Source of the DNA: Methylopila sp. 73B
GTDB lineage: Bacteria; Pseudomonadota; Alphaproteobacteria; Rhizobiales; Methylopilaceae
Assembly (NCBI RefSeq): GCF_000526315.1
Contig: NZ_JAFV01000001.1
Span: 868,001-932,000, forward strand
Direction: 5' to 3'
Length of the DNA: 64,000 nt
This document shows, piece after piece, positions 1 to 64,000 of the stretch. Position numbers and translations under genes: made by a program. Position 1 is the first letter of the stretch. Each line of letters opens with the position of its first letter. Below the pieces are notes generated by a model. That model did no database searches. It worked only from the letters and a program-made list of their open reading frames with translations, and was not told the origin of the DNA.

Positions 1-39
1 CCCCAGGCGCGGGCGGGGACAGGGGACGCGCCGCGACCG

Positions 40-1071
40 TCACTGCGACGCGCTCGTGAGGTAGGCCTGGATCGGCTTGGTGTCGAACAGGCCCGGCCAG
101 TCCTTGGGCTCGGCCTGGATGCGCTTCTGCTCCAGCAGGAAGGCTCCGATGCCCTGCAGGTGCTTCATCAGGCGGGAGTCCAGCTCCTGGCCCGGCGCGC
201 CCAGGAAGTCGGCGGTCAGGGTCTCCCGGAAGGTCGGGTGCGCGACGCTCTGGCCTTCGACCAGCTTGTCGAACTGTTCGGCGGTCATGCCTACGCGTTT
301 CGCCTCGTAGACGCGGACCGCGGCGGGGTTCGCCTTGTAGTCCTGCTGAGCCTGGTCCCACGCCTTCAGGAAGCGGCGCATGGTCTCCGGTTCGCCGTCC
401 ATGAAGGGCCGCCGTCCGACCCAGACGCCGCCGGTGATCATGCCGAGACTTTTGGTGTTCGCGATCGCCTTCGCGCCCTCGCGCTCCATGGCGCCGACGT
501 TCGGCTCCCACACGAAGGCGGCGTCGATCTGGCCGGCGACGTAGGCCGGCGGCATGTTGGCCGGGGTTAGGTTGACAAGGGTGACGTCCTCGGACTTCAG
601 CCCCGCCTTCGCGAGCGCCCGCAGCGTGTGGTAGTGGCTGGTGGAGCCGATCGCGACGCCGAGGCGCTTGCCCTTCAGGTCCTCCAGCTTCTCGATCCCC
701 GCCTTCGGGTTGACCACCAGCCGCACGTTGGTGGCGTCGATCCGCTCCATGAAAAGGATCGCGATCGGCAGTCCGTTGGCGTAGCCGGTGACGGAGGGAA
801 ACTCGCCCATCCAGGCGAGGTCGATCTCTTCGCCCGCGAGCGCCGGCAGCATCGCAGGACCAGCCGGGAACGGCTTGGTGGAGACGTCGAGCCCTTCCTT
901 CTTGAACAGGCCGGCGCCGAGGGCGTAGCTCAGCAGCACGTTGATCTCGCCGGTCTGGAAGCCGAGACGGATCGGCTTCGCGTCCTGCGCCGCGGCGGGG
1001 GCGGCGAGACCAAGCGCAAGGCCGGCCAGAAGTACGAGACGGCGGCTCAGGCCGAAGGCTGCGCGGATCAT
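40..1071 (-). CDS. ABC transporter substrate-binding protein, taurine/nitrate/sulfonate type
   Basis: A 343-residue periplasmic binding protein of the SsuA/TauA/NrtA (type 2) fold. Residues 1-28 form a typical Sec signal peptide (basic N-terminus, Leu/Ala core, Ala-rich cleavage region ending near PAAAQ). The mature part starts with the family pattern IRLGFQTGEINVLLSYALG and has the usual ligand-lobe signatures (DLKGKRLGV, GSTSHYHTL, AAFVWEPNV). The ATG at 1069-1071 begins the signal peptide, so it is a better start than any further upstream. It lies 35 bases after the M20 deacylase gene and is probably co-transcribed with it. Partner ATPase and permease genes are not in the window and may lie beyond base 1. 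The ligand is unknown; an organic sulfonate, nitrogen compound or pyrimidine precursor would fit the family. Confidence 0.85.
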   Translation of the reverse strand: MIRAAFGLSRRLVLLAGLALGLAAPAAAQDAKPIRLGFQTGEINVLLSYALGAGLFKKEGLDVSTKPFPAGPAMLPALAGEEIDLAWMGEFPSVTGYANGLPIAILFMERIDATNVRLVVNPKAGIEKLEDLKGKRLGVAIGSTSHYHTLRALAKAGLKSEDVTLVNLTPANMPPAYVAGQIDAAFVWEPNVGAMEREGAKAIANTKSLGMITGGVWVGRRPFMDGEPETMRRFLKAWDQAQQDYKANPAAVRVYEAKRVGMTAEQFDKLVEGQSVAHPTFRETLTADFLGAPGQELDSRLMKHLQGIGAFLLEQKRIQAEPKDWPGLFDTKPIQAYLTSASQ

Positions 1072-1106
1072 CGAACGTCTCCTCGATGGGTGGGGCAGGG
1101 CGGCGC

Positions 1107-2411
1107 TCATTCGGCGACGCCGAGGATGTCCAGCATGGCGAGCGCGAGCACCTGGGTGGCCACGACCGCCTTGCCGATGTGGATGCTTTCGTTGATCGGA
1201 GCCCAGCCGTCGTCGCCGGGGCCGAAGGTCACCGCCGCCTTGCCGCGTTCGGCGAAGCGGATCGTGTCGTTGAAGGCGTTCTTTCGGTAGAGCTTCGGCT
1301 CGCTCCCCAGGATGCGGACGTAGGCCCGCCGAAGCGCCGCGGTCGGCTCGGCGTCGCCGTCCTGCTCCAGCGTGCCGTCGACGAACAGCGCGCCGGGATA
1401 GGGCCGCGCGGAGGCGTCGAGCTCCGGATCGGCCTTCATGGCCTTCGCGATCACGGCGTCGATGTCGGCCATCACGCTCTCCGCCGTCATCCCAGGCAGT
1501 ATCCCCACCACGCCCAGAACGACGCGGCAGACGTCCGGCGTGAACTGCATCTCGCGTGGAACGCCGCCGCCGATGCGCAGGATGGTGGTGCGGGGCGGCG
1601 TGCCGCCTTCGAGCTTCGCCGGCGTGTGGGCGAAGGTCATGGTCTCGAGCGCCGGCAGCAGCCGCGCCATCTTGGCGACCGCGTTGACGCCGGTGTCGGG
1701 GCGCCAGAGGTGGGTCTTGGTTCCCCGCGCCTCGACCTCGACCAGATAATTGCCGCCGTTCGCGACGGCGACGCCCATGCCCCAGCTTTCGTCGGGGGCG
1801 GTCCACGCGGTGGGCTCGCAGACGATGACGTAATCCGCGTCAAGCCCCATCTCGTCGAGCAGGAAGATCGACCCGTCCGGCCCGTTCTTCTCCTCGTCCG
1901 CGGTGTAGACGCATTTCAGGTCGCCCTTGAGCCGCGCGCCGGCGGCGAGCACCGCGCGCGTCGCGAGCAGCGTGCAGGCAAGGTTGCCGCGGGTGTCGGA
2001 GGCGCCACGGGCGTAGAGCCGGTCGCCGTGGCGCGTTGGGCGGAACGGATGGCCGCCGGTCATGGTCCAGGCGGACCAGTCGCCCGCGGGATAGGTGTCG
2101 AGATGGTCGTTCAGGATCAGCGACGCGCCGCCGCCTTCGCCGGGCAGCGACGCCACGACGTTGGGCCGACCCTCCCGCTTTGTTGGAAACTCCACCGCGA
2201 AGCCCATGTCTTGAAGAATGCCGCCGATGAACAGCGCCGCGCCTTCCTCGCGCCCCGCCGGCTGATCGGGGTCGAGCGGGTTCTCCGCCTCCGGCTGCCC
2301 CGCGGGGATGAGGGCGCAGGCCAGGCTGAGCCAGGCCTCTTCGGTGACGGCGTCGAGCACGCGGCGCTGGAGGTCGGTCATGGGGGCGGGAGCAAGGAGG
2401 GCGGTGGTCAT
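1107..2411 (-). CDS. M20 family deacylase (ArgE/DapE type)
   Basis: A 434-residue metallohydrolase of the M20 peptidase/deacylase family, which cleaves amide bonds of N-acyl amino acids or related compounds with two zinc ions. Visible signatures are the first metal site LNDHLDT, the second-site segment ARGASDTRG, the catalytic glutamate pair in YTADEEKNG and a dimerisation domain in the middle. The ATG at 2409-2411 gives a normal family length; upstream in-frame codons run into a non-conserved Arg-rich stretch. It is first of a two-gene minus-strand operon with the binding protein at 40-1071, which suggests uptake followed by hydrolysis of the same class of compound. The exact substrate cannot be read from the sequence. 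Confidence 0.85.
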   Translation of the reverse strand: MTTALLAPAPMTDLQRRVLDAVTEEAWLSLACALIPAGQPEAENPLDPDQPAGREEGAALFIGGILQDMGFAVEFPTKREGRPNVVASLPGEGGGASLILNDHLDTYPAGDWSAWTMTGGHPFRPTRHGDRLYARGASDTRGNLACTLLATRAVLAAGARLKGDLKCVYTADEEKNGPDGSIFLLDEMGLDADYVIVCEPTAWTAPDESWGMGVAVANGGNYLVEVEARGTKTHLWRPDTGVNAVAKMARLLPALETMTFAHTPAKLEGGTPPRTTILRIGGGVPREMQFTPDVCRVVLGVVGILPGMTAESVMADIDAVIAKAMKADPELDASARPYPGALFVDGTLEQDGDAEPTAALRRAYVRILGSEPKLYRKNAFNDTIRFAERGKAAVTFGPGDDGWAPINESIHIGKAVVATQVLALAMLDILGVAE

Positions 2412-2685
2412 GCTGAGGCGATCTACCAGATTAAATCGATCAGTTGAGTCGATTAGTTTCCTTATTCGGCGATGAAGCGCGTTCGCCGCTGTCGGGCTCT
2501 CAAGCGCAAGCGCCATGCCACGCTCTCGCAACCGCTCGTCGGGAGGCGCGCGGCGCCATCGTCCGTTGAAAATCAACGGACTGCGACGACGGCGGGCGAA
2601 GTGTCAGAAAATTTCCTCAGGGGGCGGAATGGCGCCAAGTCGGGCGCCCGGCCGGGCGCACGTCGCCATGTTCCGCGCCGGGGCC
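2412..2685. promoter_or_regulatory. Intergenic region with candidate operator dyad upstream of the M20 gene
   Basis: This 274-base stretch separates the Crp/FNR gene from the M20 operon and holds no convincing gene. Close to the M20 start is a dyad AATCGA-N9-TCGATT (2434-2439 and 2449-2454) inside a locally AT-rich segment, which is where a promoter and operator for the minus-strand operon would be expected. The rest is GC-rich and I see nothing further in it. Confidence 0.35.
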
Positions 2686-3435
2686 TCAGCCCTGGCGGTC
2701 GCCGCCGGAGGCGAGCGCCAGGATCGCGTCCGGCTTCAGGATCCGGAGCACGCCCCGCCTCTGGCTGAGGACCCCGTCCTTCTGCAGCCGGTTGAGGCTG
2801 ATCGTGACCCATTGCCGGGTGGAGCCGATCAGCGCCGCGATTTCGGCATGGGTGAACGAGGCCGCGATGGCGACGCCCTTCGCCGGATCGTCGTCCGGCG
2901 CCCCATGGATCTGCATCATATGCAGCAGCACATGCGCCAGCCGCTCGCCGAGCGAGCGGGTGCCGAGCATCTGCGCCAGCGAGGAGTAGCAGCGGGCCTT
3001 GTAGGCGAGCGCGTCGATTATGCCGAGGGCGAGGTCGGGCACCTCGCGCGCCAAAGCCCGCAGGCCGGCGCCGGGGAGGTGCAGCGCTTCGGTGGGGCGG
3101 GCCGCTTCAGCCGCCCAGATGTGCCGCCCGCCGCCGAAGACGTCGGGTCCGCCCACGAACGCGCCGGGCCGCCAGTAGGCCAGCGTGATCTCGCGGCCCT
3201 GCGGCGCGGCGTAGAAGCTGCGGACCAGCCCGCGCTGGATCAGCATCACGCCGTCGTGCGCGTCGCCCTGCCGGAAGATGGCCTGGCCGCGCTCATACGC
3301 GATCCGCCGCCCATGGGCTTCGACGCGCGCGCGATCCTCCGGCGCGAGGGGACCGAGGATGCCCGGCGCAGGAGCCGCGTCCGCCTGCTCCTCCGAGAGG
3401 AGCATGTCGCCGGAGCTGTGCTCGGTGCCGTTCAT
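2686..3435 (-). CDS. Crp/FNR family transcriptional regulator
   Basis: A 249-residue regulator with an N-terminal cyclic-nucleotide-binding fold (about residues 25-150; pattern GQAIFRQGD then a beta-roll) and a C-terminal Crp-type winged helix (about 175-240; SFTHAEIAALIGSTRQWVT, recognition helix around GSTRQWVTISLNRL). No FNR-type cysteine cluster is present, so an oxygen-sensing iron-sulfur cluster is unlikely, and the canonical cAMP-contact motif is not evident. It follows the signalling operon on the same strand after 85 bases and could be its last gene or independently transcribed. It might regulate either the amide module or the M20 operon downstream; the sequence does not decide. Confidence 0.85.
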   Translation of the reverse strand: MNGTEHSSGDMLLSEEQADAAPAPGILGPLAPEDRARVEAHGRRIAYERGQAIFRQGDAHDGVMLIQRGLVRSFYAAPQGREITLAYWRPGAFVGGPDVFGGGRHIWAAEAARPTEALHLPGAGLRALAREVPDLALGIIDALAYKARCYSSLAQMLGTRSLGERLAHVLLHMMQIHGAPDDDPAKGVAIAASFTHAEIAALIGSTRQWVTISLNRLQKDGVLSQRRGVLRILKPDAILALASGGDRQG

Positions 3436-3520
3436 GCGAACCTGTCCTGGCCGTCGACGATCCGTGCCGGCGGCTTACGACTATCGGCGGCGGCGTAGGG
3501 CTCTTCAAGCTCGACCGTCG

Positions 3521-4738
3521 TCAGCCGCGAGCGTCGATCCAGAACGGCAGGACGAAGCGGTCGGTGTTGAACGGCTCCGGCGCGATCAGGGCGAGCGGTT
3601 TCCGGTAGTCCTGGATCTGGAAGAACAGGTGCGGCAGGCCGAGCGAAGGGTCCTGGGAGACCACGGGGTAGGGCGCCGCGGCCTGCCACTGCTCGTCGTA
3701 GCGGATCGTGCCGGAGACGCTGCGGTAGATCACCGCCTTCAGCGCCTTCGCCACCTTCCGGTTCTGCTCGAAGCCGCCGGGCCCGGCGGAGCCGCCGGCG
3801 AGGGAGGCGGCGAGCACGTAGTGATGCAGCGCGCTGTAGGACTGGCAGCCGATGTGCGGCGTCGAGCCCTCGCCGAAGCGGGCGACGTAGCGTGAGGCGA
3901 AGCTTTGGCCCATCTCGTCGCGCAGCAGGCCGATCACCGTGCTCGTCAGCACGCCGACGCCTTTGCCCTGAGCGATGTCCGAGAACGACTGGTGCATGGC
4001 GCCGTACTGGAGATAGACGAGGCTGTCGGTCGGCCGCTCCATGAACTGCAACTGAAAGCTCGCAAGATCGCCCGAGTAGAAATGCGTGTTGGCGATCACC
4101 GCGGGCTCCGTCGCGCGGATCGCGTCGAGCGCCTCGCGCCAGTCGGAGGTCGGCGTCTGCACGATCTCGGGACCGAAGCTCACGCGCCAGCCGAACTTGG
4201 CGGCGGACGCGGCCATCGCCTGGGCGATGACGATGCTGTAGGGTTTTGAACCCGACACGATGGCGATGCGGTTCGACGACGGCTTCCACTGGCCGGAGTC
4301 CCGCAGCCACGAGATGAACTTCAGGAAGCCCGGCCCGTACCAGTAGTCGGCCGGGTCGGTCATGAAGCAGCCGAAGTAACGGTCGGGATCGCTCATCACC
4401 GTGTCGTGGTGCTGGAGCAGCGTGTTGGCGTGGATGTAGATCACGCCAGCCTCCGCCACCGGCTCGTACTCGGAGTTCTGCGGGCCGATGTTGTAGCCGT
4501 TGACGATGGCGTGGACCTTGTGCGTCCCGATCAACGCGCGGGCCGCCGCGACCACGTCCTCGGCCCCCTGGCGTCCGGTGTCCGCGAAGATCGGCTTGAT
4601 CGGGCGGCCCAGAAGGCCGCCACGGGCGTTCACCTCTTCGGCCGCCAGGATGACGCCCTTGCGGAACTCGGCGCCGTCGGCCGCCGAGGGCCCGGTCAGG
4701 GGCACCATGCTGCCGATGGGAATGAAGGCGTCGACCAC
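3521..4738 (-). CDS. Cytoplasmic amide-binding (AmiC/FmdD-like) sensor protein
   Basis: A 405-residue protein of the type 1 periplasmic-binding fold (Leu/urea/short-chain amide group). It starts directly with the first beta strand (FIPIGSMVPLTGPSAADG) from a GTG at 4736-4738. There is no signal peptide, and the in-frame codons back into the kinase gene offer no export signal, so it is predicted to be cytoplasmic. It shares the segment DSLVYLQYG exactly with the exported binding protein at 7303-8589, which shows common ancestry. It is the third gene of the operon response regulator - hybrid kinase - binding protein, 28 bases after the kinase. By analogy with AmiC, the cytosolic amide sensor of Pseudomonas, I infer a ligand-sensing role that modulates the kinase. 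A misannotated transporter component is the alternative. Confidence 0.75.
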   Translation of the reverse strand: MVDAFIPIGSMVPLTGPSAADGAEFRKGVILAAEEVNARGGLLGRPIKPIFADTGRQGAEDVVAAARALIGTHKVHAIVNGYNIGPQNSEYEPVAEAGVIYIHANTLLQHHDTVMSDPDRYFGCFMTDPADYWYGPGFLKFISWLRDSGQWKPSSNRIAIVSGSKPYSIVIAQAMAASAAKFGWRVSFGPEIVQTPTSDWREALDAIRATEPAVIANTHFYSGDLASFQLQFMERPTDSLVYLQYGAMHQSFSDIAQGKGVGVLTSTVIGLLRDEMGQSFASRYVARFGEGSTPHIGCQSYSALHHYVLAASLAGGSAGPGGFEQNRKVAKALKAVIYRSVSGTIRYDEQWQAAAPYPVVSQDPSLGLPHLFFQIQDYRKPLALIAPEPFNTDRFVLPFWIDARG

Positions 4739-4766
4739 GGCGTTCGTCCTTCCGGCGTTTCGGTGT

Positions 4767-6293
4767 TCAGACGGGGTCTCGTTCGAACAGCAGATGGTGC
4801 ATCATCACCCTCAGCCGGGGTGGGCTGACGGGCTTCACCATCAGGGGCACGCCCGCGGCGCGGACCCGCTCGACGACGCCGGGCTCCGCGTCGGCGGTGA
4901 TGATGCAGGCGGGGATCTCCGCTTCCGACACGGCCCGGACGTGGGCGATCACGTCGAGGCCGGTGCTCATGCGGATGCTGTAGTCGGCGATGATCAGCCG
5001 TGGCCGGAAGCCGCCGGCGACGATCGCCGCGGCCTCCTCCGCTCCCGCCGCGGAGCGCCGGTCGACGCCCCAGCGGTCGAGCAGCTGGCCCATCGCCTCC
5101 CGCAGCGCGTCATCGTCTTCGACGAGCAGGATGGGCGCGCCGACGAACTCTCCGGCGACCGCCTCGTTGACCTCGGTCTCCACGACCTCGCTGTGCCAGA
5201 CGTTGCCGAGCGGCACGAACACCGAGAAGCGCGACCCGGCGCCCGGCGCAGACTTCAGCTGGATCCGATGGCCGAGCAGGTCCGACAGGCGCTTGACGAT
5301 GTTGAGGCCGAGGCCGAGGCCGGTCTTCTCGAGCCGCCGGTCGTCCGCCGCGCGGTAGAACTCGTCGAAGATCCTCTCCTGGTCCTCCGGCGGGACGCCG
5401 CGCCCGGTGTCCACGACGTCGATGCGCAGCCCGTCGCCGCGCCGCCGGCAGCCGACCAGCACGCCGCCGACGTCGGTGAAGCGGAGCGCGTTGGCGACGA
5501 TGTTGCTGAGGATCCGCTCGAGCAGGGCGCGGTCACTGGACACCGCGGCGCGGGCGCCGACGATCCGCAGGCGCAAGCCCTTGTCCGCCGCCTGATGCCG
5601 GAACTGGATCTCCAGACGCTCGAACAGGGTCGACAGCTGGAACGTCGCGATCCGGGGCTTGATCCGGCCGGCGTCCAACTGTCCGATCTGCAGCAGCGCG
5701 CCGAGCAGGTCCTCCATCACGGACGCCGACACGTCCATGCCGTGCAGCAGTTCGCGACGGCGCGCCTCGTCGGTCTCGCGCACGCAATTGAAGATCATGA
5801 TCTTCAGCGCCGCGAGAGGCTGCCTGAGGTCGTGGTTGGCGGCCCGCAGAAAGCGCGACTTCGCCTCGTCGACGGCCTCGGCCTTCTCCTTTGCGGCCAG
5901 CAGCGTCGCCTCCCGGCGCTCCGCGGCGGTTACGTCCGAGAGCATGGTGACGGCGCCGCCGCCGTCGACGGGGGCGATCGACATCCGGACGACGCGCCCG
6001 TCCGCCGATTTGTAGTCGGCTTCGCTTTCGTCTCCGAAGGCCACGGCCTGGTCCGCGATCCAGAGCTCCGGCGGAACTGGCAGCCGCCACTCCCGGGAGG
6101 CCGCGACGGCCGTCAGGAAGCGCGCGTAGGGGAGGCCGACAGGCAGCGCGAAGTCGAAGCTCTGGCGGAACGCGCGGTTTGCGAAGAGCAGGGCGCCCGT
6201 CTCGTCCCAGACCGCGGCCCCGTTCGGCAAAGCGTTGAAACCGGCGAACACGCGACCGGCGTTCGCCTCCGTCGCAGCCTCTCCGTCAGCCAC
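4767..6293 (-). CDS. Soluble hybrid sensor histidine kinase (PAS-HisKA-HATPase-REC)
   Basis: A 508-residue hybrid histidine kinase without membrane segments. Order of domains: PAS-like sensor (about 10-130), HisKA with the H-box AANHDLRQPL and phospho-acceptor His154, HATPase (N-box asparagines 264 and 268, G1 DTGRG at 295-299, G2 GLGLGL at 325-330), and a C-terminal receiver (about 387-505) with acidic pocket VEDDD and phospho-acceptor Asp437 in LIIADYS. Its start overlaps the response regulator gene by 8 bases, indicating translational coupling. Because neither kinase nor its neighbouring binding protein is exported or membrane-bound, the signal is likely intracellular. The attached receiver may act as a phosphate sink or as input to a phosphorelay. 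Confidence 0.9.
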   Translation of the reverse strand: MADGEAATEANAGRVFAGFNALPNGAAVWDETGALLFANRAFRQSFDFALPVGLPYARFLTAVAASREWRLPVPPELWIADQAVAFGDESEADYKSADGRVVRMSIAPVDGGGAVTMLSDVTAAERREATLLAAKEKAEAVDEAKSRFLRAANHDLRQPLAALKIMIFNCVRETDEARRRELLHGMDVSASVMEDLLGALLQIGQLDAGRIKPRIATFQLSTLFERLEIQFRHQAADKGLRLRIVGARAAVSSDRALLERILSNIVANALRFTDVGGVLVGCRRRGDGLRIDVVDTGRGVPPEDQERIFDEFYRAADDRRLEKTGLGLGLNIVKRLSDLLGHRIQLKSAPGAGSRFSVFVPLGNVWHSEVVETEVNEAVAGEFVGAPILLVEDDDALREAMGQLLDRWGVDRRSAAGAEEAAAIVAGGFRPRLIIADYSIRMSTGLDVIAHVRAVSEAEIPACIITADAEPGVVERVRAAGVPLMVKPVSPPRLRVMMHHLLFERDPV

Positions 6294-7056
6294 GGCCGGG
6301 GTTGGCGCCGCCGAACAGGCTCATGGCGTAGTGCAGGGCCGCGGATCTGTCGGGCAGGTTCAGCTTCTTCATCGCGTTGCGCAGGTGGACGCGCACGGTC
6401 TGCTCCGCGACGCCGCATGCTTCCGCGATCTTCCGCACCGACTTGCCCCGTCCCAGCAGCTCGAGAACCTCGCGTTCGCGGTCGGTGAGAGCCTGCGCGT
6501 CCGACGCCGGCTCGGGCGCCGCGTCGGCCGACGTTCCGGGGGCCGACCGCTCGATGATGCGGCGCGGGAACGACACCTCGCCGGCGAGGACGCGCTCCAG
6601 CGCGCGCTCCACTTCGGGCGCGCCCGCCGACTTCGGGATGTAGCCGATGACGCCGTGTTCGACCGAGCGCATGACGTGCTCGACGTCCTCGTGCACCGAG
6701 ACGACCACGAGCGGGACGGTCGGGAACTCCTTGCGCAGTCGGCGCAGCCCCGCGAAAGCCTCGAACCCCGGCATCACCAGGTCGACGAGCATGAGATCGA
6801 CGTCGGGATGGCGCGCCAGCGTGTCCGCAGCCTCCGCGAAGCTCTCCGCTTCGTAGATCTCGATCGTCTGCTCCAGCCGCTCCATGACCTGTTTGAGCGA
6901 CTGCCGGACCATCCAGTGATCGTCGGCGATCACGACCTTCAGCCGCGCGCCCGCAGGGGCCTCGCGCGAAGCGTCGGAACGCGGCGCGTGGTCGGCGCCG
7001 CCTGCGCGGCCGCAGCGCCTCAGCTTGGGGTCGACGCTTTCGAGGGAGTTCAGCAT
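6286..7056 (-). CDS. NarL/FixJ-type response regulator (LuxR HTH)
   Basis: A 256-residue response regulator. Residues 39-155 form the receiver (VVIADDH, phospho-acceptor Asp92 in MLVDLVMPG, conserved Lys in YIPKSAG), and about 190-250 form a LuxR-type helix-turn-helix (LTDREREVLELLGRGKSVR, then VAEQTVRVHLRNAMKKL). The first 38 residues are a poorly conserved extension, so a later start is possible. It is the first gene of the minus-strand signalling operon, divergent from the amide transporter and dimethylformamidase operon, and it overlaps the kinase gene. From memory, a LuxR-family activator (DmfR) controls dmfA1-dmfA2 in Paracoccus aminophilus; this gene occupies the corresponding place but is a full receiver-containing regulator. 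Candidate binding dyads lie in the intergenic region. Confidence 0.9.
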   Translation of the reverse strand: MLNSLESVDPKLRRCGRAGGADHAPRSDASREAPAGARLKVVIADDHWMVRQSLKQVMERLEQTIEIYEAESFAEAADTLARHPDVDLMLVDLVMPGFEAFAGLRRLRKEFPTVPLVVVSVHEDVEHVMRSVEHGVIGYIPKSAGAPEVERALERVLAGEVSFPRRIIERSAPGTSADAAPEPASDAQALTDREREVLELLGRGKSVRKIAEACGVAEQTVRVHLRNAMKKLNLPDRSAALHYAMSLFGGANPGRG

Positions 7057-7302
7057 GGTTCCGATCTAAACGAATTGGCTAGCTTACTCAATAGCCACTT
7101 TGGGAAGACGCCTGCCTCATGCTTAGGCGAACCGAGGCGCCAAACGCAGAGAGGCGTAGAACAGAGCGCAAAAGAAAATTCGTTTCGTGGGACGAAATGC
7201 AGTTGACACTCTAAAAGCCCGCCGCCTAGCCTCTAGCCCAGAGAGCTAGACGTAATGCGTAGTGATCTCGCGATCGTTTAACGCGACCCTGGGGGCGGCA
7301 CG
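7057..7302. promoter_or_regulatory. Divergent control region of the amide module
   Basis: This 246-base region serves two divergent operons. Towards the binding-protein gene a good -35 box TTGACA lies at 7203-7208, with a weak -10 candidate about 17-18 bases later (CTAGCC/TAGCCT, 7226-7232). Three dyads are visible: TGGCTA-N10-TAGCCA (7076-7081, 7092-7097) just upstream of the regulator gene, CGCCT-N11-AGGCG (7109-7113, 7125-7129), and TCTAGC-N7-GCTAGA (7232-7237, 7245-7250) over the predicted -10/start area. CTAGCC also repeats with a 7-base period (7226-7231, 7233-7238). These are plausible sites for the LuxR-type regulator; assignment is inference. Confidence 0.5.
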
Positions 7303-8589
7303 ATGAAAGACATCACGCGGCGGACACTTGTGAAGGCGACGGCGGCGGGCGGCGCCGCGGCGGCGCTCTCAGCCCCCTTCATCTCGCGGGCCTGGGCGGC
7401 CGAGCCGATCCTGCTCGGCGTTCCGACCTCGCAGACGGCCGCCGCGGGCGTGGCCGACGACCTCGATCACCTCAACGGCACCACGCTCGCGATGGAGGAG
7501 ATCAACGCCGCCGGCGGCATCCTGGGGCGGCCGCTCAAGCTCTACGTCACCGACGTCGACAAGCTTTCTCCCGAGAGCTGCCAGCAGGCGATCGCCGCCT
7601 GCGTCGACGCCAAGGTGCACGCGATCTCGAACGCCTTCGTGTTCGTGCCGATCCCGGCGATGGACGCCTCGGCCAAGTACAAGTGCCCCTATCTCAACGG
7701 CAATACGCAGCGCGCCGCCACCGAGGCGTTCAAGAAGAATCCGGACAAGTACAGCCATGTCTTCCAGACGGACCCGTCGGAAGTCCACTACGGCTACACC
7801 TACCCGATCTGGCTGAAGGCGATGGAGAGCTCCGGCGCCTGGAAGCCGAAGAACCGCAAGGTGCACATCGTCCAGGAGCAGGTCGCCTACTGCCAGACGA
7901 TTTCGCGCGCGGCCCAGGAGGCGCTGAAGAAGAGCGATTTCGAGGTCGCCAAGATCACCGACATCCAGTTCCCGGTGCAGGATTGGGGCCCGGTGATCCA
8001 GGAGCTGAAGGAGGTCGACGCCGGCGCGATCATGATCGACCATTGGGTCGCCGCCGAATACGCCGCCTTCTGCAAACAGTTCCAGGCCGATCCGGTGCCG
8101 GACTCGCTGGTTTATCTTCAGTACGGCCCGTCGCAGCCTGAGTTCCTGACGCTCGCGGGGGAGGCGGCCAACGGCTTCTGCTGGTCGACGGTGCTCGGCG
8201 TCTACGCCGACGAGAAGGGCAACGCCTTCCGCGCCAAGTACAAGAAGCGTTTCCCCGGCATCATGGGCCTCGTCTACACCGGCAACGGCTACGACATCGC
8301 CTACTATCTGAAGGCCGCGTGGGAGGCGACGGGCGATCCCTCCAACTTCAAGGCCGTGTGCGACTGGATTCGCACGCACCCCTACCGCGGGGTCTGCGGC
8401 TACATGGACATGAACAACGAGTACCAGGAGTCCGGGCATTTCCCGGACAACGGTTTCGCGGTCACGGCGACCGAGCTCGAGAAGGGCATGAGCCAGCTCT
8501 ACGTCCAGGTTCAGGACGTCGAGCATAAGATCATTTACCCGTACGAGATCAAGGAATCGGCGCTCAAGCCCGCGCCGTGGTGGAGCTGA
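7303..8589 (+). CDS. Amide/urea-type ABC transporter substrate-binding protein (Tat-exported)
   Basis: A 428-residue type 1 binding protein of the UrtA/FmdD group (urea and short-chain amide transporters). The N-terminus carries a twin-arginine motif (TRRTLVK, residues 5-11), an Ala-rich hydrophobic core and a probable cleavage after SRAWA near residue 30, so export in folded form by Tat is predicted. The mature part has typical strands (EPILLGVPTS, EEINAAGGILGRPLK) and the segment DSLVYLQYG shared with the cytoplasmic protein at 3521-4738. It is the first gene of the plus-strand operon; its stop overlaps the start of the next gene (TGATG). The ligand is inferred to be an amide, possibly dimethylformamide or a related N-substituted amide, because the hydrolase is in the same operon. 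Confidence 0.88.
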   Translation: MKDITRRTLVKATAAGGAAAALSAPFISRAWAAEPILLGVPTSQTAAAGVADDLDHLNGTTLAMEEINAAGGILGRPLKLYVTDVDKLSPESCQQAIAACVDAKVHAISNAFVFVPIPAMDASAKYKCPYLNGNTQRAATEAFKKNPDKYSHVFQTDPSEVHYGYTYPIWLKAMESSGAWKPKNRKVHIVQEQVAYCQTISRAAQEALKKSDFEVAKITDIQFPVQDWGPVIQELKEVDAGAIMIDHWVAAEYAAFCKQFQADPVPDSLVYLQYGPSQPEFLTLAGEAANGFCWSTVLGVYADEKGNAFRAKYKKRFPGIMGLVYTGNGYDIAYYLKAAWEATGDPSNFKAVCDWIRTHPYRGVCGYMDMNNEYQESGHFPDNGFAVTATELEKGMSQLYVQVQDVEHKIIYPYEIKESALKPAPWWS

Positions 8590-9347
8590 TGGCGGCGCCT
8601 GCGGCGCGCGTTTCGGACGCGCCGCTCTTCGCGTGCGAGGACATCACGCTCGATCTTGGCGGCCGCTCGATCCTGCACGGAATCAGCCTGAGCGTCCGTC
8701 CCGGCGAAGTGCTCGGGATCATCGGACCGAACGGCGCGGGCAAAACCAGCCTGTTCGAGGTGCTCTCGGGCCGCATGCGGCCGAAGAGCGGGCGGGTGAC
8801 CTTCAGGGGCGAGGACATCACCCGGCTGCCGCTGCACGCGCGGGCGCGCCTCGGCGTCGGGCGCACCTACCAGACCCCGGTGGTGCCCGACGAATTGACG
8901 GTCGGCCAGACCTTCAAGGCCGCCCGTCAGGCCTACCGCCCCTATCTGACGCGGCTCGACGCGGAGTACGGCGCGGAACTCGTGCATCTGCACGTCGACC
9001 ACGATGACGCGACCGCGCAGCTCGAAACCATGAACCGGCGGAAGCTGCTGCTGGCCTGCCTGCTCATGCGGCGCCCGGCGATCCTGCTGATGGACGAGCC
9101 CGCGGCCGGCCTCATCAACTCCGAGGTCGACGAGATCGACCACCTCATCCGCATGCTCTCGAAGGAGATGAACGTGGCGATCGTCATCGTCGAGCATCGG
9201 ATCGAGCTGCTGGAGACCATCGCCGACCGCGTGATGGTGATGGATGCGGGCTCCGTTATCGCCTCAGGGTCGCTCGCCGACATCCTGACCGACCCCAAGG
9301 TCCACGCCGCCTACTTCGAAGGGCCCGGCGAAGGGGACGCCGCGTGA
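8589..9347 (+). CDS. Amide ABC transporter ATPase 1 (LivG/UrtD-like) with degenerate signature
   Basis: A 252-residue cytoplasmic ABC ATPase. Walker A GPNGAGKT, Q-loop RTYQTPV, Walker B AILLMDEP and the H-loop histidine in VEHRI are intact. The ABC signature, normally LSxGD/Q-QRR before the long helix, is replaced by LETMNRRKLLLACLLM, so the loop that contacts the partner's ATP lacks the usual Ser-Gly residues. I chose the ATG at 8589 overlapping the previous stop (TGATG); a GTG at 8577 is possible but would lie inside the preceding gene. The stop overlaps the next start by 4 bases. It should pair with the ATPase at 9344-10102, giving an asymmetric dimer with one non-standard ATP site. Confidence 0.88.
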   Translation: MAAPAARVSDAPLFACEDITLDLGGRSILHGISLSVRPGEVLGIIGPNGAGKTSLFEVLSGRMRPKSGRVTFRGEDITRLPLHARARLGVGRTYQTPVVPDELTVGQTFKAARQAYRPYLTRLDAEYGAELVHLHVDHDDATAQLETMNRRKLLLACLLMRRPAILLMDEPAAGLINSEVDEIDHLIRMLSKEMNVAIVIVEHRIELLETIADRVMVMDAGSVIASGSLADILTDPKVHAAYFEGPGEGDAA

Positions 9348-10102
9348 GCGCCCCCGCCGCCGTCTCGCCGGCAGCGGCGCCGGAGCGGCGCGAGATCCTG
9401 AAGGTCAAGGGCCTGTCCGCCGGCTACGGCCCGATGCGCGTCATCCACGACCTCGACCTGTCGGTCTACTCCGGCGAGCGGGTCGGCATCGTTGGCCTGA
9501 ACGGCCACGGCAAGTCGACCCTCTTCTACGCGATCGCCGGGCTCACGGGCTGGCAGCGCGGCTCGATCCTGCTGAACGGCGTGGAGGTCGGGCGGACGCG
9601 CAGCCAGGGTCCGGGCCGCTACACCCACCTCGTGGTGCGCCAGGGCCTCGCGCTCATTCCGCAGGGCGACGAGATCTTCCACGGCCTCACCGTCGAGGAG
9701 CACCTCGACTCCGGCGCCTTCACGCCGCGCGCTTGGAAAGAGCGCAAGGAGCGCAAGGAGAAGATCCTCAAGATCTTCCCGCCTCTCGTGAAGCTGTTGA
9801 AGACCCCGGTCGGCCGGCTGTCCGGCGGCGAACGGCGCATGGTCTCGATCGGCCGCGGGCTGATGGCGGACGCCTCGCTGTTCCTCGTCGACGAGCCCTC
9901 GCTCGGCCTCGCGCCCAAGATCGGCAAGGGCGTGATGGAGGCTCTGTTCGACGTCGAGCTCGGCCAGTCCGCGATGATCATCGCCGAGCAGAACGTCGCG
10001 CTGCTCGAAGGCCGCGTCGACCGCGTCATCGGCATGCATGTCGGCAAGCTCAAGGGCGAGGCCTCGGCGTCGCTGTCCTTCCAGACCCGCCGGGAGCTCT
10101 GA
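9344..10102 (+). CDS. Amide ABC transporter ATPase 2 (LivF/UrtE-like)
   Basis: A 252-residue ABC ATPase that energises the importer. Motifs are all present: Walker A GLNGHGKST, Q-loop LIPQGDE, signature LSGGERRM, Walker B LFLVDEPS. The H-loop position reads AEQN, which is usual in LivF/UrtE proteins and not a defect. The GTG start overlaps the preceding stop (GTGA), which is typical translational coupling. The first 18 residues are an Ala/Pro-rich tail before the first strand. Its canonical signature contrasts with the degenerate one of its neighbour. Confidence 0.9.
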   Translation: MSAPAAVSPAAAPERREILKVKGLSAGYGPMRVIHDLDLSVYSGERVGIVGLNGHGKSTLFYAIAGLTGWQRGSILLNGVEVGRTRSQGPGRYTHLVVRQGLALIPQGDEIFHGLTVEEHLDSGAFTPRAWKERKERKEKILKIFPPLVKLLKTPVGRLSGGERRMVSIGRGLMADASLFLVDEPSLGLAPKIGKGVMEALFDVELGQSAMIIAEQNVALLEGRVDRVIGMHVGKLKGEASASLSFQTRREL

Positions 10103-10106
10103 TCCC

Positions 10107-10988
10107 ATGGACGTCGGCTTCATCCTGACCAACGCGATCGTGCTCGCCTGCATCTACGGCACGCTCGCGATCGGGCTCTCCATCACCTGGTCCAGCGTCG
10201 GCCTGATCAACCTCGGCTACGGCTTCATCTTCGCGCTGTCGGGCTACGGCGCCTGGCTCGCCTCGCAGTACGTCTCGACCAACGGCGTGGTGGTGCTCAC
10301 CGCGGGCGTCCTGACCGGCGCGCTCGGCGGGCTGCTGGTCTGCGCGCTGGCCTTCATCCCGATCCACGACAAGCCGAATTTCACCGTCCGCGGCCTGATC
10401 GCGACGCTGGCCATCAGCCTCATCGGCACGCAGGCGCTGCTCTACTTCTTCGGCCCGCGGTCGAAGAACCTGCCGGACATCTTCGGCTTCTGGAAGGTGA
10501 ACGTCGGCGGGATCGTCCTGACCTCCGACAAAATCGGCAACGTCGTCGTCTCCATCGTCGTGGTGACCGCGGTGCTGCTCTGGATGCGATCGAGCCGGCG
10601 GGGGCTCGAGATCCGGGCGATGATGATGAACCCGCACGCCGCCTCGATTGTCGGCATCGGGGTGCGCAAGACCGGCTTCTACGTGATGGCGATCACCGGC
10701 GGGCTCGCGGGCCTCGCGGCGGTGCTGCTGTCCCAGACCTATTACATCTCGCCCTTCGGCGGGCTCGCGCCGATGATCAAGGGCGTCAGCATCGCGCTCT
10801 GCGGCGGGCTCGGCAGCGTGCGCGGCGCGGTGATCGCGGCGATCATCCTCGGCCTCAACGAGGCGCTCACCGCCCGCCTGCTCGGCGGCCAGTACGTCCT
10901 GATCACCCAGTTCATCCTGATCATCCTGATCCTGCTCGTCCGTCCCCGCGGCATCGCGGGCATCCTCGACCGCGCTCGGGAAGCTTGA
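10107..10988 (+). CDS. Amide ABC transporter permease 1 (LivH/UrtB-like)
   Basis: A 293-residue inner-membrane permease of the branched-chain amino acid/urea class, with about eight hydrophobic segments and the family patterns INLGYGFIFALSGYGAW near the N-terminus and GGLGSVRGAVIAAIILG near the C-terminus. The ATG at 10107, 4 bases after the previous stop, starts directly at the first membrane segment; longer upstream extension would overlap the ATPase gene with low-complexity residues. Forms a heterodimer with the next gene product. Confidence 0.9.
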   Translation: MDVGFILTNAIVLACIYGTLAIGLSITWSSVGLINLGYGFIFALSGYGAWLASQYVSTNGVVVLTAGVLTGALGGLLVCALAFIPIHDKPNFTVRGLIATLAISLIGTQALLYFFGPRSKNLPDIFGFWKVNVGGIVLTSDKIGNVVVSIVVVTAVLLWMRSSRRGLEIRAMMMNPHAASIVGIGVRKTGFYVMAITGGLAGLAAVLLSQTYYISPFGGLAPMIKGVSIALCGGLGSVRGAVIAAIILGLNEALTARLLGGQYVLITQFILIILILLVRPRGIAGILDRAREA

Positions 10989-10990
10989 GC

Positions 10991-12631
10991 ATGACCGGCC
11001 ATACCTGGCGCAATCCGCTTTATTTCTGGGGCGTCGAAGGCGCGGAGAAGGAGGTCCCCTCCATCCCGCACAAGAGCCCGCAGGACGTGTGGGACGAGAC
11101 CACCACGTCCAAGGCGACGATGCTGCCGGTCGGGCGGCTGCGCTACTACTACAAGTGGCCGGGCCACGGCGGCCTGACCTGGCCGCGCTTCCGCTACTGG
11201 GGGACGCGCCGGCGGGCGCTGAACATCCGCAGCGTCTACAATCCGAAGACGATGCGTCTCGAGAAGACCATCGTCGACAAGCGGCCGATCTGGTGGGTGC
11301 TCGGCCTGCTCGCCTTCATGCTGGCGCCGCTGGTGATGCCGACGTCGTTCCAGAACACGCTGCTGACGGCGGGCGCGACCTTCTCGATCTACGCCGCGAT
11401 CAACCTCTGCTGGATGCTGATCATCGGCACCGCCGGCATCTACTCGCTGGCGAGCTACGCCGTGGTGGGCGCCGCGGCGTTCGGGACGTCGTGGCTGTCG
11501 ATCAACCTTGGCCTGCCCTGGTGGGCGCTGCCGCTTGTCGGCGCCGGCATCGGCCTGGTGTTCGGCATGATCATCGCCGTGCCCGCGATCCGTCTCGACG
11601 GGTTCTACTACGCGCTGCTGACCATCGGCCTGAACGAGCTCTGCCGGGTCTACACGCTGCAGTCGAAGCAGTTCGGCTCCTCGACCGGCGGGCTCTACGG
11701 CGCCGATACGTACATCCCGCAGGGGTGGGACCAGTACGACCAGTCGCTGCTCGCCTACTACGCCTGCTTCGGCGTGATGCTGGCGGGCCTTGCGCTCTAC
11801 CGCTTCATCGACGGCCGCAGGCTCGGACGCATCCTGAAGATGGCGCCCGAGAAGCGCGAAGCCTTCGCGGAGGCGACCGGCGTCGACTTTCGGCGCGCTC
11901 GCATCTGGGTGTTCGTGATCTCGTCGATCGGGCTCGGCTTCATCGGCGGGTTTTACGCCGCTCATTACCGCGGCGTGTCGTTCTCGATCTTCAGCTTCGA
12001 CACGGTGCTGCTCGGGCTCGCGATGCTGGTCATCGGCGGCATCGGCCGGGCCGAGGGCGCGGTGGTCGGCACCGCAATCGTGATCCTGCTCGACAAGGTG
12101 CTGCTCTCCACCGGCCCGCTTCGGCTGATCCTCATCGGCCTGATCATGCTTGGGGTGGTGCTGTTCCTGAAAGGCGGGCTGTTCGGCATCAAGGCCCAGT
12201 TCCGGGCCTGGCGCGACAAGAAGAAGAGCGAACGCCGGTCCATGCGGGCCGAGAAAGGAGGCGAGATGTTGCCTGAGGAAGCCACCGAGACCAAGGACAA
12301 GGACCTTCTGTACTGGCGCCGCTACGACAAGATGCAGCGCGAGTTCCTGAAGACGGTGATCTCGCCCGAGCTGATCGAGGAGCACCGCAAAAAGCCGCTC
12401 GGCCAGCACAGCGAGCCGCTGGAGCGCCTCCTGCTCTACTTCCGCCGCGCGCCCCAGAACGACAAGTACGCGATCGTGGCTGTTGAGCCGTTCAAGGCCT
12501 ACCGCATCGTCGCCCTCTCGGGGCAGCGCGGCGTCGCGCCGCGCATCGTCGAGGACAAGATCTACACGTCGACGGACGAGGCCTATCACGGCGTCTTCCT
12601 CCGCCGCGTCCAGGATCTCCTCGAGTCCTGA
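10991..12631 (+). CDS. Amide ABC transporter permease 2 (LivM/UrtC-like) fused to dimethylformamidase small-subunit domain
   Basis: A 546-codon continuous frame with three parts. Residues 1-96 are a soluble, aromatic-rich N-terminal extension (RYYYKWPGH, RFRYWGTRR) unusual for LivM. Residues about 97-405 are the LivM-type membrane domain (PAIRLDGFYYALLTIGLNEL, then GGIGRAEGAVVGTA). A basic linker (DKKKSERRSMRAEKGGE) leads to residues 426-546, which resemble the DmfA1 small subunit of N,N-dimethylformamidase (patterns LLYFRRAP, AYRIVALSG, HGVFLRRVQDL). A Shine-Dalgarno and ATG lie in frame at the junction, so both a fusion and a free small subunit may be made. A lost stop through an indel is the alternative: another frame has a TGA at 12274-12276, where a separate permease gene could end. 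Confidence 0.8.
   Translation: MTGHTWRNPLYFWGVEGAEKEVPSIPHKSPQDVWDETTTSKATMLPVGRLRYYYKWPGHGGLTWPRFRYWGTRRRALNIRSVYNPKTMRLEKTIVDKRPIWWVLGLLAFMLAPLVMPTSFQNTLLTAGATFSIYAAINLCWMLIIGTAGIYSLASYAVVGAAAFGTSWLSINLGLPWWALPLVGAGIGLVFGMIIAVPAIRLDGFYYALLTIGLNELCRVYTLQSKQFGSSTGGLYGADTYIPQGWDQYDQSLLAYYACFGVMLAGLALYRFIDGRRLGRILKMAPEKREAFAEATGVDFRRARIWVFVISSIGLGFIGGFYAAHYRGVSFSIFSFDTVLLGLAMLVIGGIGRAEGAVVGTAIVILLDKVLLSTGPLRLILIGLIMLGVVLFLKGGLFGIKAQFRAWRDKKKSERRSMRAEKGGEMLPEEATETKDKDLLYWRRYDKMQREFLKTVISPELIEEHRKKPLGQHSEPLERLLLYFRRAPQNDKYAIVAVEPFKAYRIVALSGQRGVAPRIVEDKIYTSTDEAYHGVFLRRVQDLLES
12254..12261 (+). promoter_or_regulatory. Internal Shine-Dalgarno for the dimethylformamidase small subunit
   Basis: AAAGGAGG is complementary to the 16S rRNA 3' end and sits 4 bases before an in-frame ATG at 12266 inside the permease-fusion gene. 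Its position exactly at the domain junction argues that the small subunit is also translated on its own. The short spacing may lower efficiency. Confidence 0.6.
12266..12631 (+). CDS. dmfA1: N,N-dimethylformamidase small (alpha) subunit, probable internal in-frame start
   Basis: A 121-residue small subunit that could be translated from the internal ATG in the same frame as the permease fusion. Known DmfA1 proteins are about 130 residues and form heterodimers with the large catalytic subunit, which is encoded 63 bases downstream. Visible resemblance: a helical N-terminus (YWRRYDKMQREFLKT), then IEEHRKKPLG, LLLYFRRAPQNDKYAI, AYRIVALSGQRGV and the C-terminal HGVFLRRVQDL. The assignment rests on remembered family features plus genomic position beside dmfA2. 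The last 18 bases including the stop are duplicated immediately downstream. Confidence 0.7.
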   Translation: MLPEEATETKDKDLLYWRRYDKMQREFLKTVISPELIEEHRKKPLGQHSEPLERLLLYFRRAPQNDKYAIVAVEPFKAYRIVALSGQRGVAPRIVEDKIYTSTDEAYHGVFLRRVQDLLES

Positions 12632-12649
12632 GATCTCCTCGAGTCCTGA
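12614..12649 (+). repeat. Perfect 18-bp tandem duplication spanning the stop codon
   Basis: The unit GATCTCCTCGAGTCCTGA occurs twice head-to-tail (12614-12631 and 12632-12649). The first copy ends the small-subunit frame with TGA; the second repeats the last codons and the stop in the same phase. It contains XhoI-type CTCGAG and looks like a recent slippage duplication. Confidence 0.9.
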
Positions 12650-12694
12650 TCATCGCCGCCGACGGCGCTCGGCGATCGCGTTTCGGAGCATGAC

Positions 12695-15016
12695 ATGGCC
12701 CAGGTGAAACTGTTCGGTTACGCCGACAAGATCTCGGTGAAGCCGGGCGAGAGCATCGACATCCACGTCTCGGCCGACGGCGTGGAGACAGCGGACGCCA
12801 AGCTCGTGCGCCTGATCCACGGCGACGAGCATCCCGACGGCCCCGGCTTCATCGAGGAGGAGGTGGCTTGCGAGGCGGACGGCGCCTGGGCCGTGCGCAA
12901 GCAGTACACCCAGGTCGGCTCCTACCTGAAGGTCGACGACCCCACCAACGTGCTGGCGCTCGACGGGCCGATCACGCTGTTCGCCTTCATCTTCCCCGGC
13001 ATACCGGACGCGGGCCTGCGGCAGTGCCTGCTTGCGCGCTGGAACAACGACCGCAACTTCGGCTACTCGCTCGGGATCAACCAGCGCGGCCATCTGGAGT
13101 TCTGGGTGGGGCAGGGGAGCGAGGTCGACTACATCCAGGCGGAGGCCCCGCTGCTGGTGAAGATGTGGTACTTCGTCGCCGCGAGCTACGATCCCAAGAC
13201 CGGCCGGACGGAGATCTATCAGGAAAGCGTCGCCAACCGGTACAACAGCCTGCTCGGCAAGGTCTGCCCGATCGAGTACCGCAGCCACGTCACCGAGACC
13301 TTTCGTTTCCGGCCGAAGCATCTGGCCGAAACGCCGTTCCTGATCGCCGGTTCGCAGGATTTCCACGAGACCCGCGGCGCCTTCGTCTCCGAGACCTACT
13401 GCGGCAAGATCGACCGCCCCGGCGTCTACGGCCGCGCCCTGACCCGCGCCGAACTGGACGAGATCCGCGACGGCAAGCCGCCGAAGCCGGACGGTCTCGT
13501 CGCCTACTGGGACACGACCGCGGGCTACACCGACCAGGGGATCGGCGACGTCGTGATCGACGTCGGCCCGCACAGGCTGAACGCGCTCGGCTTCAACCGT
13601 CCCGTGCGCGCCCAGACCGGCTGGAACTGGAACGGCCGCAACGACTGCTTCCGCCTCGCGCCGCAAGAGTACGGCGGGGTCGAGTTCCACTACGACCAGG
13701 TGGTGGATTCGAACTGGGAGAAGACACGGACGGTCCGGCTGCCCAACGAACTCAAGAGCGGCTGCTACGCGATCCGCCTGCGGGCGGGGCCGGGCAAGGG
13801 CCTCGCGGAAGAGTACGTCGTGTTCTTCGTCCGGCCCAAGACGCCGAAGGGCAAGGTCGCGCTGCTGTTCCCGACCGCGACCTATCTCGCCTACGCCAAC
13901 GAGCATCTGAGCTTCGACGCCCAGATCATCCAGCCGATGACCGGGCAGCCGCCGATCGTCACCGAAATCGACATCGAGATGTACAAGAATTGGGAGTTCG
14001 GCTTCTCGACCTACGACAGCTGGGCCGACGGCAACGGCGTCTGCTACACCTCCTACCGCCGCCCGATCCTGAACATGCGGCCCAAGGCGCGCATGTCGAG
14101 CATGGGCGTCACCTGGGCGTTTCCCGCCGACCTCTCGATCCTCGCCTGGCTGGAGACGAAGGGCTACGACTACGACGTCGTCACCGATGAGGACCTGCAC
14201 CGCGAGGGCCTGGCGGCGATCGAGCCCTACGCCTGCGTGCTGACCGGCTCGCACCCCGAATACACCTCCGAGCCGATGCTGGACGCGATGGAGGACTACG
14301 TCGCCGGCGGCGGGCGCTTCATCTACATGGGCGGCAACGGCTTCTACTGGAACGTGGCGTTCCGGGAGGAGGAGCCCTGGGTGATGGAGGTGCGCAAGCT
14401 CGACTCCGGCATGCGCGCCTGGCAGGCGCGGCCGGGCGAGCACTATCTCGCCACCACCGGGCAGAAGAGCGGGCTCTGGAAGAACCTCGGCCGTCCGCCG
14501 CAGAAGACCTTCGGCGTCGGGTTCATCGGCGAGGGCTTCGAGACCAGCCGGCCGTTCCGCCGGATGCCCGACAGCTACCACCGCACGGTCGACTGGATGT
14601 TCGAGGGCATCGAGGGCGAGATCATCGGCGACTTCGGCCTCGCCTACGGCGGCGCCGCGGGCCTCGAACTCGACCGCTACGACCTCACGCTCGGCACGCC
14701 GCCGCACGCCAAGATCATCGCCTCCTCGGGCGGCCACAGCGACAACTACATGCTGTCGATCGAGGAGATCCTCTACCCGTACCCCGGCCTCGCCGGCTCG
14801 CAGGACTACCGGCTGCGCGCCGACCTCGTGTACTTCCCGACGCCCAACAACGGCGCCGTGTTCAGCACCGGTTCGATCGCCTTCTGCCAGGCGCTGCCGA
14901 TCAACGGCTTCGACAACAACATCTCGAAGCTGCTGGGCAATCTGGTCGACGCCTTCACTAAGCCCGGACTGCTGCCGGGATCGTTCTGGGTGAACGAGGA
15001 GAAGCAGTGGAAGTGA
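12695..15016 (+). CDS. dmfA2: N,N-dimethylformamidase large (beta) subunit
   Basis: A 773-residue cytoplasmic amidohydrolase; family members are about 760 residues and convert dimethylformamide to dimethylamine and formate. The N-terminal half contains a lectin-like beta-sandwich (about 85-270); the C-terminal half is the catalytic domain. From memory, the characterised Paracoccus enzyme binds a single iron through two tyrosines and a glutamate (Tyr399, Tyr440, Glu521) with a nearby His519. Matching residues are present at almost the same numbers: Tyr400 in YLAYANEHL, Tyr440 in FSTYDSWAD, and His520/Glu522 in GSHPEYTS. The ATG at 12695 has GGAG seven bases upstream. Last gene of the operon. 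Enzymes for dimethylamine and formate use are not in the window. A related N-substituted amide could be the true substrate. Confidence 0.88.
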   Translation: MAQVKLFGYADKISVKPGESIDIHVSADGVETADAKLVRLIHGDEHPDGPGFIEEEVACEADGAWAVRKQYTQVGSYLKVDDPTNVLALDGPITLFAFIFPGIPDAGLRQCLLARWNNDRNFGYSLGINQRGHLEFWVGQGSEVDYIQAEAPLLVKMWYFVAASYDPKTGRTEIYQESVANRYNSLLGKVCPIEYRSHVTETFRFRPKHLAETPFLIAGSQDFHETRGAFVSETYCGKIDRPGVYGRALTRAELDEIRDGKPPKPDGLVAYWDTTAGYTDQGIGDVVIDVGPHRLNALGFNRPVRAQTGWNWNGRNDCFRLAPQEYGGVEFHYDQVVDSNWEKTRTVRLPNELKSGCYAIRLRAGPGKGLAEEYVVFFVRPKTPKGKVALLFPTATYLAYANEHLSFDAQIIQPMTGQPPIVTEIDIEMYKNWEFGFSTYDSWADGNGVCYTSYRRPILNMRPKARMSSMGVTWAFPADLSILAWLETKGYDYDVVTDEDLHREGLAAIEPYACVLTGSHPEYTSEPMLDAMEDYVAGGGRFIYMGGNGFYWNVAFREEEPWVMEVRKLDSGMRAWQARPGEHYLATTGQKSGLWKNLGRPPQKTFGVGFIGEGFETSRPFRRMPDSYHRTVDWMFEGIEGEIIGDFGLAYGGAAGLELDRYDLTLGTPPHAKIIASSGGHSDNYMLSIEEILYPYPGLAGSQDYRLRADLVYFPTPNNGAVFSTGSIAFCQALPINGFDNNISKLLGNLVDAFTKPGLLPGSFWVNEEKQWK

Positions 15017-15041
15017 GGGCGGGCGTGAGCTCGCAAATCCT

Positions 15042-15098
15042 GGCTCTCTAAGGGAGAGCCTCGCGTCGTATCGCGGCCTTGGCGGAATGACGACGCGA
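15042..15098. repeat. Inverted repeats between convergent operons
   Basis: Two hairpins lie between dmfA2 and cobO: GGCTCTC-TAAGG-GAGAGCC (15042-15060) and TCGCGTCGT (15061-15069) pairing with ACGACGCGA (15090-15098). Neither is followed by a T tract, so they may be weak bidirectional terminators or remnants of a dispersed repeat. Confidence 0.5.
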
Positions 15099-15150
15099 TA
15101 GATCGCATCGACGCAGAGCGTCGCTTCATTCTGTGTCCCCGGCTTCCGCG

Positions 15151-15753
15151 CTAGAACTCGACTCCCGCCTGCGCCTTCACGCCATCTCGGAAGGGGTGCT
15201 TGATCTGGGTCATCTCGGTGACGAGGTCGGCGATCTCGATCATCTCGTCCTTGGCGTTGCGGCCGGTGACGACCACATGGCAGCCCTCGGGCCGCGCCGC
15301 GATGGCGGCGAGCACCTCCTTCAGGTCGAGGTAGTCGTAGCGCAGCACGATGTTGAGCTCGTCGAGGATCACCATCTTGATCGAGGGATCCGCGATGAAG
15401 CGCTTCGACATCTCCCACGCCTCCTGCGCGGCGCGGATGTCGCGCTCGCGGTCCTGCGTCTCCCAGGTGAAGCCCTCGCCCATGGCGTGCACCTCGACCT
15501 GATCCGGGAACCTGCGCAGCAGGTCGCGCTCCCCGCTCTCCCACGGGCCCTTGATGAACTGCACCACGCCGACCTTCTGGCCGTGGGCGATGGCGCGCAT
15601 CGCCATGCCGAAGGCGGCGGTGGACTTGCCCTTGCCCTTGCCGGTGTGGACGATCAGCAGCCCTTTTTCGACCTGCCGCTCGGAGACGATCTTGTCCTGA
15701 TGCTCCTTGCGCTTTTTCATCTTCTCGGCGTGGCGGGCGAGATCTTCGGTCAT
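15151..15753 (-). CDS. cobO: Cob(I)yrinic acid a,c-diamide adenosyltransferase
   Basis: A 200-residue enzyme of the CobA/CobO/BtuR family, which transfers the adenosyl group of ATP to the cobalt of the reduced corrinoid. It has the family P-loop TGKGKGKST, a basic N-terminal tail (MKKRKEHQDK) and the conserved segment VILDELNIVLRYDYLD. The ATG at 15751-15753 gives the usual length. It lies 11 bases after cobN and ends the cobalamin operon. Confidence 0.95.
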   Translation of the reverse strand: MTEDLARHAEKMKKRKEHQDKIVSERQVEKGLLIVHTGKGKGKSTAAFGMAMRAIAHGQKVGVVQFIKGPWESGERDLLRRFPDQVEVHAMGEGFTWETQDRERDIRAAQEAWEMSKRFIADPSIKMVILDELNIVLRYDYLDLKEVLAAIAARPEGCHVVVTGRNAKDEMIEIADLVTEMTQIKHPFRDGVKAQAGVEF

Positions 15754-15764
15754 CGGGCTCTCCT

Positions 15765-18700
15765 TTATCCCTCCTCGCGCGCCAGCGCGGGGAGGGTGGC
15801 CTCGGCCGTCAGGTCGAGGTCGGGTGGGGTCTTCGACGTCGAGCGCAGTCCGGCGGCGAACCCCACCCGGCCGGCTTCGCCGTCCACCCTCCCCTGTCCC
15901 AGGGGAGGGATCGCTAGCGCTTCCAACTGCGCCATCGCGCTGTTGCGGGTCGGCCGCCAGAAGCCGCGGCGCTCCGCCTCCAGGAAGGCGCGGGCCATGG
16001 CGGCGAGCGCCGCGGGGTTCGCCTCCGCGATGAATCCGCGCACCGCCTCGTCGCCGAGATAGGCGCCGTAGAGCGCGTCGAACTGGTGCGAGCCGACGAC
16101 GTCGGTGGTGGCGGCGAAGCCCGAGAGGTTCGTCACGGTCGCCAGCATCTCCGCCGCGCCCTTGTGGCCGTGCTCGCGCATGGCGTCGATCCACTTGGGG
16201 TTCGTCGCCCGCGCCCGCACCACCAGCGCGATCTCCTCTTGGAGCGAGCGCACCACCGGCGTCTCGGTCCGGGAGGTGTCGAGGTGGTAGATCGCAGGCG
16301 CCACGCCCTTCAGCGCCTCCACCGCCGCGGAGAGGCCGCCGGCGAACTCGTGGACGTCGTCGGAATCGAGCAGGTCGAACTCGCGGGCGTCCTGCGTCTG
16401 CACCACGCCGTCGACCCCTTGCGCGATCGCGTTCAGCTCCGCCCGGGCCGCCGTTCCCTCAACGCCCTGGGCGTAGGCGAAGCCGCTCGCCGTGAGATAG
16501 GCCTCGGCCAAATCCGCGCGGGTCTCCCAGGCGCCGGCGTCCAGCAGCGGCGCGAGGCCCGTGCCGTAGGCGCCGGGCGCCGCCCCGAACACGCTGTGGC
16601 CGGCGCGGCCGGCCTCCGCCTCAGTGCGCAGGCGGGCGCGGATCGGATTGGCCTCGTCGTCCTCGCCCAGCGCGCCGACGAGCCGAACGGCCTCGTCGAT
16701 CAGGTCGATCTGGAACGGGAAGGCGTCGCGGAAGAAGCCGGAGATGCGGAACAGCACGTCCACGCGCGGGCGCCGAAGCTCGGCCAAGGTCAGCGGAACG
16801 AGCCCCACCACGCGGGACGAGCCCGCCTCCCACTGCGGGGCGACGCCCATCAGCGCGAGCGCCTGGGCGATGTCGTCGCCGCCGGTGCGCATGTTGGCGG
16901 TGCCCCAGGCGGAGATGGCGAGCCGGCGCGGCCACTCGCCCTGATCCTGGAAGTGCCGGCGACACAGCACGTCGGCCGCCGTCCGCCCCAGCCGCCAAGC
17001 GGCCTCGGTCGGGGCCGAGCGCGGATCGAGCGCGAAGAAGTTGCGGCCCGTGGGCAGCGCGTCAAGCCGCGCCCGCGTCGGCGCGCCGGACGGGCCGGGC
17101 GCCACGAAGCGCCCGTCGAGCGCGCGCAGCAGGCCGTCGATCTCGGCCGCGCCGGAGACGTCGACGCGCGGCGCGACGACGGTCGCGAGTTCATGGAGGA
17201 CGGCCCGCGATCCCTCCCCTGGGACAGGGGAGGGTGGCCCGGCGAAGCCGGGTCGGGTGGGGTGGGCGTCGGGACTGAGCTCTACGCCCGCGACCCCACC
17301 CGACGCCGCCTCCGGCGGCGCCACCCTCCCCACGCCTTCGGCGCGAGGAGGGATCCCCGCGCTCGCCTCCACCAGCCGCAACGCCAGGCGCTCCAGCCGC
17401 TCTACCGTGTCGCCCACGGTGCGCCAAGGCTCGTCGGACACCTCGACCAGCGCCACGGGCCGCGGGCCGGTCCAAGGCGCGGCGAAATCGGGCCTGAGCG
17501 GGTCGAAGCCGTGGAGCCCGAGATCGCTCGCCAAGGCCCGCGTCAGCGAGGCGTCCTCCGGCCGCGCCCCGCGTGGGGAGCGCACCAGCGCGACAAGCAG
17601 TTCGGCCCGCTTCGCGCCTGTCGGCGAGCGGCCGAAGACATGCAGCCCGTTGCGGACCTGAAGCTCCTTCACCTCGCACAGGAAGGCGTCGAGCTTGGTC
17701 AGGGCGTCGTCGGGGTCGTCGGCGATCGAGAAGCCGCAGTCGCGGTCGAGGCCGAGACTCGCCGCGCGGGCGAGGATCTCCTTGCCCAGGCTTGCCGCCC
17801 GGCGCGGGTCCAGCCCCTGCGCCTCGGCGTATTCGTCCACCAGCGTCTCGACCTCGCGCAAATCAGCGGTTCCGTCCGCGCGCGCGAGAGGCGGCGTGAG
17901 GTGATCGATGATCACGGCCGCCGCACGGCGCTTGGCGGCGGCGCCTTCGCCGGGGTCGTTCACGATGAAGGGGTAGACGTGGGGCAGGGGCCCCAGCGCG
18001 ATCTCGGGGTAGCAGGCGCTGCTCAGCGCCAGCGACTTGCCCGGCAGCCATTCGAGGTTGCCGTGCTTGCCGACGTGGACGACTGCATGGACGCCGAAGA
18101 CCTCGCGCAGCCAGACGTAGAAGGCGAGGTGACCATGGGGCGGCGGCAGGTCTGGATCATGATGCGCGGCCTTCGGGTCGACGTCGAAGCCGCGTGAGGG
18201 CTGCACGCCGAGGACGAGGTTGCCGTAGACGCGCAGCGCGAGGCGGAAGCCGCCGGCGGCGCGGTCGAAGGTCGGATCGCTCTCGGGCGCGCCCCAGCGG
18301 TCGCGCATCTTGTTCCGCGCGGCGTCCGGGAGGGCGGCGAGGAAGCGCGTGTAGGCGGGGAGGTGGAGAAGCGCCGCGCTCGTGTCCCGGCCTTCGCCGG
18401 GACAAGCGGTGGAGCGTGTCAGCGCCGCCGTCATCGCCTCCACCACCGCGGCGCCGGTCTCCGGCGCGCCCCCCGCCGCGTAGCCGGCGGAGCGCAGGGC
18501 GTCGAGCATCACGGCGGTGCTTTGGGGCGTGTCGAGGCCGACGCCGTTGGCGAGGCGCGCCGCGCCGGTGGGGTAGTTGGCGAGGATCAGCGCGACCCGG
18601 CGGTCGGTCCGCGGCGTGGTGCGCAGCCGCGCCCAGTTCGCCGCGAGGTCGGCCACGAAAGCCACGCGGTCAGGAGCCGCCTCGAAGGCGACGATCTCCG

Positions 18701-19736
18701 TCTCGGTCGCGGCGTCGACGCGGCCGGCGGTCTTGAAGGCGATGGCGCGCGTGAAGATACGGCCGTCGATCTCGGGTAACGCCACGCCCATGGCGAGGTC
18801 GCGCGCGCTCAAGCCCCGGGGGGAGGCCTCCCAGGTCGCGCGGTCCATGGCGGCGAGCGCGACCTGCAGCACCGGCGCGTCCGCCGAATCGAGCGGCGTC
18901 GCGGCCCAGACCGCGCCGGGCTTCGACACCGCGAACACGGTCGTGTTCAGCACCACGGCGGGGCGGACGGCCGCGAAGGTCTCGCGCACGAAGGCGGCGG
19001 CCGCGGCCTCCTTCAGCGAGGAGACGAAGATCGGCAGCGGCCCGAGGCCTCGGGCGACCAGCGCCGCGATGAGCGCGTCGATCGCAGCGACGTCGCCGGC
19101 CTGGTACTGCGCGCGGTAGAACACGATCGGCGACGCGGGCGCGCCTTCTGGCCACTGAGCGGCGATTGAGCCAAGGTCCGGCGCGGCGAGGCCTGGCCAG
19201 TAGAGGCCCGCGGCGGGCGTCGCGATCGGCTCGGCGCCGACCGGCGCTCCGTCGACCCAGGCGCGGCAGGCGTCGAGCGCCGCCGCGACGTTCGCGGGCC
19301 CGCCCTCCACCAGCAGTCGCCACAGCCGGTCGGCCTCGTCCAAGGGCACGGTGGAGCGGGCGATAAGGTCGGGATCGGCGTTGTGGCAGCCGGGCATGAC
19401 CGCGAGCTTGACGCCATGGCGCCGCGCCATGCGGACCGCCTCCTCGACCCCGTAGGGCCAGTAGGCGGCGCCGCCGAGGAGCCGCAGCACCAGCAGCTTG
19501 GAGCGCGCGACCGTCTTCTCGAGGAAGAGATCGACCGACATGTTGTGGCGCAACTTCTGCAGGCTCGCGAGCCGCAGCGACGGCGCCCCGTCGCCGAGCG
19601 CAGCATGCGCGCGGGCAAGGCCCGCGATCTCCGTGTCGGCCGCGGAGACGATCACGACGTCGGCCGGCGTCAGGTCGAGATCGACCGCCTCCGTCCCGTC
19701 GCCGATCGGCTGCCCTTGGGCCTTCAGGAGGTGCAT
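15765..19736 (-). CDS. cobN: Aerobic cobaltochelatase subunit CobN (with repeat-derived insertions)
   Basis: A 1323-residue large subunit of the CobNST chelatase, which inserts cobalt into hydrogenobyrinic acid a,c-diamide. Family patterns include FLEKTVARSKLLVLRLLGG near residue 75, HVGKHGNLEWLPGK near 555, and the C-terminal DTSRTETP and NLSGFAATTDV. Two stretches do not belong to the family: about residues 793-843 (GIPPRAEGVGRVAPPEAASG and following) and the last ~49 residues (after NSAMAQLEAL). Both are translated copies of a dispersed 147-bp repeat; the second supplies the C-terminus up to the stop. A shorter repeat-like patch may occur near residue 445 (CPGEGRDTSA). Without these the length is about 1225. 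CobS and CobT are not in the window. Confidence 0.93.
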   Translation of the reverse strand: MHLLKAQGQPIGDGTEAVDLDLTPADVVIVSAADTEIAGLARAHAALGDGAPSLRLASLQKLRHNMSVDLFLEKTVARSKLLVLRLLGGAAYWPYGVEEAVRMARRHGVKLAVMPGCHNADPDLIARSTVPLDEADRLWRLLVEGGPANVAAALDACRAWVDGAPVGAEPIATPAAGLYWPGLAAPDLGSIAAQWPEGAPASPIVFYRAQYQAGDVAAIDALIAALVARGLGPLPIFVSSLKEAAAAAFVRETFAAVRPAVVLNTTVFAVSKPGAVWAATPLDSADAPVLQVALAAMDRATWEASPRGLSARDLAMGVALPEIDGRIFTRAIAFKTAGRVDAATETEIVAFEAAPDRVAFVADLAANWARLRTTPRTDRRVALILANYPTGAARLANGVGLDTPQSTAVMLDALRSAGYAAGGAPETGAAVVEAMTAALTRSTACPGEGRDTSAALLHLPAYTRFLAALPDAARNKMRDRWGAPESDPTFDRAAGGFRLALRVYGNLVLGVQPSRGFDVDPKAAHHDPDLPPPHGHLAFYVWLREVFGVHAVVHVGKHGNLEWLPGKSLALSSACYPEIALGPLPHVYPFIVNDPGEGAAAKRRAAAVIIDHLTPPLARADGTADLREVETLVDEYAEAQGLDPRRAASLGKEILARAASLGLDRDCGFSIADDPDDALTKLDAFLCEVKELQVRNGLHVFGRSPTGAKRAELLVALVRSPRGARPEDASLTRALASDLGLHGFDPLRPDFAAPWTGPRPVALVEVSDEPWRTVGDTVERLERLALRLVEASAGIPPRAEGVGRVAPPEAASGGVAGVELSPDAHPTRPGFAGPPSPVPGEGSRAVLHELATVVAPRVDVSGAAEIDGLLRALDGRFVAPGPSGAPTRARLDALPTGRNFFALDPRSAPTEAAWRLGRTAADVLCRRHFQDQGEWPRRLAISAWGTANMRTGGDDIAQALALMGVAPQWEAGSSRVVGLVPLTLAELRRPRVDVLFRISGFFRDAFPFQIDLIDEAVRLVGALGEDDEANPIRARLRTEAEAGRAGHSVFGAAPGAYGTGLAPLLDAGAWETRADLAEAYLTASGFAYAQGVEGTAARAELNAIAQGVDGVVQTQDAREFDLLDSDDVHEFAGGLSAAVEALKGVAPAIYHLDTSRTETPVVRSLQEEIALVVRARATNPKWIDAMREHGHKGAAEMLATVTNLSGFAATTDVVGSHQFDALYGAYLGDEAVRGFIAEANPAALAAMARAFLEAERRGFWRPTRNSAMAQLEALAIPPLGQGRVDGEAGRVGFAAGLRSTSKTPPDLDLTAEATLPALAREEG
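15767..15912 (-). repeat. Dispersed quasi-palindromic repeat, copy A (3' end of cobN)
   Basis: A 146-bp element bounded by GATCCCTCC-like ends that closely resembles copy B at 17209-17355 in inverse orientation. Shared blocks include CCCTCCCCTGGGACAGGGG, AGGGTGG, GAAGCCGG, GGGTGGGG and ACCCCACCCGAC. It encodes the final ~49 residues of CobN and its outer border coincides with the TAA stop. Confidence 0.88.
17209..17355 (+). repeat. Dispersed quasi-palindromic repeat, copy B (inside cobN)
   Basis: A 147-bp element with the same block order as copy A, inserted within the cobN frame. Its length is a multiple of three and it contains no stop in the cobN frame, so it adds about 49 residues without breaking the gene, as do Rickettsia palindromic elements. 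Confidence 0.88.
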
Positions 19737-19882
19737 TCAGATCTCCTCGATGGAGGCGCGCGTCGTCCCGGCCGGCGCGGCGCAGCCGCGCAGAGCCGGG
19801 ACCGTCTTCAGAACGAAGCGCCGCTTCCTCATGACGATCCCGGCTCTCGACTGACGCCTCGGCCGGGATGACGGCATCCGCT
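19737..19882. repeat. REP-like palindromes between cobW and cobN
   Basis: The 146-base gap contains paired GTCCCGGC/GCCGGGAC and ATCCCGGC/GCCGGGAT blocks (19766-19802 and 19835-19872), the usual make-up of alphaproteobacterial dispersed palindromes. No gene is visible. It may form stem-loops in the cob transcript. Confidence 0.6.
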
Positions 19883-20923
19883 TCACCCCGCCAACGCCTT
19901 CGCGATCGCGGCCTGGTCCACGCCCTTCTCGCCGATCACCACCAGCCGGCCCAGCCGCGCTTCGCCGGGCTTCCAGGCGCGGTCGAAATAGGTGTCGACG
20001 CGCGTCCCGACCGCCTGCACCACGAGCCGCGCGGTCTTGCCCGCCACCGGCACGAAGCCCTTCAGCCGCAGCACGTCGTGCGCCTCGAGCACGCGGCGCA
20101 CCCGCGCCTCCAGTTCGCCGGCGTCGGCGGCCTCGGGCGTCTCGGCGATGAAGCTCTCGAAGTCGTCGTGGTCGTGCTGCACCTCGCCCTCGAGCTCATG
20201 GGTCGTGGGGCGCGCGTCGATCTTGTCTTCGACGCCCGAGGCGAGGCTCAGCAGCACGTCGGCCGGCAGGTCGCCGTTGGCGGCGGACACCACGCGCACG
20301 CCGGCGCTGGAATGCGTCAGCACGTCGGCCTTCACGGCTTCGATCTCGTCTTCCGACAGGCGGTCGGCCTTGTGCACGATGATGAGGTCGGCCGAACGGA
20401 CCTGGTCCTGGAACAGCTCCTCGATCGGGTTCTCGTGATCGACGTTGGGGTCGGCGGCGCGCTGGGCGGCGACCGCCTCCTCGTCGTGGGCGAAGCGGCC
20501 GTCGCGGACCGCGGGGCCGTCGACCACGGTCACCACGCCGTCCACCGTCACGCGGGTCGCGATTTCCGGCCAGCGGAAGGCGCGCACCAGCGGCTGGGGC
20601 AGGGCGAGGCCGGAGGTCTCGATCACGATGTGGTCCGGCGTCGGGTTGCGGGCGAGGATCTTCTCCATGGTCGGGATGAAGTCGTCGGCGACGGTGCAGC
20701 AGATGCAGCCGTTCGCGAGCTCGACGATGTCCTCCTCGCGGCAGGCCTCGCTTTCGCAGGCGCGCAGCACGTCGCCGTCGATCCCGACGTCGCCGAACTC
20801 GTTGACGATCAGCGCGATCTTCCGGCCGCCGGCGTTCTGCAGCAGGTGGCGGATCAGCGTGGTCTTGCCGGCCCCGAGGAAGCCGGTGACGACGGTCGCG
20901 GGGATCTTGTGGGATGCGGTCAT
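19883..20923 (-). CDS. cobW: CobW family GTP-binding metallochaperone
   Basis: A 346-residue G3E-type GTPase associated with cobalt delivery in aerobic cobalamin synthesis. Motifs: P-loop GFLGAGKTTL, the metal-binding GCICCT, Switch II-like ETSGLALPQP, and NKxD-like HKAD. A His/Asp-rich linker (VQHDHDDFESF) and the CobW C-terminal domain follow. The ATG at 20921-20923 starts the typical N-terminus and overlaps the cobU stop by 4 bases. Confidence 0.95.
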   Translation of the reverse strand: MTASHKIPATVVTGFLGAGKTTLIRHLLQNAGGRKIALIVNEFGDVGIDGDVLRACESEACREEDIVELANGCICCTVADDFIPTMEKILARNPTPDHIVIETSGLALPQPLVRAFRWPEIATRVTVDGVVTVVDGPAVRDGRFAHDEEAVAAQRAADPNVDHENPIEELFQDQVRSADLIIVHKADRLSEDEIEAVKADVLTHSSAGVRVVSAANGDLPADVLLSLASGVEDKIDARPTTHELEGEVQHDHDDFESFIAETPEAADAGELEARVRRVLEAHDVLRLKGFVPVAGKTARLVVQAVGTRVDTYFDRAWKPGEARLGRLVVIGEKGVDQAAIAKALAG

Positions 20924-21471
20924 GGGGTCGGCTCCTTCGGGAGCTTGAGATTGAGGGGGAGGCCCGCCGCCACCAGCGTCACGCGGTCCGCGATCGCGGC
21001 GACAAGCTGGTTCAGCCGGCCCTGATGATCGCGGAAGGCGCGGGCCAGCGCGTTCTCGGGGACGATGCCGTAGCCTACCTCGTTGGAGACCAGGACGACG
21101 GGAGCTTGCGCGGCGCCGAGCGCCACGAGCAGGCCATCGACTTCGCGCTCCACGTCGAGATCCGCCAGCATCACGTTGGTCAGCCACAGCGTCAGGCAGT
21201 CGACCAGCAGCGCCGTCCCGGGCGCGGATTCGGCGGCGACGACGCCCGCGAGCGCCAGCGGCGCCTCGACCGTGCGCCAGCCCTCGCCGGCGCGGTCGGC
21301 GCGGTGACGGGCGATCCGCTCCCGCATCTCGTCGTCGAAGGCCTGCGCCGTTGCGACATAGACGAGGTCGAGCCCGGTCGCCGTCACCAGCCCCTCGGCG
21401 AAGCGGCTCTTTCCAGAGCGCGCGCCGCCGAGGACGAGGGTGACGGTCCCGCGGCGCGCGGGGATGGGCAT
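20920..21471 (-). CDS. cobU: Adenosylcobinamide kinase / adenosylcobinamide-phosphate guanylyltransferase
   Basis: A 183-residue bifunctional enzyme (CobU; CobP in Pseudomonas naming) that phosphorylates adenosylcobinamide and adds GMP before nucleotide-loop assembly. The P-loop GGARSGKSRFAE, the segment YVATAQAFDDEM and VDCLTLWLTN are diagnostic. Lies between cbtA and cobW; overlaps cobW by 4 bases. Confidence 0.95.
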   Translation of the reverse strand: MPIPARRGTVTLVLGGARSGKSRFAEGLVTATGLDLVYVATAQAFDDEMRERIARHRADRAGEGWRTVEAPLALAGVVAAESAPGTALLVDCLTLWLTNVMLADLDVEREVDGLLVALGAAQAPVVLVSNEVGYGIVPENALARAFRDHQGRLNQLVAAIADRVTLVAAGLPLNLKLPKEPTP

Positions 21472-21478
21472 CGTCCCG

Positions 21479-22231
21479 TCAGGCCGCCGCGAAGCGCCCG
21501 CGCAGGGCGCCGGCGAGAACGCCGATCGCCGCCCAGAACACGAAGCCGGTGACGATCACCGCCACCACGAAGTCGTGCTCCAGATCGCGCGGGATGGCCG
21601 GCGCTTCGGTCGCCTGTGGCGCGCCGATCACGTGCGGCGCGGCGATCAGCACGATCGCGCCGAGCGCAGCCATGGGCGAGCGGCCGTAGGCGAGCAGGGC
21701 GAGGCCGGCCGCGGTCGCGATCGCCGTGCCGATCCACCAGATCTGGCGGTCCATCAGCGGCGCCCCTTCGACGCCAGGCGCCTCCGGCGGCAGGCCGATG
21801 GAGGGCGCGAGCGTGAACACCGCGAAGCCGGCGAGGCCCCAGAACAGGCCCTCGCGCCACGAAGTCAGGCCGCCCTTGAGCTCACTCGCGGCCACAAGCA
21901 GCAACGCGAAGCCGACGCCGCTGACGACGTTGGCGGCGAGCGTCCAGAGGAAGCGCTCGGCCCCGTCGGCGGGCGCCCATTCGTCGCCGCCGCCGTGCTC
22001 GTGGGCTTCGGCCGCCGCCACGTCGGCGGCGGACGCCGCGAGGTGGTCATGGACGCCAGAGGCTTCATGGTCGTGGGGCTTTGGCGCCGACGCCTCGGAG
22101 CGCGCCTGCTCGAAGACTTCCGCCTTCACGATCAGCGGCTGGGCGCCGAACTGCTGGACGACGGTCAGGACGACGCCCGCGCCGAAGCCCACCAGCGCCG
22201 CGAGAAGGACGATGGTGCGAAAGAGGGTCAT
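21479..22231 (-). CDS. cbtA: CbtA family cobalt transporter subunit
   Basis: A 250-residue membrane protein with about five hydrophobic segments and a histidine-rich loop after the first (HDHEASGVHDH, then EAHEHGG), which fits metal binding. CbtA/CbtB pairs are predicted cobalt uptake systems found behind cobalamin riboswitches, as here. The ATG at 22229-22231 starts at the first membrane segment; upstream in-frame sequence overlaps cbtB. Followed by cobU after 7 bases. Confidence 0.9.
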   Translation of the reverse strand: MTLFRTIVLLAALVGFGAGVVLTVVQQFGAQPLIVKAEVFEQARSEASAPKPHDHEASGVHDHLAASAADVAAAEAHEHGGGDEWAPADGAERFLWTLAANVVSGVGFALLLVAASELKGGLTSWREGLFWGLAGFAVFTLAPSIGLPPEAPGVEGAPLMDRQIWWIGTAIATAAGLALLAYGRSPMAALGAIVLIAAPHVIGAPQATEAPAIPRDLEHDFVVAVIVTGFVFWAAIGVLAGALRGRFAAA

Positions 22232-22244
22232 CTTGGTGATTCCC

Positions 22245-22427
22245 TCAGTGGCAGGGAAAGCCGATGGAATGCCTGTGGTCGTGCGCCGCGTTGTGGGCGG
22301 CCGCCATCTGCGCGAAGCCGGTCCCGCCAATTACGATCACGCCAAGCAGAAAGGCGCAGACGATCGGCAGCGCGCGGGTCGCGGAGAGGGCGCCGGCGCG
22401 GGTCGGGGAACGGGTCAGGTCGGTCAT
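22245..22427 (-). CDS. cbtB: CbtB family cobalt transporter subunit
   Basis: A 60-residue protein with one membrane helix (ALPIVCAFLLGVIVIGG) and the typical histidine-rich C-terminus (HNAAHDHRHSIGFPCH). It is the first gene after the cobalamin riboswitch. Two starts are possible: ATG at 22427 with GAGG six bases upstream, or ATG at 22439 just after the GGAGG held in the riboswitch hairpin, which would give 64 residues. Confidence 0.88.
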   Translation of the reverse strand: MTDLTRSPTRAGALSATRALPIVCAFLLGVIVIGGTGFAQMAAAHNAAHDHRHSIGFPCH

Positions 22428-22441
22428 CACAGGCCTCATGT

Positions 22442-22458
22442 GCCCTCCCACCGAGGGC
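22442..22458 (-). promoter_or_regulatory. Hairpin covering the cbtB Shine-Dalgarno (expression platform)
   Basis: On the minus strand GCCCTC-GGTGG-GAGGGC forms a 6-bp stem whose 3' arm includes the GGAGG ribosome site just before cbtB. Between aptamer and gene, this is a plausible switch that blocks translation when cobalamin is bound. Confidence 0.6.
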
Positions 22459-22464
22459 GTTGGC

Positions 22465-22650
22465 GGTTGCTCGCGGTTCCGGCAGGTGTCCTGGCTCGCG
22501 GGTCGCGGCGGTCGCGCCGGCCTTCCCAGGTCGAAACCCAGTGGCCATGGTCCTTGGCGCGCCGCTCGCCGCTCACAGTTGCGGGGGCAGCTCCGGATTC
22601 GACGCGCCGAGGCGCGTCCCACCGGATTCCCTCAGAGGTCCCGAAGGACG
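22465..22650 (-). ncRNA. Cobalamin riboswitch
   Basis: Read on the minus strand, the leader has the conserved AdoCbl-riboswitch elements in order: GGGAATCCGGTG near its 5' part (about 22620-22640), GGAGCTGCCCCCGCAACTGT in the core, CCACTG, TGGGAAGGC, and the B12 box GAGCCAGGACACCTGCC at 22481-22497. It lies directly upstream of cbtB and should repress the cbtB-cbtA-cobU-cobW-cobN-cobO operon when cobalamin is plentiful. Ends are approximate. Confidence 0.93.
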
Positions 22651-22747
22651 CCGAAGCGAATGACCGAGGCGTAGCAGACGACGGAGGGCGGGACAACGGA
22701 AAGCGCAGCCGCCGTTCGTAGGATGGGTGCCGTCAGCGGACCACGCC

Positions 22748-23998
22748 TTAGCCGAACTTCCGGTCGTAGCGAAGGGCGGCGTCGAGCAGGACCTGGGCGC
22801 CGGCGGCGCACTGCTCCAGCGTGGAGCTTTCGGCCTCGTTGTGGCTGATCCCGTCCTTGCACGGCACGAAGATCATCGCGGTCGGCGCCACCCGCGCCAC
22901 GTAGGCGGCGTCATGCCCGGCGCCGGAGACCATCCTGCGCGAGCCTTGGCCGAAGGCCTCAGCCGCGGCCTCGACCGCCGCCACGCATTCGGCGTCGAAG
23001 ATCGTCGCGGGCTGGTCCCAGATGCGGACCGGCGCGCCTTCGAGGCCGAGGTCCGACGTGATCTCCGCGACCGCCGCGATGAGGTCGGCCTCCATGGCCG
23101 CGACCTTGGCGTCGTCGGGCGAGCGGAAGTCGACGGTGAGGAAGACCTCGCCGGGGGAGACGTTGCGGGAGTTCGGCTTGACCTCCATCAGGCCGACGGT
23201 GCCGACGCAGTCCGGCCGCGCCCGGCCGATGCGATCGACCGCCGCCACCACGCGCGAGGCGCCGACCAGCGCGTCGCGGCGGAGCCGCATCGGCGTCGCG
23301 CCGGAATGGGCGTCTTGGCCGATGAGCGTGATCTCGTACCAGCGGATGCCCTGCACGGCCTCGACCACGCCGACCATCTTGTCCTCGTCCTGCAGGATCG
23401 GCCCTTGCTCGATGTGGAGCTCGAAGAAGGCGGAGAACGTCCGCGCCCCGCAGGGCTCGTCGCCGCGGTAGCCGATGCGTTCGAGCTCGGCTCCGAAGGT
23501 CGCGCCCTCGCGGTCGGTCTGGGCGAGCGCCGTCTCCTTCGCGATCGCGCCGGCGAACACGCCCGATGCGAGCATGGCTGGGGCGAAGCGCGAGCCTTCC
23601 TCGTTGGTCCAGTTTACCAACTCCAGCGGCGCATTGGTCTCGTAGCCGGCGTCGTGAAGAGTGCGGAGGACCTCGAGCCCCGCCAGAACGCCCAGCACGC
23701 CGTCGAACTTGCCGCCGGTCGGCTGGGTGTCGAGGTGGGAGCCGAAGGCGATCGGCGCGAGGTCGTCGCGACGGCCCGGCCGGCGGGCGAACATGTTGCC
23801 CATGTCGTCCACCGTCACCGCGCAGCCGAGCGCCTCGCAGGCCGCGCGGAACCAGTCGCGCACCTGACGGTCTTCGTCGGACAGCGTCAGCCGCCGCACG
23901 CCGCCCTTGGGCGTGCCGCCGAAGGCCGCGGTCTCGTGGATTGCGTCCCAGAGCCGCCGGCCGTCGACGGCAAGGTTGTGAGTGGTGGGCGTCGCCAT
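22748..23998 (-). CDS. M20 family N-carbamoyl amino acid / allantoate-type amidohydrolase
   Basis: A 416-residue zinc-dependent hydrolase of the HyuC/AllC/beta-ureidopropionase group, which releases ammonia and CO2 from N-carbamoyl compounds. Diagnostic segments: GSHLDTQPTGGKFDGVLGVL, the catalytic NEEGSRF, FFELHIEQGP, and GQDAHSGATPM of the lid domain, then GAGHDAAY. The ATG at 23996-23998 begins the conserved N-terminus. Downstream of an omega-aminotransferase and a small membrane protein in one minus-strand group; N-carbamoyl-beta-alanine hydrolysis followed by beta-alanine transamination (reductive pyrimidine breakdown) would be a coherent role, though no dihydropyrimidinase is seen. Confidence 0.88.
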   Translation of the reverse strand: MATPTTHNLAVDGRRLWDAIHETAAFGGTPKGGVRRLTLSDEDRQVRDWFRAACEALGCAVTVDDMGNMFARRPGRRDDLAPIAFGSHLDTQPTGGKFDGVLGVLAGLEVLRTLHDAGYETNAPLELVNWTNEEGSRFAPAMLASGVFAGAIAKETALAQTDREGATFGAELERIGYRGDEPCGARTFSAFFELHIEQGPILQDEDKMVGVVEAVQGIRWYEITLIGQDAHSGATPMRLRRDALVGASRVVAAVDRIGRARPDCVGTVGLMEVKPNSRNVSPGEVFLTVDFRSPDDAKVAAMEADLIAAVAEITSDLGLEGAPVRIWDQPATIFDAECVAAVEAAAEAFGQGSRRMVSGAGHDAAYVARVAPTAMIFVPCKDGISHNEAESSTLEQCAAGAQVLLDAALRYDRKFG

Positions 23999-24015
23999 GG
24001 GATGCCTCCGGAGGA

Positions 24016-24396
24016 TCAGTAGCCGAGCAGGGCGGCGACGATGCCGACCGGCGAAGGGGAGAGCCCCCGGCCGACCGCGATCGCCTCCCAGACGAACAGC
24101 ACGAGCGCCGTCGCTCCGAACGCCACGCCGAAGCGCCGGAAGGCGTCGCCCACGCGGGTCGCGGCCTCGGCGCGCGCCAGCATGACGATGGCGGCGGCGA
24201 GCGCGGCGGCCACGAGCACGACGACGATCGCGTAGCGCAGGTTCGCTGCGCCGCGGATCTGCGGGCTGTGGCCGAGGCCGACCACAGACAGCGCGATCAG
24301 GCTGATGAAACCGAGGCCCCATCCGAAGAAGGCGGCGCGGCTCAGGGGGCGGTCGTCGGAGGGGCGAGGGGTGGGGGATCTGTCGGGAAGCGTCAT
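24016..24396 (-). CDS. Small membrane protein of unknown function
   Basis: A 126-residue protein with three predicted membrane helices (around residues 22-42, 55-74 and 90-108) and a Pro/Arg-rich soluble N-terminus. I do not recognise the family. It sits between the aminotransferase (1-base gap) and the N-carbamoyl hydrolase (17-base gap) on the same strand, so operon membership is likely. It is too small to be a carrier by itself. Confidence 0.7.
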   Translation of the reverse strand: MTLPDRSPTPRPSDDRPLSRAAFFGWGLGFISLIALSVVGLGHSPQIRGAANLRYAIVVVLVAAALAAAIVMLARAEAATRVGDAFRRFGVAFGATALVLFVWEAIAVGRGLSPSPVGIVAALLGY

Positions 24397-24397
24397 C

Positions 24398-25741
24398 TCA
24401 GTCGAGCGTGCGCAGCACGTCGGCGAGCGTGCCGACCAGTTCGTCGATCTGCGCTTCCGAAATGATCAGCGGCGGCGACATCGCGATGATGTCGCCGGTG
24501 GTGCGGATCATGATCCCTTTCTCGTAGGCCTTCAGGAAGGCGGAGAAGGCGCGCTTGGTCGGCTGCCCCGGGATCGGCTCGAGCTCGACCGCCCCGACGA
24601 GGCCGATGTTGCGGATGTCGACGACGTGGGGAAGGCCCTTCAGCGCATGCAGCTCGTCGGCGAACCGCGCGCCGGTCTCGCTCGCCCGCGTCAGCAGGCC
24701 TTCCTCGGCGTAGGTGTCGAGGGTGGCGAGCCCCGCCGCGCAGGCGAGCGGATGCGCCGAGTAGGTGTAGCCGTGGAACAGCTCGATGACGTGCTCCGGA
24801 CCGTTCATGAAGGCTTCGTAGATCGCCGAGGACACGAACACCGCGCCCATCGGCACCACGCCGTTGGTGATGCCCTTGGCGGTCACCATGATGTCCGGCG
24901 TCACGCCGAACCAGTCGGCGGCAAAAGGCGCGCCGAGTCGGCCGAAGCCAGTGATGACCTCGTCGAAGATCAGCAGCAGGCCGTGCTTGTCGCAGAGCGC
25001 GCGCAGCCGTTCGAGATAGCCCTTGGGCGGCAGCACCACGCCGGTCGAGCCCGCGACCGGTTCGACGATCACGGCCGCGATGGTGGAGGCGTCGTGCAGC
25101 GCCACGAGCCGCTCGAGGTCGTCGGCGAGCTCCGCGCCGTGTTCCGGGATCCCGCGCGAGTAGGCGTTTCGCTCGCGGTCGTAGGTGTGGCGCAGATGGT
25201 CGGTGCCAGGCAGGCCGGGACCGAAGGCCTTTCGATTCGTGACGATGCCGCCGACCGAGATGCCGCCGAAGCCGACGCCGTGATAGCCGCGCTCGCGGCC
25301 GATCAGCCGGAAGCGGCCGCCTTCGCCCCGCACCTTCTGGTAGGCGAGCGCGATCTTCAGCGCGGTGTCGACCGACTCCGAGCCTGAGTTGGTGAAGAAC
25401 ACATGGTCGAGGCCCTTCGGGGCGAGCGCGGTCAGGCGGCTCGCGAACTCGAAGGCCTTGGGGTGGCCCATCTGAAAGGCGGGCGCGTAGTCGAGCTCCG
25501 CCACCTGCCGCTGCACCGCCTCGACGATCTTCGGCCGCGCGTGGCCGGCGTTGACGCACCAGAGCCCCGCGGTGCCGTCGAGAACCTGCCGGCCGTCGGA
25601 GGTGGTGTAGTGCATGTCCTTGGCGCCCACGAGCAGGCGCGGCGCGTCCTTGAACTGCCGGTTGGCGGTGAACGGCATCCAGAAGGCGTCGAGATTGTTG
25701 GTCGCCGCGGGGGCGAATGCGGCGGCGGAACTCGGGGACAT
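24398..25741 (-). CDS. Class III omega-amino acid:pyruvate aminotransferase
   Basis: A 447-residue PLP-dependent aminotransferase of the beta-alanine:pyruvate group. The N-terminal pattern NNLDAFWMPFTANRQFK, the cofactor-binding NSGSESVD, the FDEVITGFGR aspartate and the Schiff-base lysine Lys289 in TAKGITNG are all present, as is YTYSAHPLAC. It acts in the cytoplasm, moving the amino group of an omega-amino acid (beta-alanine or similar) to pyruvate. First gene of the minus-strand group that contains the N-carbamoyl hydrolase. Confidence 0.9.
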   Translation of the reverse strand: MSPSSAAAFAPAATNNLDAFWMPFTANRQFKDAPRLLVGAKDMHYTTSDGRQVLDGTAGLWCVNAGHARPKIVEAVQRQVAELDYAPAFQMGHPKAFEFASRLTALAPKGLDHVFFTNSGSESVDTALKIALAYQKVRGEGGRFRLIGRERGYHGVGFGGISVGGIVTNRKAFGPGLPGTDHLRHTYDRERNAYSRGIPEHGAELADDLERLVALHDASTIAAVIVEPVAGSTGVVLPPKGYLERLRALCDKHGLLLIFDEVITGFGRLGAPFAADWFGVTPDIMVTAKGITNGVVPMGAVFVSSAIYEAFMNGPEHVIELFHGYTYSAHPLACAAGLATLDTYAEEGLLTRASETGARFADELHALKGLPHVVDIRNIGLVGAVELEPIPGQPTKRAFSAFLKAYEKGIMIRTTGDIIAMSPPLIISEAQIDELVGTLADVLRTLD

Positions 25742-25970
25742 GACGGCTGATCCGGTCTCGAAGACAAGCGAAGGCGGCGGCAGGGTGGGCCGCCCGCGCC
25801 CGCCGGGTCAAGGCGGGGGATGGCATGGCTCCCGCGCTGGCGTCCCGCCGTTTCGCATCCCGATCGCGTGATCGCGGCGCACGGAGCGGAGCCCCGCGTC
25901 GTAAGAGGACAGCGCGGGTGTCCATGGCGCCGCCGCTCGCGCTGGATTATGGTTGTTGTCAGGAGATCGC
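25742..25970. other. Divergent intergenic region
   Basis: A 229-base GC-rich gap between the aminotransferase and the efflux operon. No gene is visible. An AGGAG ribosome site at 25961-25965 serves the efflux adaptor gene. I see no clear promoter boxes. Confidence 0.4.
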
Positions 25971-27122
25971 ATGCGCACGTCGTTCATCGCCCTCGCGGCG
26001 CTCGCCGCGGTTGGAGCCGGCGCTTACGCCGGACTGAACGATCTGTTGCCGTCTCCCGTCCAAAGCGCTTTCGACAAGGTCGCCGTCGCTGCGGGCCGTT
26101 CCGGCTCAAGCGCCGCGGCGAAGCCCGCTCAAGCCCCGGCGACCGGCGTCGCCGTGGAGGCCGTCGCGGCGAAGCCTCAGACGGTCTCGTCGCGCTTCGC
26201 TTCCGTGGGCTCTTTAGTGTCCGAGGAGTCGGTGCAACTCGCGGCCGAACAACCCGGGCGGCTCGTGTCGATTAACTTCAAGGACGGCGACCGGGTGGCG
26301 GCGAACGCGCCGGTGCTCAAGTTCGACGACACGCTGCTGATGGCGGAGCTGCAGGACCTCGAAGCGAGGCTCGCGCTCGCCGAGGCCAACTACAAGCGCG
26401 CCCAGTCGCTCTCGAAATCGGGCTACGCCACCGACACCGCCCGCGACCAGGCGATCGCCGACCGGGCGATCGCAAAGGCCGCGGTGGAGCTCGTAAAGGT
26501 GCGGCTCGGCAAGACCGAGATCCGCGCGCCGTTCGACGGCGTCGTCGGCTTCCGACTCGCTTCGGTCGGGGCCTATGTCCAGGCCGGCCAGCCGATCGTC
26601 AATCTCGAGAGCATCGACACCCTGAAGGTCGATTTCCGCGTGCCTGAGACCCGCCTCGGCGACGTCAAGGTCGGTCTCGGCGTCTCGGTGTCGGTCGACG
26701 CCTATCCCGGCCGGACCTTCGAGGGGAAGATCTACGCGATCGATCCGCTGGTCGACGTCAACGGCCGGGCTTTGAAGGTTCGCGCCCGCCTCGACAACGC
26801 GGACCGTCTGCTGCGGCCCGGCCTGTTCGCCCGCGTCGACGTGACGGCGGACGAGACCCAATCGGTGGTGGTGATCCCGGAAAGCGCCCTGGTGCCGCGC
26901 GGCTCCGAGAATCTCGTCTACCGGGTGAAGGACGGCAAGGCGGTCGAGACGACCGTGAAGCTCGGCGAACGGCGGGTCGGCGAGGTCGAGATCGTCGACG
27001 GGGTCTCGGGCGACGAGATGGTCGTGGTCGCCGGCCAGCAGCGCTTGAAGGACGGCGCTGCGGTGCGGGTCGTCGATCCCGCCCGGCAGGCCGCCGCGGC
27101 GCCCGCCAAAGCCGCCCGCTGA
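25971..27122 (+). CDS. RND efflux periplasmic adaptor (membrane fusion protein)
   Basis: A 383-residue HlyD/AcrA-type adaptor. Residues 1-21 are a signal or anchor segment. The lipoyl half-motifs (QPGRLVSINFKDGDRVAANA and IRAPFDGVVGFRLASVGAYV), the alpha-hairpin between them and the beta-barrel (KVDFRVPETRLGDVKVG) are visible. The ATG at 25971 has AGGAG five bases upstream. Together with the next gene, 16 bases downstream, it should form a tripartite efflux pump; an outer-membrane factor is not in the window. Confidence 0.92.
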   Translation: MRTSFIALAALAAVGAGAYAGLNDLLPSPVQSAFDKVAVAAGRSGSSAAAKPAQAPATGVAVEAVAAKPQTVSSRFASVGSLVSEESVQLAAEQPGRLVSINFKDGDRVAANAPVLKFDDTLLMAELQDLEARLALAEANYKRAQSLSKSGYATDTARDQAIADRAIAKAAVELVKVRLGKTEIRAPFDGVVGFRLASVGAYVQAGQPIVNLESIDTLKVDFRVPETRLGDVKVGLGVSVSVDAYPGRTFEGKIYAIDPLVDVNGRALKVRARLDNADRLLRPGLFARVDVTADETQSVVVIPESALVPRGSENLVYRVKDGKAVETTVKLGERRVGEVEIVDGVSGDEMVVVAGQQRLKDGAAVRVVDPARQAAAAPAKAAR

Positions 27123-27138
27123 CGCGGGGCGCGCCGCC

Positions 27139-30100
27139 ATGAAGATCGCCGAAATCTGCATCCGCCGTCCCGTCTTCGCGACGGTGCTCAGTCTCGTCAT
27201 CCTGCTGGTCGGCTTCGTGTCCTACCAACGGCTGGCGGTGCGCGAATATCCCAACGTCGACGAGCCGACGGTCTCGGTCACGACCGCCTATCCCGGCGCT
27301 GCCGCGCGGATCATCGAGAGCCAGGTCACTCAGGTGCTGGAGGATTCGATCTCCGGCATCGAGGGCATAGACGTCATCGAGAGCCAGAGCCGGCAGGAGT
27401 CGAGCCGCATCACCGTGCGGTTCAACCTCAACGTGAACCCGGACGTCGCGGCGAGCGACGTGCGCGACCGGGTGGCGCGTGTGCGTCAGAACCTGCCCGA
27501 CGAGATCGACGAGCCGGTCATCGCCAAGGTCGAGGCCGACGCTCAGCCGGTGATGTATCTGGCGTTCCGGTCCGACCGGATGAACCAGCTGGACCTGACC
27601 GACTACGTCAATCGCTACGTGCTCGACCGTTTCAAGATCCTGCCCGGCGTCGCCGACATCCAGATTTTCGGCGAGCGTAAGTATGCAATGCGGATCTATG
27701 TCGACCGCAACCGTCTCGCGGCCTACGCGCTCACCGTCCAGGACGTCGAGACCGGGCTCGCCCAGCAGAACGTCGAGATCCCCTCCGGTCGGATCGAAAG
27801 CGCCGACCGGGAGTTCTCGGTGCTGTCGCGCACCGGCCTGCAGACGCCCGAGGAATTCGGGAACATCGTCGTCAAGGTGGCGGACGGCGCCCAGGTGCGC
27901 CTCCGCGACGTCGCAAAGGTCGAGCTCGGAGCGGCCGACGAGCGCAAGCAGTCGCGCTACGATTCCGGCCCCGCGGTCGCGATCGGCGTCATCAAGCAGG
28001 CGACGGCGAACCCGCTCGAGGTGTCGCAGGGCGTCCGCAAGGCGATGCCCGAGATCCAGGGGACGCTGCCCGAAGGCGTCACGGTGCTGCTGAACTACGA
28101 TCAGGCGGTCTTCATCGACAAGTCGATCGAGGCGGTGTGGCACACGATCGTCGAGGCGATCGTGCTCGTGGTTCTGGTGATCTTCTTCTTCCTGCGCACC
28201 GTGCGCGCCTCGCTGATCCCGGTGGTGACGATCCCGGTCTCGCTGGTCGCGACCTTCGCGATGATGCTGGCGCTGGGCTTCACTGTGAACACGCTGACGC
28301 TGCTCGCGCTGGTGCTCGCGATCGGCCTCGTGGTCGACGACGCCATCGTGGTGCTGGAGAACATCTATCGCCACGTCGAGGAGGGCATGAAGCCCGTCGA
28401 CGCGGCGATCAAGGGCTCGCGCGAGATCGGCTTCGCCGTCATCGCGATGACGGTGACGCTCGCCGCCGTCTATGCGCCGGTGGCGTTCTCGCCTGGCCGG
28501 ACGGGGCGGCTGTTCACCGAGTTCGCGCTGACGCTCGCCGGCGCCGTCATCGTCTCGGGGTTCGTCGCGCTGACGCTGACGCCGATGATGTGCTCGCGCA
28601 TGCTGAAGCACGACCCGAACCCCGGCCGCGTCTTCATGGCGATGGAGCGCGGCTTCCGGGCCACCGAGCGCGGCTACAAGCGCCTCGTCGGCGCGGCGCT
28701 CAAGGCGCGCGTGCTGGTCGTGCTGCTGGCGCTCGGCGTCGCCGGCGGGGCGGGCCTGCTGTTCACGAGCCTCACCTCGGAGCTTTCGCCGGTCGAGGAC
28801 CGCGGCATCCTGCAGATCCGCGGCCAGGCGCCCGAAGGCTCCACCATCGCCTACAGCACCCGCTACACCGAGCAGTTGGAGGCGATCCTGCGCGCCACGC
28901 CGGAGGTCGACGGCTACCTCACCATCATCGGCCAGCCGCTGATCGCCAACGTGCTCGGCCGCGCGCCGCTGAAGGACTGGAGCGAGCGCGACCGTTCGCA
29001 GCAGCAGATCATGGCGGAGCTGTCGAAGAAGCTGCGCGACATCCCCGGCCTCGCGCTGTTCACCACCAATCCGCCGGCGCTCGGCCAGCGCGGCGGCGCG
29101 CGTCCCGTGCAGTTCGTGCTGCAGACCTCGGGCGCCTACGAGGACCTGGACCGCACCGCCAAGGCCTTCGTCGCGAAGATCTCCGAGAACCCCAACCTGA
29201 CGAACATCGAGAGCGATCTGGAGCTGAACGCGCCCGAGCTCAGGGTGGAGCTCGACCGCGCCAAGATCGCCGATCTCGGACTGGACGTCGCGATGGTGGG
29301 CCGAACCCTCGAGACCATGCTGGGCTCCCGGCAGGTCACCCGGTTCGAGCGCGACGGCGAACAGTACGACGTCATCGTGCAGCTCGCGAACGCCGACCGC
29401 GCGACGCCGGAGACCTTGTCGACGATCTACGTCCGCACGCCGGACCGGGGCGGGCAGGGCGCGCAGATGATCCAGCTGTCGAACCTTGTGAAGGTGGCGG
29501 ACTCCGTCGCCCCGCGCGAGCTGCGCCGCTTCAACCAGCTGCGCTCGGCGACCATCGAGATGAACCTCGCCGACGGCTACACCATGGGCGAGGCGCTGGC
29601 CTATCTCGAGCGGATCGCCGCCGAGACGCTGCCGGAGACCGTGCAGACCGACGTCAACGGCCAGAGCCGCGAGTATCTCGCCTCCAACCAGAGCCTGGGG
29701 CTGATCTTCGGCCTCGCGATCCTGTTCATCTACCTCGTGCTCGCGGCGCAGTTCGAGAGCTTCGTCGACCCATTCATCATCCTGCTGACCGTGCCGCTCT
29801 CCATGACCGGCGCGCTCGGGGCGTTGTGGCTGACCGGCGGCACGCTCAACGTCTACTCGCAGATCGGCCTCGTCACGCTGATCGGCCTGATCACCAAGCA
29901 CGGCATCCTGATCGTGGAGTTCGCGAACCAGCTGCAGGAGCAGGGCAAGGACCGCCGCGAGGCGGTGGTGGAGGCGGCGGCGCTGCGCCTCAGGCCCATC
30001 CTGATGACCACGGGCGCGATGGTGCTGGGCGCCGTGCCGCTGGCGCTGGCGACAGGGGCCGGCGCCGAAAGCCGCGCGCAGATCGGCTGGGTGATCGTCG

Positions 30101-30228
30101 GCGGCATGACCTTCGGCACGCTGCTGACGCTGTTCGTGGTGCCGGCGGTCTACAGCTTCCTAGGGCGGAGAGCCAACGCTTCCGAGGCCGGCGTTGCGCC
30201 GGCGCTGCCCGCGGCGGCCCCCCGCTGA
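27139..30228 (+). CDS. RND family multidrug efflux permease
   Basis: A 1029-residue inner-membrane proton-driven exporter of the HAE-1 group. It has the typical N-terminus (CIRRPVFATVLSLVILLVG), the first large periplasmic loop, the proton-relay aspartates in LAIGLVVDDAIVVLENIYRH, a second periplasmic loop and the final membrane bundle ending in TLLTLFVVPAVYSFLGRR. Full family length with no visible damage. Coupled to the adaptor gene upstream. Substrates cannot be read from the sequence; no dedicated local regulator is adjacent. Confidence 0.94.
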   Translation: MKIAEICIRRPVFATVLSLVILLVGFVSYQRLAVREYPNVDEPTVSVTTAYPGAAARIIESQVTQVLEDSISGIEGIDVIESQSRQESSRITVRFNLNVNPDVAASDVRDRVARVRQNLPDEIDEPVIAKVEADAQPVMYLAFRSDRMNQLDLTDYVNRYVLDRFKILPGVADIQIFGERKYAMRIYVDRNRLAAYALTVQDVETGLAQQNVEIPSGRIESADREFSVLSRTGLQTPEEFGNIVVKVADGAQVRLRDVAKVELGAADERKQSRYDSGPAVAIGVIKQATANPLEVSQGVRKAMPEIQGTLPEGVTVLLNYDQAVFIDKSIEAVWHTIVEAIVLVVLVIFFFLRTVRASLIPVVTIPVSLVATFAMMLALGFTVNTLTLLALVLAIGLVVDDAIVVLENIYRHVEEGMKPVDAAIKGSREIGFAVIAMTVTLAAVYAPVAFSPGRTGRLFTEFALTLAGAVIVSGFVALTLTPMMCSRMLKHDPNPGRVFMAMERGFRATERGYKRLVGAALKARVLVVLLALGVAGGAGLLFTSLTSELSPVEDRGILQIRGQAPEGSTIAYSTRYTEQLEAILRATPEVDGYLTIIGQPLIANVLGRAPLKDWSERDRSQQQIMAELSKKLRDIPGLALFTTNPPALGQRGGARPVQFVLQTSGAYEDLDRTAKAFVAKISENPNLTNIESDLELNAPELRVELDRAKIADLGLDVAMVGRTLETMLGSRQVTRFERDGEQYDVIVQLANADRATPETLSTIYVRTPDRGGQGAQMIQLSNLVKVADSVAPRELRRFNQLRSATIEMNLADGYTMGEALAYLERIAAETLPETVQTDVNGQSREYLASNQSLGLIFGLAILFIYLVLAAQFESFVDPFIILLTVPLSMTGALGALWLTGGTLNVYSQIGLVTLIGLITKHGILIVEFANQLQEQGKDRREAVVEAAALRLRPILMTTGAMVLGAVPLALATGAGAESRAQIGWVIVGGMTFGTLLTLFVVPAVYSFLGRRANASEAGVAPALPAAAPR

Positions 30229-30331
30229 GTAGGGCGGCCACGCTTGCGGGCATGGACGGGGAGGGCTACAGGCTCGGCCCGAAACCTCGCCCGTCGAGGA
30301 GTTTGGCCCGCCGAAGAGCTTGAAGGACAGC

Positions 30332-32146
30332 ATGTCCGTCACCGCGCCGCAGACCGATCCCGATCGGATCAGCGACCTCTCGCGTCGCGAGACCCGCATC
30401 GACGAGCCGTTCCGCGCGCGCGTCGGACGTCTGAAACGGTTCGGGCGGGAGTTCCTGCTGCCGCACGCCCGCGATCTCCTTGTCGCGGTGGCCGCTATGG
30501 GCGTTTTCGCCGGCACGGTCGTGGCTTTGCCGTGGCTGTTCAAGTCGCTCGTGAACGACATCCTGGTGCGCCGCGACGCCAGCGCGCTCTACGAGATTGT
30601 GGGCGTCGTGCTCGTGCTGTTCGGACTACGCGCCGGCGCGGGCTACCTGCAGCAGTACATGCTGTCGCGGGTCTCCAACCACGTCTCAACCTCGCTGCAG
30701 AACCGGATCTCGAACCACCTTCTCGGCCTGGACCTCGCGTTCTTCCAGAAGAACAGCGTCGGCCAGATCATCGCCCGCGCCACGGACGACGTGAACGTGC
30801 TGAACAACACGTCCACCAACATCGTCGTCACGCTCGGGCGCGACCTGGTCACCTTTCTGGGCCTCGTGATCTACGTGCTGTGGGCGAGCCCGCAGTGGTT
30901 CCTGCTGGCGCTCGCCGGCGGCCCGCTGATCGCCATCCCGGCGGTCATCGCCAACCGCAAGCTCCGCGCCCTGATGCGGCATGGGCAGCAGCTCGGCGGC
31001 GAGATCCTGCAGGCCTTCGAGGAGGCGCTCCACGGCATCCGGGGCGTCAAGGCCGAGAACCACGAGGACGTGGAGCGGAAGCGCTTGCGCGACGTCATCG
31101 TCGGGCGTCGCAAGATCGGGCTCAAGGTGGCGCGCACCCGGGCGGCGCTGTCGCCGATCGTCGACGTCGTCACCGCCCTCGCCCTCGTCGGCGTGTTGCT
31201 GGTGGGCGGCTCCCAGGTCATCGACGGCTCCAGCGACGCCGGCGAGCTGATGGCCTTCGTGAGCGCCCTGATGCTGCTCTACGAACCGCTCCGCCGCCTG
31301 CTGCAGGTCAACGCCCAGCTCCAGATCTGCGGCGTGTCGATCGCCCGCATCTACGAGATCCTCGACCGCCGGCCACGGATCGTGGACGCGGGCGGCGCCG
31401 TCGCGCTCGCCGACCCCTCAGGGGCGATCGCCTTCGACGGCGTGAGGTTCGGTTACGATCCCGCGGCGAAGCCGGTGCTCGACGGCTTCTCCGTGACGAT
31501 CCCGGCGGGCGCCTCCATCGCCTTCGTCGGCCCCTCCGGCTCCGGCAAGACGACGGTGCTCAACCTCGTCGCGCGGCTCTACGAGCCCTCGGACGGCCGC
31601 GTCACGATCGGGGGGCAGGACATCGCGGGCGTCACGCTCGCCTCGCTGCGCGAGTCGATCGCCCTCGTCAGCCAGGACGTTCTACTGTTCGACGCCAGCG
31701 TGCGCGCCAACATCGCCTACGGACGCCCCGACGCGACCGACGCGGAGGTCGAGGCGGCGGCGCGCGCGGCCATGGCCCACGAGTTCATCGAGCGGCTGGA
31801 CGGCGGCTACGGGTTTCGCGTCGGCCCGCGCGGCGCCCGGCTTTCCGGCGGCCAGCGCCAGCGCGTGGCGATCGCCCGGGCGCTGCTGAGGAACGCGCCG
31901 ATCCTGTTGCTGGACGAGGCGACCTCCGCGCTCGACGGCGCGATCGAGGCGCAGGTGCAAGCCAACATCTTCGCCGCGCGAAAGAACCGAACCACGTTGA
32001 TCATCGCCCACCGGCTGGCGACGGTGGTCGCCGCCGACCTCATCTGCGTCGTCCGCGACGGCCGCGTGATCGAGCAGGGCGACCACCGGACGCTCCTAGG
32101 GGGCGGCGGCGAGTACGCTGAGTCGCACCGCCTTCAACGGGGCTGA
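30332..32146 (+). CDS. ABC exporter, MsbA/lipid A-type (fused membrane and ATPase domains)
   Basis: A 604-residue half-transporter. Six membrane helices occupy about residues 50-320. The ATPase domain has Walker A GPSGSGKTT, signature [16 protein letters not shown], Walker B ILLLDEATSALD and the H-loop IIAHRL. The ATG at 30332 follows an AAGGA ribosome site; an upstream TTG at 30320 is possible. Works as a homodimer exporting lipids or drugs. Stands alone between the RND pump and the porin. Confidence 0.9.
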   Translation: MSVTAPQTDPDRISDLSRRETRIDEPFRARVGRLKRFGREFLLPHARDLLVAVAAMGVFAGTVVALPWLFKSLVNDILVRRDASALYEIVGVVLVLFGLRAGAGYLQQYMLSRVSNHVSTSLQNRISNHLLGLDLAFFQKNSVGQIIARATDDVNVLNNTSTNIVVTLGRDLVTFLGLVIYVLWASPQWFLLALAGGPLIAIPAVIANRKLRALMRHGQQLGGEILQAFEEALHGIRGVKAENHEDVERKRLRDVIVGRRKIGLKVARTRAALSPIVDVVTALALVGVLLVGGSQVIDGSSDAGELMAFVSALMLLYEPLRRLLQVNAQLQICGVSIARIYEILDRRPRIVDAGGAVALADPSGAIAFDGVRFGYDPAAKPVLDGFSVTIPAGASIAFVGPSGSGKTTVLNLVARLYEPSDGRVTIGGQDIAGVTLASLRESIALVSQDVLLFDASVRANIAYGRPDATDAEVEAAARAAMAHEFIERLDGGYGFRVGPRGARLSGGQRQRVAIARALLRNAPILLLDEATSALDGAIEAQVQANIFAARKNRTTLIIAHRLATVVAADLICVVRDGRVIEQGDHRTLLGGGGEYAESHRLQRG

Positions 32147-32480
32147 GTCGGCGCGCGTCGGGCCAGACGACGGCGCTTCCCAGGCCCGGCCTTACCCCGC
32201 GCCGCAGGGCCTCGAAGCGTGTCGCAAGCCCATTCGCATCCCAGTTTCGTGTTCTTCCAGCCACAGCGTGTGGCAAAGGCCCGGCGGCGACGCGTCACGA
32301 TCGTGATCGCGCTTGCATGCCACCGGCCCGTGAATATGGTCGGAATGCGACGTCGGGGGGGCGCCCCGGCCGCATTTATGGATCGTCCGCAGCGGGCGAT
32401 CGCTTCCGGGGCGACCGGCGAAGAGGCCAGAACGGTTTCGACGCTTACGGGCCTTCCAGATCTGGGGTTGGAGGAACGAC
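32147..32480. other. Porin upstream region
   Basis: A 334-base stretch before the porin gene with no convincing reading frame. It should hold the porin promoter and a long leader. A GGAGG ribosome site lies at 32470-32474, six bases before the ATG. I can make out no certain -35/-10 pair or operator. Confidence 0.4.
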
Positions 32481-33740
32481 ATGAAACTGGTCAAGAGCCT
32501 GGTGCTTGGCTCTGCCGCCGCCTTCGTCGGCGTGACGGGCGCTTCGGCGGCCGACCTGCCGCTCGCTGAGCCGGTCGAATACGTGAAGGTTTGCGACGCC
32601 TACGGCGCCGGCTTCTTCTACATTCCGGGCACCGAGACGTGCCTTCTCATCGGCGGCTACGCCCGCGCCGAGTACTCGGTCGGCGAGGTCACCAAGACCC
32701 TCGGCGGCGTGCGGGGCGCCAATGCCAGCGGGTTCCGGGCCCGTGCGCGTCTTTGGTTCGACGCTCGCACCGAGACTGAATACGGCACTGTCCGCACCTA
32801 CATTCGCGCGCAGTTCCAGCGCGATTCTGGCGGCGTGAGCGGCGGCGTCGGCGCGGTGTCGTCCACGAGCACGACCTCGGACGACTCGATCTTCGACAAG
32901 GCCTTCGTGCAGTTCGCGGGCCTGACCGCGGGTCTTACGGATTCGTTCTGGGACTTTAAGCCCTACCCGACCTTCACGAACCCGTTCGTGTCCGACCGCA
33001 CGCTCGCCCTCATCGGCTACACCTACGACTTCGGCGGCGGCTTCTCGGCCAGCGCTGCGATCGAAGACGGCACGGGTCGTCGCGCCACATCCATCTCCAA
33101 CGGCTTCGCCGCCCGCGATTTCGACTACCAGGAACAGACCTATCCTGATTTCGTCGGCAATATCCGCGTGCAGCAGGGCTGGGGTGAGGCGCAGCTTTCC
33201 GGCTTTGCGCATCAGATCAACGCGCAGGCTGTGAACGACAGCGAGTGGGGCTACGGCGCTCAGATTGGCGCAAAGGTCAACTTGCCGTTCCTCGCCAAGG
33301 GCGATTACCTCTGGGGTTCGGCGGCTTACGCCGAGGGCGCGCTGTCTTACATCGGCCTCGGAACCTCTGGCGACGCCGGTTTCTCGAGCGGCGCGACCCA
33401 GAACATCACGTCCGCTAACACCTTGGTGGATTTCGTCGTCGGAGCTGATGGCGACATCAAGAAGACGCAGGCGTACGCCTTCAACCTTGGCCTTCTGCAC
33501 TACTGGTCGCCGAAGTGGCGCTCGGCTCTGCAGGGCACCTACGCCGACGTCGACGTGGCGTCTTCCGGTCAGGACTCCCGCTTCTACGCTGTGACCGGCA
33601 ACGTGATCTGGACCCCGGTGAAGAAGCTCGACATCGGCGCCGAGCTTAACTACGTCAAGGTTGACAAGAAGTCGGCCAGCTACAACCTTCGCGACGACGA
33701 CGCCTTCATCGGTCGTCTCCGCATCCAGCGCGACTTCTGA
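32481..33740 (+). CDS. Outer-membrane porin (Hyphomicrobiales Porin_2 type)
   Basis: A 419-residue trimeric-porin family protein. Residues 1-23 are a Sec signal peptide (MKLVKSLVLGSAAAFVG, cleavage after GASA). The mature start ADLPLAEPVEYVKVCDAYGA with the paired cysteines and FFYIPGTETCLLIGGYARAEY is characteristic of Brucella/Rhizobium-type porins. Alternating beta strands follow and the last residue is an aromatic Phe (RIQRDF), as needed for outer-membrane assembly. Followed by a strong terminator. Codon use is less GC-biased at third positions than in neighbouring genes, consistent with high expression. Confidence 0.93.
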   Translation: MKLVKSLVLGSAAAFVGVTGASAADLPLAEPVEYVKVCDAYGAGFFYIPGTETCLLIGGYARAEYSVGEVTKTLGGVRGANASGFRARARLWFDARTETEYGTVRTYIRAQFQRDSGGVSGGVGAVSSTSTTSDDSIFDKAFVQFAGLTAGLTDSFWDFKPYPTFTNPFVSDRTLALIGYTYDFGGGFSASAAIEDGTGRRATSISNGFAARDFDYQEQTYPDFVGNIRVQQGWGEAQLSGFAHQINAQAVNDSEWGYGAQIGAKVNLPFLAKGDYLWGSAAYAEGALSYIGLGTSGDAGFSSGATQNITSANTLVDFVVGADGDIKKTQAYAFNLGLLHYWSPKWRSALQGTYADVDVASSGQDSRFYAVTGNVIWTPVKKLDIGAELNYVKVDKKSASYNLRDDDAFIGRLRIQRDF

Positions 33741-33769
33741 TCCTCCTACCGGATCTCGAAAACGCTACG

Positions 33770-33800
33770 ACGACCCCGCTTCGGCGGGGTCGTTTCGTTT
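33770..33800 (+). terminator. Rho-independent terminator of the porin gene
   Basis: ACGACCCCGC-TTCG-GCGGGGTCGT forms a perfect 10-bp stem with a UUCG tetraloop (33770-33793), followed by TTCGTTT. Confidence 0.9.
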
Positions 33801-34122
33801 GTGAGGGTGCCTTCGCTGAACCCAGAGATGGAGGAGGGCGGCTCGGCCGGCAGACGCCATCGGATCTCACCTTCGCCAGCCCGGCGTTCGACGCGACGCC
33901 GGACGCTGCCGAACTGCGCTCCGTCCCGCGTGGCTCGGCCGTTTGCTGTTAGCTCAAGACCGGTCGGGCGCCTCGCGGCGGGACTTTTCGATCGCGCCAC
34001 GATGGCTGGCGATGATCGGGGACACGGGAGACTAAGCGCGTTTGGACGATGCGTGGTGGCTGACCGAGTTTGAGGGCGGTCGCGCGCGCCGCGTCACGGC
34101 CCGTTCCGCGAAACGCAGATGT
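33801..34122. other. Intergenic region without recognisable gene
   Basis: Between the porin terminator and the alpha/beta hydrolase I find no protein with family features, no RNA gene and no clear repeat. Confidence 0.4.
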
Positions 34123-35028
34123 TCAGCCGGCTAGAGACCGTTCATGAGATTTCTCGCTCGAGCCGAGAAACGCCGTGATGGCCGCGAGCGTCGCAGGGTC
34201 CCCGAGTTGCGGCGCGTGCCCTTGGCCGGGCACGTCGAGGACCACGAGATCCGGCCTTCGCGCCTGCATCGCCAGCAGCGTCTCCCTGCTCAGGATGTCG
34301 GACGTCTCGCCGCGGATCGCCATCAGCGGGGCGCCCGCCAGGCCGTCGAACAGCGGCCACAGGGTCGGCAGCGGCTTTTCGAGGTCGAGGGAGTCGAGAG
34401 ACTGGGTCAGCGCCGGGTCCGTCAGCGGGGCGAGGCCGCCCTCCGCTGTCTCGCGCCATGTCCGCCGCGCCATGCGGCGAAATTCATCGGGGCCAAGCGC
34501 GGGGAAGCGCGCCCCAAACAGGTCGACCACGGCCGTCTCCGCTTCGTCCCAGGTTGTGGGCGCGGTCGTCGCGGCGAGGTAGCCGCGGATCCTCAGCAGG
34601 CCTTGCAGCTCGATCACAGGGCCGACGTCGTTGAGGACGACCGCGCGTCCGAAGCCGGGACGCAGCGCCCCGAGGGCCATAGCCTGCAGACCGCCGCGGG
34701 AGGTTCCGATCAGCGCGGCGTGGGCGAGGCCGAGCGCGTCGGCCACGGCGAGCACGTCGCCCGCCTCGACCCGCACGTCGTAGCGGGCTGGTTTCGGGTC
34801 CCGATCCGAGAGGCCGCGGCCGCGCGCCGAGATCGCCACGACGTAGCGGTCGCCCCCGGCCGGAGAGGCGAGATGGTCGGCCAGTTCGGTGAAATCCTCG
34901 AGGCCGCGGGCCAGACCGGGCAGGCACACGACGGACAGGCCGCGCGGCTCGGGGGGCGACCAGGCGCGGACATGGAGCCGCAGGCCGTGCGTCGTCGCGA
35001 TCCGGCGATCGACGACCTCGGTCGTCAT
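34123..35028 (-). CDS. Alpha/beta-fold hydrolase
   Basis: A 301-residue serine hydrolase. The nucleophile elbow GTSRGG, an oxyanion-hole segment near VVCLPGLARG, an acid-loop segment MAIRGETSDI and the catalytic histidine in VPGQGHAPQL are visible. The ATG at 35026-35028 is 13 bases after the stop of the transglycosylase gene, suggesting co-transcription. Substrate unknown: the family covers esterases, peptidases and C-C hydrolases. Confidence 0.85.
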   Translation of the reverse strand: MTTEVVDRRIATTHGLRLHVRAWSPPEPRGLSVVCLPGLARGLEDFTELADHLASPAGGDRYVVAISARGRGLSDRDPKPARYDVRVEAGDVLAVADALGLAHAALIGTSRGGLQAMALGALRPGFGRAVVLNDVGPVIELQGLLRIRGYLAATTAPTTWDEAETAVVDLFGARFPALGPDEFRRMARRTWRETAEGGLAPLTDPALTQSLDSLDLEKPLPTLWPLFDGLAGAPLMAIRGETSDILSRETLLAMQARRPDLVVLDVPGQGHAPQLGDPATLAAITAFLGSSEKSHERSLAG

Positions 35029-35041
35029 CGCGGGGCGTTCG

Positions 35042-37153
35042 TCACTGCGCTCCGCCCGCCGCCATGTCGCGCTCAATCAGAAGCGCGGTGCGGCCGTTGA
35101 GGCGCGTGCGGTAGACCTGCGTGTTCTCCATCACCCGCTGCACGTAGTTGCGGGTCTCGGTGAAGGGGATCCGCTCCACCCAGTCCACCGCGTCGACGTC
35201 GGCCTTGCGGGGGTCGCCGTAGCGCTGGACCCACTCCATCACTCGGCTCGCGCCGGCGTTGTAGGCGGCGAACACCATGACGTAGGAGCCGCGGAAGTCG
35301 CGGTTCAGTTCGCCGAGATGGGCGGCGCCGATCTGGGCGTTGAAGGCGGCGTCGGTCGTCAAGCGCCGGGCGTCGAAGGGCAGGCCGGCGTTCTTCGCCG
35401 TCTTCGCCGCGGTGGAGGGGAGCAGCTGCAGCAGGCCGCGGGCGTTGGCGTGGCTCACCGCCTTCGGGTTGAACGAGCTCTCCTGCCGGGCGATCGCATG
35501 CACCACCGGGGGCTCGATCGAGGGGCCCACAGGGCGGAAGCTCGGCACGCCGCCCGTGGGATAGGCGAGGGCGTCCATGGGATAGCCGTTGTTGATGCCG
35601 GCCTTGCCGACCACCAGCGTGGTGCGGGGGTCCTTGTAGCGCTGGGTCATTTCGCCGAGCAGGGTCAGTTCGCCGGGGCTGCGCAGATCGGCGGCCAGGC
35701 CCGCGGCCATCGGCAGCGCGAGCTCCGGTTCGCCCGCGCGGTAGAGCAGATCGATCGCGCGCACGGCGACGCGCGAGCCGAAGGTGGCCCGGTCGGTAGA
35801 GGTCGGGCTCGGCAGACCGCGGATCGGCAGGTTCTGAAGGCCGATCCGGGCGCGCGCGATCTGGCCGTAGTAGCTGGTGACGTGGCGGGCGGCCTTCTCG
35901 TAAGCGGCGCGGGCGCCGCCCTGGTCGCCCGCGGCCTCGAGCGCCCGTCCCTGCCAGTAGAAGGCGCGCGACAGCGTCCCGGGGATGGTCGCCTCCGCCT
36001 GCACGCGGGCGAAGTGGCGGTAGGCCGTCTTGGGATCGATCAGCGCGCGCAGCGCGATGAAGCCGGCCAGCATGTCGGTCTCGACGCGCTCGCTGTCGCT
36101 GGAGGCTTCCGCGCGACGGATCACCTCGTAGGCCGTGCGCGCGTCGCCGACGTCGAGCAGGTCCCGGGCGACGACGCGGCGCTCCACCGACCAGGCGTCG
36201 GGGTCGACGAGGGCGGCCGCGCTGGTCGGGGCTTTGGCGAGCGCTGCGGCCGCCTCGCGTGGGCGATCGGCGCGGCGGTTGAACTTGGCGACGGCGAAGA
36301 GATAGCCGGGGTCGGACCGGCCGGCGCTCGGCACGGCGGCAAGCGCCGCCGCGGCGTCGGGCCGCTTCCGGATGACCGCCGCGCGGGCCTTGGCCACGGC
36401 CGCGTAGGGGCCGCCGACGCGGGCCGCGGCGCGGAGGCCCGCATCCACGTTGTCGTTGAGGAACTGCTGCTCGGCGCGGGCGCGGTGGTCGGACACGCTG
36501 AAGAACGAGCCAAAGCTGGACAGCGCCTGACCTTCGAGCGCGCCGTCGAGATCGTCGCGCCGCCACGCCTCGCGGGCGAGCGCCGCCCCGGCGTCGCGCT
36601 GGCCGGCGGCGACCAGCGCGCGGGCGAGCGCGAGGCGCCCCTCGGGGCGCTCCGGCTTGCCGTTGGCGGCGAAGAAACCGCGCACCGTCGGCGCGGCGAC
36701 ATTTTCGAGCCAGAGCGCCTCTTCCGCCCGCCGGCGCACCATGCTGGCCTGCGGCCAGTCGCGGTGGGCGCGCAGGAAGGCTTCGATGCGGGGATAGCCG
36801 ATCTGGCGGGACGAGAACCGGATCGACAGCCAATCGAGCAGCGCGATCGCGCCGGGATCCCGCAGCGAGCCGCGAACGCTCATGGCTCCGCCGAGGTCGC
36901 CTTTCTGGAACGCGGCGATCGCCGACTTGATTGCGGCGACGTCGCCCGCCTGCACGCTTGATGTCGGGGCGGAGCGGCTGGCGGAGGGAATGGCGCCGGT
37001 GGTCGGCGGGTCGTAGGCGACGAGGAACTCGCCCTGGATCTGTCCTGTGGAGGCCGCGGCCTCGTCCCCGCTGCCGACTTCGGCCAGCGCGGGCAGGGCG
37101 GCGAACAGGCTGACAGCGGCTGCGCCGCGAAGGAGGGCTCTCAACGCAAACAT
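35042..37153 (-). CDS. Soluble lytic murein transglycosylase
   Basis: A 703-residue periplasmic enzyme that cleaves peptidoglycan between MurNAc and GlcNAc. Residues 1-24 are a signal peptide (ALRALLRGAAAVSLFAALPA). A long helical superhelix region (about 60-520) precedes the SLT catalytic domain, with the catalytic glutamate in ARQESSFNP, then GLLQLLPSTA and FAAYNAGASRVMEW. The ATG at 37151-37153 places the signal peptide at the N-terminus. Ends 13 bases before the hydrolase gene. Confidence 0.93.
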   Translation of the reverse strand: MFALRALLRGAAAVSLFAALPALAEVGSGDEAAASTGQIQGEFLVAYDPPTTGAIPSASRSAPTSSVQAGDVAAIKSAIAAFQKGDLGGAMSVRGSLRDPGAIALLDWLSIRFSSRQIGYPRIEAFLRAHRDWPQASMVRRRAEEALWLENVAAPTVRGFFAANGKPERPEGRLALARALVAAGQRDAGAALAREAWRRDDLDGALEGQALSSFGSFFSVSDHRARAEQQFLNDNVDAGLRAAARVGGPYAAVAKARAAVIRKRPDAAAALAAVPSAGRSDPGYLFAVAKFNRRADRPREAAAALAKAPTSAAALVDPDAWSVERRVVARDLLDVGDARTAYEVIRRAEASSDSERVETDMLAGFIALRALIDPKTAYRHFARVQAEATIPGTLSRAFYWQGRALEAAGDQGGARAAYEKAARHVTSYYGQIARARIGLQNLPIRGLPSPTSTDRATFGSRVAVRAIDLLYRAGEPELALPMAAGLAADLRSPGELTLLGEMTQRYKDPRTTLVVGKAGINNGYPMDALAYPTGGVPSFRPVGPSIEPPVVHAIARQESSFNPKAVSHANARGLLQLLPSTAAKTAKNAGLPFDARRLTTDAAFNAQIGAAHLGELNRDFRGSYVMVFAAYNAGASRVMEWVQRYGDPRKADVDAVDWVERIPFTETRNYVQRVMENTQVYRTRLNGRTALLIERDMAAGGAQ

Positions 37154-37417
37154 GGCTCTCGACTTCGGGTGTTCCGCGAGCGGCGGTCGCCGGCGGTCAG
37201 GTCTAACTCGCTTCAATTTCGCCGGATTAGGCTTTACGAAGACCTAACTTTGGCGCCGCTGGTGTGGCGAAGACGCGTCCCCGGCGCACGATCGCGCGAG
37301 CGAGCACTTTGCGCGGAGCCCCGTCGCTTGTATCAAGAGCGCCCGAATGCGAGGCGCGTCCCGCCTCCCGCCCGCCTTACGCGGGCTTTCCGCCTTGAGC
37401 CGTGAAAGCCGTCCCGC
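37154..37417. other. Divergent region between transglycosylase and dapA
   Basis: A 264-base gap feeding two divergent genes. It contains a short AT-richer segment around 37200-37255 where promoters are likely. No RNA gene or repeat recognised. Confidence 0.35.
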
Positions 37418-38320
37418 ATGACTTCGACCCCGATTTTCCGCGGCTCCATGCCGGCCCTCGTCACTCCGATGACGGACGACGGCGGCCTCGACGAAGGCGC
37501 GTTCCGCGCTCTGGTGGACTGGCAGATCGCCGAAGGCACCCACGGCCTCGTCCCGGTGGGCACCACCGGCGAGAGCCCGACTCTGACCCACGACGAGCAC
37601 AACAAGGTCGTCGAGTGGTGCGTGCAGGAGGCCCGCGGCCGGGTTCCCGTGATCGCCGGCGCCGGCTCGAACTCGACCGCGGAGGCCGTCGCTCTCGCGC
37701 GCCACGCCGAGAAGGCCGGCGCTGACGGCGTGCTGGTCGTGACCCCCTATTACAACAAGCCGACGCAGGAGGGGCTGTACGCCCACTTCAAGGCGGTGGC
37801 GGAAGCGACCGGCCTGCCGCTGATCATCTACAACATCCCGGGCCGCTCGGTGGTCGACATGTCGGTCGAGACCATGGCGCGTCTCTACGAGATCAAGCAG
37901 GTCGTCGGGGTGAAGGACGCCACCGCCAACCTCGCGCGCGTCACCCAGCAGCGCGAGAAGCTCGGGCCGGACTTCATCCAGCTCTCGGGCGAGGACGTGA
38001 CGGCGCTCGGCTTCATGGCGCACGGCGGCCACGGCTGCATCTCGGTGGTGGCGAACGTCGCGCCGGCGCAGTGCGCCGCGCTGCAGGAAGCCTGCATCAA
38101 GGGCGATTACGTCACCGCGCTCGCCTATCAGGACCGCCTCGGCCCGCTCCACAGCGGCCTGTTCTGCGAGACGAGCCCCGGCCCGGTGAAGGTGGGCCTG
38201 GCCATGCTCGGCCGCTGCTCGGAGGCCATGCGCCTGCCGATGGTCCCGGTCGCCGACAAGTCCCGCGCGATCGTGCGCGCCGCGATGGCCCATGCGGGCC
38301 TTATCGCGGGGAACGCGTGA
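37418..38320 (+). CDS. dapA: 4-hydroxy-tetrahydrodipicolinate synthase
   Basis: A 300-residue TIM-barrel lyase that condenses pyruvate and aspartate semialdehyde in the diaminopimelate/lysine pathway. The substrate loop GTTGESPTL, the tyrosine in VTPYYNKP and the Schiff-base lysine Lys166 in VGVKDAT are present. Length is normal. Followed by smpB after 16 bases, a linkage common in alphaproteobacteria. Confidence 0.95.
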
Positions 38321-38336
38321 CCCCACATCCCCGCTC

Positions 38337-38813
38337 ATGAACGCCAAGGCCCCCAATCCCCGCTACAAGATCGCCGCCGAGAACCGGAAGGCTCGCCACA
38401 ACTATGAGATCGGCGAGGTCTTCGAGGCCGGCATCGCGCTCGCCGGCACCGAGGTGAAGTCGCTGCGCCTGGGCAAGGCGACGATCGCGGAAGCCTACGC
38501 CGCCGAGTACGGCGGCGAGCTGTTCCTCTACAACTCCTACATTCCGGAGTACCTGCAGGCGAACCGTTTCAACCACGAGACGCGCCGCCCGCGGAAGCTG
38601 CTGCTGCACAAGAAGCAGATCGACAAGCTCGCCGGCGCCGTGACGCGCGAGGGACTTACCGTCGTTCCGCTCAAGATCTACTTCAACGAGCAGGGCCGGG
38701 CGAAGGTCGAGATCGCGCTCGCCCGCGGCAAGAAGCTCCACGACAAGCGCGAGGCCGACCGCGAGCGGAGCTGGAATCGCGACAAGGCCCGCATCATGCG
38801 GGCGCGGGGGTGA
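38337..38813 (+). CDS. smpB: SsrA-binding protein
   Basis: A 158-residue tmRNA-binding protein needed for trans-translation. Family patterns: [31 protein letters not shown] and a basic C-terminal tail with [10 protein letters not shown]. The ATG at 38337 gives the conserved N-terminus. Its stop overlaps the next start by 4 bases. The tmRNA gene itself is not visible in the window. Confidence 0.95.
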
Positions 38814-39229
38814 GCTCCGCGGCGGAACGCTGGGCGTTCCGCGCGGTCGTGGCGGTCGCCGGCCTCGTGCCGGTGGGCGGCGGCCTCTACGGGATCCTCG
38901 CCGGCGCCGCGGCCTTCGACGGCGCGCCGGGCGCCGCGCTCGACAGCCACGTCCGCTACCTCTCCGGGTTGCTGCTCGCGATCGGCGTCGCCTTCTGGAC
39001 GACGCTCGGCCGGCCGGAGCGCTACGGACCGCGCTATCGCCTGCTGACCGCGATCGTGGTCGCCGGCGGCCTCGCGCGCCTCTACGGCGCCGTCCTCGAC
39101 GGACCGCCGCCCGCGCCGATGCTGTTCGGGCTGGCGATGGAGCTCGTCGTCACGCCGGCGGTGTGCTGGTGGCAGGCGCGGATCGCTCGCTTGAGGCCTG
39201 GACTTAGCGCGCCGGACGCTCCCGGGTGA
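38810..39229 (+). CDS. DUF4345-type membrane protein
   Basis: A 139-residue protein starting at GTG, overlapping smpB by 4 bases. Four hydrophobic helices are predicted. The central pattern [20 protein letters not shown] is typical of the DUF4345 family, whose function is unknown. It converges with, and overlaps by 26 bases, a tiny minus-strand gene. Confidence 0.75.
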
Positions 39230-39308
39230 GGTAGTAGACGGCGCCGCCGAGCAGCAGGCCGCCGATGGGCATGATGCTCATGACGATCAGATAGTCGATG
39301 TTCGTCAT
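39204..39308 (-). CDS. Tiny single-helix membrane protein
   Basis: A 34-residue frame starting at ATG 39306-39308: MTNIDYLIVMSIMPIGGLLL continuing to a short basic tail ([10 protein letters not shown]). One membrane helix is clear. It lies 4 bases downstream of a frameshifted small membrane gene on the same strand and its end overlaps the DUF4345 gene. Being so short it is only moderately supported; the hydrophobic helix with a basic C-terminus and the tight spacing are the arguments for it. Confidence 0.5.
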   Translation of the reverse strand: MTNIDYLIVMSIMPIGGLLLGGAVYYLTRERPAR

Positions 39309-39312
39309 GGTC

Positions 39313-39554
39313 TTAAACTCCGCAAAGACCGTCGCGCCACAAAATGTAGGCTTGCGCTCGCGAGCAGCAAGCGAGGCCCGCGAGCGCGATCGTCACGATC
39401 GTAGGGCGGCCGGACTCAAGCGATACCGCGTAGGTCAGGCTCGGCGCGACGCCGCCCACGATGAAGACGCCGATCGCGACCCCGTTCAGATAGGTGGCGT
39501 GAGCTTCGCGCGCTCGTTGCGAACCAGCTTCTGCTCATCCTCGGGCGTCGCCAT
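39313..39554 (-). pseudogene. Frameshifted small two-helix membrane protein gene
   Basis: From ATG 39552-39554 the frame reads MATPEDEQKLVRNERAKLT and then hits a stop after three codons. One frame over it continues as ATYLNGVAIGVFIVGG and a second hydrophobic helix to a stop at 39313-39315. A single missing G near 39497 explains the break (expected KLTATYLNG). The intact form resembles a common small alphaproteobacterial membrane protein. It lies 3 bases downstream of the uracil-DNA glycosylase gene. A sequencing error is the main alternative. Confidence 0.6.
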
Positions 39555-39557
39555 GCT

Positions 39558-40214
39558 TCAGCCCCTTCGCAGCGCCGCCTCGTCCACGAACGCCCGCACC
39601 CGCGCGAACACCGCCTCGAACATCGCGGTCGTGAGCACGCCCGTGTTCGTGTTGTAGCGGGAGCAGTGGTAGCTGTTGAAGAGCGTCACGCGGCCGAGCC
39701 CATGCTCCGCGCCATGCCGGAAGGGGGCCGCGGCCAACCGGACGCCGAGCGCGCGGAGCGTGCTGTCGTGGGCGATCCGCCCCAGCGCGACCACCGCGCC
39801 GCCGTCCGCCACCGCCGCCAGTTCGCCGGAGAGATACGGCCGGCAGGTCGTGATTTCAGGGCCCGTCGGCTTGTTCTCCGGCGGCACGCAGCGGACCGCG
39901 TTCGTGATCCGCGCGTCGGAGAGCGTCAGTCCGTCGTCCGGCCGCTCGTCGTAGACGCCCTCGGCGAAGCCGAACTTCAGCAGGGTCGCGTAGAGCAGGT
40001 CGCCGGCCCAGTCGCCGGTGAACGGGCGCCCGGTGCGGTTCGCGCCCTGGAGGCCGGGGGCGAGGCCCACGATCAGCAGGCGCGGGCGCTCGGGCCCGAA
40101 GGACGGCACCGGCGCGTTATGCCACTCCGGCCGGCGCGCGCGCTGTTCCTCGCGGAACGCCACGAGGCGCGGGCAGGCCGGGCAGTCGCGCGGCGGCTCG
40201 AGGACGGCCGTCAC
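39558..40214 (-). CDS. Uracil-DNA glycosylase, family 5 (UdgB) type
   Basis: A 218-residue base-excision repair enzyme. Cysteines for a 4Fe-4S cluster are visible in CPACPRL near the N-terminus, NAVRCVPP and TTCRPYL. The motif GLAPGLQGANRTGRPFTGDW near residue 50 lacks the polar catalytic residue of family 1 and matches family 5. The C-terminal NSYHCSRYNTNTG carries the conserved histidine. These enzymes remove uracil and other deaminated bases from DNA. Confidence 0.85.
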   Translation of the reverse strand: MTAVLEPPRDCPACPRLVAFREEQRARRPEWHNAPVPSFGPERPRLLIVGLAPGLQGANRTGRPFTGDWAGDLLYATLLKFGFAEGVYDERPDDGLTLSDARITNAVRCVPPENKPTGPEITTCRPYLSGELAAVADGGAVVALGRIAHDSTLRALGVRLAAAPFRHGAEHGLGRVTLFNSYHCSRYNTNTGVLTTAMFEAVFARVRAFVDEAALRRG

Positions 40215-40226
40215 GGGCGGCGAGCC

Positions 40227-40814
40227 TTACGGCTCGGGGGTGGTGTCGATCGGCGTATGACGGCGGGCCTCTCGGGCGGCGCGTTCGCCGGGGTCGCGGC
40301 CGATCTTGGCGCCGAGGTCGTTGAGGTCGAGGAAGTGGTCGGCGCGGCGGCGCAGGTCGTCGGCGATCATCGCCGGCTGGGTGGTCACGGTCGAGACCAC
40401 GGTCACCCGCACGCCCCGGCGCTGCATGGCCGCGACCAGCGGGGTGAAGTCGCCGTCGCCGGAGAACAGCACCATGTGGTCGATGTGCTCGGCCATCTCG
40501 AGCGCGTCGATCGCGAGCTCAATGTCGAGGTTGCCCTTCACCTTGCGCCGGCCCTGGCTGTCGGTGAACTCCTTGGTCGGCTTGGTGACCACAGTGTAGC
40601 CGTTGTAGTCGAGCCAATCGATCAACGGGCGGATGGTCGAGACCTCGAGGTCTTCCGCCATCGCGGTGTAGTAGTAGGCGCGAATCAGGTAGCCGCGGCC
40701 CTGGAACTCGCGCAGCAGACGACGGAAATCGATGTCGAAGCCGACGCCGCGCGCCGTCGCGTAGAGGTTGGCGCCGTCGATGAACAGGCCGAGACGCTCG
40801 TCGGAATAAAACAT
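40227..40814 (-). CDS. NYN domain (LabA/DUF88) protein, putative RNase
   Basis: A 195-residue PIN-like NYN domain protein. Acidic active-site residues appear in [22 protein letters not shown] and [12 protein letters not shown]. Family members are metal-dependent ribonucleases or related proteins. Ends 12 bases before the uracil-DNA glycosylase gene on the same strand; divergent from rpoZ. Specific role unknown. Confidence 0.85.
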
Positions 40815-41010
40815 TGTCAGACAATCTTTCCAAAAAGGGGCGTGCGAAGCCCGCGCCGGGAAACGTTCCGGGTTCGCGGGGGCATCGACGCAGCGCGGGG
40901 GATGCTGCGGAGCAAAACGCTCTACGTTATGGTCCTTGCCACAGGAACGGGCTCACGGTAAAGACCGCGGTCAATCCAGAAGCACAGTCATCAAGAGGAG
41001 CGGACGCCCC
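40815..41010. promoter_or_regulatory. Divergent region between NYN gene and rpoZ
   Basis: 196 bases holding promoters for both genes. An AGGAG ribosome site (40996-41000) precedes the rpoZ ATG. No other element recognised. Confidence 0.35.
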
Positions 41011-41397
41011 ATGGCCCGCGTCACCGTCGAGGATTGCATCGACAAGGTCGAGAACCGGTTCGAGCTCGTTCTGCTCGCCGGCCATCGCGCCCGTCTGATT
41101 TCGTCCGGCTCGCAGATCACGATCGATCGCGACAACGACAAGAACCCGGTCGTCGCGCTGCGCGAGATCGCGGAGGAGACCGTCGCTCCGGTCGACCTCA
41201 AGGAAGATCTGATCCACTCGCTGCAGAAGTACGTCGAGGTCGACGAGCCCGAGGCCGAGACCGTGCCGGCGCTGACCAGCGCGGCCGGCGGCTCCGAGGA
41301 CGACGGCAACGTCTCGTTCGACCGCATGACCGAGGAAGACCTGCTGCGTGGCCTTGAGGGTCTGGTTCCCCCGGCGGAGACCGACGACGAGGAGTGA
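41011..41397 (+). CDS. rpoZ: RNA polymerase omega subunit
   Basis: A 128-residue omega subunit, which stabilises RNA polymerase. The conserved start [28 protein letters not shown] and [14 protein letters not shown] are present, with the longer acidic C-terminal tail usual in alphaproteobacteria. Start chosen at ATG 41011, behind AGGAG. Followed by a terminator, then rsh on the same strand. Confidence 0.96.
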
Positions 41398-41430
41398 ACC
41401 GGCCCGCGCCTGCTGCCCACTGTCGATTTT

Positions 41431-41471
41431 GCGCCGCAGCGTCCCCCGGACCTGCGGCGCTTTCGCGTTTT
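41431..41471 (+). terminator. Rho-independent terminator of rpoZ
   Basis: GCGCCGCAG (41431-41439) pairs with CTGCGGCGC (41452-41460), followed by TTTCGCGTTTT. Confidence 0.85.
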
Positions 41472-41563
41472 GAGCCATCCGAAACTTGTGCGCGGCGCGT
41501 AACCCGCCGATATCTCACGTCGTCGGCGCGGCTTAGCGTCTTATCAGTCCTGGCGTACGCTCC

Positions 41564-43780
41564 ATGATGCGGCAATACGAGCTCGTCGAGCGCGTAAAGG
41601 CCTACAATCCCAACGCGAACGAGGCGATTCTCAACCGCGCCTACGTCTACGCGATGAAGGCGCACGGCTTGCAGAAGCGCGCGTCGGGCGATCCCTATTT
41701 TTCGCATCCGCTCGAAGTGGCGGCGATCCTCACCGATCTCCGGCTGGACGACGCGACCATCGTCGCGGCGCTGCTGCACGACACGATCGAGGACACCGAC
41801 GCCACGCGCGACGAGATCGACGCGCTGTTCGGCAAGCAGATCGGCGCGCTCGTCGAGGGGCTGACCAAGCTCAAGAAGCTCGACCTCGTCACCAAGGAGG
41901 CCGCCCAGGCCGAAAACCTGCGCCGGCTGCTGCTCGCGATCGCCGCCGACGTGCGCGTCCTGCTGGTGAAGCTCGCCGACCGGCTGCACAACATGCGGAC
42001 GCTGCACTTCGTGCCGCCCTCGAAGCGCGCGCGCGTCGCGCAGGAGACGCTCGACCTTTACGCGCCGCTCGCCGGCCGCATGGGCATGCAGGGCATCCGC
42101 GACGAGCTCGACGACATCTGCTTCCGCACCCTGTTCCCGGAGGCCTACGAGACCATCGTGGGGCGGCTCACCCGGCTGCGGGAGCGCAACGTCGACGCCA
42201 TCGCGGACATCCAGAGCGGCTTCGAGGAGCGGTTCGCCGCGGCCAAGATCCCGGCGGCGATCACCGGCCGTGCGAAGAAGCCCTATTCGATCTGGCGCAA
42301 GATGGAGCGCAAGTCGGTCGCGTTCGAGCAGTTGTCCGACATCTTCGGCTTCCGCATCCTCGTCGCCGACGTGCCGACCTGCTACCGCGCGCTCGGCGTC
42401 GTGCACTCCGGCTGGCCGACCGTGCCCGGCCGCTTCAAGGACTACATCTCGACGCCCAAGGAGAACGACTACCGGTCGATCCACACGACGGTCGTCGGAC
42501 CCGGCCACCAGCGCGTCGAGCTCCAGATCCGCACCGAGGCGATGCAACGCTTCGCCGAATACGGCATCGCGGCGCACGCGCTCTACAAGGACGGGCTCGG
42601 CGGCAACAACGACGCGCTCGCTCGCGAAAGCCGCGCCTACGGCTGGCTGCGGCGCACCGTCGAGCTGCTGGCGGAGGGCGACAATCCGGAGGAGTTCCTC
42701 GAGCACACCAAGCTCGAGCTCTTCAACGACCAGGTGTTCTGCTTCACCCCGAAAGGCCGCCTCATCGCGCTGCCGCGGGGCGCGACGCCGATCGACTTCG
42801 CCTATGCGGTCCACACCAACGTCGGAAACGGCTGCGTCGGCGCCAAGATCAACGGCCATGTCGAGCCGCTGGTGACCGAGCTCAAGAACGGCGACGAGGT
42901 GGAGATCATCCGCTCCGACGCCCAGGCCCCGCCCGCGGCCTGGGAGTCGGTCGTCGTCACCGGCAAGGCGCGGTCGGCGATCCGCCGGGCGACGCGGGCT
43001 GCGGTGCGCGCGCAATACGCCGGCCTCGGCCGCCAGATCGTCACCCGCGCCTTCGAGCGCGCCGGCAAGACCTTCGCCGACGAGAAGCTGAAGGCGTTCC
43101 TCCATCGTCTGGCGCGCGCCTCGGTGGACGACGTGCTGGCGGCGGTCGGGCGCGGCGAGATGGCGTCGCTCGACGTGGTGCGCGCGGTGCATCCCGAGGT
43201 GAAGGACGACCGGCCGCCTCCGACCTCGCTCGGCATGCCGGCGCCCGCGAACGGCTGGTTCGGGCTGGAGCAGGCCGGCGCGCTGCGGTTCAAGGCGCCG
43301 GGCGTCGAGTCGGCCGACGCGCCGCAGCCCTCGATCCCGATCCGCGGCCTGCGCGGCGACCTGCCGGTGCGCTTCGCGCCGGACGGCGGCGCAGTGCCCG
43401 GAGACCGCATCGTCGGCATCCTGGATCCAGGACAGGGCATCACGATCTACCCGATCCAGTCGCCCGCGCTGAAAGACTTCGACGACCATCCCGAGCGCTG
43501 GCTGGACGTCCGCTGGGACGTCGACCTCTCGCGCCGCGAGCGGTTCCCGGTGCGGATCAAGGTGACCTCGATCAACGAACCCGGCTCGTTCGCGCGGATC
43601 GCGACCGTGATCGGCGCCTATGAGGCGAACATCGACGACGTGCGGATGATCTCGCGCTCGCCGGACTTCCACGACATCCTGATGGACCTCGGGGTGTTCG
43701 ACGTGAAGCATCTCGGCGCAATCATCGCGGACCTCCGCGAAGCGCCGTCGGTCAGCAACGTCGAGCGCGTGAACGGCTGA
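41564..43780 (+). CDS. rsh: Bifunctional (p)ppGpp synthetase/hydrolase (Rsh)
   Basis: A 738-residue stringent-response enzyme. The hydrolase domain has the intact HD motif [11 protein letters not shown] (about 68-78), so hydrolysis should be functional; the synthetase domain follows ([10 protein letters not shown] near 238, with [20 protein letters not shown]), then a TGS domain ([17 protein letters not shown]) and a C-terminal ACT domain ([18 protein letters not shown]). Two adjacent ATGs at 41564 and 41567 are equally possible. As the only Rsh seen here it probably sets ppGpp levels alone, as in most alphaproteobacteria. Confidence 0.95.
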
Positions 43781-43809
43781 GCGGCTCGCGAACGAAGAAG
43801 AAGACTGTC

Positions 43810-44565
43810 ATGGCGGAAACGATCAGGCTCGGCGTCAACATCGATCATGTCGCGACGGTGCGGAACGCGCGCGGGGGCGCGCACCCCGATCCCGTGCGCT
43901 TCGCCAAGCTCGCGGTCGAGGCCGGCGCCGACGGGATCACCGCCCACCTGCGCGAAGATCGCCGCCACATCCGCGACGCCGACATGGACGCGATCCGCGC
44001 CGAGATCGCGGCGCCGCTGAATTTCGAGATGGCCGCCACGCCGGAGATGCTGGCGATCGCGCTGAGGGTGAAGCCGAACGCCGCCTGTCTCGTGCCGGAG
44101 AAGCGCGAGGAGCGCACCACCGAAGGCGGGCTGGACGTCATCGGCCAGAAGGCGACCGTCGCCCCCGTGGTGAAGGAGCTGACGGCTGCGGGCGTCCGCG
44201 TCTCGCTGTTCGTGGAGCCGGACGAGGGCGCGCTGGAGCAGGCGGCGCTGATGGGCGCCGCGATCGTCGAGCTGCACACCGGCTCGTGGTGCGACGCGCT
44301 CGCCGCCGGAGAGACCGAGCGCGCGATCCGCGAGTTCGAGCGGCTGCGGGCCGGCGCGACGCTGGCCGCGAGTCTCGGGCTCGAGGTGCATGCGGGCCAT
44401 GGGCTGGACTACGCCAGCGCCGAGCGCATCGCGGAGCTGCCCGAGATCGCCGAGCTCAACATCGGCCATTTCCTGATCGGCGAGGCGATCGCGGTCGGGC
44501 TGGGCGAAACGATCCGGGAGATGAAGGCCGCCATCGCGCGGGGCCAGGGGCGGAGGTCCGCGTGA
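43810..44565 (+). CDS. pdxJ: Pyridoxine 5'-phosphate synthase
   Basis: A 251-residue TIM-barrel enzyme that closes the pyridine ring in DXP-dependent vitamin B6 synthesis. Family patterns: [43 protein letters not shown] and the C-terminal [11 protein letters not shown]. Stop overlaps the acpS start by 4 bases. Confidence 0.96.
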
Positions 44566-44990
44566 TCCTCGGAATCGGCGCCGACCTCTGCGACATCCGG
44601 CGGATCGAGCGCACGATCGAGCGCTTCGGCGAGCGGTTCCTCGCCCGCGTCTTCACCGACGAGGAGCGCGCCCGGGCGGAGGCCGGCAGGACGCCGGCCG
44701 CCACCTACGCCAAGCGCTTCGCGGCCAAGGAGGCCTGCGCAAAGGCGCTCGGCGGCGGCATCGGCGACGGCGCTGCCTGGCGCGACATGGGCGTCGAGAA
44801 CCTCGACGGCGGCCGCCCCACGCTCGTCCTCACGGGGCAGGCGAGGGCGACGCTCGCGCGGCTGACGCCGGCCGGCTGCGAGCCGGTGATCCACCTGACC
44901 CTGACCGACGAACACCCCATGGCCCAGGCCTTCGTCGTCATCAGCGCGATCCCCCGTCCGGGCGCATGCCCGTCCGTCCCGGAGGCTTGA
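44562..44990 (+). CDS. acpS: Holo-[acyl-carrier-protein] synthase
   Basis: A 142-residue phosphopantetheinyl transferase that activates acyl carrier protein. Metal-binding aspartate in GIGADLCDI and glutamate in [14 protein letters not shown] are present. GTG start overlapping the pdxJ stop (GTGA). The C-terminal end is slightly longer than in E. coli. Followed by lepB after 77 bases. Confidence 0.95.
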
Positions 44991-45067
44991 TTGCCACCGG
45001 CCGCGCCGGGGGCTATCACCACCGCCGTCGCGGCCGTCGTGGGCCTGCGACTCTTCACGGAAAAGCG

Positions 45068-45826
45068 ATGAGCGTGACGACCGACAAGAAGCAGAACGCC
45101 GAGGGCGGGTTCCTCGAGATCCTGAAGATCTGCGCGCAGGCGCTCCTCATCGCGATCGTCATCCGCACGCTGGCCTTCCAGCCGTTCAACATTCCGTCGG
45201 GCTCGATGGAGAAGACGCTGCTCGTCGGCGACTACCTCTTCGTGTCGAAATACGCCTACGGCTACAGCCGCTATTCGCTGCCGTTCGGGCCGCCCGTCGG
45301 ATCGGGCCGCCTCTTCGGCTCGATGCCGCACCGCGGCGACATCGCGGTGTTCAAGCTGCCGACTGACAACTCGACCGATTACATCAAGCGCGTGATCGGC
45401 CTGCCCGGCGACCGCGTCCAGATGCTGGACGGCGTGCTGCACATCAACGAGAAGGCGGTGCCCAAGGTCCGGATCGACGATTACGTCGTGACCGCGCCGG
45501 ACGGGTCGCCGCAGCGCATCCCGCGGTACCGCGAAACGCTCGACAACGGCGTGTCCTACGAGGTTCTCGACATGGTCGAGAACGGCTTCCTGGACAACAC
45601 GCCGGTCTACACCGTGCCCGAAGGCCGGCTGTTCATGATGGGCGACAACCGCGACAACTCCACCGACAGCCGGGTGCAGTCGGCGGTCGGCTACGTGCCG
45701 TTCGAGAACCTGGTCGGCCGCGCCGAGCTGATCTTCTTCTCGGTCGAGCGTGGGGAAGCGGCCTGGGCGTTCTGGCGCTGGCCGTGGAGCGTGCGCTGGA
45801 CGCGCCTCGGCACGTCGCTGAGATGA
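45068..45826 (+). CDS. lepB: Signal peptidase I
   Basis: A 252-residue inner-membrane protease that removes Sec signal peptides. One N-terminal membrane helix (about 18-38), catalytic Ser46 in IPSGSMEKT, catalytic Lys107 in YIKRVIGLPGDRV and box E GDNRDNSTDSR are present. The stop overlaps the rnc start (ATGA). Confidence 0.96.
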   Translation: MSVTTDKKQNAEGGFLEILKICAQALLIAIVIRTLAFQPFNIPSGSMEKTLLVGDYLFVSKYAYGYSRYSLPFGPPVGSGRLFGSMPHRGDIAVFKLPTDNSTDYIKRVIGLPGDRVQMLDGVLHINEKAVPKVRIDDYVVTAPDGSPQRIPRYRETLDNGVSYEVLDMVENGFLDNTPVYTVPEGRLFMMGDNRDNSTDSRVQSAVGYVPFENLVGRAELIFFSVERGEAAWAFWRWPWSVRWTRLGTSLR

Positions 45827-46539
45827 CGAAGCGCGGCGTCGCGCACGCCGAGGTCGAGGACAACCTCGGTTACGTCTTCAGGGACAAGACGCTGCTGGAC
45901 CGCGCGCTCACCCACATCAGCGGGGCGCGTTCGTCCGAAGGCCGGCTTGGAAGCTACCAGAGGCTCGAATTCCTCGGCGACCGCGTGCTCGGCCTCGCCG
46001 TGTCCGCGATGCTGCTAAGAGGTTTTCCGAAGTCCGACGAGGGCGAGCTGTCGCGCCGGCTGGCCGAGCTGGTGCGGGCCGAAGCCTGCGCGGAGGTGGC
46101 CGCGGCGATGCAGCTCGGGCCGCACATCCGGCTCGGCTCGGGCGAAGCGAACTCCGGCGGGCGCAAGAAGAAGGCGATCCTGTCCGACGTGTGCGAAGCT
46201 GCGGTCGGCGCCGTGTTTCTCGACGGCGGCTACGAGCCTGCGGCCGCGCTCGTCGAACGCTATTGGGGACCGCGGATGCTGGCGCCGAGCCGGCCGCTGC
46301 GCGACCCGAAGACCGGGCTGCAGGAGTGGGCCCAGGGCCGCGGCCTGCCGACGCCGGTCTACCGCGAAATTGGGCGCTCCGGCCCCGACCACAACCCGCA
46401 TTTCCAGGTTCTGGTCGAAGTCGAGGGGCTTGGCGAAGCCGAAGGCGAGGGGCGCTCCAAGCGCGCCGCCGAACAGGCCGCCGCAGAAGCGCTGCTCGCC
46501 CGCGAGGGTCAGGGAACGACGGAGACGACGCATGGCTGA
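45823..46539 (+). CDS. rnc: Ribonuclease III
   Basis: A 238-residue double-stranded RNA endonuclease. The family signature RLEFLGDRVLGL, the second catalytic patch EAAVGAVFLDGG and a C-terminal dsRNA-binding domain (GLQEWAQGRGLPTPVYRE to AAEQAAAEALL) are visible. The ATG at 45823 overlaps the lepB stop; a start 39 bases upstream within lepB is less likely. Overlaps era by 8 bases. Confidence 0.95.
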   Translation: MTKRGVAHAEVEDNLGYVFRDKTLLDRALTHISGARSSEGRLGSYQRLEFLGDRVLGLAVSAMLLRGFPKSDEGELSRRLAELVRAEACAEVAAAMQLGPHIRLGSGEANSGGRKKKAILSDVCEAAVGAVFLDGGYEPAAALVERYWGPRMLAPSRPLRDPKTGLQEWAQGRGLPTPVYREIGRSGPDHNPHFQVLVEVEGLGEAEGEGRSKRAAEQAAAEALLAREGQGTTETTHG

Positions 46540-47482
46540 GGACGACCGGGCCAACGAACCGGGATTTGCGGGACCCGGCGCCGAAGGCGCCACCCGCTGC
46601 GGCTTCGTGGCCCTCGTCGGCGCGCCGAACGCCGGCAAGTCGACGCTGCTGAACTCGCTCGTGGGCGCCAAGGTCTCGATCGTCAGCCACAAGGTGCAGA
46701 CCACCCGGGCGCTGATCCGCGGCCTCGTGATCGCGAGCGGGGCGCAGATCGTGTTCGTTGACACGCCCGGCATCTTCGCGCCCAAGCGCCGGCTGGACCG
46801 CGCGATGGTGACGACCGCCTGGGGCGGCGCGGGCGACGCCGACGTGATCGCGCTGCTGCTCGACGTCCGCAAGGGCCTCGACGACGACAACAGCGCGATC
46901 CTCGCGCGGCTGGCCGACAGCGGCCGCCGCAAGATCCTGATCCTGAACAAGATCGACCTGATCCGCCGCGACGCGCTGCTGGCGCTCGCCCAGGAGGCCG
47001 CCGCGCGGGTCTCGTTCGACCGCGTGTTCATGGTCTCCGCGCTGAAGGGCGACGGCGTCCGGGACATGGTCGCCTACCTCGCCGACGAGATGCCGGCCGG
47101 TCCCTGGCTCTACCCCGCCGACGACATTTCCGACCTGCCGCTGCGGGCGCTCGCGGCCGAGATCACCCGCGAAAAGCTGTTCCACCGCCTCCACGACGAA
47201 CTGCCCTACGCCTCGACCGTCGAGACCGAGAAGTGGGAGCAGAAGACGGACGGCTCGGTGCGCGTCGAGCAGACGATCTACGTCGAGCGCGAGAGCCAGA
47301 AGCGGATCGTGATCGGCAAGGGCGGCCAGACCGTGAAGCAGATCTCGACCGAGGCCCGCAAGGAGATCTCCGAGATCGCGGAAACCACCGTGCACCTCTT
47401 CCTGTTCGTGAAGGTGCGCGAAAACTGGGGCGACGATCCCGAGCGCTACCGCGAGATGGGGCTGGAGTTTCCGAAGAGCTGA
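46532..47482 (+). CDS. era: GTPase Era
   Basis: A 316-residue GTPase for 30S ribosome maturation. G-motifs: GAPNAGKST (G1), VDTPGIF (G3), NKIDLI (G4). A KH domain follows, with VIGKGGQTVKQISTEARKEI. The Glu/Gly-rich N-terminal 18 residues are a short extension. Start at ATG 46532 overlaps rnc. Confidence 0.95.
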   Translation: MAEDDRANEPGFAGPGAEGATRCGFVALVGAPNAGKSTLLNSLVGAKVSIVSHKVQTTRALIRGLVIASGAQIVFVDTPGIFAPKRRLDRAMVTTAWGGAGDADVIALLLDVRKGLDDDNSAILARLADSGRRKILILNKIDLIRRDALLALAQEAAARVSFDRVFMVSALKGDGVRDMVAYLADEMPAGPWLYPADDISDLPLRALAAEITREKLFHRLHDELPYASTVETEKWEQKTDGSVRVEQTIYVERESQKRIVIGKGGQTVKQISTEARKEISEIAETTVHLFLFVKVRENWGDDPERYREMGLEFPKS

Positions 47483-47507
47483 GCCGCTCGAGGCGATCGC
47501 TCGTGTC

Positions 47508-47640
47508 CCGGCCTTGAGCCGGGACCATTCCGACTCTGTCGCGCCGTCATGCCCGCGCCTTCGCGCGGGTATCCACGACTTGGTCGTCGAGTTCGACGCT
47601 CAAGTCGTGGATACCCGGCTTCGCCGGGCATGACGGCGAT
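47508..47640. repeat. REP/BIME-like palindromic element between era and otnI
   Basis: A short palindrome (GTCCCGGCC..GAGCCGGGAC, 47504-47525) is followed by a long near-perfect inverted repeat: GTCATGCCCG... GGGTATCCACGACTTG (about 47547-47583) pairs with CAAGTCGTGGATACCC... CGGGCATGAC (about 47602-47636) around a short centre. Inner TTCG-capped hairpins lie in each arm. Between convergent genes, so it can also act as a transcription barrier. Confidence 0.85.
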
Positions 47641-47670
47641 TGGGCCGGAACGGCCACGCCGTCCCCGCGC

Positions 47671-48444
47671 TCACCCGCGGTAGGGCGCGAACCAGCTCAG
47701 GCCGTCCTCGGTGACGGCGGCCGGGCGGTATTCGCAGCCGACGAAGCCGTCGTAGCCCAAGCGATCGAGCGCCGCGAAGATCGCGGTGTCGTTCAGCTCG
47801 CCGGTGTTTGGCTCGTTGCGCTTCGGCACGGACGCGATCTGGACGTGGCCTACGATCGGCATCATCGCCTCGAGCGAGACCAGCACGTCGCCGTGCAGGA
47901 TCTGGCGGTGGTAGACGTCGTACTGTAGCTTGACGTTCGGAAGGCCAAGCTCGGCGATGAGAGCCGCGGCCTTGTCGAAGTCGTTGAGGAAATAGCCCGG
48001 CATGTCGCGGCCGTTGATCGGCTCCAGCACCAGGTCGAGGCCCTTGGCGGCGAGCTTCCCGGCGGCGAAGACCACCGCGCGGCGGTAGGCGGCGTTGGCG
48101 GCGGCGTCGTCGGCGGCGATCAGGCCGGCCATCATGTGCAGCCGCTTCACGCCCGTCGCCTCGGCGTAGGTGAGCGCGACGTCGACGTTGGCGTCGAACT
48201 CGGCCTCGCGGCCCGGCAGCGCCGCGATCCCGCGCTCGCCCGCCGCCCAGTCGCCAGGCGGCATGTTGAACAGCGCCTGGGTGAGGCCCGCCGCCTCGAG
48301 CTTCCCGGCCACGACGTCGGGCGCGAAGTCGTAGGGGAACAGGAACTCGACCGCCGTGAATCCGGCGTCGGCGGCGGCGGCGAAGCGGTCGAGGAACGGC
48401 CGCTCGTTGAACATCATGGTCAGGTTGGCGGCGAAGCGGGGCAT
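47671..48444 (-). CDS. otnI: 2-oxo-tetronate isomerase (hydroxypyruvate isomerase family)
   Basis: A 257-residue TIM-barrel isomerase. Start MPRFAANLTMMFNERPFLDR, EPINGRDMPGYFL and QYDVYHRQILHGD are the hydroxypyruvate isomerase/OtnI pattern with metal-binding Glu, Asp and His residues. Alone it could be hydroxypyruvate isomerase, but with ltnD, otnK and otnC nearby, conversion of 2-oxo-tetronate to 3-oxo-tetronate in L-threonate breakdown is the best reading. Last gene of the minus-strand half of the cluster. Confidence 0.88.
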   Translation of the reverse strand: MPRFAANLTMMFNERPFLDRFAAAADAGFTAVEFLFPYDFAPDVVAGKLEAAGLTQALFNMPPGDWAAGERGIAALPGREAEFDANVDVALTYAEATGVKRLHMMAGLIAADDAAANAAYRRAVVFAAGKLAAKGLDLVLEPINGRDMPGYFLNDFDKAAALIAELGLPNVKLQYDVYHRQILHGDVLVSLEAMMPIVGHVQIASVPKRNEPNTGELNDTAIFAALDRLGYDGFVGCEYRPAAVTEDGLSWFAPYRG

Positions 48445-48529
48445 TGAGACCTCCCGTGAAACCGTTCGGCGACTGGCAGGCGGCTGACGCGGACCCGTGC
48501 GGCCCGCGTCAGGACGGTGAGCGTGACCC

Positions 48530-49837
48530 TTAGCGGTTCACGAGCTTCGCGGGCGTCAGGTAGATCGCGAGCGCGCCGATCGCGAGCGAGCCCGCGAGCA
48601 TGTACATGCCGGCCGCGGTGCTCTGGGTCGCGTCCCGCAGCGCGCCGATGGCGTAGGGGCTGACGAAGCCCGCAAGGTTGCCGACCGAGTTGATGATCGC
48701 GATGCCGGAGGCGGCGGCCGCGCCGCTGATGAAGGCGGTGGGCAGCGACCAGAACAGCGGCGAGCAGGTCAGCACGCCAGCGGCGGCGGCCGAGAGCGCG
48801 ATGATGCCGATGAGCGGGCTCCCGGTGGTGGCGGACACCACGAAGCCGGCGGAGGCGACGAGCGCCGGGATGATCAGGTGCCAGCGGCGCTCGCGCATCC
48901 GGTCGGCGCTGCGGCCGCACAGGATCATGACCACCACCGCGCAGAGGAAGGGAATCGCGCTGACCGCGCCGATCAGCAGGTTGCCCTGGATGCCTGCGCC
49001 CTTCACCAGCGTCGGCAGCCAGAAGGTCAGGCCGTACTGGCCCATCACGATGCAGAAGTAGATGAAGGCCATCGCCCAGATGCGCGGGTCCTTGAAAACC
49101 GAGCCGAGCGAGGCCTCCTGCACCTTGCCGGTCTGGTCGGCGGCGATCTCGCGCGTCAGCAGCGCCTTCTCGTCGCCCGTCAGCCACTTCGCGTCGGAGA
49201 TGCGGTCGTCGAGGTAGAAGTAGACGACGACGCCAAGGAGCACGGCCGGAATCGCCTCGATCACGAACATCCACTGCCAGCCCTGGTGGCCGGCGACGCC
49301 GTTGAAAGCGTCCATGATCCAGCCCGACAGCGGATTGCCGAAGATGCCCGAGATCGGGATCGCCGCCATGAACACCGCGATGATGCGGGCGCGGCGGTGC
49401 GAGGGGAACCAGTAGGTGATGTAGAGGATGATGCCGGGGTAGAAGCCGGCTTCGGCCAGGCCCAGCAGGAAGCGCAGGGCGTAGAACTGCACCGGCGTCT
49501 CGACGAACCAGAAGCAGGCGGAGACGATGCCCCAGGTCACCATGATGCGGGCGATCCAGACGCGGGCGCCGAGCTTGTGCAGCAGGATGTTCGACGGCAC
49601 CTCGAACAGGAAGTAGCCGATGAAGAACAGGCCGGCGCCGAGGCCGAACACGGTCTCGCTGAAGCCGAGGTCGCCGGACATCTGCAGCTTCGCGAAGCCC
49701 ACGTTCACGCGGTCGAGATAGGCGATCACGTAGAGCAGCATGAGGAACGGCACGATCCTCATGAACACCTTCTTGTAGGTGCGGCTCTCGAAATCGGCCG
49801 ATGCGGCGGTCGCGCCGGGGAGGGTTGCGTCAGTCAT
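48530..49837 (-). CDS. MFS transporter (anion:cation symporter group)
   Basis: A 435-residue carrier with 12 predicted membrane helices, typical start (FMRIVPFLMLLYVIAYLDR VNVGFAK) and the segment GLAEAGFYPGIILYITYWFP of the ACS group, which carries sugar acids and other organic anions. Placed between ltnD and otnI, so L-threonate or a related four-carbon acid is the likely substrate. Confidence 0.88.
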   Translation of the reverse strand: MTDATLPGATAASADFESRTYKKVFMRIVPFLMLLYVIAYLDRVNVGFAKLQMSGDLGFSETVFGLGAGLFFIGYFLFEVPSNILLHKLGARVWIARIMVTWGIVSACFWFVETPVQFYALRFLLGLAEAGFYPGIILYITYWFPSHRRARIIAVFMAAIPISGIFGNPLSGWIMDAFNGVAGHQGWQWMFVIEAIPAVLLGVVVYFYLDDRISDAKWLTGDEKALLTREIAADQTGKVQEASLGSVFKDPRIWAMAFIYFCIVMGQYGLTFWLPTLVKGAGIQGNLLIGAVSAIPFLCAVVVMILCGRSADRMRERRWHLIIPALVASAGFVVSATTGSPLIGIIALSAAAAGVLTCSPLFWSLPTAFISGAAAASGIAIINSVGNLAGFVSPYAIGALRDATQSTAAGMYMLAGSLAIGALAIYLTPAKLVNR

Positions 49838-49922
49838 TCGTCGTCGTCCTTGGGCGGGAGGCGCCGGCGCGTCTTTGGGGCTGCGGCCGTTCGCGGTCCG
49901 GTGGTTCGGGGGGGGCGGGAGG

Positions 49923-50843
49923 TCAGGTCTTGGGGCCGGGCAGGTCTAGCCCGGCGATCTGCGCGAACAGACGGGCCACGGAGGCGTCGTCGTCGCGGCC
50001 CATGCCGGCCGCGGCCGACATCAGGAACAGCTGAAGGCCGGCGCCGGCCATCGGCGTCGGGAACTTGGTCGCCCGGGACATGTCGGCCACGATGCCGAGG
50101 TCCTTGACGAAGATGTCGATGGCGCTGCGGGGCGAGTAGTCGCCGTCGAGAACGTGGGGAATGCGGTTCTCGAACATCCAGGAGTTGCCGGCCGAGGCGG
50201 TGATGACCTCGTAAACCTTGGCGATGTCGAGATCGAAGCGCTTGGCGAAGGTGATGGCCTCGCAGGCGGCGGCGATGTGCACGCCGGCCAGAAGCTGGTT
50301 GACCATCTTGAACGCCGCGCCGACGCCGGTCGCGTCGCCTAGCTCGTAGAGCTTGGCGGCCATGGCGTCGAGCGCGGGGCGGGCGGCCGCGAAGGTCTCG
50401 GGGGAGCCGGAGGCCAGAATGGTGAGCGCGCCTTCGGCCGCGCGCTGGGCGCCGCCGGAGATCGGAGCGTCGAGGTAGAGCAGGCCGAGCGCCTCGGCGT
50501 CCTTGGCGAGCGCCTTGGCGTCGTCGGGCGACATGGTGGCGGAGGCGATGATCACCGCGCCGGGTTTCGCGGCCGTCGCGGCGCCGTTCTCGCCGAACAG
50601 GACCGTGCGGGTCTGCGCGGCGTTCACCACCACCACGACGATGATGTCGGCGTCGGCCGCGGCCTCGGCGGGGGAGGCGGCGCCCGCCCCGTGCTCGGCC
50701 GTGAAGCGCGCGACGGCGTCGGGGTTGACGTCAAACCCGGTAACGGCGTGGCCGGCGCGTGCGAGGGAGGCCGCCATGCCGAAGCCCATCGATCCGAGGC
50801 CGATGAGACCAATCTTCTTCGCGGACGCAGACTGAGCGCTCAT
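49923..50843 (-). CDS. ltnD: L-threonate dehydrogenase (beta-hydroxyacid dehydrogenase family)
   Basis: A 306-residue NAD-dependent dehydrogenase. Rossmann motif GLIGLGSMGFGMA, substrate site DAPISGGAQRAAEGAL and the catalytic lysine in KMVNQLLAG are those of the 3-hydroxyisobutyrate dehydrogenase family. The cluster context (otnI, otnK, otnC) points to oxidation of L-threonate to 2-oxo-tetronate. First gene of the minus-strand half, controlled from the operator region at 50844-50977. Confidence 0.88.
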   Translation of the reverse strand: MSAQSASAKKIGLIGLGSMGFGMAASLARAGHAVTGFDVNPDAVARFTAEHGAGAASPAEAAADADIIVVVVVNAAQTRTVLFGENGAATAAKPGAVIIASATMSPDDAKALAKDAEALGLLYLDAPISGGAQRAAEGALTILASGSPETFAAARPALDAMAAKLYELGDATGVGAAFKMVNQLLAGVHIAAACEAITFAKRFDLDIAKVYEVITASAGNSWMFENRIPHVLDGDYSPRSAIDIFVKDLGIVADMSRATKFPTPMAGAGLQLFLMSAAAGMGRDDDASVARLFAQIAGLDLPGPKT

Positions 50844-50878
50844 GCCGTTTCCTCCACGTTTTTGGTTGAAATCGTCTT

Positions 50879-50894
50879 ATGACAGCGCTGTCAT
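50879..50894. promoter_or_regulatory. LacI-type operator 1
   Basis: A perfect 16-bp palindrome ATGACAGCGCTGTCAT with the central CG typical of LacI/GalR operators. Lies 36 bases before ltnD. Confidence 0.85.
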
Positions 50895-50910
50895 GTCTGC
50901 AACAGTGATA

Positions 50911-50926
50911 ATGACAGCGCTGTCAT
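50911..50926. promoter_or_regulatory. LacI-type operator 2
   Basis: An identical copy of operator 1 (ATGACAGCGCTGTCAT), 32 bp centre to centre, about three helical turns, and 52 bases before the lacI-type gene. Two copies in phase suggest co-operative binding and control of both divergent operons. Confidence 0.85.
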
Positions 50927-50977
50927 TTCGCTATAAGCGGATCTGAATGCTTCGCGCGTCCCTTTAAGGACCTGCCC

Positions 50978-52000
50978 ATGTCCGACCATCGCCGCCGCGC
51001 CAGACCGTCGTCAGCCGTCACGCTGGCTGACGTCGCGCGCGCGGCCGGCGTCAGCGAGATCACCGTGTCGCGTGTGGTGCGGGCGCATGGGCCGATCGCT
51101 TCGGAGACCCGCGCCAAGGTCGAGGCGGCGATCGCGCGCGTGGGCTATGTCCCCAACCGTCTCGCGGGCGGGCTGGCGTCGGCGGGCTCCGATCTCGTCG
51201 GCGTGGTGCTGCCCTCGCTCTCGAACAGCGTGTTTCCGGACGTGCTGCGCGGCCTGACCTCAGCGCTCGGCGCGGGCGGCTTGCGCGCCGTGATGGCCGT
51301 CACCGATTACGACCTCGACGCCGAACGCGACGCGGTCGCCGCGCTCCTCGCCTGGCGGCCGGCGGCCCTCGTGGTGGCGGGGCTGGAGCATCGGCCCGAG
51401 ACGGTCGAGATGGCGAAGGCCTCGGGCGTGACCGTGATCGAACTCATGGACGTCGAGGGCGATCCGATCGACCTCGCGGTCGGCATGTCCCACACCGCCG
51501 CCGGCGCGGCCACGGCGCGGAGGCTCGTCTCCCGCGGCCGCACCCGCATCGGCTATGTCGGCCACGGCGCGCAGGACCTGCGGGCGGCCAAGCGCCGGGC
51601 GGGGCTCGAGGCCGCCCTCGCCAAGATTGACCTGCGGCTCGAGGGCGCGACGGTCGTTCCCGGCCCTTCGTCGGTCGCCGCCGGCCGGGACGCGCTCGCG
51701 GCGCTGCTGGCCGAACGGCCGACCCTCGACGCCGTGGTGTTCTCCAACGACGACATGGCGCTCGGCGGCGCGTTCCACTGCATGGCGGCGGGCGTCGCCG
51801 TGCCGGAGCGGCTCGCGCTGATCGGCTTCAACGGGCTCGATCTCGCCGCCGCCTTGCCGCGTCCGCTGACCACGGTCCGCACGGCGCGCGAGCGGATCGG
51901 ACGGATCGCGGGCGAGCACGTGCTGGCCCGCCGCCGCGGCGAGGAACCGCCGCGCCTCACCGACACCGGCTTCGAACTCGTCGCCGGCGGCACCGACTGA
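50978..52000 (+). CDS. LacI family transcriptional regulator of the threonate cluster
   Basis: A 340-residue repressor. Residues about 15-70 hold the LacI helix-turn-helix and hinge (VTLADVARAAGVSEITVSRV, then PNRLAGGLAS); the rest is a sugar-binding periplasmic-type domain (SDLVGVVLPSLSNSVF, FSNDDMALGG, IGFNGLDLA). Divergent from ltnD and first of the plus-strand half. Presumed to repress the cluster through the twin palindromes until a pathway intermediate binds. Confidence 0.92.
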   Translation: MSDHRRRARPSSAVTLADVARAAGVSEITVSRVVRAHGPIASETRAKVEAAIARVGYVPNRLAGGLASAGSDLVGVVLPSLSNSVFPDVLRGLTSALGAGGLRAVMAVTDYDLDAERDAVAALLAWRPAALVVAGLEHRPETVEMAKASGVTVIELMDVEGDPIDLAVGMSHTAAGAATARRLVSRGRTRIGYVGHGAQDLRAAKRRAGLEAALAKIDLRLEGATVVPGPSSVAAGRDALAALLAERPTLDAVVFSNDDMALGGAFHCMAAGVAVPERLALIGFNGLDLAAALPRPLTTVRTARERIGRIAGEHVLARRRGEEPPRLTDTGFELVAGGTD

Positions 52001-52041
52001 ACCGACCGCACGGACAACAACAAACTCTGGAGGCCCAAAGA

Positions 52042-53310
52042 ATGCTGCTCGGATGCATCGCCGACGACCTGACAGGCGCGACCGATCTCGCGCTGATGCT
52101 CGCCCGTGAAGGCCTGCGCACGGTCCAGACCACCGGCCTGCCGGCGGACGACCTCGCGCTCGACGACGTGGACTGCGTGGTGGTGGCGCTGAAGTCGCGC
52201 ACCATTCCCGCCGCCGAGGCGGTGGAGCTTTCGCTCGCGGCGGCGGACTGCCTGCTGGCGCTCGGCGCCAAGCGGCTGTTCTTCAAATATTGCTCGACCT
52301 TCGATTCGACGGACGAGGGCAACATCGGCCCGGTGGCCGACGCGCTGCTGGACAAGCTCGGCGCGAGCTTCACCATCGCCTGCCCGGCCTTCCCCGCGAA
52401 CGGCCGCACCATTGAGCACGGGCTGCTCTATGTGAACGGCGCGCCGCTGGCCGAGAGCAGCATGAAGGACCACCCGCTCACCCCGATGCGCGACAGCGAC
52501 CTCGTCGCGGTGCTTGGCCGCCAGACGGACCGCAAGGTCGGGCTGGTGGACGCGGCCGACGTCGCGAAAGGCGCCGACGCGATCCGCGCGGCCTACGCTC
52601 GCGAGGAGGCGGCGGGGAAATCCTACGCCATCGTCGACGCGGTGAAGGACGAGGACCTGCGCGCGATCGGCGCGGCCTCCGCCGACCTGCCGCTCATCAC
52701 CGGCGGCTCGGGCGTCGCCATGGGCTTGCCGGCGGCCTGGGCGAAGGCAGGCCTCGTCGCCGAGCTTTCGACGCCCGCGGCCAAGCTCGACGCGCCTGAG
52801 GGCCGTCGGGTGATCCTCGCCGGCTCCTGCTCCACCGCGACGCGCGGCCAAGTGGCTGCGGCGCGAGACGCAGGCGTCCCCGACTTCAAGATCGACCCGC
52901 TCGCCATCGCCTCCGGCGCGATCGCGGCCGAGGACGTCGCGAAATGGGTGATCAGCCAGAAGGCGGACGGCCTCGCCATGGTGTGGTCGAGCGCCGACCC
53001 GGAAGAGGTGAAGGCCGCGCAGGCGAAGCTCGGCCGTGACGCCGCGGGGGCGCTCGTCGAGCACCTGCTGGGCGATGTCGCCGTCATCCTCGCCGACAGC
53101 GGCTTCACGCGCTTCCTGGTCGCCGGCGGCGAGACCTCCGGCGCGGTGGTGCAGGCGCTGAAGGTCTCGGCGCTGGCCATCGGGCCGGAGATCGATCCCG
53201 GCGTGCCGTGGACGCTCGGCCTCGGCGGCCGGTCTGTCGCGCTCGCGCTCAAGTCCGGCAACTTCGGCGCGCCGGACTTCTTCCTCAAGGCCTGGGAGAA
53301 ACTCGCGTGA
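52042..53310 (+). CDS. otnK: 3-oxo-tetronate kinase (DUF1537 family)
   Basis: A 422-residue four-carbon acid sugar kinase. Family patterns: GCIADDLTGATDLALMLAREG at the N-terminus (substrate acid pair), FKYCSTFDSTDEGNIGPV, and the nucleotide-binding C-terminal domain (LVAGGETSGAVVQAL). ATP-dependent phosphorylation of 3-oxo-tetronate is the expected reaction. Stop overlaps otnC by 4 bases. Confidence 0.93.
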   Translation: MLLGCIADDLTGATDLALMLAREGLRTVQTTGLPADDLALDDVDCVVVALKSRTIPAAEAVELSLAAADCLLALGAKRLFFKYCSTFDSTDEGNIGPVADALLDKLGASFTIACPAFPANGRTIEHGLLYVNGAPLAESSMKDHPLTPMRDSDLVAVLGRQTDRKVGLVDAADVAKGADAIRAAYAREEAAGKSYAIVDAVKDEDLRAIGAASADLPLITGGSGVAMGLPAAWAKAGLVAELSTPAAKLDAPEGRRVILAGSCSTATRGQVAAARDAGVPDFKIDPLAIASGAIAAEDVAKWVISQKADGLAMVWSSADPEEVKAAQAKLGRDAAGALVEHLLGDVAVILADSGFTRFLVAGGETSGAVVQALKVSALAIGPEIDPGVPWTLGLGGRSVALALKSGNFGAPDFFLKAWEKLA

Positions 53311-53948
53311 GCGAGGAGACCAAGCTGCGCGACAAGCTCTGCGCCTGCGGAGCCTCGCTGTTCCGCCGTGGCCTGACCTTCGGCTCCACCGGCAACCTCT
53401 CCGTGGCGCTGCCGGACGGGGGCTGGCTGATGACGCCGACCAACGCCTCGCTCGGCGATCTTGACCCGGCGCGGCTTTCCATGATCGACGCGGACGGCCG
53501 GCATATCGGCGGCGACAAGCCGACCAAGGAGGCCTTTCTCCATCGCGTCATGTACGGCAAGAGGGAGGAGGCGAAGGCGGTCGTGCATCTGCACTCCACG
53601 CATTCCGTCGCCGTGTCCTGCCTCGACGGGCTCGACTGCGCCAACTGCCTGCCGCCGATCACCGCCTACTACGTCATGCGCGTCGGCCGGCTGCCGCTGG
53701 TGCCGTACCACGCGCCGGGCGACGAGGCGCTGGCGGCGGACGTGGAGAAACTCGCGGGCGAGCACCACGCCGTCCTGCTCGCGAACCACGGCCCCGTGGT
53801 CGCCGGCACCAGCCTCGACGCGGCGATGTACGCGACCGAGGAGCTGGAGGAGACGGCCAAGCTCTATCTGCTTCTCCGCGGCCAGCGCATCCGCCCGCTC
53901 ACCTGCGAGCAGGTCGAAGAGCTCCGCGAGAAGCACGCGCTGTGGTGA
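53307..53948 (+). CDS. otnC: 3-oxo-tetronate 4-phosphate decarboxylase (class II aldolase family)
   Basis: A 213-residue class II aldolase/adducin-type enzyme. Zinc ligands appear in VVHLHSTHS and a later histidine in LLANHGPVV; GSTGNLSV and KPTKEAFLH are the phosphate- and acid-binding segments. Decarboxylates 3-oxo-tetronate 4-phosphate to dihydroxyacetone phosphate. GTG start overlapping otnK (GTGA). Confidence 0.93.
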   Translation: MSEETKLRDKLCACGASLFRRGLTFGSTGNLSVALPDGGWLMTPTNASLGDLDPARLSMIDADGRHIGGDKPTKEAFLHRVMYGKREEAKAVVHLHSTHSVAVSCLDGLDCANCLPPITAYYVMRVGRLPLVPYHAPGDEALAADVEKLAGEHHAVLLANHGPVVAGTSLDAAMYATEELEETAKLYLLLRGQRIRPLTCEQVEELREKHALW

Positions 53949-54016
53949 GAGCGGTCCGGTCATGCGGGCGCCTTTGCGAGGCCTGCTGACTCGAACACCG
54001 GGATACGGCGATGATC

Positions 54017-54043
54017 ACGCGCGCGTTAGACGAACGCGCGCGT
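54017..54043. repeat. Perfect 11-bp hairpin after otnC
   Basis: ACGCGCGCGTT-AGACG-AACGCGCGCGT, followed by TCTTC. It is placed where a terminator for the lacI-otnK-otnC operon would be expected, though the T tract is weak. The rest of the 53949-54191 gap is AT-richer and should carry the promoter of the next gene. Confidence 0.65.
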
Positions 54044-54191
54044 TCTTCACGTTCGCGTAGACCAATTGTTCCCGATCGCGTTTTCCCTAAGTCTAGTTTC
54101 AGCACAGACCGCAGGATTAACTTAAGCGCTTACTAAGAATGAGCGCCCCACGACGGTCTGCGCCTGCAACGACGAGAGGAGGGACGAACCC

Positions 54192-54542
54192 ATGAACATC
54201 CGGAAGACCACTGCCCTGACGGCCATCGCCTTCGGCGCGCTGACGCTGGCCGCGGCGCCTGCGTTCGCGGTGACGGTCACGAACGGCGCCGAGAAGGCCC
54301 ACAAAGTCACCGTCGATCTCGGAAACGACGAGCCGGTGACCGAGATCGCGCCGGGCAAGTCCGCGAAGCTCGCGTGCCCCGAGGGCTGCGAGCTGCGCGT
54401 CGACGCCCTGAGCTACGGCTATCCCGCGGCGTCCGGCGACAAGCTGACCATCGGCAAGGACGGAACGATGGCCTACGCCGGCCAGGAGGACGCCCAGGAA
54501 GCCCGCAACGAAACCGGGAAGGCGGGCAATAAGGCCCAGTAA
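54192..54542 (+). CDS. Small secreted protein of unknown function
   Basis: A 116-residue protein with a Sec signal peptide (MNIRKTTALTAIAFGALTLA, cleavage near AFA-VTV). The mature part is about 90 residues, beta-rich (VTVDLGNDEPV, KLTIGKDGTMAYAG), with two cysteines in LACPEGCEL likely forming a disulfide, and a polar Glu/Gln/Ala tail. I do not recognise the family. It is a single-gene unit with its own terminator; a GAGGAGGGA ribosome site lies just upstream. Confidence 0.8.
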   Translation: MNIRKTTALTAIAFGALTLAAAPAFAVTVTNGAEKAHKVTVDLGNDEPVTEIAPGKSAKLACPEGCELRVDALSYGYPAASGDKLTIGKDGTMAYAGQEDAQEARNETGKAGNKAQ

Positions 54543-54578
54543 GCCTGATCCGAGCTTCGATCTGCTACCCCAACCTCG

Positions 54579-54611
54579 ACGCCGACCGCTCTCAGCGGTC
54601 GGCGTTTTTTG
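54579..54611 (+). terminator. Rho-independent terminator after the small secreted protein
   Basis: ACGCCGACCGCT-CTC-AGCGGTCGGCGT, a 12-bp perfect stem (54579-54605), followed by six further T residues. Confidence 0.93.
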
Positions 54612-54634
54612 TTCGAGCGTCGCCGAGAACGGCC

Positions 54635-55855
54635 TCAGCCCAGCAAGTCCGCCAGCATCAGCGCCACCACCTTGGTCGCCTTGCGCAGGTCCTCCAGCAC
54701 GAGCTTCTCGTCCGCGCGGTGGCCGTTGGCCTCAAGCAGCGTGCGGGGGCCGGCGCCGTAGAGCACGGTCGGGATCCTGGCCGTGCTGTAGAGCCGGGCG
54801 TCGGTGTAGATCGGCACGCCGTTCGCCGGAATGTCCTCGCCGATGACTGTCTTCGCGTGCCGCTGCAGCAGCTCCACCAGCCGCTCGTGGCCGGGCTCCG
54901 GCGTCAGAGGCGTCGCGAGCAGGATGCGGCGCGTCTCCACCGTCACGCCCGGCAGATCCACCGCGGCGGCCTCGATCGCGGCGACGAGGTCGCGCTCGAC
55001 GGTCGCGGGCGTCTCGTCGGGGATCATCCGGCGGTCGATGCGGAAGCGCACCTCGTCCGGCACCACATTGGTGTTGATGCCGCCCTCGATCAGGCCGACC
55101 ACCAGCGTCGGGCTCTCGATGCCGGGCACGCTCGAGCGGGTCGCCGTGTAGCCCTCGCGCAGGGCGTAGATCGCCGTCAGCAGCCTGGTGGCGGCCTCCA
55201 GCGCGTCCACGCCCGTGTCGGGGCGGGCGGCGTGGGCGGAGCGGCCGCGCACGACCACTTCCAGGTGCAGGCAGCCGTTGTGGGCGATGACGACGTTGTA
55301 GGCGAAGCCCGCGCTCAGCGCGTAGTCCGGCTTCGACAGGCCCTGCTCGAGTATCCAGCCCGGGCCGACCGCGCCGCCGGTCTCCTCGTCGTAGGTCAGG
55401 TGCAGCTCGACCGCTCCCTTGAGCGGCGTCTTCTCCGCGATCAGCGCCTTCAGGGCGAAGGCGTAGGTCGCGAAGTCCGACTTCGAGACCGCGACGCCGC
55501 GGCCGTACATCACGCCGTCCCGGATCTCCGCGCCGTAGGGGTCGGTCGTCCAGCCGGCGCCGGGCGGCACTACGTCGCCATGGGCGTTGAGCGCGACGGT
55601 CGGGCCTTCGCCGAAGACGTAGCGGACGATGAGGTTGGTCGCGGTGATCATGCCGGCGGCCTCGACGACGGCCTGCGGCACAGCGTGGCGCTCGACCGTG
55701 AAGCCCAAGGCCTCGAGCTCGCGCGCGGCCATCTCCGCGTGCGGCGCGCAGTCGCCGGCGGGGTTGTCAGAGGGCGTCTTCACCATGGCTGCGAGGAACG
55801 CGACCTGCGCCTCGTGAAGGGCGTCGACGCGGGCGACGAGAGCGTCCTGAGACAT
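54635..55855 (-). CDS. M20 family peptidase/deacylase
   Basis: A 406-residue metallohydrolase. First metal site LNAHGDVVPPG, bridging-acid region GVMYGRGVAVSKSD, catalytic glutamates in LTYDEETGG and the dimerisation-domain GRSAHAARPDTG are present. I chose ATG 55853-55855 because GAGGAG lies six bases upstream; a GTG at 55891 that overlaps the regulator stop would add 12 residues. Transcribed with the RpiR regulator. Probably an N-acyl amino acid or dipeptide hydrolase; substrate unknown. Confidence 0.88.
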   Translation of the reverse strand: MSQDALVARVDALHEAQVAFLAAMVKTPSDNPAGDCAPHAEMAARELEALGFTVERHAVPQAVVEAAGMITATNLIVRYVFGEGPTVALNAHGDVVPPGAGWTTDPYGAEIRDGVMYGRGVAVSKSDFATYAFALKALIAEKTPLKGAVELHLTYDEETGGAVGPGWILEQGLSKPDYALSAGFAYNVVIAHNGCLHLEVVVRGRSAHAARPDTGVDALEAATRLLTAIYALREGYTATRSSVPGIESPTLVVGLIEGGINTNVVPDEVRFRIDRRMIPDETPATVERDLVAAIEAAAVDLPGVTVETRRILLATPLTPEPGHERLVELLQRHAKTVIGEDIPANGVPIYTDARLYSTARIPTVLYGAGPRTLLEANGHRADEKLVLEDLRKATKVVALMLADLLG

Positions 55856-55887
55856 GACGGGCTCCTCAGAGGGGACGGGGAGGGCGC

Positions 55888-56730
55888 TCACAGCTCCTCC
55901 AGCGACAGGTGCAGGTGTTCGATGCGGGCGAGCCGACGGCGGCCCTGCGCCTCGAGCCGGGCGATGACGGCCCCGGCGAGCGCGTGGCAGAGCGCGAGCA
56001 CGCCGACGTAGTTGTCGAGCGGGCCCTCGCTGCGCGTCGTGCAGCGGAAGGTCCAGGAGGCGAGGTCGTCGTCCGGTCCGACGCCGTGGTCAGCGATCAG
56101 CAGCACGCTGGCCCCGGCGTCGCGCGCGGCCCTGACGATAGGCCTGACCGCCGGCGTGCGGCGGCGCAGGCCGAACACGGCGACGACGTCGCCCGTCCCG
56201 ATCGAAGCGACCGTTTCGCCCAGCGTCTCGCCGGCGCCCGCGAGCAGGTGCACGTCGGGGCGAAACTGAATGAGCTGCCAGCGCAGATGCGCCGCGAAGG
56301 CGGCGCCGCTGCGGAAGCCCGCGATCCACATCCGCGGCGCGGCGGCCAGCGCCTCCGCCGCCGCGTTCAGCGCCGTCTCGTCCAGACGCTCGAAGGCGCC
56401 TCCGACATTGGCGAGGCTCGCGTCGCGGTGTCGTGCGGCGGGCGAGGGGGCGCCGGCCTCGTCGCGGGCGAGCAGGAACAGCGGCGAGCCCGCCTGCCGC
56501 TCCTCGCGGGCGATGCGGCGCATCTCTTCGTAGCCGTCGAGGCCGAGCCTGCGCGCGAGCCGCGTGACGGCGGCGTTGGAGACGCCCGCGACCTTCGCGA
56601 GTTCGCTCGCGGTGTAGGCCGCGATCTCGCCGGGGAACTCGTTCAGCACGTCCGCAAGCTTGCGCTCCGCCGGCGACAAATCGGCGTAGCGGTCGCGGAT
56701 CAGGGCTGCGAGGTGCGGGTGCGAGGTCAT
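55888..56730 (-). CDS. RpiR/MurR family transcriptional regulator
   Basis: A 280-residue regulator. N-terminal HTH of the RpiR type (LSPAERKLADVLNEFPGEIA, then ASELAKVAGVSNAAVTRLAR) and a SIS domain (about 120-255) with MWIAGFRSGAAFAAHL and DVVAVFGLRRRTP. SIS domains usually bind phosphosugars, but RpiR proteins beside amino acid transporters or deacylases are common too. Upstream of, and coupled to, the M20 gene; divergent from the GntR-ABC operon. Confidence 0.9.
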   Translation of the reverse strand: MTSHPHLAALIRDRYADLSPAERKLADVLNEFPGEIAAYTASELAKVAGVSNAAVTRLARRLGLDGYEEMRRIAREERQAGSPLFLLARDEAGAPSPAARHRDASLANVGGAFERLDETALNAAAEALAAAPRMWIAGFRSGAAFAAHLRWQLIQFRPDVHLLAGAGETLGETVASIGTGDVVAVFGLRRRTPAVRPIVRAARDAGASVLLIADHGVGPDDDLASWTFRCTTRSEGPLDNYVGVLALCHALAGAVIARLEAQGRRRLARIEHLHLSLEEL

Positions 56731-56989
56731 GGGAAATCGAGGATGCGCTGGCGAGAACCTGGCCCGTGCGAGCCGCGAAGATCCCGCTTAGCACCTGATC
56801 CTATGTTTGCAAAAGATAGAAAACTGAAAATGCATAATCAATCGGCGCCCGCCTGCGGATTGAACAGCGTTTCGCTCGCGGCTTAGGCGAACCGGGCGGT
56901 GGCGGGCGGGGGGGCGCCTCCGAAATGAGGCGTCCGGGAGTTGGCGCCGCAATTGCCTACAAGCTTGCATACAAGTTTTGTGAGCACCC
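56731..56989. promoter_or_regulatory. Divergent control region with GntR-type operators
   Basis: An AT-rich patch at 56800-56845 probably holds the RpiR promoter. Near the GntR start there are two adjacent operator-like sites: TTGCCTACAAG (56953-56963) and the palindrome CTTGCATACAAG (56964-56975). The latter fits the TTGnATACAA pattern of FadR-subfamily GntR regulators and lies 14 bases before the gene, consistent with autoregulation. Confidence 0.65.
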
Positions 56990-57748
56990 ATGCCGCCCAG
57001 CACCGACATCGAAGCTTCGGTCATCGACGCCATCCTCGCGGGGCGCATCCGCCCCGGCACGCGGCTTGGCGAGACCAAGCTCGCCGCGCTCTATGGGGTG
57101 TCGCGGACGCTGGTGCGCGAAGCGATGATGCGGCTCGAGACCCGCGGTGTGGTCGAGGTCAGCGCCCGCCGCGGCTGGTTCGTGGTGGAGCCCTCGGCGG
57201 CCGAGGCCGCGCACGCCTTCCACGCCCGCCGGGTGGTGGAGGCGGGAATGCTCCACACCGCAGGCCAGCTCGGCCCCGAAGCCCTGGCGTCGCTCCGCCG
57301 CCATGTGGAGGCGGAGCGCGCGGCGATCGGGCAGGGCGACGTCCACGCCCGCACCTGCCTGCTCGGCGACTTCCACATTCATCTGGCGGAGGCGATCGGA
57401 AACCCGGTTCTGGTCGCCATCCTGCGGGACCTGACCGCCCGCACGATCCTGATTTCGATGATGTACCAGTCGACCGACCGCGCCGTGGAATCGAGCCGCG
57501 AGCACGACGGCATCCTCGAGGCGCTGGAGGCCGGCGACAACGCCCGCGCCGTCGCGCTGATGGTCGCGCACATCGACCACGTCCAATCCGGCCTCGACCT
57601 CTCGACGCCGCAAGACCCGCTCGCGGGGCTCCGCGAGATCCTGTCGCCGGACGGCCCCCGCCGGCCTCCCTCCGCATGCCGCATCGAACGACTGACCGGC
57701 CGCCGCCGCGTCAGCCCCTTCCGCTCGCACACAGGACGACCGTCATGA
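56990..57748 (+). CDS. GntR family (FadR/FCD) transcriptional regulator
   Basis: A 252-residue regulator. Winged helix at about 5-70 (RIRPGTRLGETKLAALYGVS, VREAMMRLETRGVVEV) and an all-helical FCD ligand domain with metal-ligand pattern DFHIHLAEAIGN and later histidines (SREHDGI, HIDHV). The last ~35 residues are Arg/Pro-rich and poorly conserved. Its stop overlaps the binding protein start (ATGA), so it is the first gene of the transporter operon and probably its local regulator. Confidence 0.9.
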   Translation: MPPSTDIEASVIDAILAGRIRPGTRLGETKLAALYGVSRTLVREAMMRLETRGVVEVSARRGWFVVEPSAAEAAHAFHARRVVEAGMLHTAGQLGPEALASLRRHVEAERAAIGQGDVHARTCLLGDFHIHLAEAIGNPVLVAILRDLTARTILISMMYQSTDRAVESSREHDGILEALEAGDNARAVALMVAHIDHVQSGLDLSTPQDPLAGLREILSPDGPRRPPSACRIERLTGRRRVSPFRSHTGRPS

Positions 57749-58545
57749 TCCGCATCGCCTTCTCCCGCCGCCTCGCGCTGGCCGGCCTCGCCGCCGCAGC
57801 GCTCGGCTTCGGCGTCGTCCCGCAGGCCCGCGCCGACGCGCTCGCCGACATCACGGCTCGCGGCGCGATCCGCGTGGCCGTGCCGCAGGACTTCCCGCCC
57901 TTCGGCAGCGTCGGGATCGACATGACGCCGCAGGGCTACGACATCGACATGGCGACCCTGATCGCCGAGAAGCTCGGCGTGAAGGTGGAGCTGACGCCGG
58001 TCACCAGCGCGAACCGCATCCCCTACCTGCAGACCGGCAAGGTCGACCTCGTGATCTCGAGCCTGGGCAAGAACCCCGACCGCGAGAAGGTGATCGATTT
58101 TTCGACCGCCTACGCCCCGTTCTACAACGGCGTGTTCGCGCCCGCGGCTTTCGCGGCGACGAAGGTTGAGGACCTCGCCGGCAAGACGGTCGGCGTTACG
58201 CGCGGCGCGGTGGAGGACCTCGAGCTGACCAAGGTCGCGCCCGCGAGCGTCGACATCAAGCGTTACGAGGACAACAACGGCACGATCTCGGCCTTCCTGT
58301 CCGGCCAGGTGCAGGCGGTCGCGACCGGCAACGTGGTGGCGGCGGCGATCATCGCCCGCAACCCGCCGAAGCGCCCCGAGCTCAAGTTCCTCATCAAGAA
58401 CTCGCCCTGCTACATCGGCCTCAACAAGAACGAGACCGCCCTCAAGGACAAGCTTGACGCGATCATCGCCGCGGCCAAGGCCGACGGCTCGCTGAACGCG
58501 ATCGCCCAGAAGTGGCTGAAGACGGACCTACCGAAGGATCTTTGA
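57745..58545 (+). CDS. Polar amino acid ABC transporter substrate-binding protein
   Basis: A 266-residue SBP_bac_3 protein. Signal peptide at 1-29 (RRLALAGLAAAALGFGVV, cleavage after ARA). The mature part has IRVAVPQDFPPFG, GYDIDMATLIAEKLGVKVEL and NRIPYLQTGKVDLVISSLGKN, the classical amino acid-binding pattern including the arginine that binds the carboxylate. Coupled to the GntR gene; separated from the permease genes by a 160-bp repeat. Confidence 0.92.
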   Translation: MIRIAFSRRLALAGLAAAALGFGVVPQARADALADITARGAIRVAVPQDFPPFGSVGIDMTPQGYDIDMATLIAEKLGVKVELTPVTSANRIPYLQTGKVDLVISSLGKNPDREKVIDFSTAYAPFYNGVFAPAAFAATKVEDLAGKTVGVTRGAVEDLELTKVAPASVDIKRYEDNNGTISAFLSGQVQAVATGNVVAAAIIARNPPKRPELKFLIKNSPCYIGLNKNETALKDKLDAIIAAAKADGSLNAIAQKWLKTDLPKDL

Positions 58546-58587
58546 GGCCGAGGGCCGGCCGTTCCGGGCGGACCTCCCCGACCGCGC

Positions 58588-58747
58588 GCCCCCTCACCCC
58601 GAGGGCTGACGCCCTCCGACCCCTCCCCACTGGGGAGAGGTGACCAGATGGCGCCGCTGCGATCTTCCGGCGCTTCGTCGACAAGGCGCGGGTCTTCACC
58701 TCTCCCCGGCGGGGAGAGGTCGGCCCGCAGGGCCGGGTGAGGGGGCT
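58588..58747. repeat. Compound palindromic repeat between binding-protein and permease genes
   Basis: About 160 bp with outer arms GCCCCCTCACCC (58588-58599) and GGGTGAGGGGGC (58735-58746), and inner hairpins built from CCTCCCCACTGGGGAGAGG and CCTCTCCCCGGCGGGGAGAGG-like blocks (about 58621-58641 and 58698-58719). It differs from the cobN repeat. Inserted within the operon, it could alter mRNA stability between the binding protein and permease. No gene is visible in the 58546-58828 gap. Confidence 0.85.
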
Positions 58748-58828
58748 CCCCGCCCAAGCATCAGGCCGCCCAGCCGAGCATCCACCGCATGTCCCGCCAC
58801 GCCGAACGCGCTCCAGCGGAGGCCGCCG

Positions 58829-59500
58829 ATGACATACCGCTTCGACTACGCATGGCTTTTTGAGTACGCGCCTGTCCTTCTGAAGGGGATCGCGGTCACC
58901 GTGCAGCTCACGCTGGTCGGCGCGGTCCTCGGCGTCGCCCTCGGGATCGGCTGCGCCTGGGCGCGGGCGCTCGGGCCGAAATGGCTCCGCCCCATCGTCG
59001 GCGCCTATGTCGAGCTGATCCGCAACACGCCGTTCATGATCCAGCTGTTCTTCGTGTTCTTCGGCCTGCCGTCGCTGGGGCTCCAGATGTCGGAGCTGCA
59101 GGCGGCGAACCTCGCGATGATCGTGAATCTCGGGGCCTATGGCTGTGAGATCGTCCGCGCCGGCATCCAGGCCACCCCTCGCGGCCAGTTCGAGGCGGGC
59201 GCCAGCCTCGCCATGAGCCGGTTCGAGACCTTCCGCCACGTGGTGCTGATCCCCGCGCTGCAGCGGATCTGGCCGGCGCTGTCGTCCCAGATCGTGATCG
59301 TGATGCTGGGCTCCTCGGTCGTCTCCCAGATCGCGGCGCAGGACCTCACCTTCGCGGCCAACTTCATCCAGTCGCGGACCTTCCGCGCCTTCGAAACCTA
59401 CATCGTCGCGACCCTGGTCTATCTCGCGCTCGCCGTCCTGCTGCGGCAGGCGCTGGCGGGCGTGGGCTGGGCGCTGTTTCCCCGGAGGGCCGCCCGATGA
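58829..59500 (+). CDS. Polar amino acid ABC transporter permease 1
   Basis: A 223-residue inner-membrane permease of the HisM/GlnP class with five helices. ELIRNTPFMIQLFFVFFGLP near residue 63 and the EAA-type loop ATPRGQFEAGASLAMSRFET are family hallmarks. GGAGG lies just before the ATG. Overlaps the next permease gene by 4 bases. Confidence 0.92.
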   Translation: MTYRFDYAWLFEYAPVLLKGIAVTVQLTLVGAVLGVALGIGCAWARALGPKWLRPIVGAYVELIRNTPFMIQLFFVFFGLPSLGLQMSELQAANLAMIVNLGAYGCEIVRAGIQATPRGQFEAGASLAMSRFETFRHVVLIPALQRIWPALSSQIVIVMLGSSVVSQIAAQDLTFAANFIQSRTFRAFETYIVATLVYLALAVLLRQALAGVGWALFPRRAAR

Positions 59501-60156
59501 TGGAGTTCACCACCTGGGACATCCTGCGCAACCTGCTGCTCGCGGCGCGCTGGACCGTCCTGCTCTCGCTCGTCTCCTTCGTCGGCGGCGGGCTGGTCGG
59601 CCTCCTCATCCTGTTCCTGCGCATCGGCAAGTCGCGCTGGGGCCGGATCTTCGCCCGCGGCTACATCGAGATCTTCCAGGGCACGCCGCTGCTGATGCAG
59701 CTGTTCCTGGCGTTCTTCGGGCTCGCGCTGCTCGGCGTGAACGTGCCGGCGTGGCTCGCGGCCGGTCTCGCGCTGATCCTGTGGACCGCCTCCTTCCTCG
59801 CCGAGATCTGGCGCGGCTGCGTGGAGTCCATCGCCAAGGGCCAGTGGGAGGCCTCCTCCAGCCTTGGCATGGGGCGGCTGCAGCAGATGCGGCACGTGAT
59901 CCTGCCGCAGGCGCTGAAGGTGGCGGTGCCGCCGACCGTCGGCTTCTCCGTGCAGGTCGTGAAGGGCACCGCGCTGACCTCGATCATCGGCTTCGTCGAG
60001 CTGTCGAAGGCCGGCGCCGTGGTCACCAACGCCACCTTCCAGCCCTTCACCGTCTACGGCTTCGTCGCGTTGATCTACTTCGCATTGTGCTTCCCGCTCT
60101 CGCAATCCAGCCAGCTTCTGGAAAGGAAACTCAATGTCGCTCATCGAAATCACTGA
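59497..60156 (+). CDS. Polar amino acid ABC transporter permease 2
   Basis: A 219-residue partner permease: EIFQGTPLLMQLFLAFFG, the loop ESIAKGQWEASSSLGMGRLQ and GFSVQVVKGTALTSIIGFVEL are typical. Starts at ATGATG overlapping the first permease; its own end overlaps the ATPase gene by 23 bases. Confidence 0.92.
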   Translation: MMEFTTWDILRNLLLAARWTVLLSLVSFVGGGLVGLLILFLRIGKSRWGRIFARGYIEIFQGTPLLMQLFLAFFGLALLGVNVPAWLAAGLALILWTASFLAEIWRGCVESIAKGQWEASSSLGMGRLQQMRHVILPQALKVAVPPTVGFSVQVVKGTALTSIIGFVELSKAGAVVTNATFQPFTVYGFVALIYFALCFPLSQSSQLLERKLNVAHRNH

Positions 60157-60859
60157 GGTCCGCAAGCGGTTCGGCGACAACGAGGTCCTGAAGGGGATCA
60201 CCCTCGACGTCGAGCCCGGCGAGGTCATCGCCATCATCGGCAAGTCCGGCTCCGGCAAGTCGACGCTGCTCCGCTGCATCAACGGACTCGAGACGATCGA
60301 CGATGGCTCGATCCAGGTGGCGGGCGCGCAGCTGCTGCCGGAGGAGCTCCATCTCAAGGCGCTCAGGCTGAAGGTCGGCATGATCTTCCAGAGCTTCAAC
60401 CTGTTCCCGCACAAGACCGCGGGCCAGAACGTGATGCTCAGTCAGATGGTGGTGAAGAAGACGCCGAAGGCACAGGCGGAGGACATGGCGCGAAAGATGC
60501 TCGAGCGCGTGGGCCTCGCCCACAAGTTCGACGCCTACCCCGACGAGCTCTCCGGCGGCCAGCAGCAGCGCGTCGCCATCGCCCGCGCCCTCGCCATGCA
60601 GCCGATGGCGCTGCTCTGCGACGAGATCACCTCCGCGCTCGACCCCGAGCTCGTGCAGGAGGTGCTGGCGGTCGTGCGGGAGCTCGCGGCCGAAGGCATG
60701 ACGCTGCTGATGGTGACGCACGAGATGAAGTTCGCCCGTGACGTCTGCTCGCGGGTGGTCTTCATGCACCAGGGCCGCGTGCACGAGGTCGGGCCCCCGG
60801 ACGAGGTGTTCGGAAACCCGAAGACGCCGGAGCTGCGCCAGTTCGTCGGCATGCACTGA
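60134..60859 (+). CDS. Polar amino acid ABC transporter ATPase
   Basis: A 241-residue GlnQ/HisP-type ATPase. Walker [11 protein letters not shown]-loop [13 protein letters not shown], signature [16 protein letters not shown], Walker [13 protein letters not shown] and H-loop VTHEMKFA are intact. AAGGAAA precedes the ATG inside the permease gene. Last gene of the operon. Confidence 0.94.
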
Positions 60860-60870
60860 CGGGGCGGCTC

Positions 60871-60918
60871 GCCGGGTTGACGCCCCGGAGGCCCCAGCCC
60901 GCGTCGCGTCAACCCGGC
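60871..60918. repeat. 13-bp inverted repeat between convergent genes
   Basis: GCCGGGTTGACGC (60871-60883) pairs perfectly with GCGTCAACCCGGC (60906-60918) across 22 bases. Followed by CATCCCGG, so it is probably a member of the dispersed palindrome family and may end transcription from both sides. Confidence 0.8.
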
Positions 60919-60945
60919 GTCATCCCGGAGTGAACCTCGGCGGGC

Positions 60946-61230
60946 TCAGCCGCCGCTGATCGCGGTCAGGATGAAGACGTCGGCGCCGGGCGCGAGGGCT
61001 GCGTCCAGGCGGACCCGCCGGCCGTCCACGAACACATTGATGTGCTTGCGGATTTCAGGCCGCGAGTCGCAGATCCGGTCCCGCATCCCCGGCCACCGCG
61101 CCTCGAGCGCGTCGACGAGCTCCGCGACCGTCGCGGCCTCGACCTCCAGCCGCCGCTCGACCCCGGGAAACAGGGCGTCGAACAGCGCCGGCAGGCGGAC
61201 GCAGACCGGTCGGGGGAGGGCGTCCCGCAT
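60946..61230 (-). CDS. MoaD/ThiS family sulfur-carrier-like protein
   Basis: A 94-residue ubiquitin-fold protein ending in Gly-Gly (LTAISGG), the site of C-terminal activation in MoaD/ThiS proteins. Pattern ATVAELVDALEARWPGMRDR and VFVDGRRVR match the family. It is paired with the Asp-box propeller gene upstream (6-base gap) and not with molybdopterin or thiamin genes, so its cargo and partner are unknown. Confidence 0.85.
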   Translation of the reverse strand: MRDALPRPVCVRLPALFDALFPGVERRLEVEAATVAELVDALEARWPGMRDRICDSRPEIRKHINVFVDGRRVRLDAALAPGADVFILTAISGG

Positions 61231-61236
61231 CGCGAA

Positions 61237-62319
61237 TCAGCCCGTCGTCACAAAGGTTTCGACCGAGGAGATGGTCGGCAGGTGCTCCGCGATCCGCGTC
61301 CAGGCGCCGCCCTCGTCGCGGCTGGCGTAGACCTCGCCGGACCCCGTCCCGAAGTAGACGCCCGCGGGCGCCAGCCGGTCGGTCGCCAGCGCCTGCCGAA
61401 GCACGTTGAAGAAGGCGTTCCGCTGCGGCAGCCCCTCCCGCGCGGCGGTCCAGGCCCGGCCGCCGTCCTCGGTGCGCCAGACCGCGGCCTGCGCGTCGGG
61501 CATGTAGCGCCCCGCCGTGTCGCCGTTGAGCGGCACGAGGAACAGCCGCTCGGGGTCGCGCGGGTGGACGGCGGCGGGGAACCCGAAGCTCGACGGCAAC
61601 CCCCTCTCGACGCTCGCCCAGGAGCGGCCGCCGTCGTCGCTGCGGTACATCCCGCAATGGTTCTGCTGGTAGAGCCGCCCGGGCTTGCCCGGCGCCATCA
61701 CCAGGCAGTGCACGCACTGGCCATGCTCGGGATAGGTCTGGCCCTCGGGCATGAAGTCCGCCCGCGTGCCGCGGTTGCGCGGCTCCCAGGTCTCGCCGCC
61801 GTCGGCGGTGTGGAACACGCCCGCGGCCGAGATCCCGACCCAGATCTGCTTCGGATCGTCGGGGTGCAGCACCAGCGAATGCAGGATCAGCCCCGCCCCG
61901 CCCGCATTCCACTCCGGCCGCGAGGGCGTCCTCTGCAGCCCCTCCACATGCGTCCAGCTCTCGCCGTTGTCGTCGCTGACGAACAGCCCCGCAGGCTCGA
62001 CGCCGGCGTAGAGTCGCCCGTGCCCCGCCGCGAGGCTCCAGACCGAGGCGACCGGCGCTTCGCCGGCGGCGTAGGCGAGGCCGCGGCTCGAATGCGTCCA
62101 GGTCGTCCCGCCGTCGGTCGAGCGCCAGACCGCCGGCCCGAACCAGGCGTTGCCGCCCGCGCCGTAGAGCGCGCCTGTGGCGGGATCGGCGATCACGTGG
62201 TTGATCGGCCAAGTCTCGCAGTAGGGGCCGCGCAGGTCCCAGACCGCCCGCGACCCGTCGCTCTCCAAGATAAACGCGCCCTTCTTGGTGCCGAGCAGCA
62301 CCTGAACCGTCTCCGTCAT
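61237..62319 (-). CDS. Asp-box (BNR) beta-propeller protein, sialidase-like fold
   Basis: A 360-residue cytoplasmic protein (no signal peptide) with six Asp-box repeats of the form SxDxGxxW: RSTDGGTTW, VSDDNGESW, HTADGGETW, RSDDGGRSW, RTEDGGRAW and a weaker SRDEGGAW. These mark a six-bladed propeller as in sialidases and photosystem II assembly factor Ycf48, but the sialidase arginine triad and FRIP motif are not visible, so a glycosidase function is unlikely. It immediately precedes the MoaD-like gene and probably acts with it. Confidence 0.85.
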   Translation of the reverse strand: MTETVQVLLGTKKGAFILESDGSRAVWDLRGPYCETWPINHVIADPATGALYGAGGNAWFGPAVWRSTDGGTTWTHSSRGLAYAAGEAPVASVWSLAAGHGRLYAGVEPAGLFVSDDNGESWTHVEGLQRTPSRPEWNAGGAGLILHSLVLHPDDPKQIWVGISAAGVFHTADGGETWEPRNRGTRADFMPEGQTYPEHGQCVHCLVMAPGKPGRLYQQNHCGMYRSDDGGRSWASVERGLPSSFGFPAAVHPRDPERLFLVPLNGDTAGRYMPDAQAAVWRTEDGGRAWTAAREGLPQRNAFFNVLRQALATDRLAPAGVYFGTGSGEVYASRDEGGAWTRIAEHLPTISSVETFVTTG

Positions 62320-62329
62320 CCGAGCCTCC

Positions 62330-62749
62330 TCAGCCTTCCGGCTGCGTGTTGATCATCCACGCGACTCCGAACCGGTCGGCGACCATGCCGAAAGAGGGCG
62401 AGAAGAAGGTGGGGCCGAGCGGCATCCGAACCTCGCCGCCCTCGCTCAGCGCCGCGAACCGGCGCTCCGCGTCCGCGGGGGTCGGGACGGTGAGCGACAG
62501 CGCGACGCCCTCGAAGCGGGCGGCCTTGGCGCAGTAGCCGTCCGACATCATGACCATGCTGTCGCCGATCTTGAGGCAGGCGTGCATGACGTTCGCCTCC
62601 GCGCCGGCGGGGATCGCGCCCGGCGGCAGAGGCTCCGGGCTATCGGAGAAGCGCATCAGCGCCACCCGCTCGGCGCCCAGGGCCTCCTCGTAGAACGCCA
62701 TCGCCTCTTCACAGCGGCCTTCGTAGAACAGGTACGGCTGGATGTGCAT
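62330..62749 (-). CDS. VOC family protein (PhnB-like glyoxalase fold)
   Basis: A 139-residue protein with two beta-alpha-beta-beta-beta modules: IQPYLFYEGRCEEAMAFYEE at the start and MLGPTF..FGMVADRFGVAWMIN at the end, the PhnB/YjdN-like pattern. Members bind metals or small ligands; function here is unknown. ATG 62747-62749 gives the normal length. Ends 10 bases before the propeller gene, so the three may be co-transcribed. Confidence 0.85.
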   Translation of the reverse strand: MHIQPYLFYEGRCEEAMAFYEEALGAERVALMRFSDSPEPLPPGAIPAGAEANVMHACLKIGDSMVMMSDGYCAKAARFEGVALSLTVPTPADAERRFAALSEGGEVRMPLGPTFFSPSFGMVADRFGVAWMINTQPEG

Positions 62750-62889
62750 CGCGCGTCCTCCCGAGACGTGGGCTCCGATGCCTCTAGGACGATGCGCCGG
62801 CGCCGCCGCCGACACCGCGCGCGGGATTTTTCCAGGTTCCGCGCTGAGTCGGCCCGCGCAGCTCGCGGACAGGGGGCGGCGGCCGACGC

Positions 62890-63117
62890 TCAGTCCGCGC
62901 GGGGAATGAGGCTGCTGATCAGCCGCCAGACCTCCTGGTGCTCCGGTCCGTCCCGGCCCAACGTCAGAAACACCCCGAGCCCCACGTCTCTCACGCTGCC
63001 GCCGGAGGCCTTGTTCGCGAGATGGCGGACGAAGACCTCGCCGCTGTCGTTGTCGCGGACGAGATGCCAGCTGTCGCCGGTCGAGCTTTCGTACAACTGC
63101 CTGGTGTCCAAGCTCAT
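62890..63117 (-). CDS. Small conserved protein of unknown function
   Basis: A 75-residue soluble protein: LYESSTGDSWHLVRDNDSGE, FVRHLANKASGG, then a helix EHQEVWRLISSLI. It resembles short uncharacterised proteins common in rhizobia-type genomes. GGAGGG lies upstream of the ATG. No functional clue from neighbours. Confidence 0.75.
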   Translation of the reverse strand: MSLDTRQLYESSTGDSWHLVRDNDSGEVFVRHLANKASGGSVRDVGLGVFLTLGRDGPEHQEVWRLISSLIPRAD

Positions 63118-63397
63118 GCGGCCCTCCTGTGCTGGGCGCGAGCATACAGGACCTGCGGCCTCCGGCGCGGACGTTCCCTCAGGAACGAAAACGCTTACGC
63201 AGACCGCGCCGCACGCGGGGGCCGACCAACATCGCCGATGTCGCTGGATTTGGAAAAGAGTGGCTGGGGGACCTGGAGTTTACGAATGATCGGCCGAGAG
63301 GCGAGAAGCACTAGAGAATGAGCGGTTTCATTGCGGTAGCAGAAGAATTTTGCTACTGTTAGATGCTACCGATTGCCCTCGTTAAGGACTCCCAGCT
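63118..63397. promoter_or_regulatory. AT-richer junction upstream of the recombinase gene
   Basis: 280 bases without a gene. The GC content drops, and the segment 63330-63370 contains GGTAGCA (63335-63341), TGCTAC (63351-63356) and TGCTACC (63364-63370), forming nested dyads around AAGAATTTTG. Candidate recombinase operator or attachment-site arm. No tRNA is seen that could serve as an integration target. Confidence 0.4.
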
Positions 63398-64000
63398 TTG
63401 CCTCGATCCGCCAGCCCTGTCCGCCGCGAAGGTGGCCAGTATGCCCTTCGCATCAACATCCCCGTGGACCTTCAGCGGCACTACCCATCTAAGACCGGCA
63501 CGCCTCGGTCTCAGATTTGGGTGAGCCTCAAGACGACGGACCTCAAGCAGGCGAAGACGCTCGCGAACGGGGTCCGGTCGAAGTTCGATCGGGAGTTTGC
63601 CGCTAGACGCCGTGAAGTCACGCCTCTCGATGCCGTCGAGCTCCAGGGGATCGCGCATAGGACGTATGGGGCCGAGGAGCGCCTGGACGATCACTTCCGC
63701 CTTACTCCGCCGACCGAAGCGGACTTGAGCGCGATCTGGCGCGTGATCGAAAAGGAATACGGACCGGACAGCCTCGCCGCTCGCGGGATCATGCGCCTCG
63801 TCGAGGAGCGGGTCCAAAGCCCGACGCAGTATCGGCAGGAGCACGCGGCCGAGCTCGCGGCGGAGGTTGGACGTTATCTGACGCGGACCGTGGATGCGGA
63901 GGTGGCCGAGGTCGTTCGCGAGCTTGGCCTGGGCGCGGCGCCGGGAAGCGAGGATTGGAAGCGGATCGCTCATGCGCTCCAGCGCGGTAAGCTCGCGGCC
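63398..64000 (+). CDS. Tyrosine recombinase/phage integrase-like protein, N-terminal part (runs off window)
   Basis: An open frame of 201 codons to the window end, from a TTG at 63398; an in-frame TAA at 63383-63385 leaves no upstream start. The N-terminus reads LPRSASPVRREGGQYALRIN, then VDLQRHYPS, SQIWVSLKTTDLKQAKTLAN, the arm-binding DUF6538-like domain seen at the start of many alphaproteobacterial integrases. The catalytic Arg-His-Arg-Tyr domain would lie beyond base 64000. Third-position GC is lower than in the neighbouring genes, consistent with acquired DNA. Confidence 0.75.
   Translation, partial: MPRSASPVRREGGQYALRINIPVDLQRHYPSKTGTPRSQIWVSLKTTDLKQAKTLANGVRSKFDREFAARRREVTPLDAVELQGIAHRTYGAEERLDDHFRLTPPTEADLSAIWRVIEKEYGPDSLAARGIMRLVEERVQSPTQYRQEHAAELAAEVGRYLTRTVDAEVAEVVRELGLGAAPGSEDWKRIAHALQRGKLAA

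Follow-up and report, generated by a model that had tools for sequence, protein, structure and literature searches.

A gene for the permease of what appears to be an amide importer continues in frame, in Methylopila sp. 73B and in many other bacteria, into the small subunit of an amide hydrolase; an arrangement that suggests an enzyme mounted on its own uptake gate. We describe it from a stretch of 64,000 nucleotides of the Methylopila genome (hereafter 'the window'; Table 1), and consider it probable that this one gene yields two proteins, such that tethered and free small subunits together mount the catalytic subunits on the importer. If true, an ABC importer would covalently bear part of its own catabolic enzyme, in a fusion kept across the deep divergence of the alpha-, beta- and gammaproteobacteria, marine SAR11 included.

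Table 1. The fusion gene, its parts and its neighbours; positions are those of the window, residues those of the fusion protein
Feature	Residues	Position	Strand	Basis or remark
Hybrid histidine kinase, partner of the LuxR-type regulator		4767–6293	-	orthologue pair with regulator upstream
Divergent LuxR-type response regulator, likely regulator of the operon		6286–7056	-	orthologue pair with kinase upstream
Periplasmic substrate-binding protein, LivK type, twin-arginine signal		7303–8589	+	profile matches
ATPase, LivG/UrtD type		8577–9347	+	profile matches
ATPase, LivF/UrtE type		9344–10102	+	profile matches
Second permease, LivH/UrtB type, partner of the fused permease		10107–10988	+	profile matches
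livM~dmfA1 fusion gene	546 aa, 61.5 kDa	10991–12631	+	sequence reading (ATG 10991–10993, first stop TGA 12629–12631); frame, homology, predicted fold
K/R-rich N-terminal extension	1–97	10991–11281	+	precedes first membrane helix
LivM-type permease	about 98–392		+	homology, fold
K/R-rich linker	393–425	12167–12265	+	ends E-K-G-G-E just before the junction
Shine-Dalgarno-like AAAGGAGG within the frame		12254–12261	+	little RNA structure around the junction
DMFase small-subunit domain	426–546		+	structure match
Putative internal ATG and free small subunit	121 aa, 14.3 kDa	12266–12631	+	comparative
DMFase-type large (catalytic) subunit		12695–15016	+	PF20254 DMFA2_C, E 1.3e-92; 6lvb_A, E 3.2e-181

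Following the polypeptide from its N-terminus, we see that the lysine/arginine-rich extension is hardly reached by structure or fold matches of the fusion; it is still recognisable in fusions of about 50% identity. The permease domain is confirmed by a match of residues 129–389 to Pfam PF02653 (E 2.5e-22), its scores lying far under the NCBIfam cut-offs for both LivM (46.7 against 366 bits) and UrtC (40 against 296.2 bits). The C-terminal part, for which there are no Pfam or NCBIfam matches, aligns with the small subunit of N,N-dimethylformamidase (DMFase; PDB: 6lvb_B, E 7.1e-13) and has, by prediction, the DmfA1 fold expected of a small subunit in this family. The proposal made in our first-pass annotation, that a permease runs without a stop into a domain resembling DmfA1, is thus borne out over a frame of 546 codons. 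An AlphaFold model built from 64 alignment rows (pLDDT 80.6) supersedes an earlier one from 15 rows (pLDDT 67.5); the linker is its weak section, at pLDDT 56–70. The linker is nevertheless kept down to about 50% identity, a figure partly ascertained in the named-genome scan described below, though not in the sets of relatives and of genomes from the order; its closing motif reads EKGGE in 71, ERGGE in 8 and VKGGE in 2 of 81 rows, again partly ascertained by the scan pattern. From alignment with the BtuC-like fold, together with the basic character of the linker, we infer that the C-terminus of the fusion lies on the cytoplasmic side of the membrane.

The fused permease completes an importer operon of the LIV-I/Urt type (7303–12631), comprising a binding protein, two ATPases and two PF02653 permeases. 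Across 81 loci, truncated contigs included, the second permease is found near the fusion in 74, the ATPases in 72 and the binding protein in 70, with orthologues of the kinase/regulator pair lying upstream in 20. Directly downstream, as the first reading had it, is the large subunit, matched to both PF20254 and 6lvb_A; it keeps the equivalents of the iron ligands Tyr399, Tyr440 and Glu521 (a 2-Tyr-1-Glu site) as well as the essential His519, and counts among its other sequence relatives N-acetyl-(R)-beta-phenylalanine acylase (8huy). A second amide-type operon lies elsewhere in the same genome (L101; G000:C1:4206000–4225000); its small subunit, near 4.2136 Mb, is unfused, and it has a large subunit and an ABC importer of its own. 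Also present in the genome are a further small subunit that shares 47% identity with the fused domain, and a second pair of kinase and LuxR-type regulator.

A search of related genomes for the same fusion was rewarded: the frame continues through the junction in 6 of 61 relatives (among them 5 of the 13 genomes of the genus), 15 of 397 genomes of the order (one of these cut by a contig end), 2 of 385 of the class and 3 of 398 of the phylum; these sets overlap with each other and with a set of named genomes, and all four include the window's own genome. Because the named genomes were scanned with the patterns EKGGEx[LM]PE or [WF]R[DN][KR]KK[SG]ExR, these letters are to some degree bound to appear conserved; the pattern has no bearing on residue 426, on codon choice or on the open frame. 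Of 121 matches, 80 loci were kept for analysis. Permease and small subunit share one frame in all 80, with no permease stop ahead of the small-subunit domain in any, and the large subunit lies downstream in 77, the contigs of the remaining 3 stopping at most 136 bases past the fusion stop. Record titles range over Methylopila, Hansschlegelia, Methylocella, Methylobacterium, Bradyrhizobium, Rhodopseudomonas, Rhodobacteraceae, beta- and gammaproteobacterial bins and SAR11 (Pelagibacterales), some of them doubtful, such as a bin labelled Klebsiella (L122) and an Oceanobacillus (L176). Two further candidates were rejected: an open frame of 483 amino acids (G682, L069), in which the part upstream is unlike a permease on reading the frame, and a weak match from the phylum set (G1079, L186; 28% over residues 2–70), where the frames show neither permease nor small subunit.

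In the record for the Aminobacter plasmid pMDW2 (L184) the fusion is annotated as one CDS, named simply as a branched-chain amino acid permease; an amide uptake route may, therefore, hide under generic annotation. The junction query matches 38 plasmid records in all, 32 of them typed as conjugative; weaker matches to free small subunits are counted in, and 24 of the records, many near-identical, come from Agrobacterium. Plasmids of Rhizobium are also among those matched. Given these matches, the fusion system may be mobile.

The loci fall into three layouts. Class A (51 rows, the window included; lowest identity 52%) has the fusion followed by the large subunit, with no other small subunit seen at the locus; class B (16 rows) has fusion, free small subunit and large subunit; class C (11 rows) has fusion, large subunit, free small subunit and a second large subunit. 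Three of the 81 rows (L109, L150, L157) are excluded from these counts, their contigs ending just past the fusion; four of the 51 class A rows (L122, L149, L160, L181) end too early to show a free copy of the C type, and two (L104, L132) are counted as A despite a more distant small-subunit homologue roughly 7–8 kb off. In a tree calculated without the junction residues, class B forms one group (support 92) and class C, with one cut-off row, another (98), giving two changes of layout. A tree of the small subunits, which has few columns and moderate support, gathers the free copies of class B into a single group (87), next to the fused B domains and within the fused domains as a whole, and those of class C into another (90), also among fused domains; the free copies thus look like duplicates of the fused domain. 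The unfused homologues L002 and L069 fall among the fused domains too, however, a placement that permits more than one order of fusion and loss. In Methylopila capsulata the fusion does not differ from that of the window over the 430 columns retained for the tree.

Iron ligands and histidine are intact in 69 of 76 first large subunits, and the 7 exceptions are all of class C, where the second large subunit is intact. Each of the 11 class C loci (L130, L137, L139, L141, L143–L146, L153, L154, L156) carries two large subunits, one of them missing an iron ligand: in 7 the first has exchanged Tyr399 for Phe or Leu and His519 for Arg, and in 4 the second has exchanged Tyr440 for Cys. Judging by these residues, such pairs possibly combine an active large subunit with a dead, docking one.

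A subunit that has lost an iron ligand could equally serve for docking or for sensing, and the tethered domain is strongly conserved; both would fit a C-terminal small subunit that responds to product or enzyme load by gating the importer through trans-inhibition, with no hand-over of substrate. C-terminal regulatory domains do occur in some ABC importers, for example MetN and ModC, and the fused domain is similarly placed. The domain is, however, recognisably that of an enzyme subunit and adjoins a catalytic subunit with its iron ligands; class A loci show no other small subunit, and no regulatory ligand site emerged in the domain from homology or fold comparisons. On balance, we regard a gating role as unlikely.

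The dual-product reading that we prefer turns on the junction itself, where the first-pass annotation had claimed a Shine-Dalgarno sequence and an ATG (12254–12268), with the suggestion that tethered and free small subunit are both made. Both elements are present, the AAAGGAGG motif being followed by an in-frame ATG at 12266–12268. A start codon (ATG, GTG or TTG) is found at codon 426 or 427 in 51/51 loci of class A, 3/16 of class B and 7/11 of class C; the last figure, with the start retained despite a free copy, counts against this reading. ATG itself stands at codon 426 in 50 of the 51 class A rows, including all 47 that are long enough to show a C-type copy, and in none of the 16 rows of class B. 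Other fusions have Ala, Val, Ile, Leu or Pro at residue 426, most class B loci an Ala codon, so that the protein seems not to require a methionine there. Fusions from outside the scan behave in like manner: L068, L098 and L099 keep the start and have no free copy in the stretch at hand, and L095 (layout B, with a free copy) is without a start.

Codon choice and RNA structure point the same way. The junction lysine codon, which precedes the glycine pair, is AAA in 40 of the 43 class A rows that have lysine, against a mean fraction of 0.26 (maximum 0.61) for the other 12 lysine columns; the counts are 3/16 in class B and 0/11 in class C, although one other lysine column of class B reaches 0.94, indicating that single columns can be AAA-rich for other reasons. 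Measured against synonymous redraws, which drew on the same gene's codon usage, RNA openness at the class A junction ranks first of 146 windows scored (mean z 1.72, against -0.21 (sd 0.40) overall) and is positive in 22 of 22 representatives (<85% identity); at the junctions of classes B and C the ranks are 146 and 142 of 146, the latter from 4 representatives. Anti-Shine-Dalgarno pairing, by the same comparison, is mixed (stronger in 16 of 51 class A loci at p<0.05, weaker in 12 of 51 at p>0.9), and plain Shine-Dalgarno strength was accordingly set aside as proof of internal initiation. When loss of the start was set against presence of a free copy in an independent-pairs test, the median p was 1; the two branches on which free copies arose are too few for such a test.

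This mixed pairing strength leaves some room for the tethered form alone being made, the junction signature reflecting something else, for instance a translational pause that aids domain folding; Shine-Dalgarno-like sites within genes may serve other roles. A pause needs no start codon, yet one is kept throughout class A and in 10 of the 27 loci that have a free copy, and the openness signal reverses in class B; we consider such an explanation quite improbable. Start codon, codon choice and openness are kept where there is no second small-subunit gene and mostly lost where there is one, which, at the level of comparative sequence, suggests tethered and free small subunits from one gene. Saying this, genomes of Methylopila have a free homologue elsewhere (47–48% identical), and the window's own genome might therefore do without the internal start. 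The fusions taken together offer a natural experiment on one-gene-two-proteins, with an internal start in most lineages and a duplicate gene in two.

Where a free copy is present, the tethered domain is the better conserved of the two: mean pairwise identity is 0.75 for the fused domain against 0.45 for the free copy in class B, and 0.79 against 0.66 in class C, with the fused domain higher in 120 of 120 and 55 of 55 pairs, respectively (pairs that are not independent). The tethered form thus seems itself to be selected. The strong start and openness signature of class A could otherwise be taken for incidental read-through, in which the permease has lost its stop and the cell relies on the free subunit made from the internal start, tolerating the tethered form; in classes B and C, however, a free gene is present and the internal start often gone, yet the fused domain persists, and the linker is retained and the permease stop absent as set out above, making this a very improbable account. 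That the junction is an artefact of assembly or sequencing, for which we found nothing in favour, has next to no likelihood, given an identical frame in many separate assemblies and on plasmids and the single CDS of the Aminobacter record. The first-pass annotation had named an indel restoring a permease stop, or the lack of relatives with a continuous frame, as what would overturn it; neither holds, the frame being continuous in the relatives counted above. The TGA at 12274–12276 is present but out of frame.

Clues to the substrate come from neighbouring genes. At one SAR11 locus (L163) genes for a glutamine amidotransferase, a GXGXG protein, an FMN glutamate-synthase-like protein and a type III glutamine synthetase come after the fusion and large subunit; we take them to be the methylamine set mgsABC/gmaS. 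The four corresponding clusters have members in 8, 9, 10 and 9 of the 81 loci, SAR11 accounting for more than half. The neighbours in SAR11 and in a few further lineages look, from their sequences, like genes of methylamine assimilation. A free small/large pair in Rhodococcus adjoins an AmiS/UreI gene. Together these point to a short, perhaps N-methylated, amide, not necessarily dimethylformamide; a pointer that carries little weight for the remaining lineages, that of the window among them. Between fusion and large subunit, Methylobacillus has a porin-like gene (L128:9528–10679; porin_ExtI model, below cut-off), as though passage through the outer membrane belonged to the same route; L185 has a similar gap.

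How might one gene with two products work? Translation from 10991 would give a LivM permease bearing the small subunit at its cytoplasmic C-terminus, by way of the basic linker, and translation from 12266 the free small subunit. A LivHM importer contains one LivM; it would accordingly present one tethered small subunit, with free copies filling the remaining sites of an alpha2beta2 or (alpha2beta2)2 enzyme. Production of the free form, for which the grounds are comparative, and likewise large-subunit docking and stoichiometry are our extrapolation from sequence. In the accessible parts of a study of the Paracoccus enzyme (PMC7686228), the assembly is described as alpha2beta2 or (alpha2beta2)2, the large subunit alone is inactive and the small subunit is required for activity; the small subunit inserts its N-terminal helix as a wedge between the large ones, and the active site is reached by way of a cavity between the two kinds of subunit, the small one standing at its entrance. 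By hypothesis, substrate could be handed over from importer to enzyme. More tentatively still, we can picture an import-and-hydrolyse machine, whose built-in subunit is completed by free copies from the same gene, in which substrate would pass from permease exit to active-site entrance without mixing into the cytoplasm, and whose two products were later split by duplication in two lineages; a possibility towards which we lean slightly sceptical. The fusion makes transporter–enzyme channelling of this kind directly testable. Of the first-pass interpretation as a whole, then, both halves are identified, the fusion is real and a dual small subunit is suggested by comparison; of what it also proposed, docking is inferred and hand-over a hypothesis.

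Within the open-access library searched, we found no description of a DMFase or amidase subunit fused to an ABC permease. Streamlined marine bacteria, SAR11 among them, are reported to have a dimethylformamidase and an inner-membrane translocator in one gene cluster (PMC10308929), the accessible part of that paper making no mention of a fusion. In the Paracoccus DMFase (DmfA1/DmfA2; PDB: 6lvb) the small subunit is a separate protein, according to the portions available of PMC7686228 and PMC4543880, whereas here it forms the tail of an ABC permease and is perhaps also free. For the production of two forms from one gene there are parallels, as far as the accessible text of the respective papers goes: in RCK potassium channels such as MthK an internal methionine yields a soluble copy of the membrane-tethered cytoplasmic domain, the two co-assembling (PMC4565861, PMC2573919), although these are ion channels with a ligand sensor and homology to the fusion is not expected; and in type I-D CRISPR systems the small subunit Cas11d comes from an alternative start within the large-subunit gene, cas10d (PMC10212523), albeit for an immune complex without transport. 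With the LivFGHMK and UrtABCDE importers our system shares its five components in one operon, and PF02653 for both permeases; it differs from them in a fused permease far below the LivM and UrtC cut-offs, with an enzyme-subunit tail. Transporter–enzyme fusions that covalently couple uptake to metabolism do exist, as in SulP with carbonic anhydrase, and LplT-Aas. Those are secondary carriers joined to whole enzymes or domains, whereas our system has a single subunit of a heteromeric enzyme on an ABC importer, with both tethered and free forms of that subunit apparently made.
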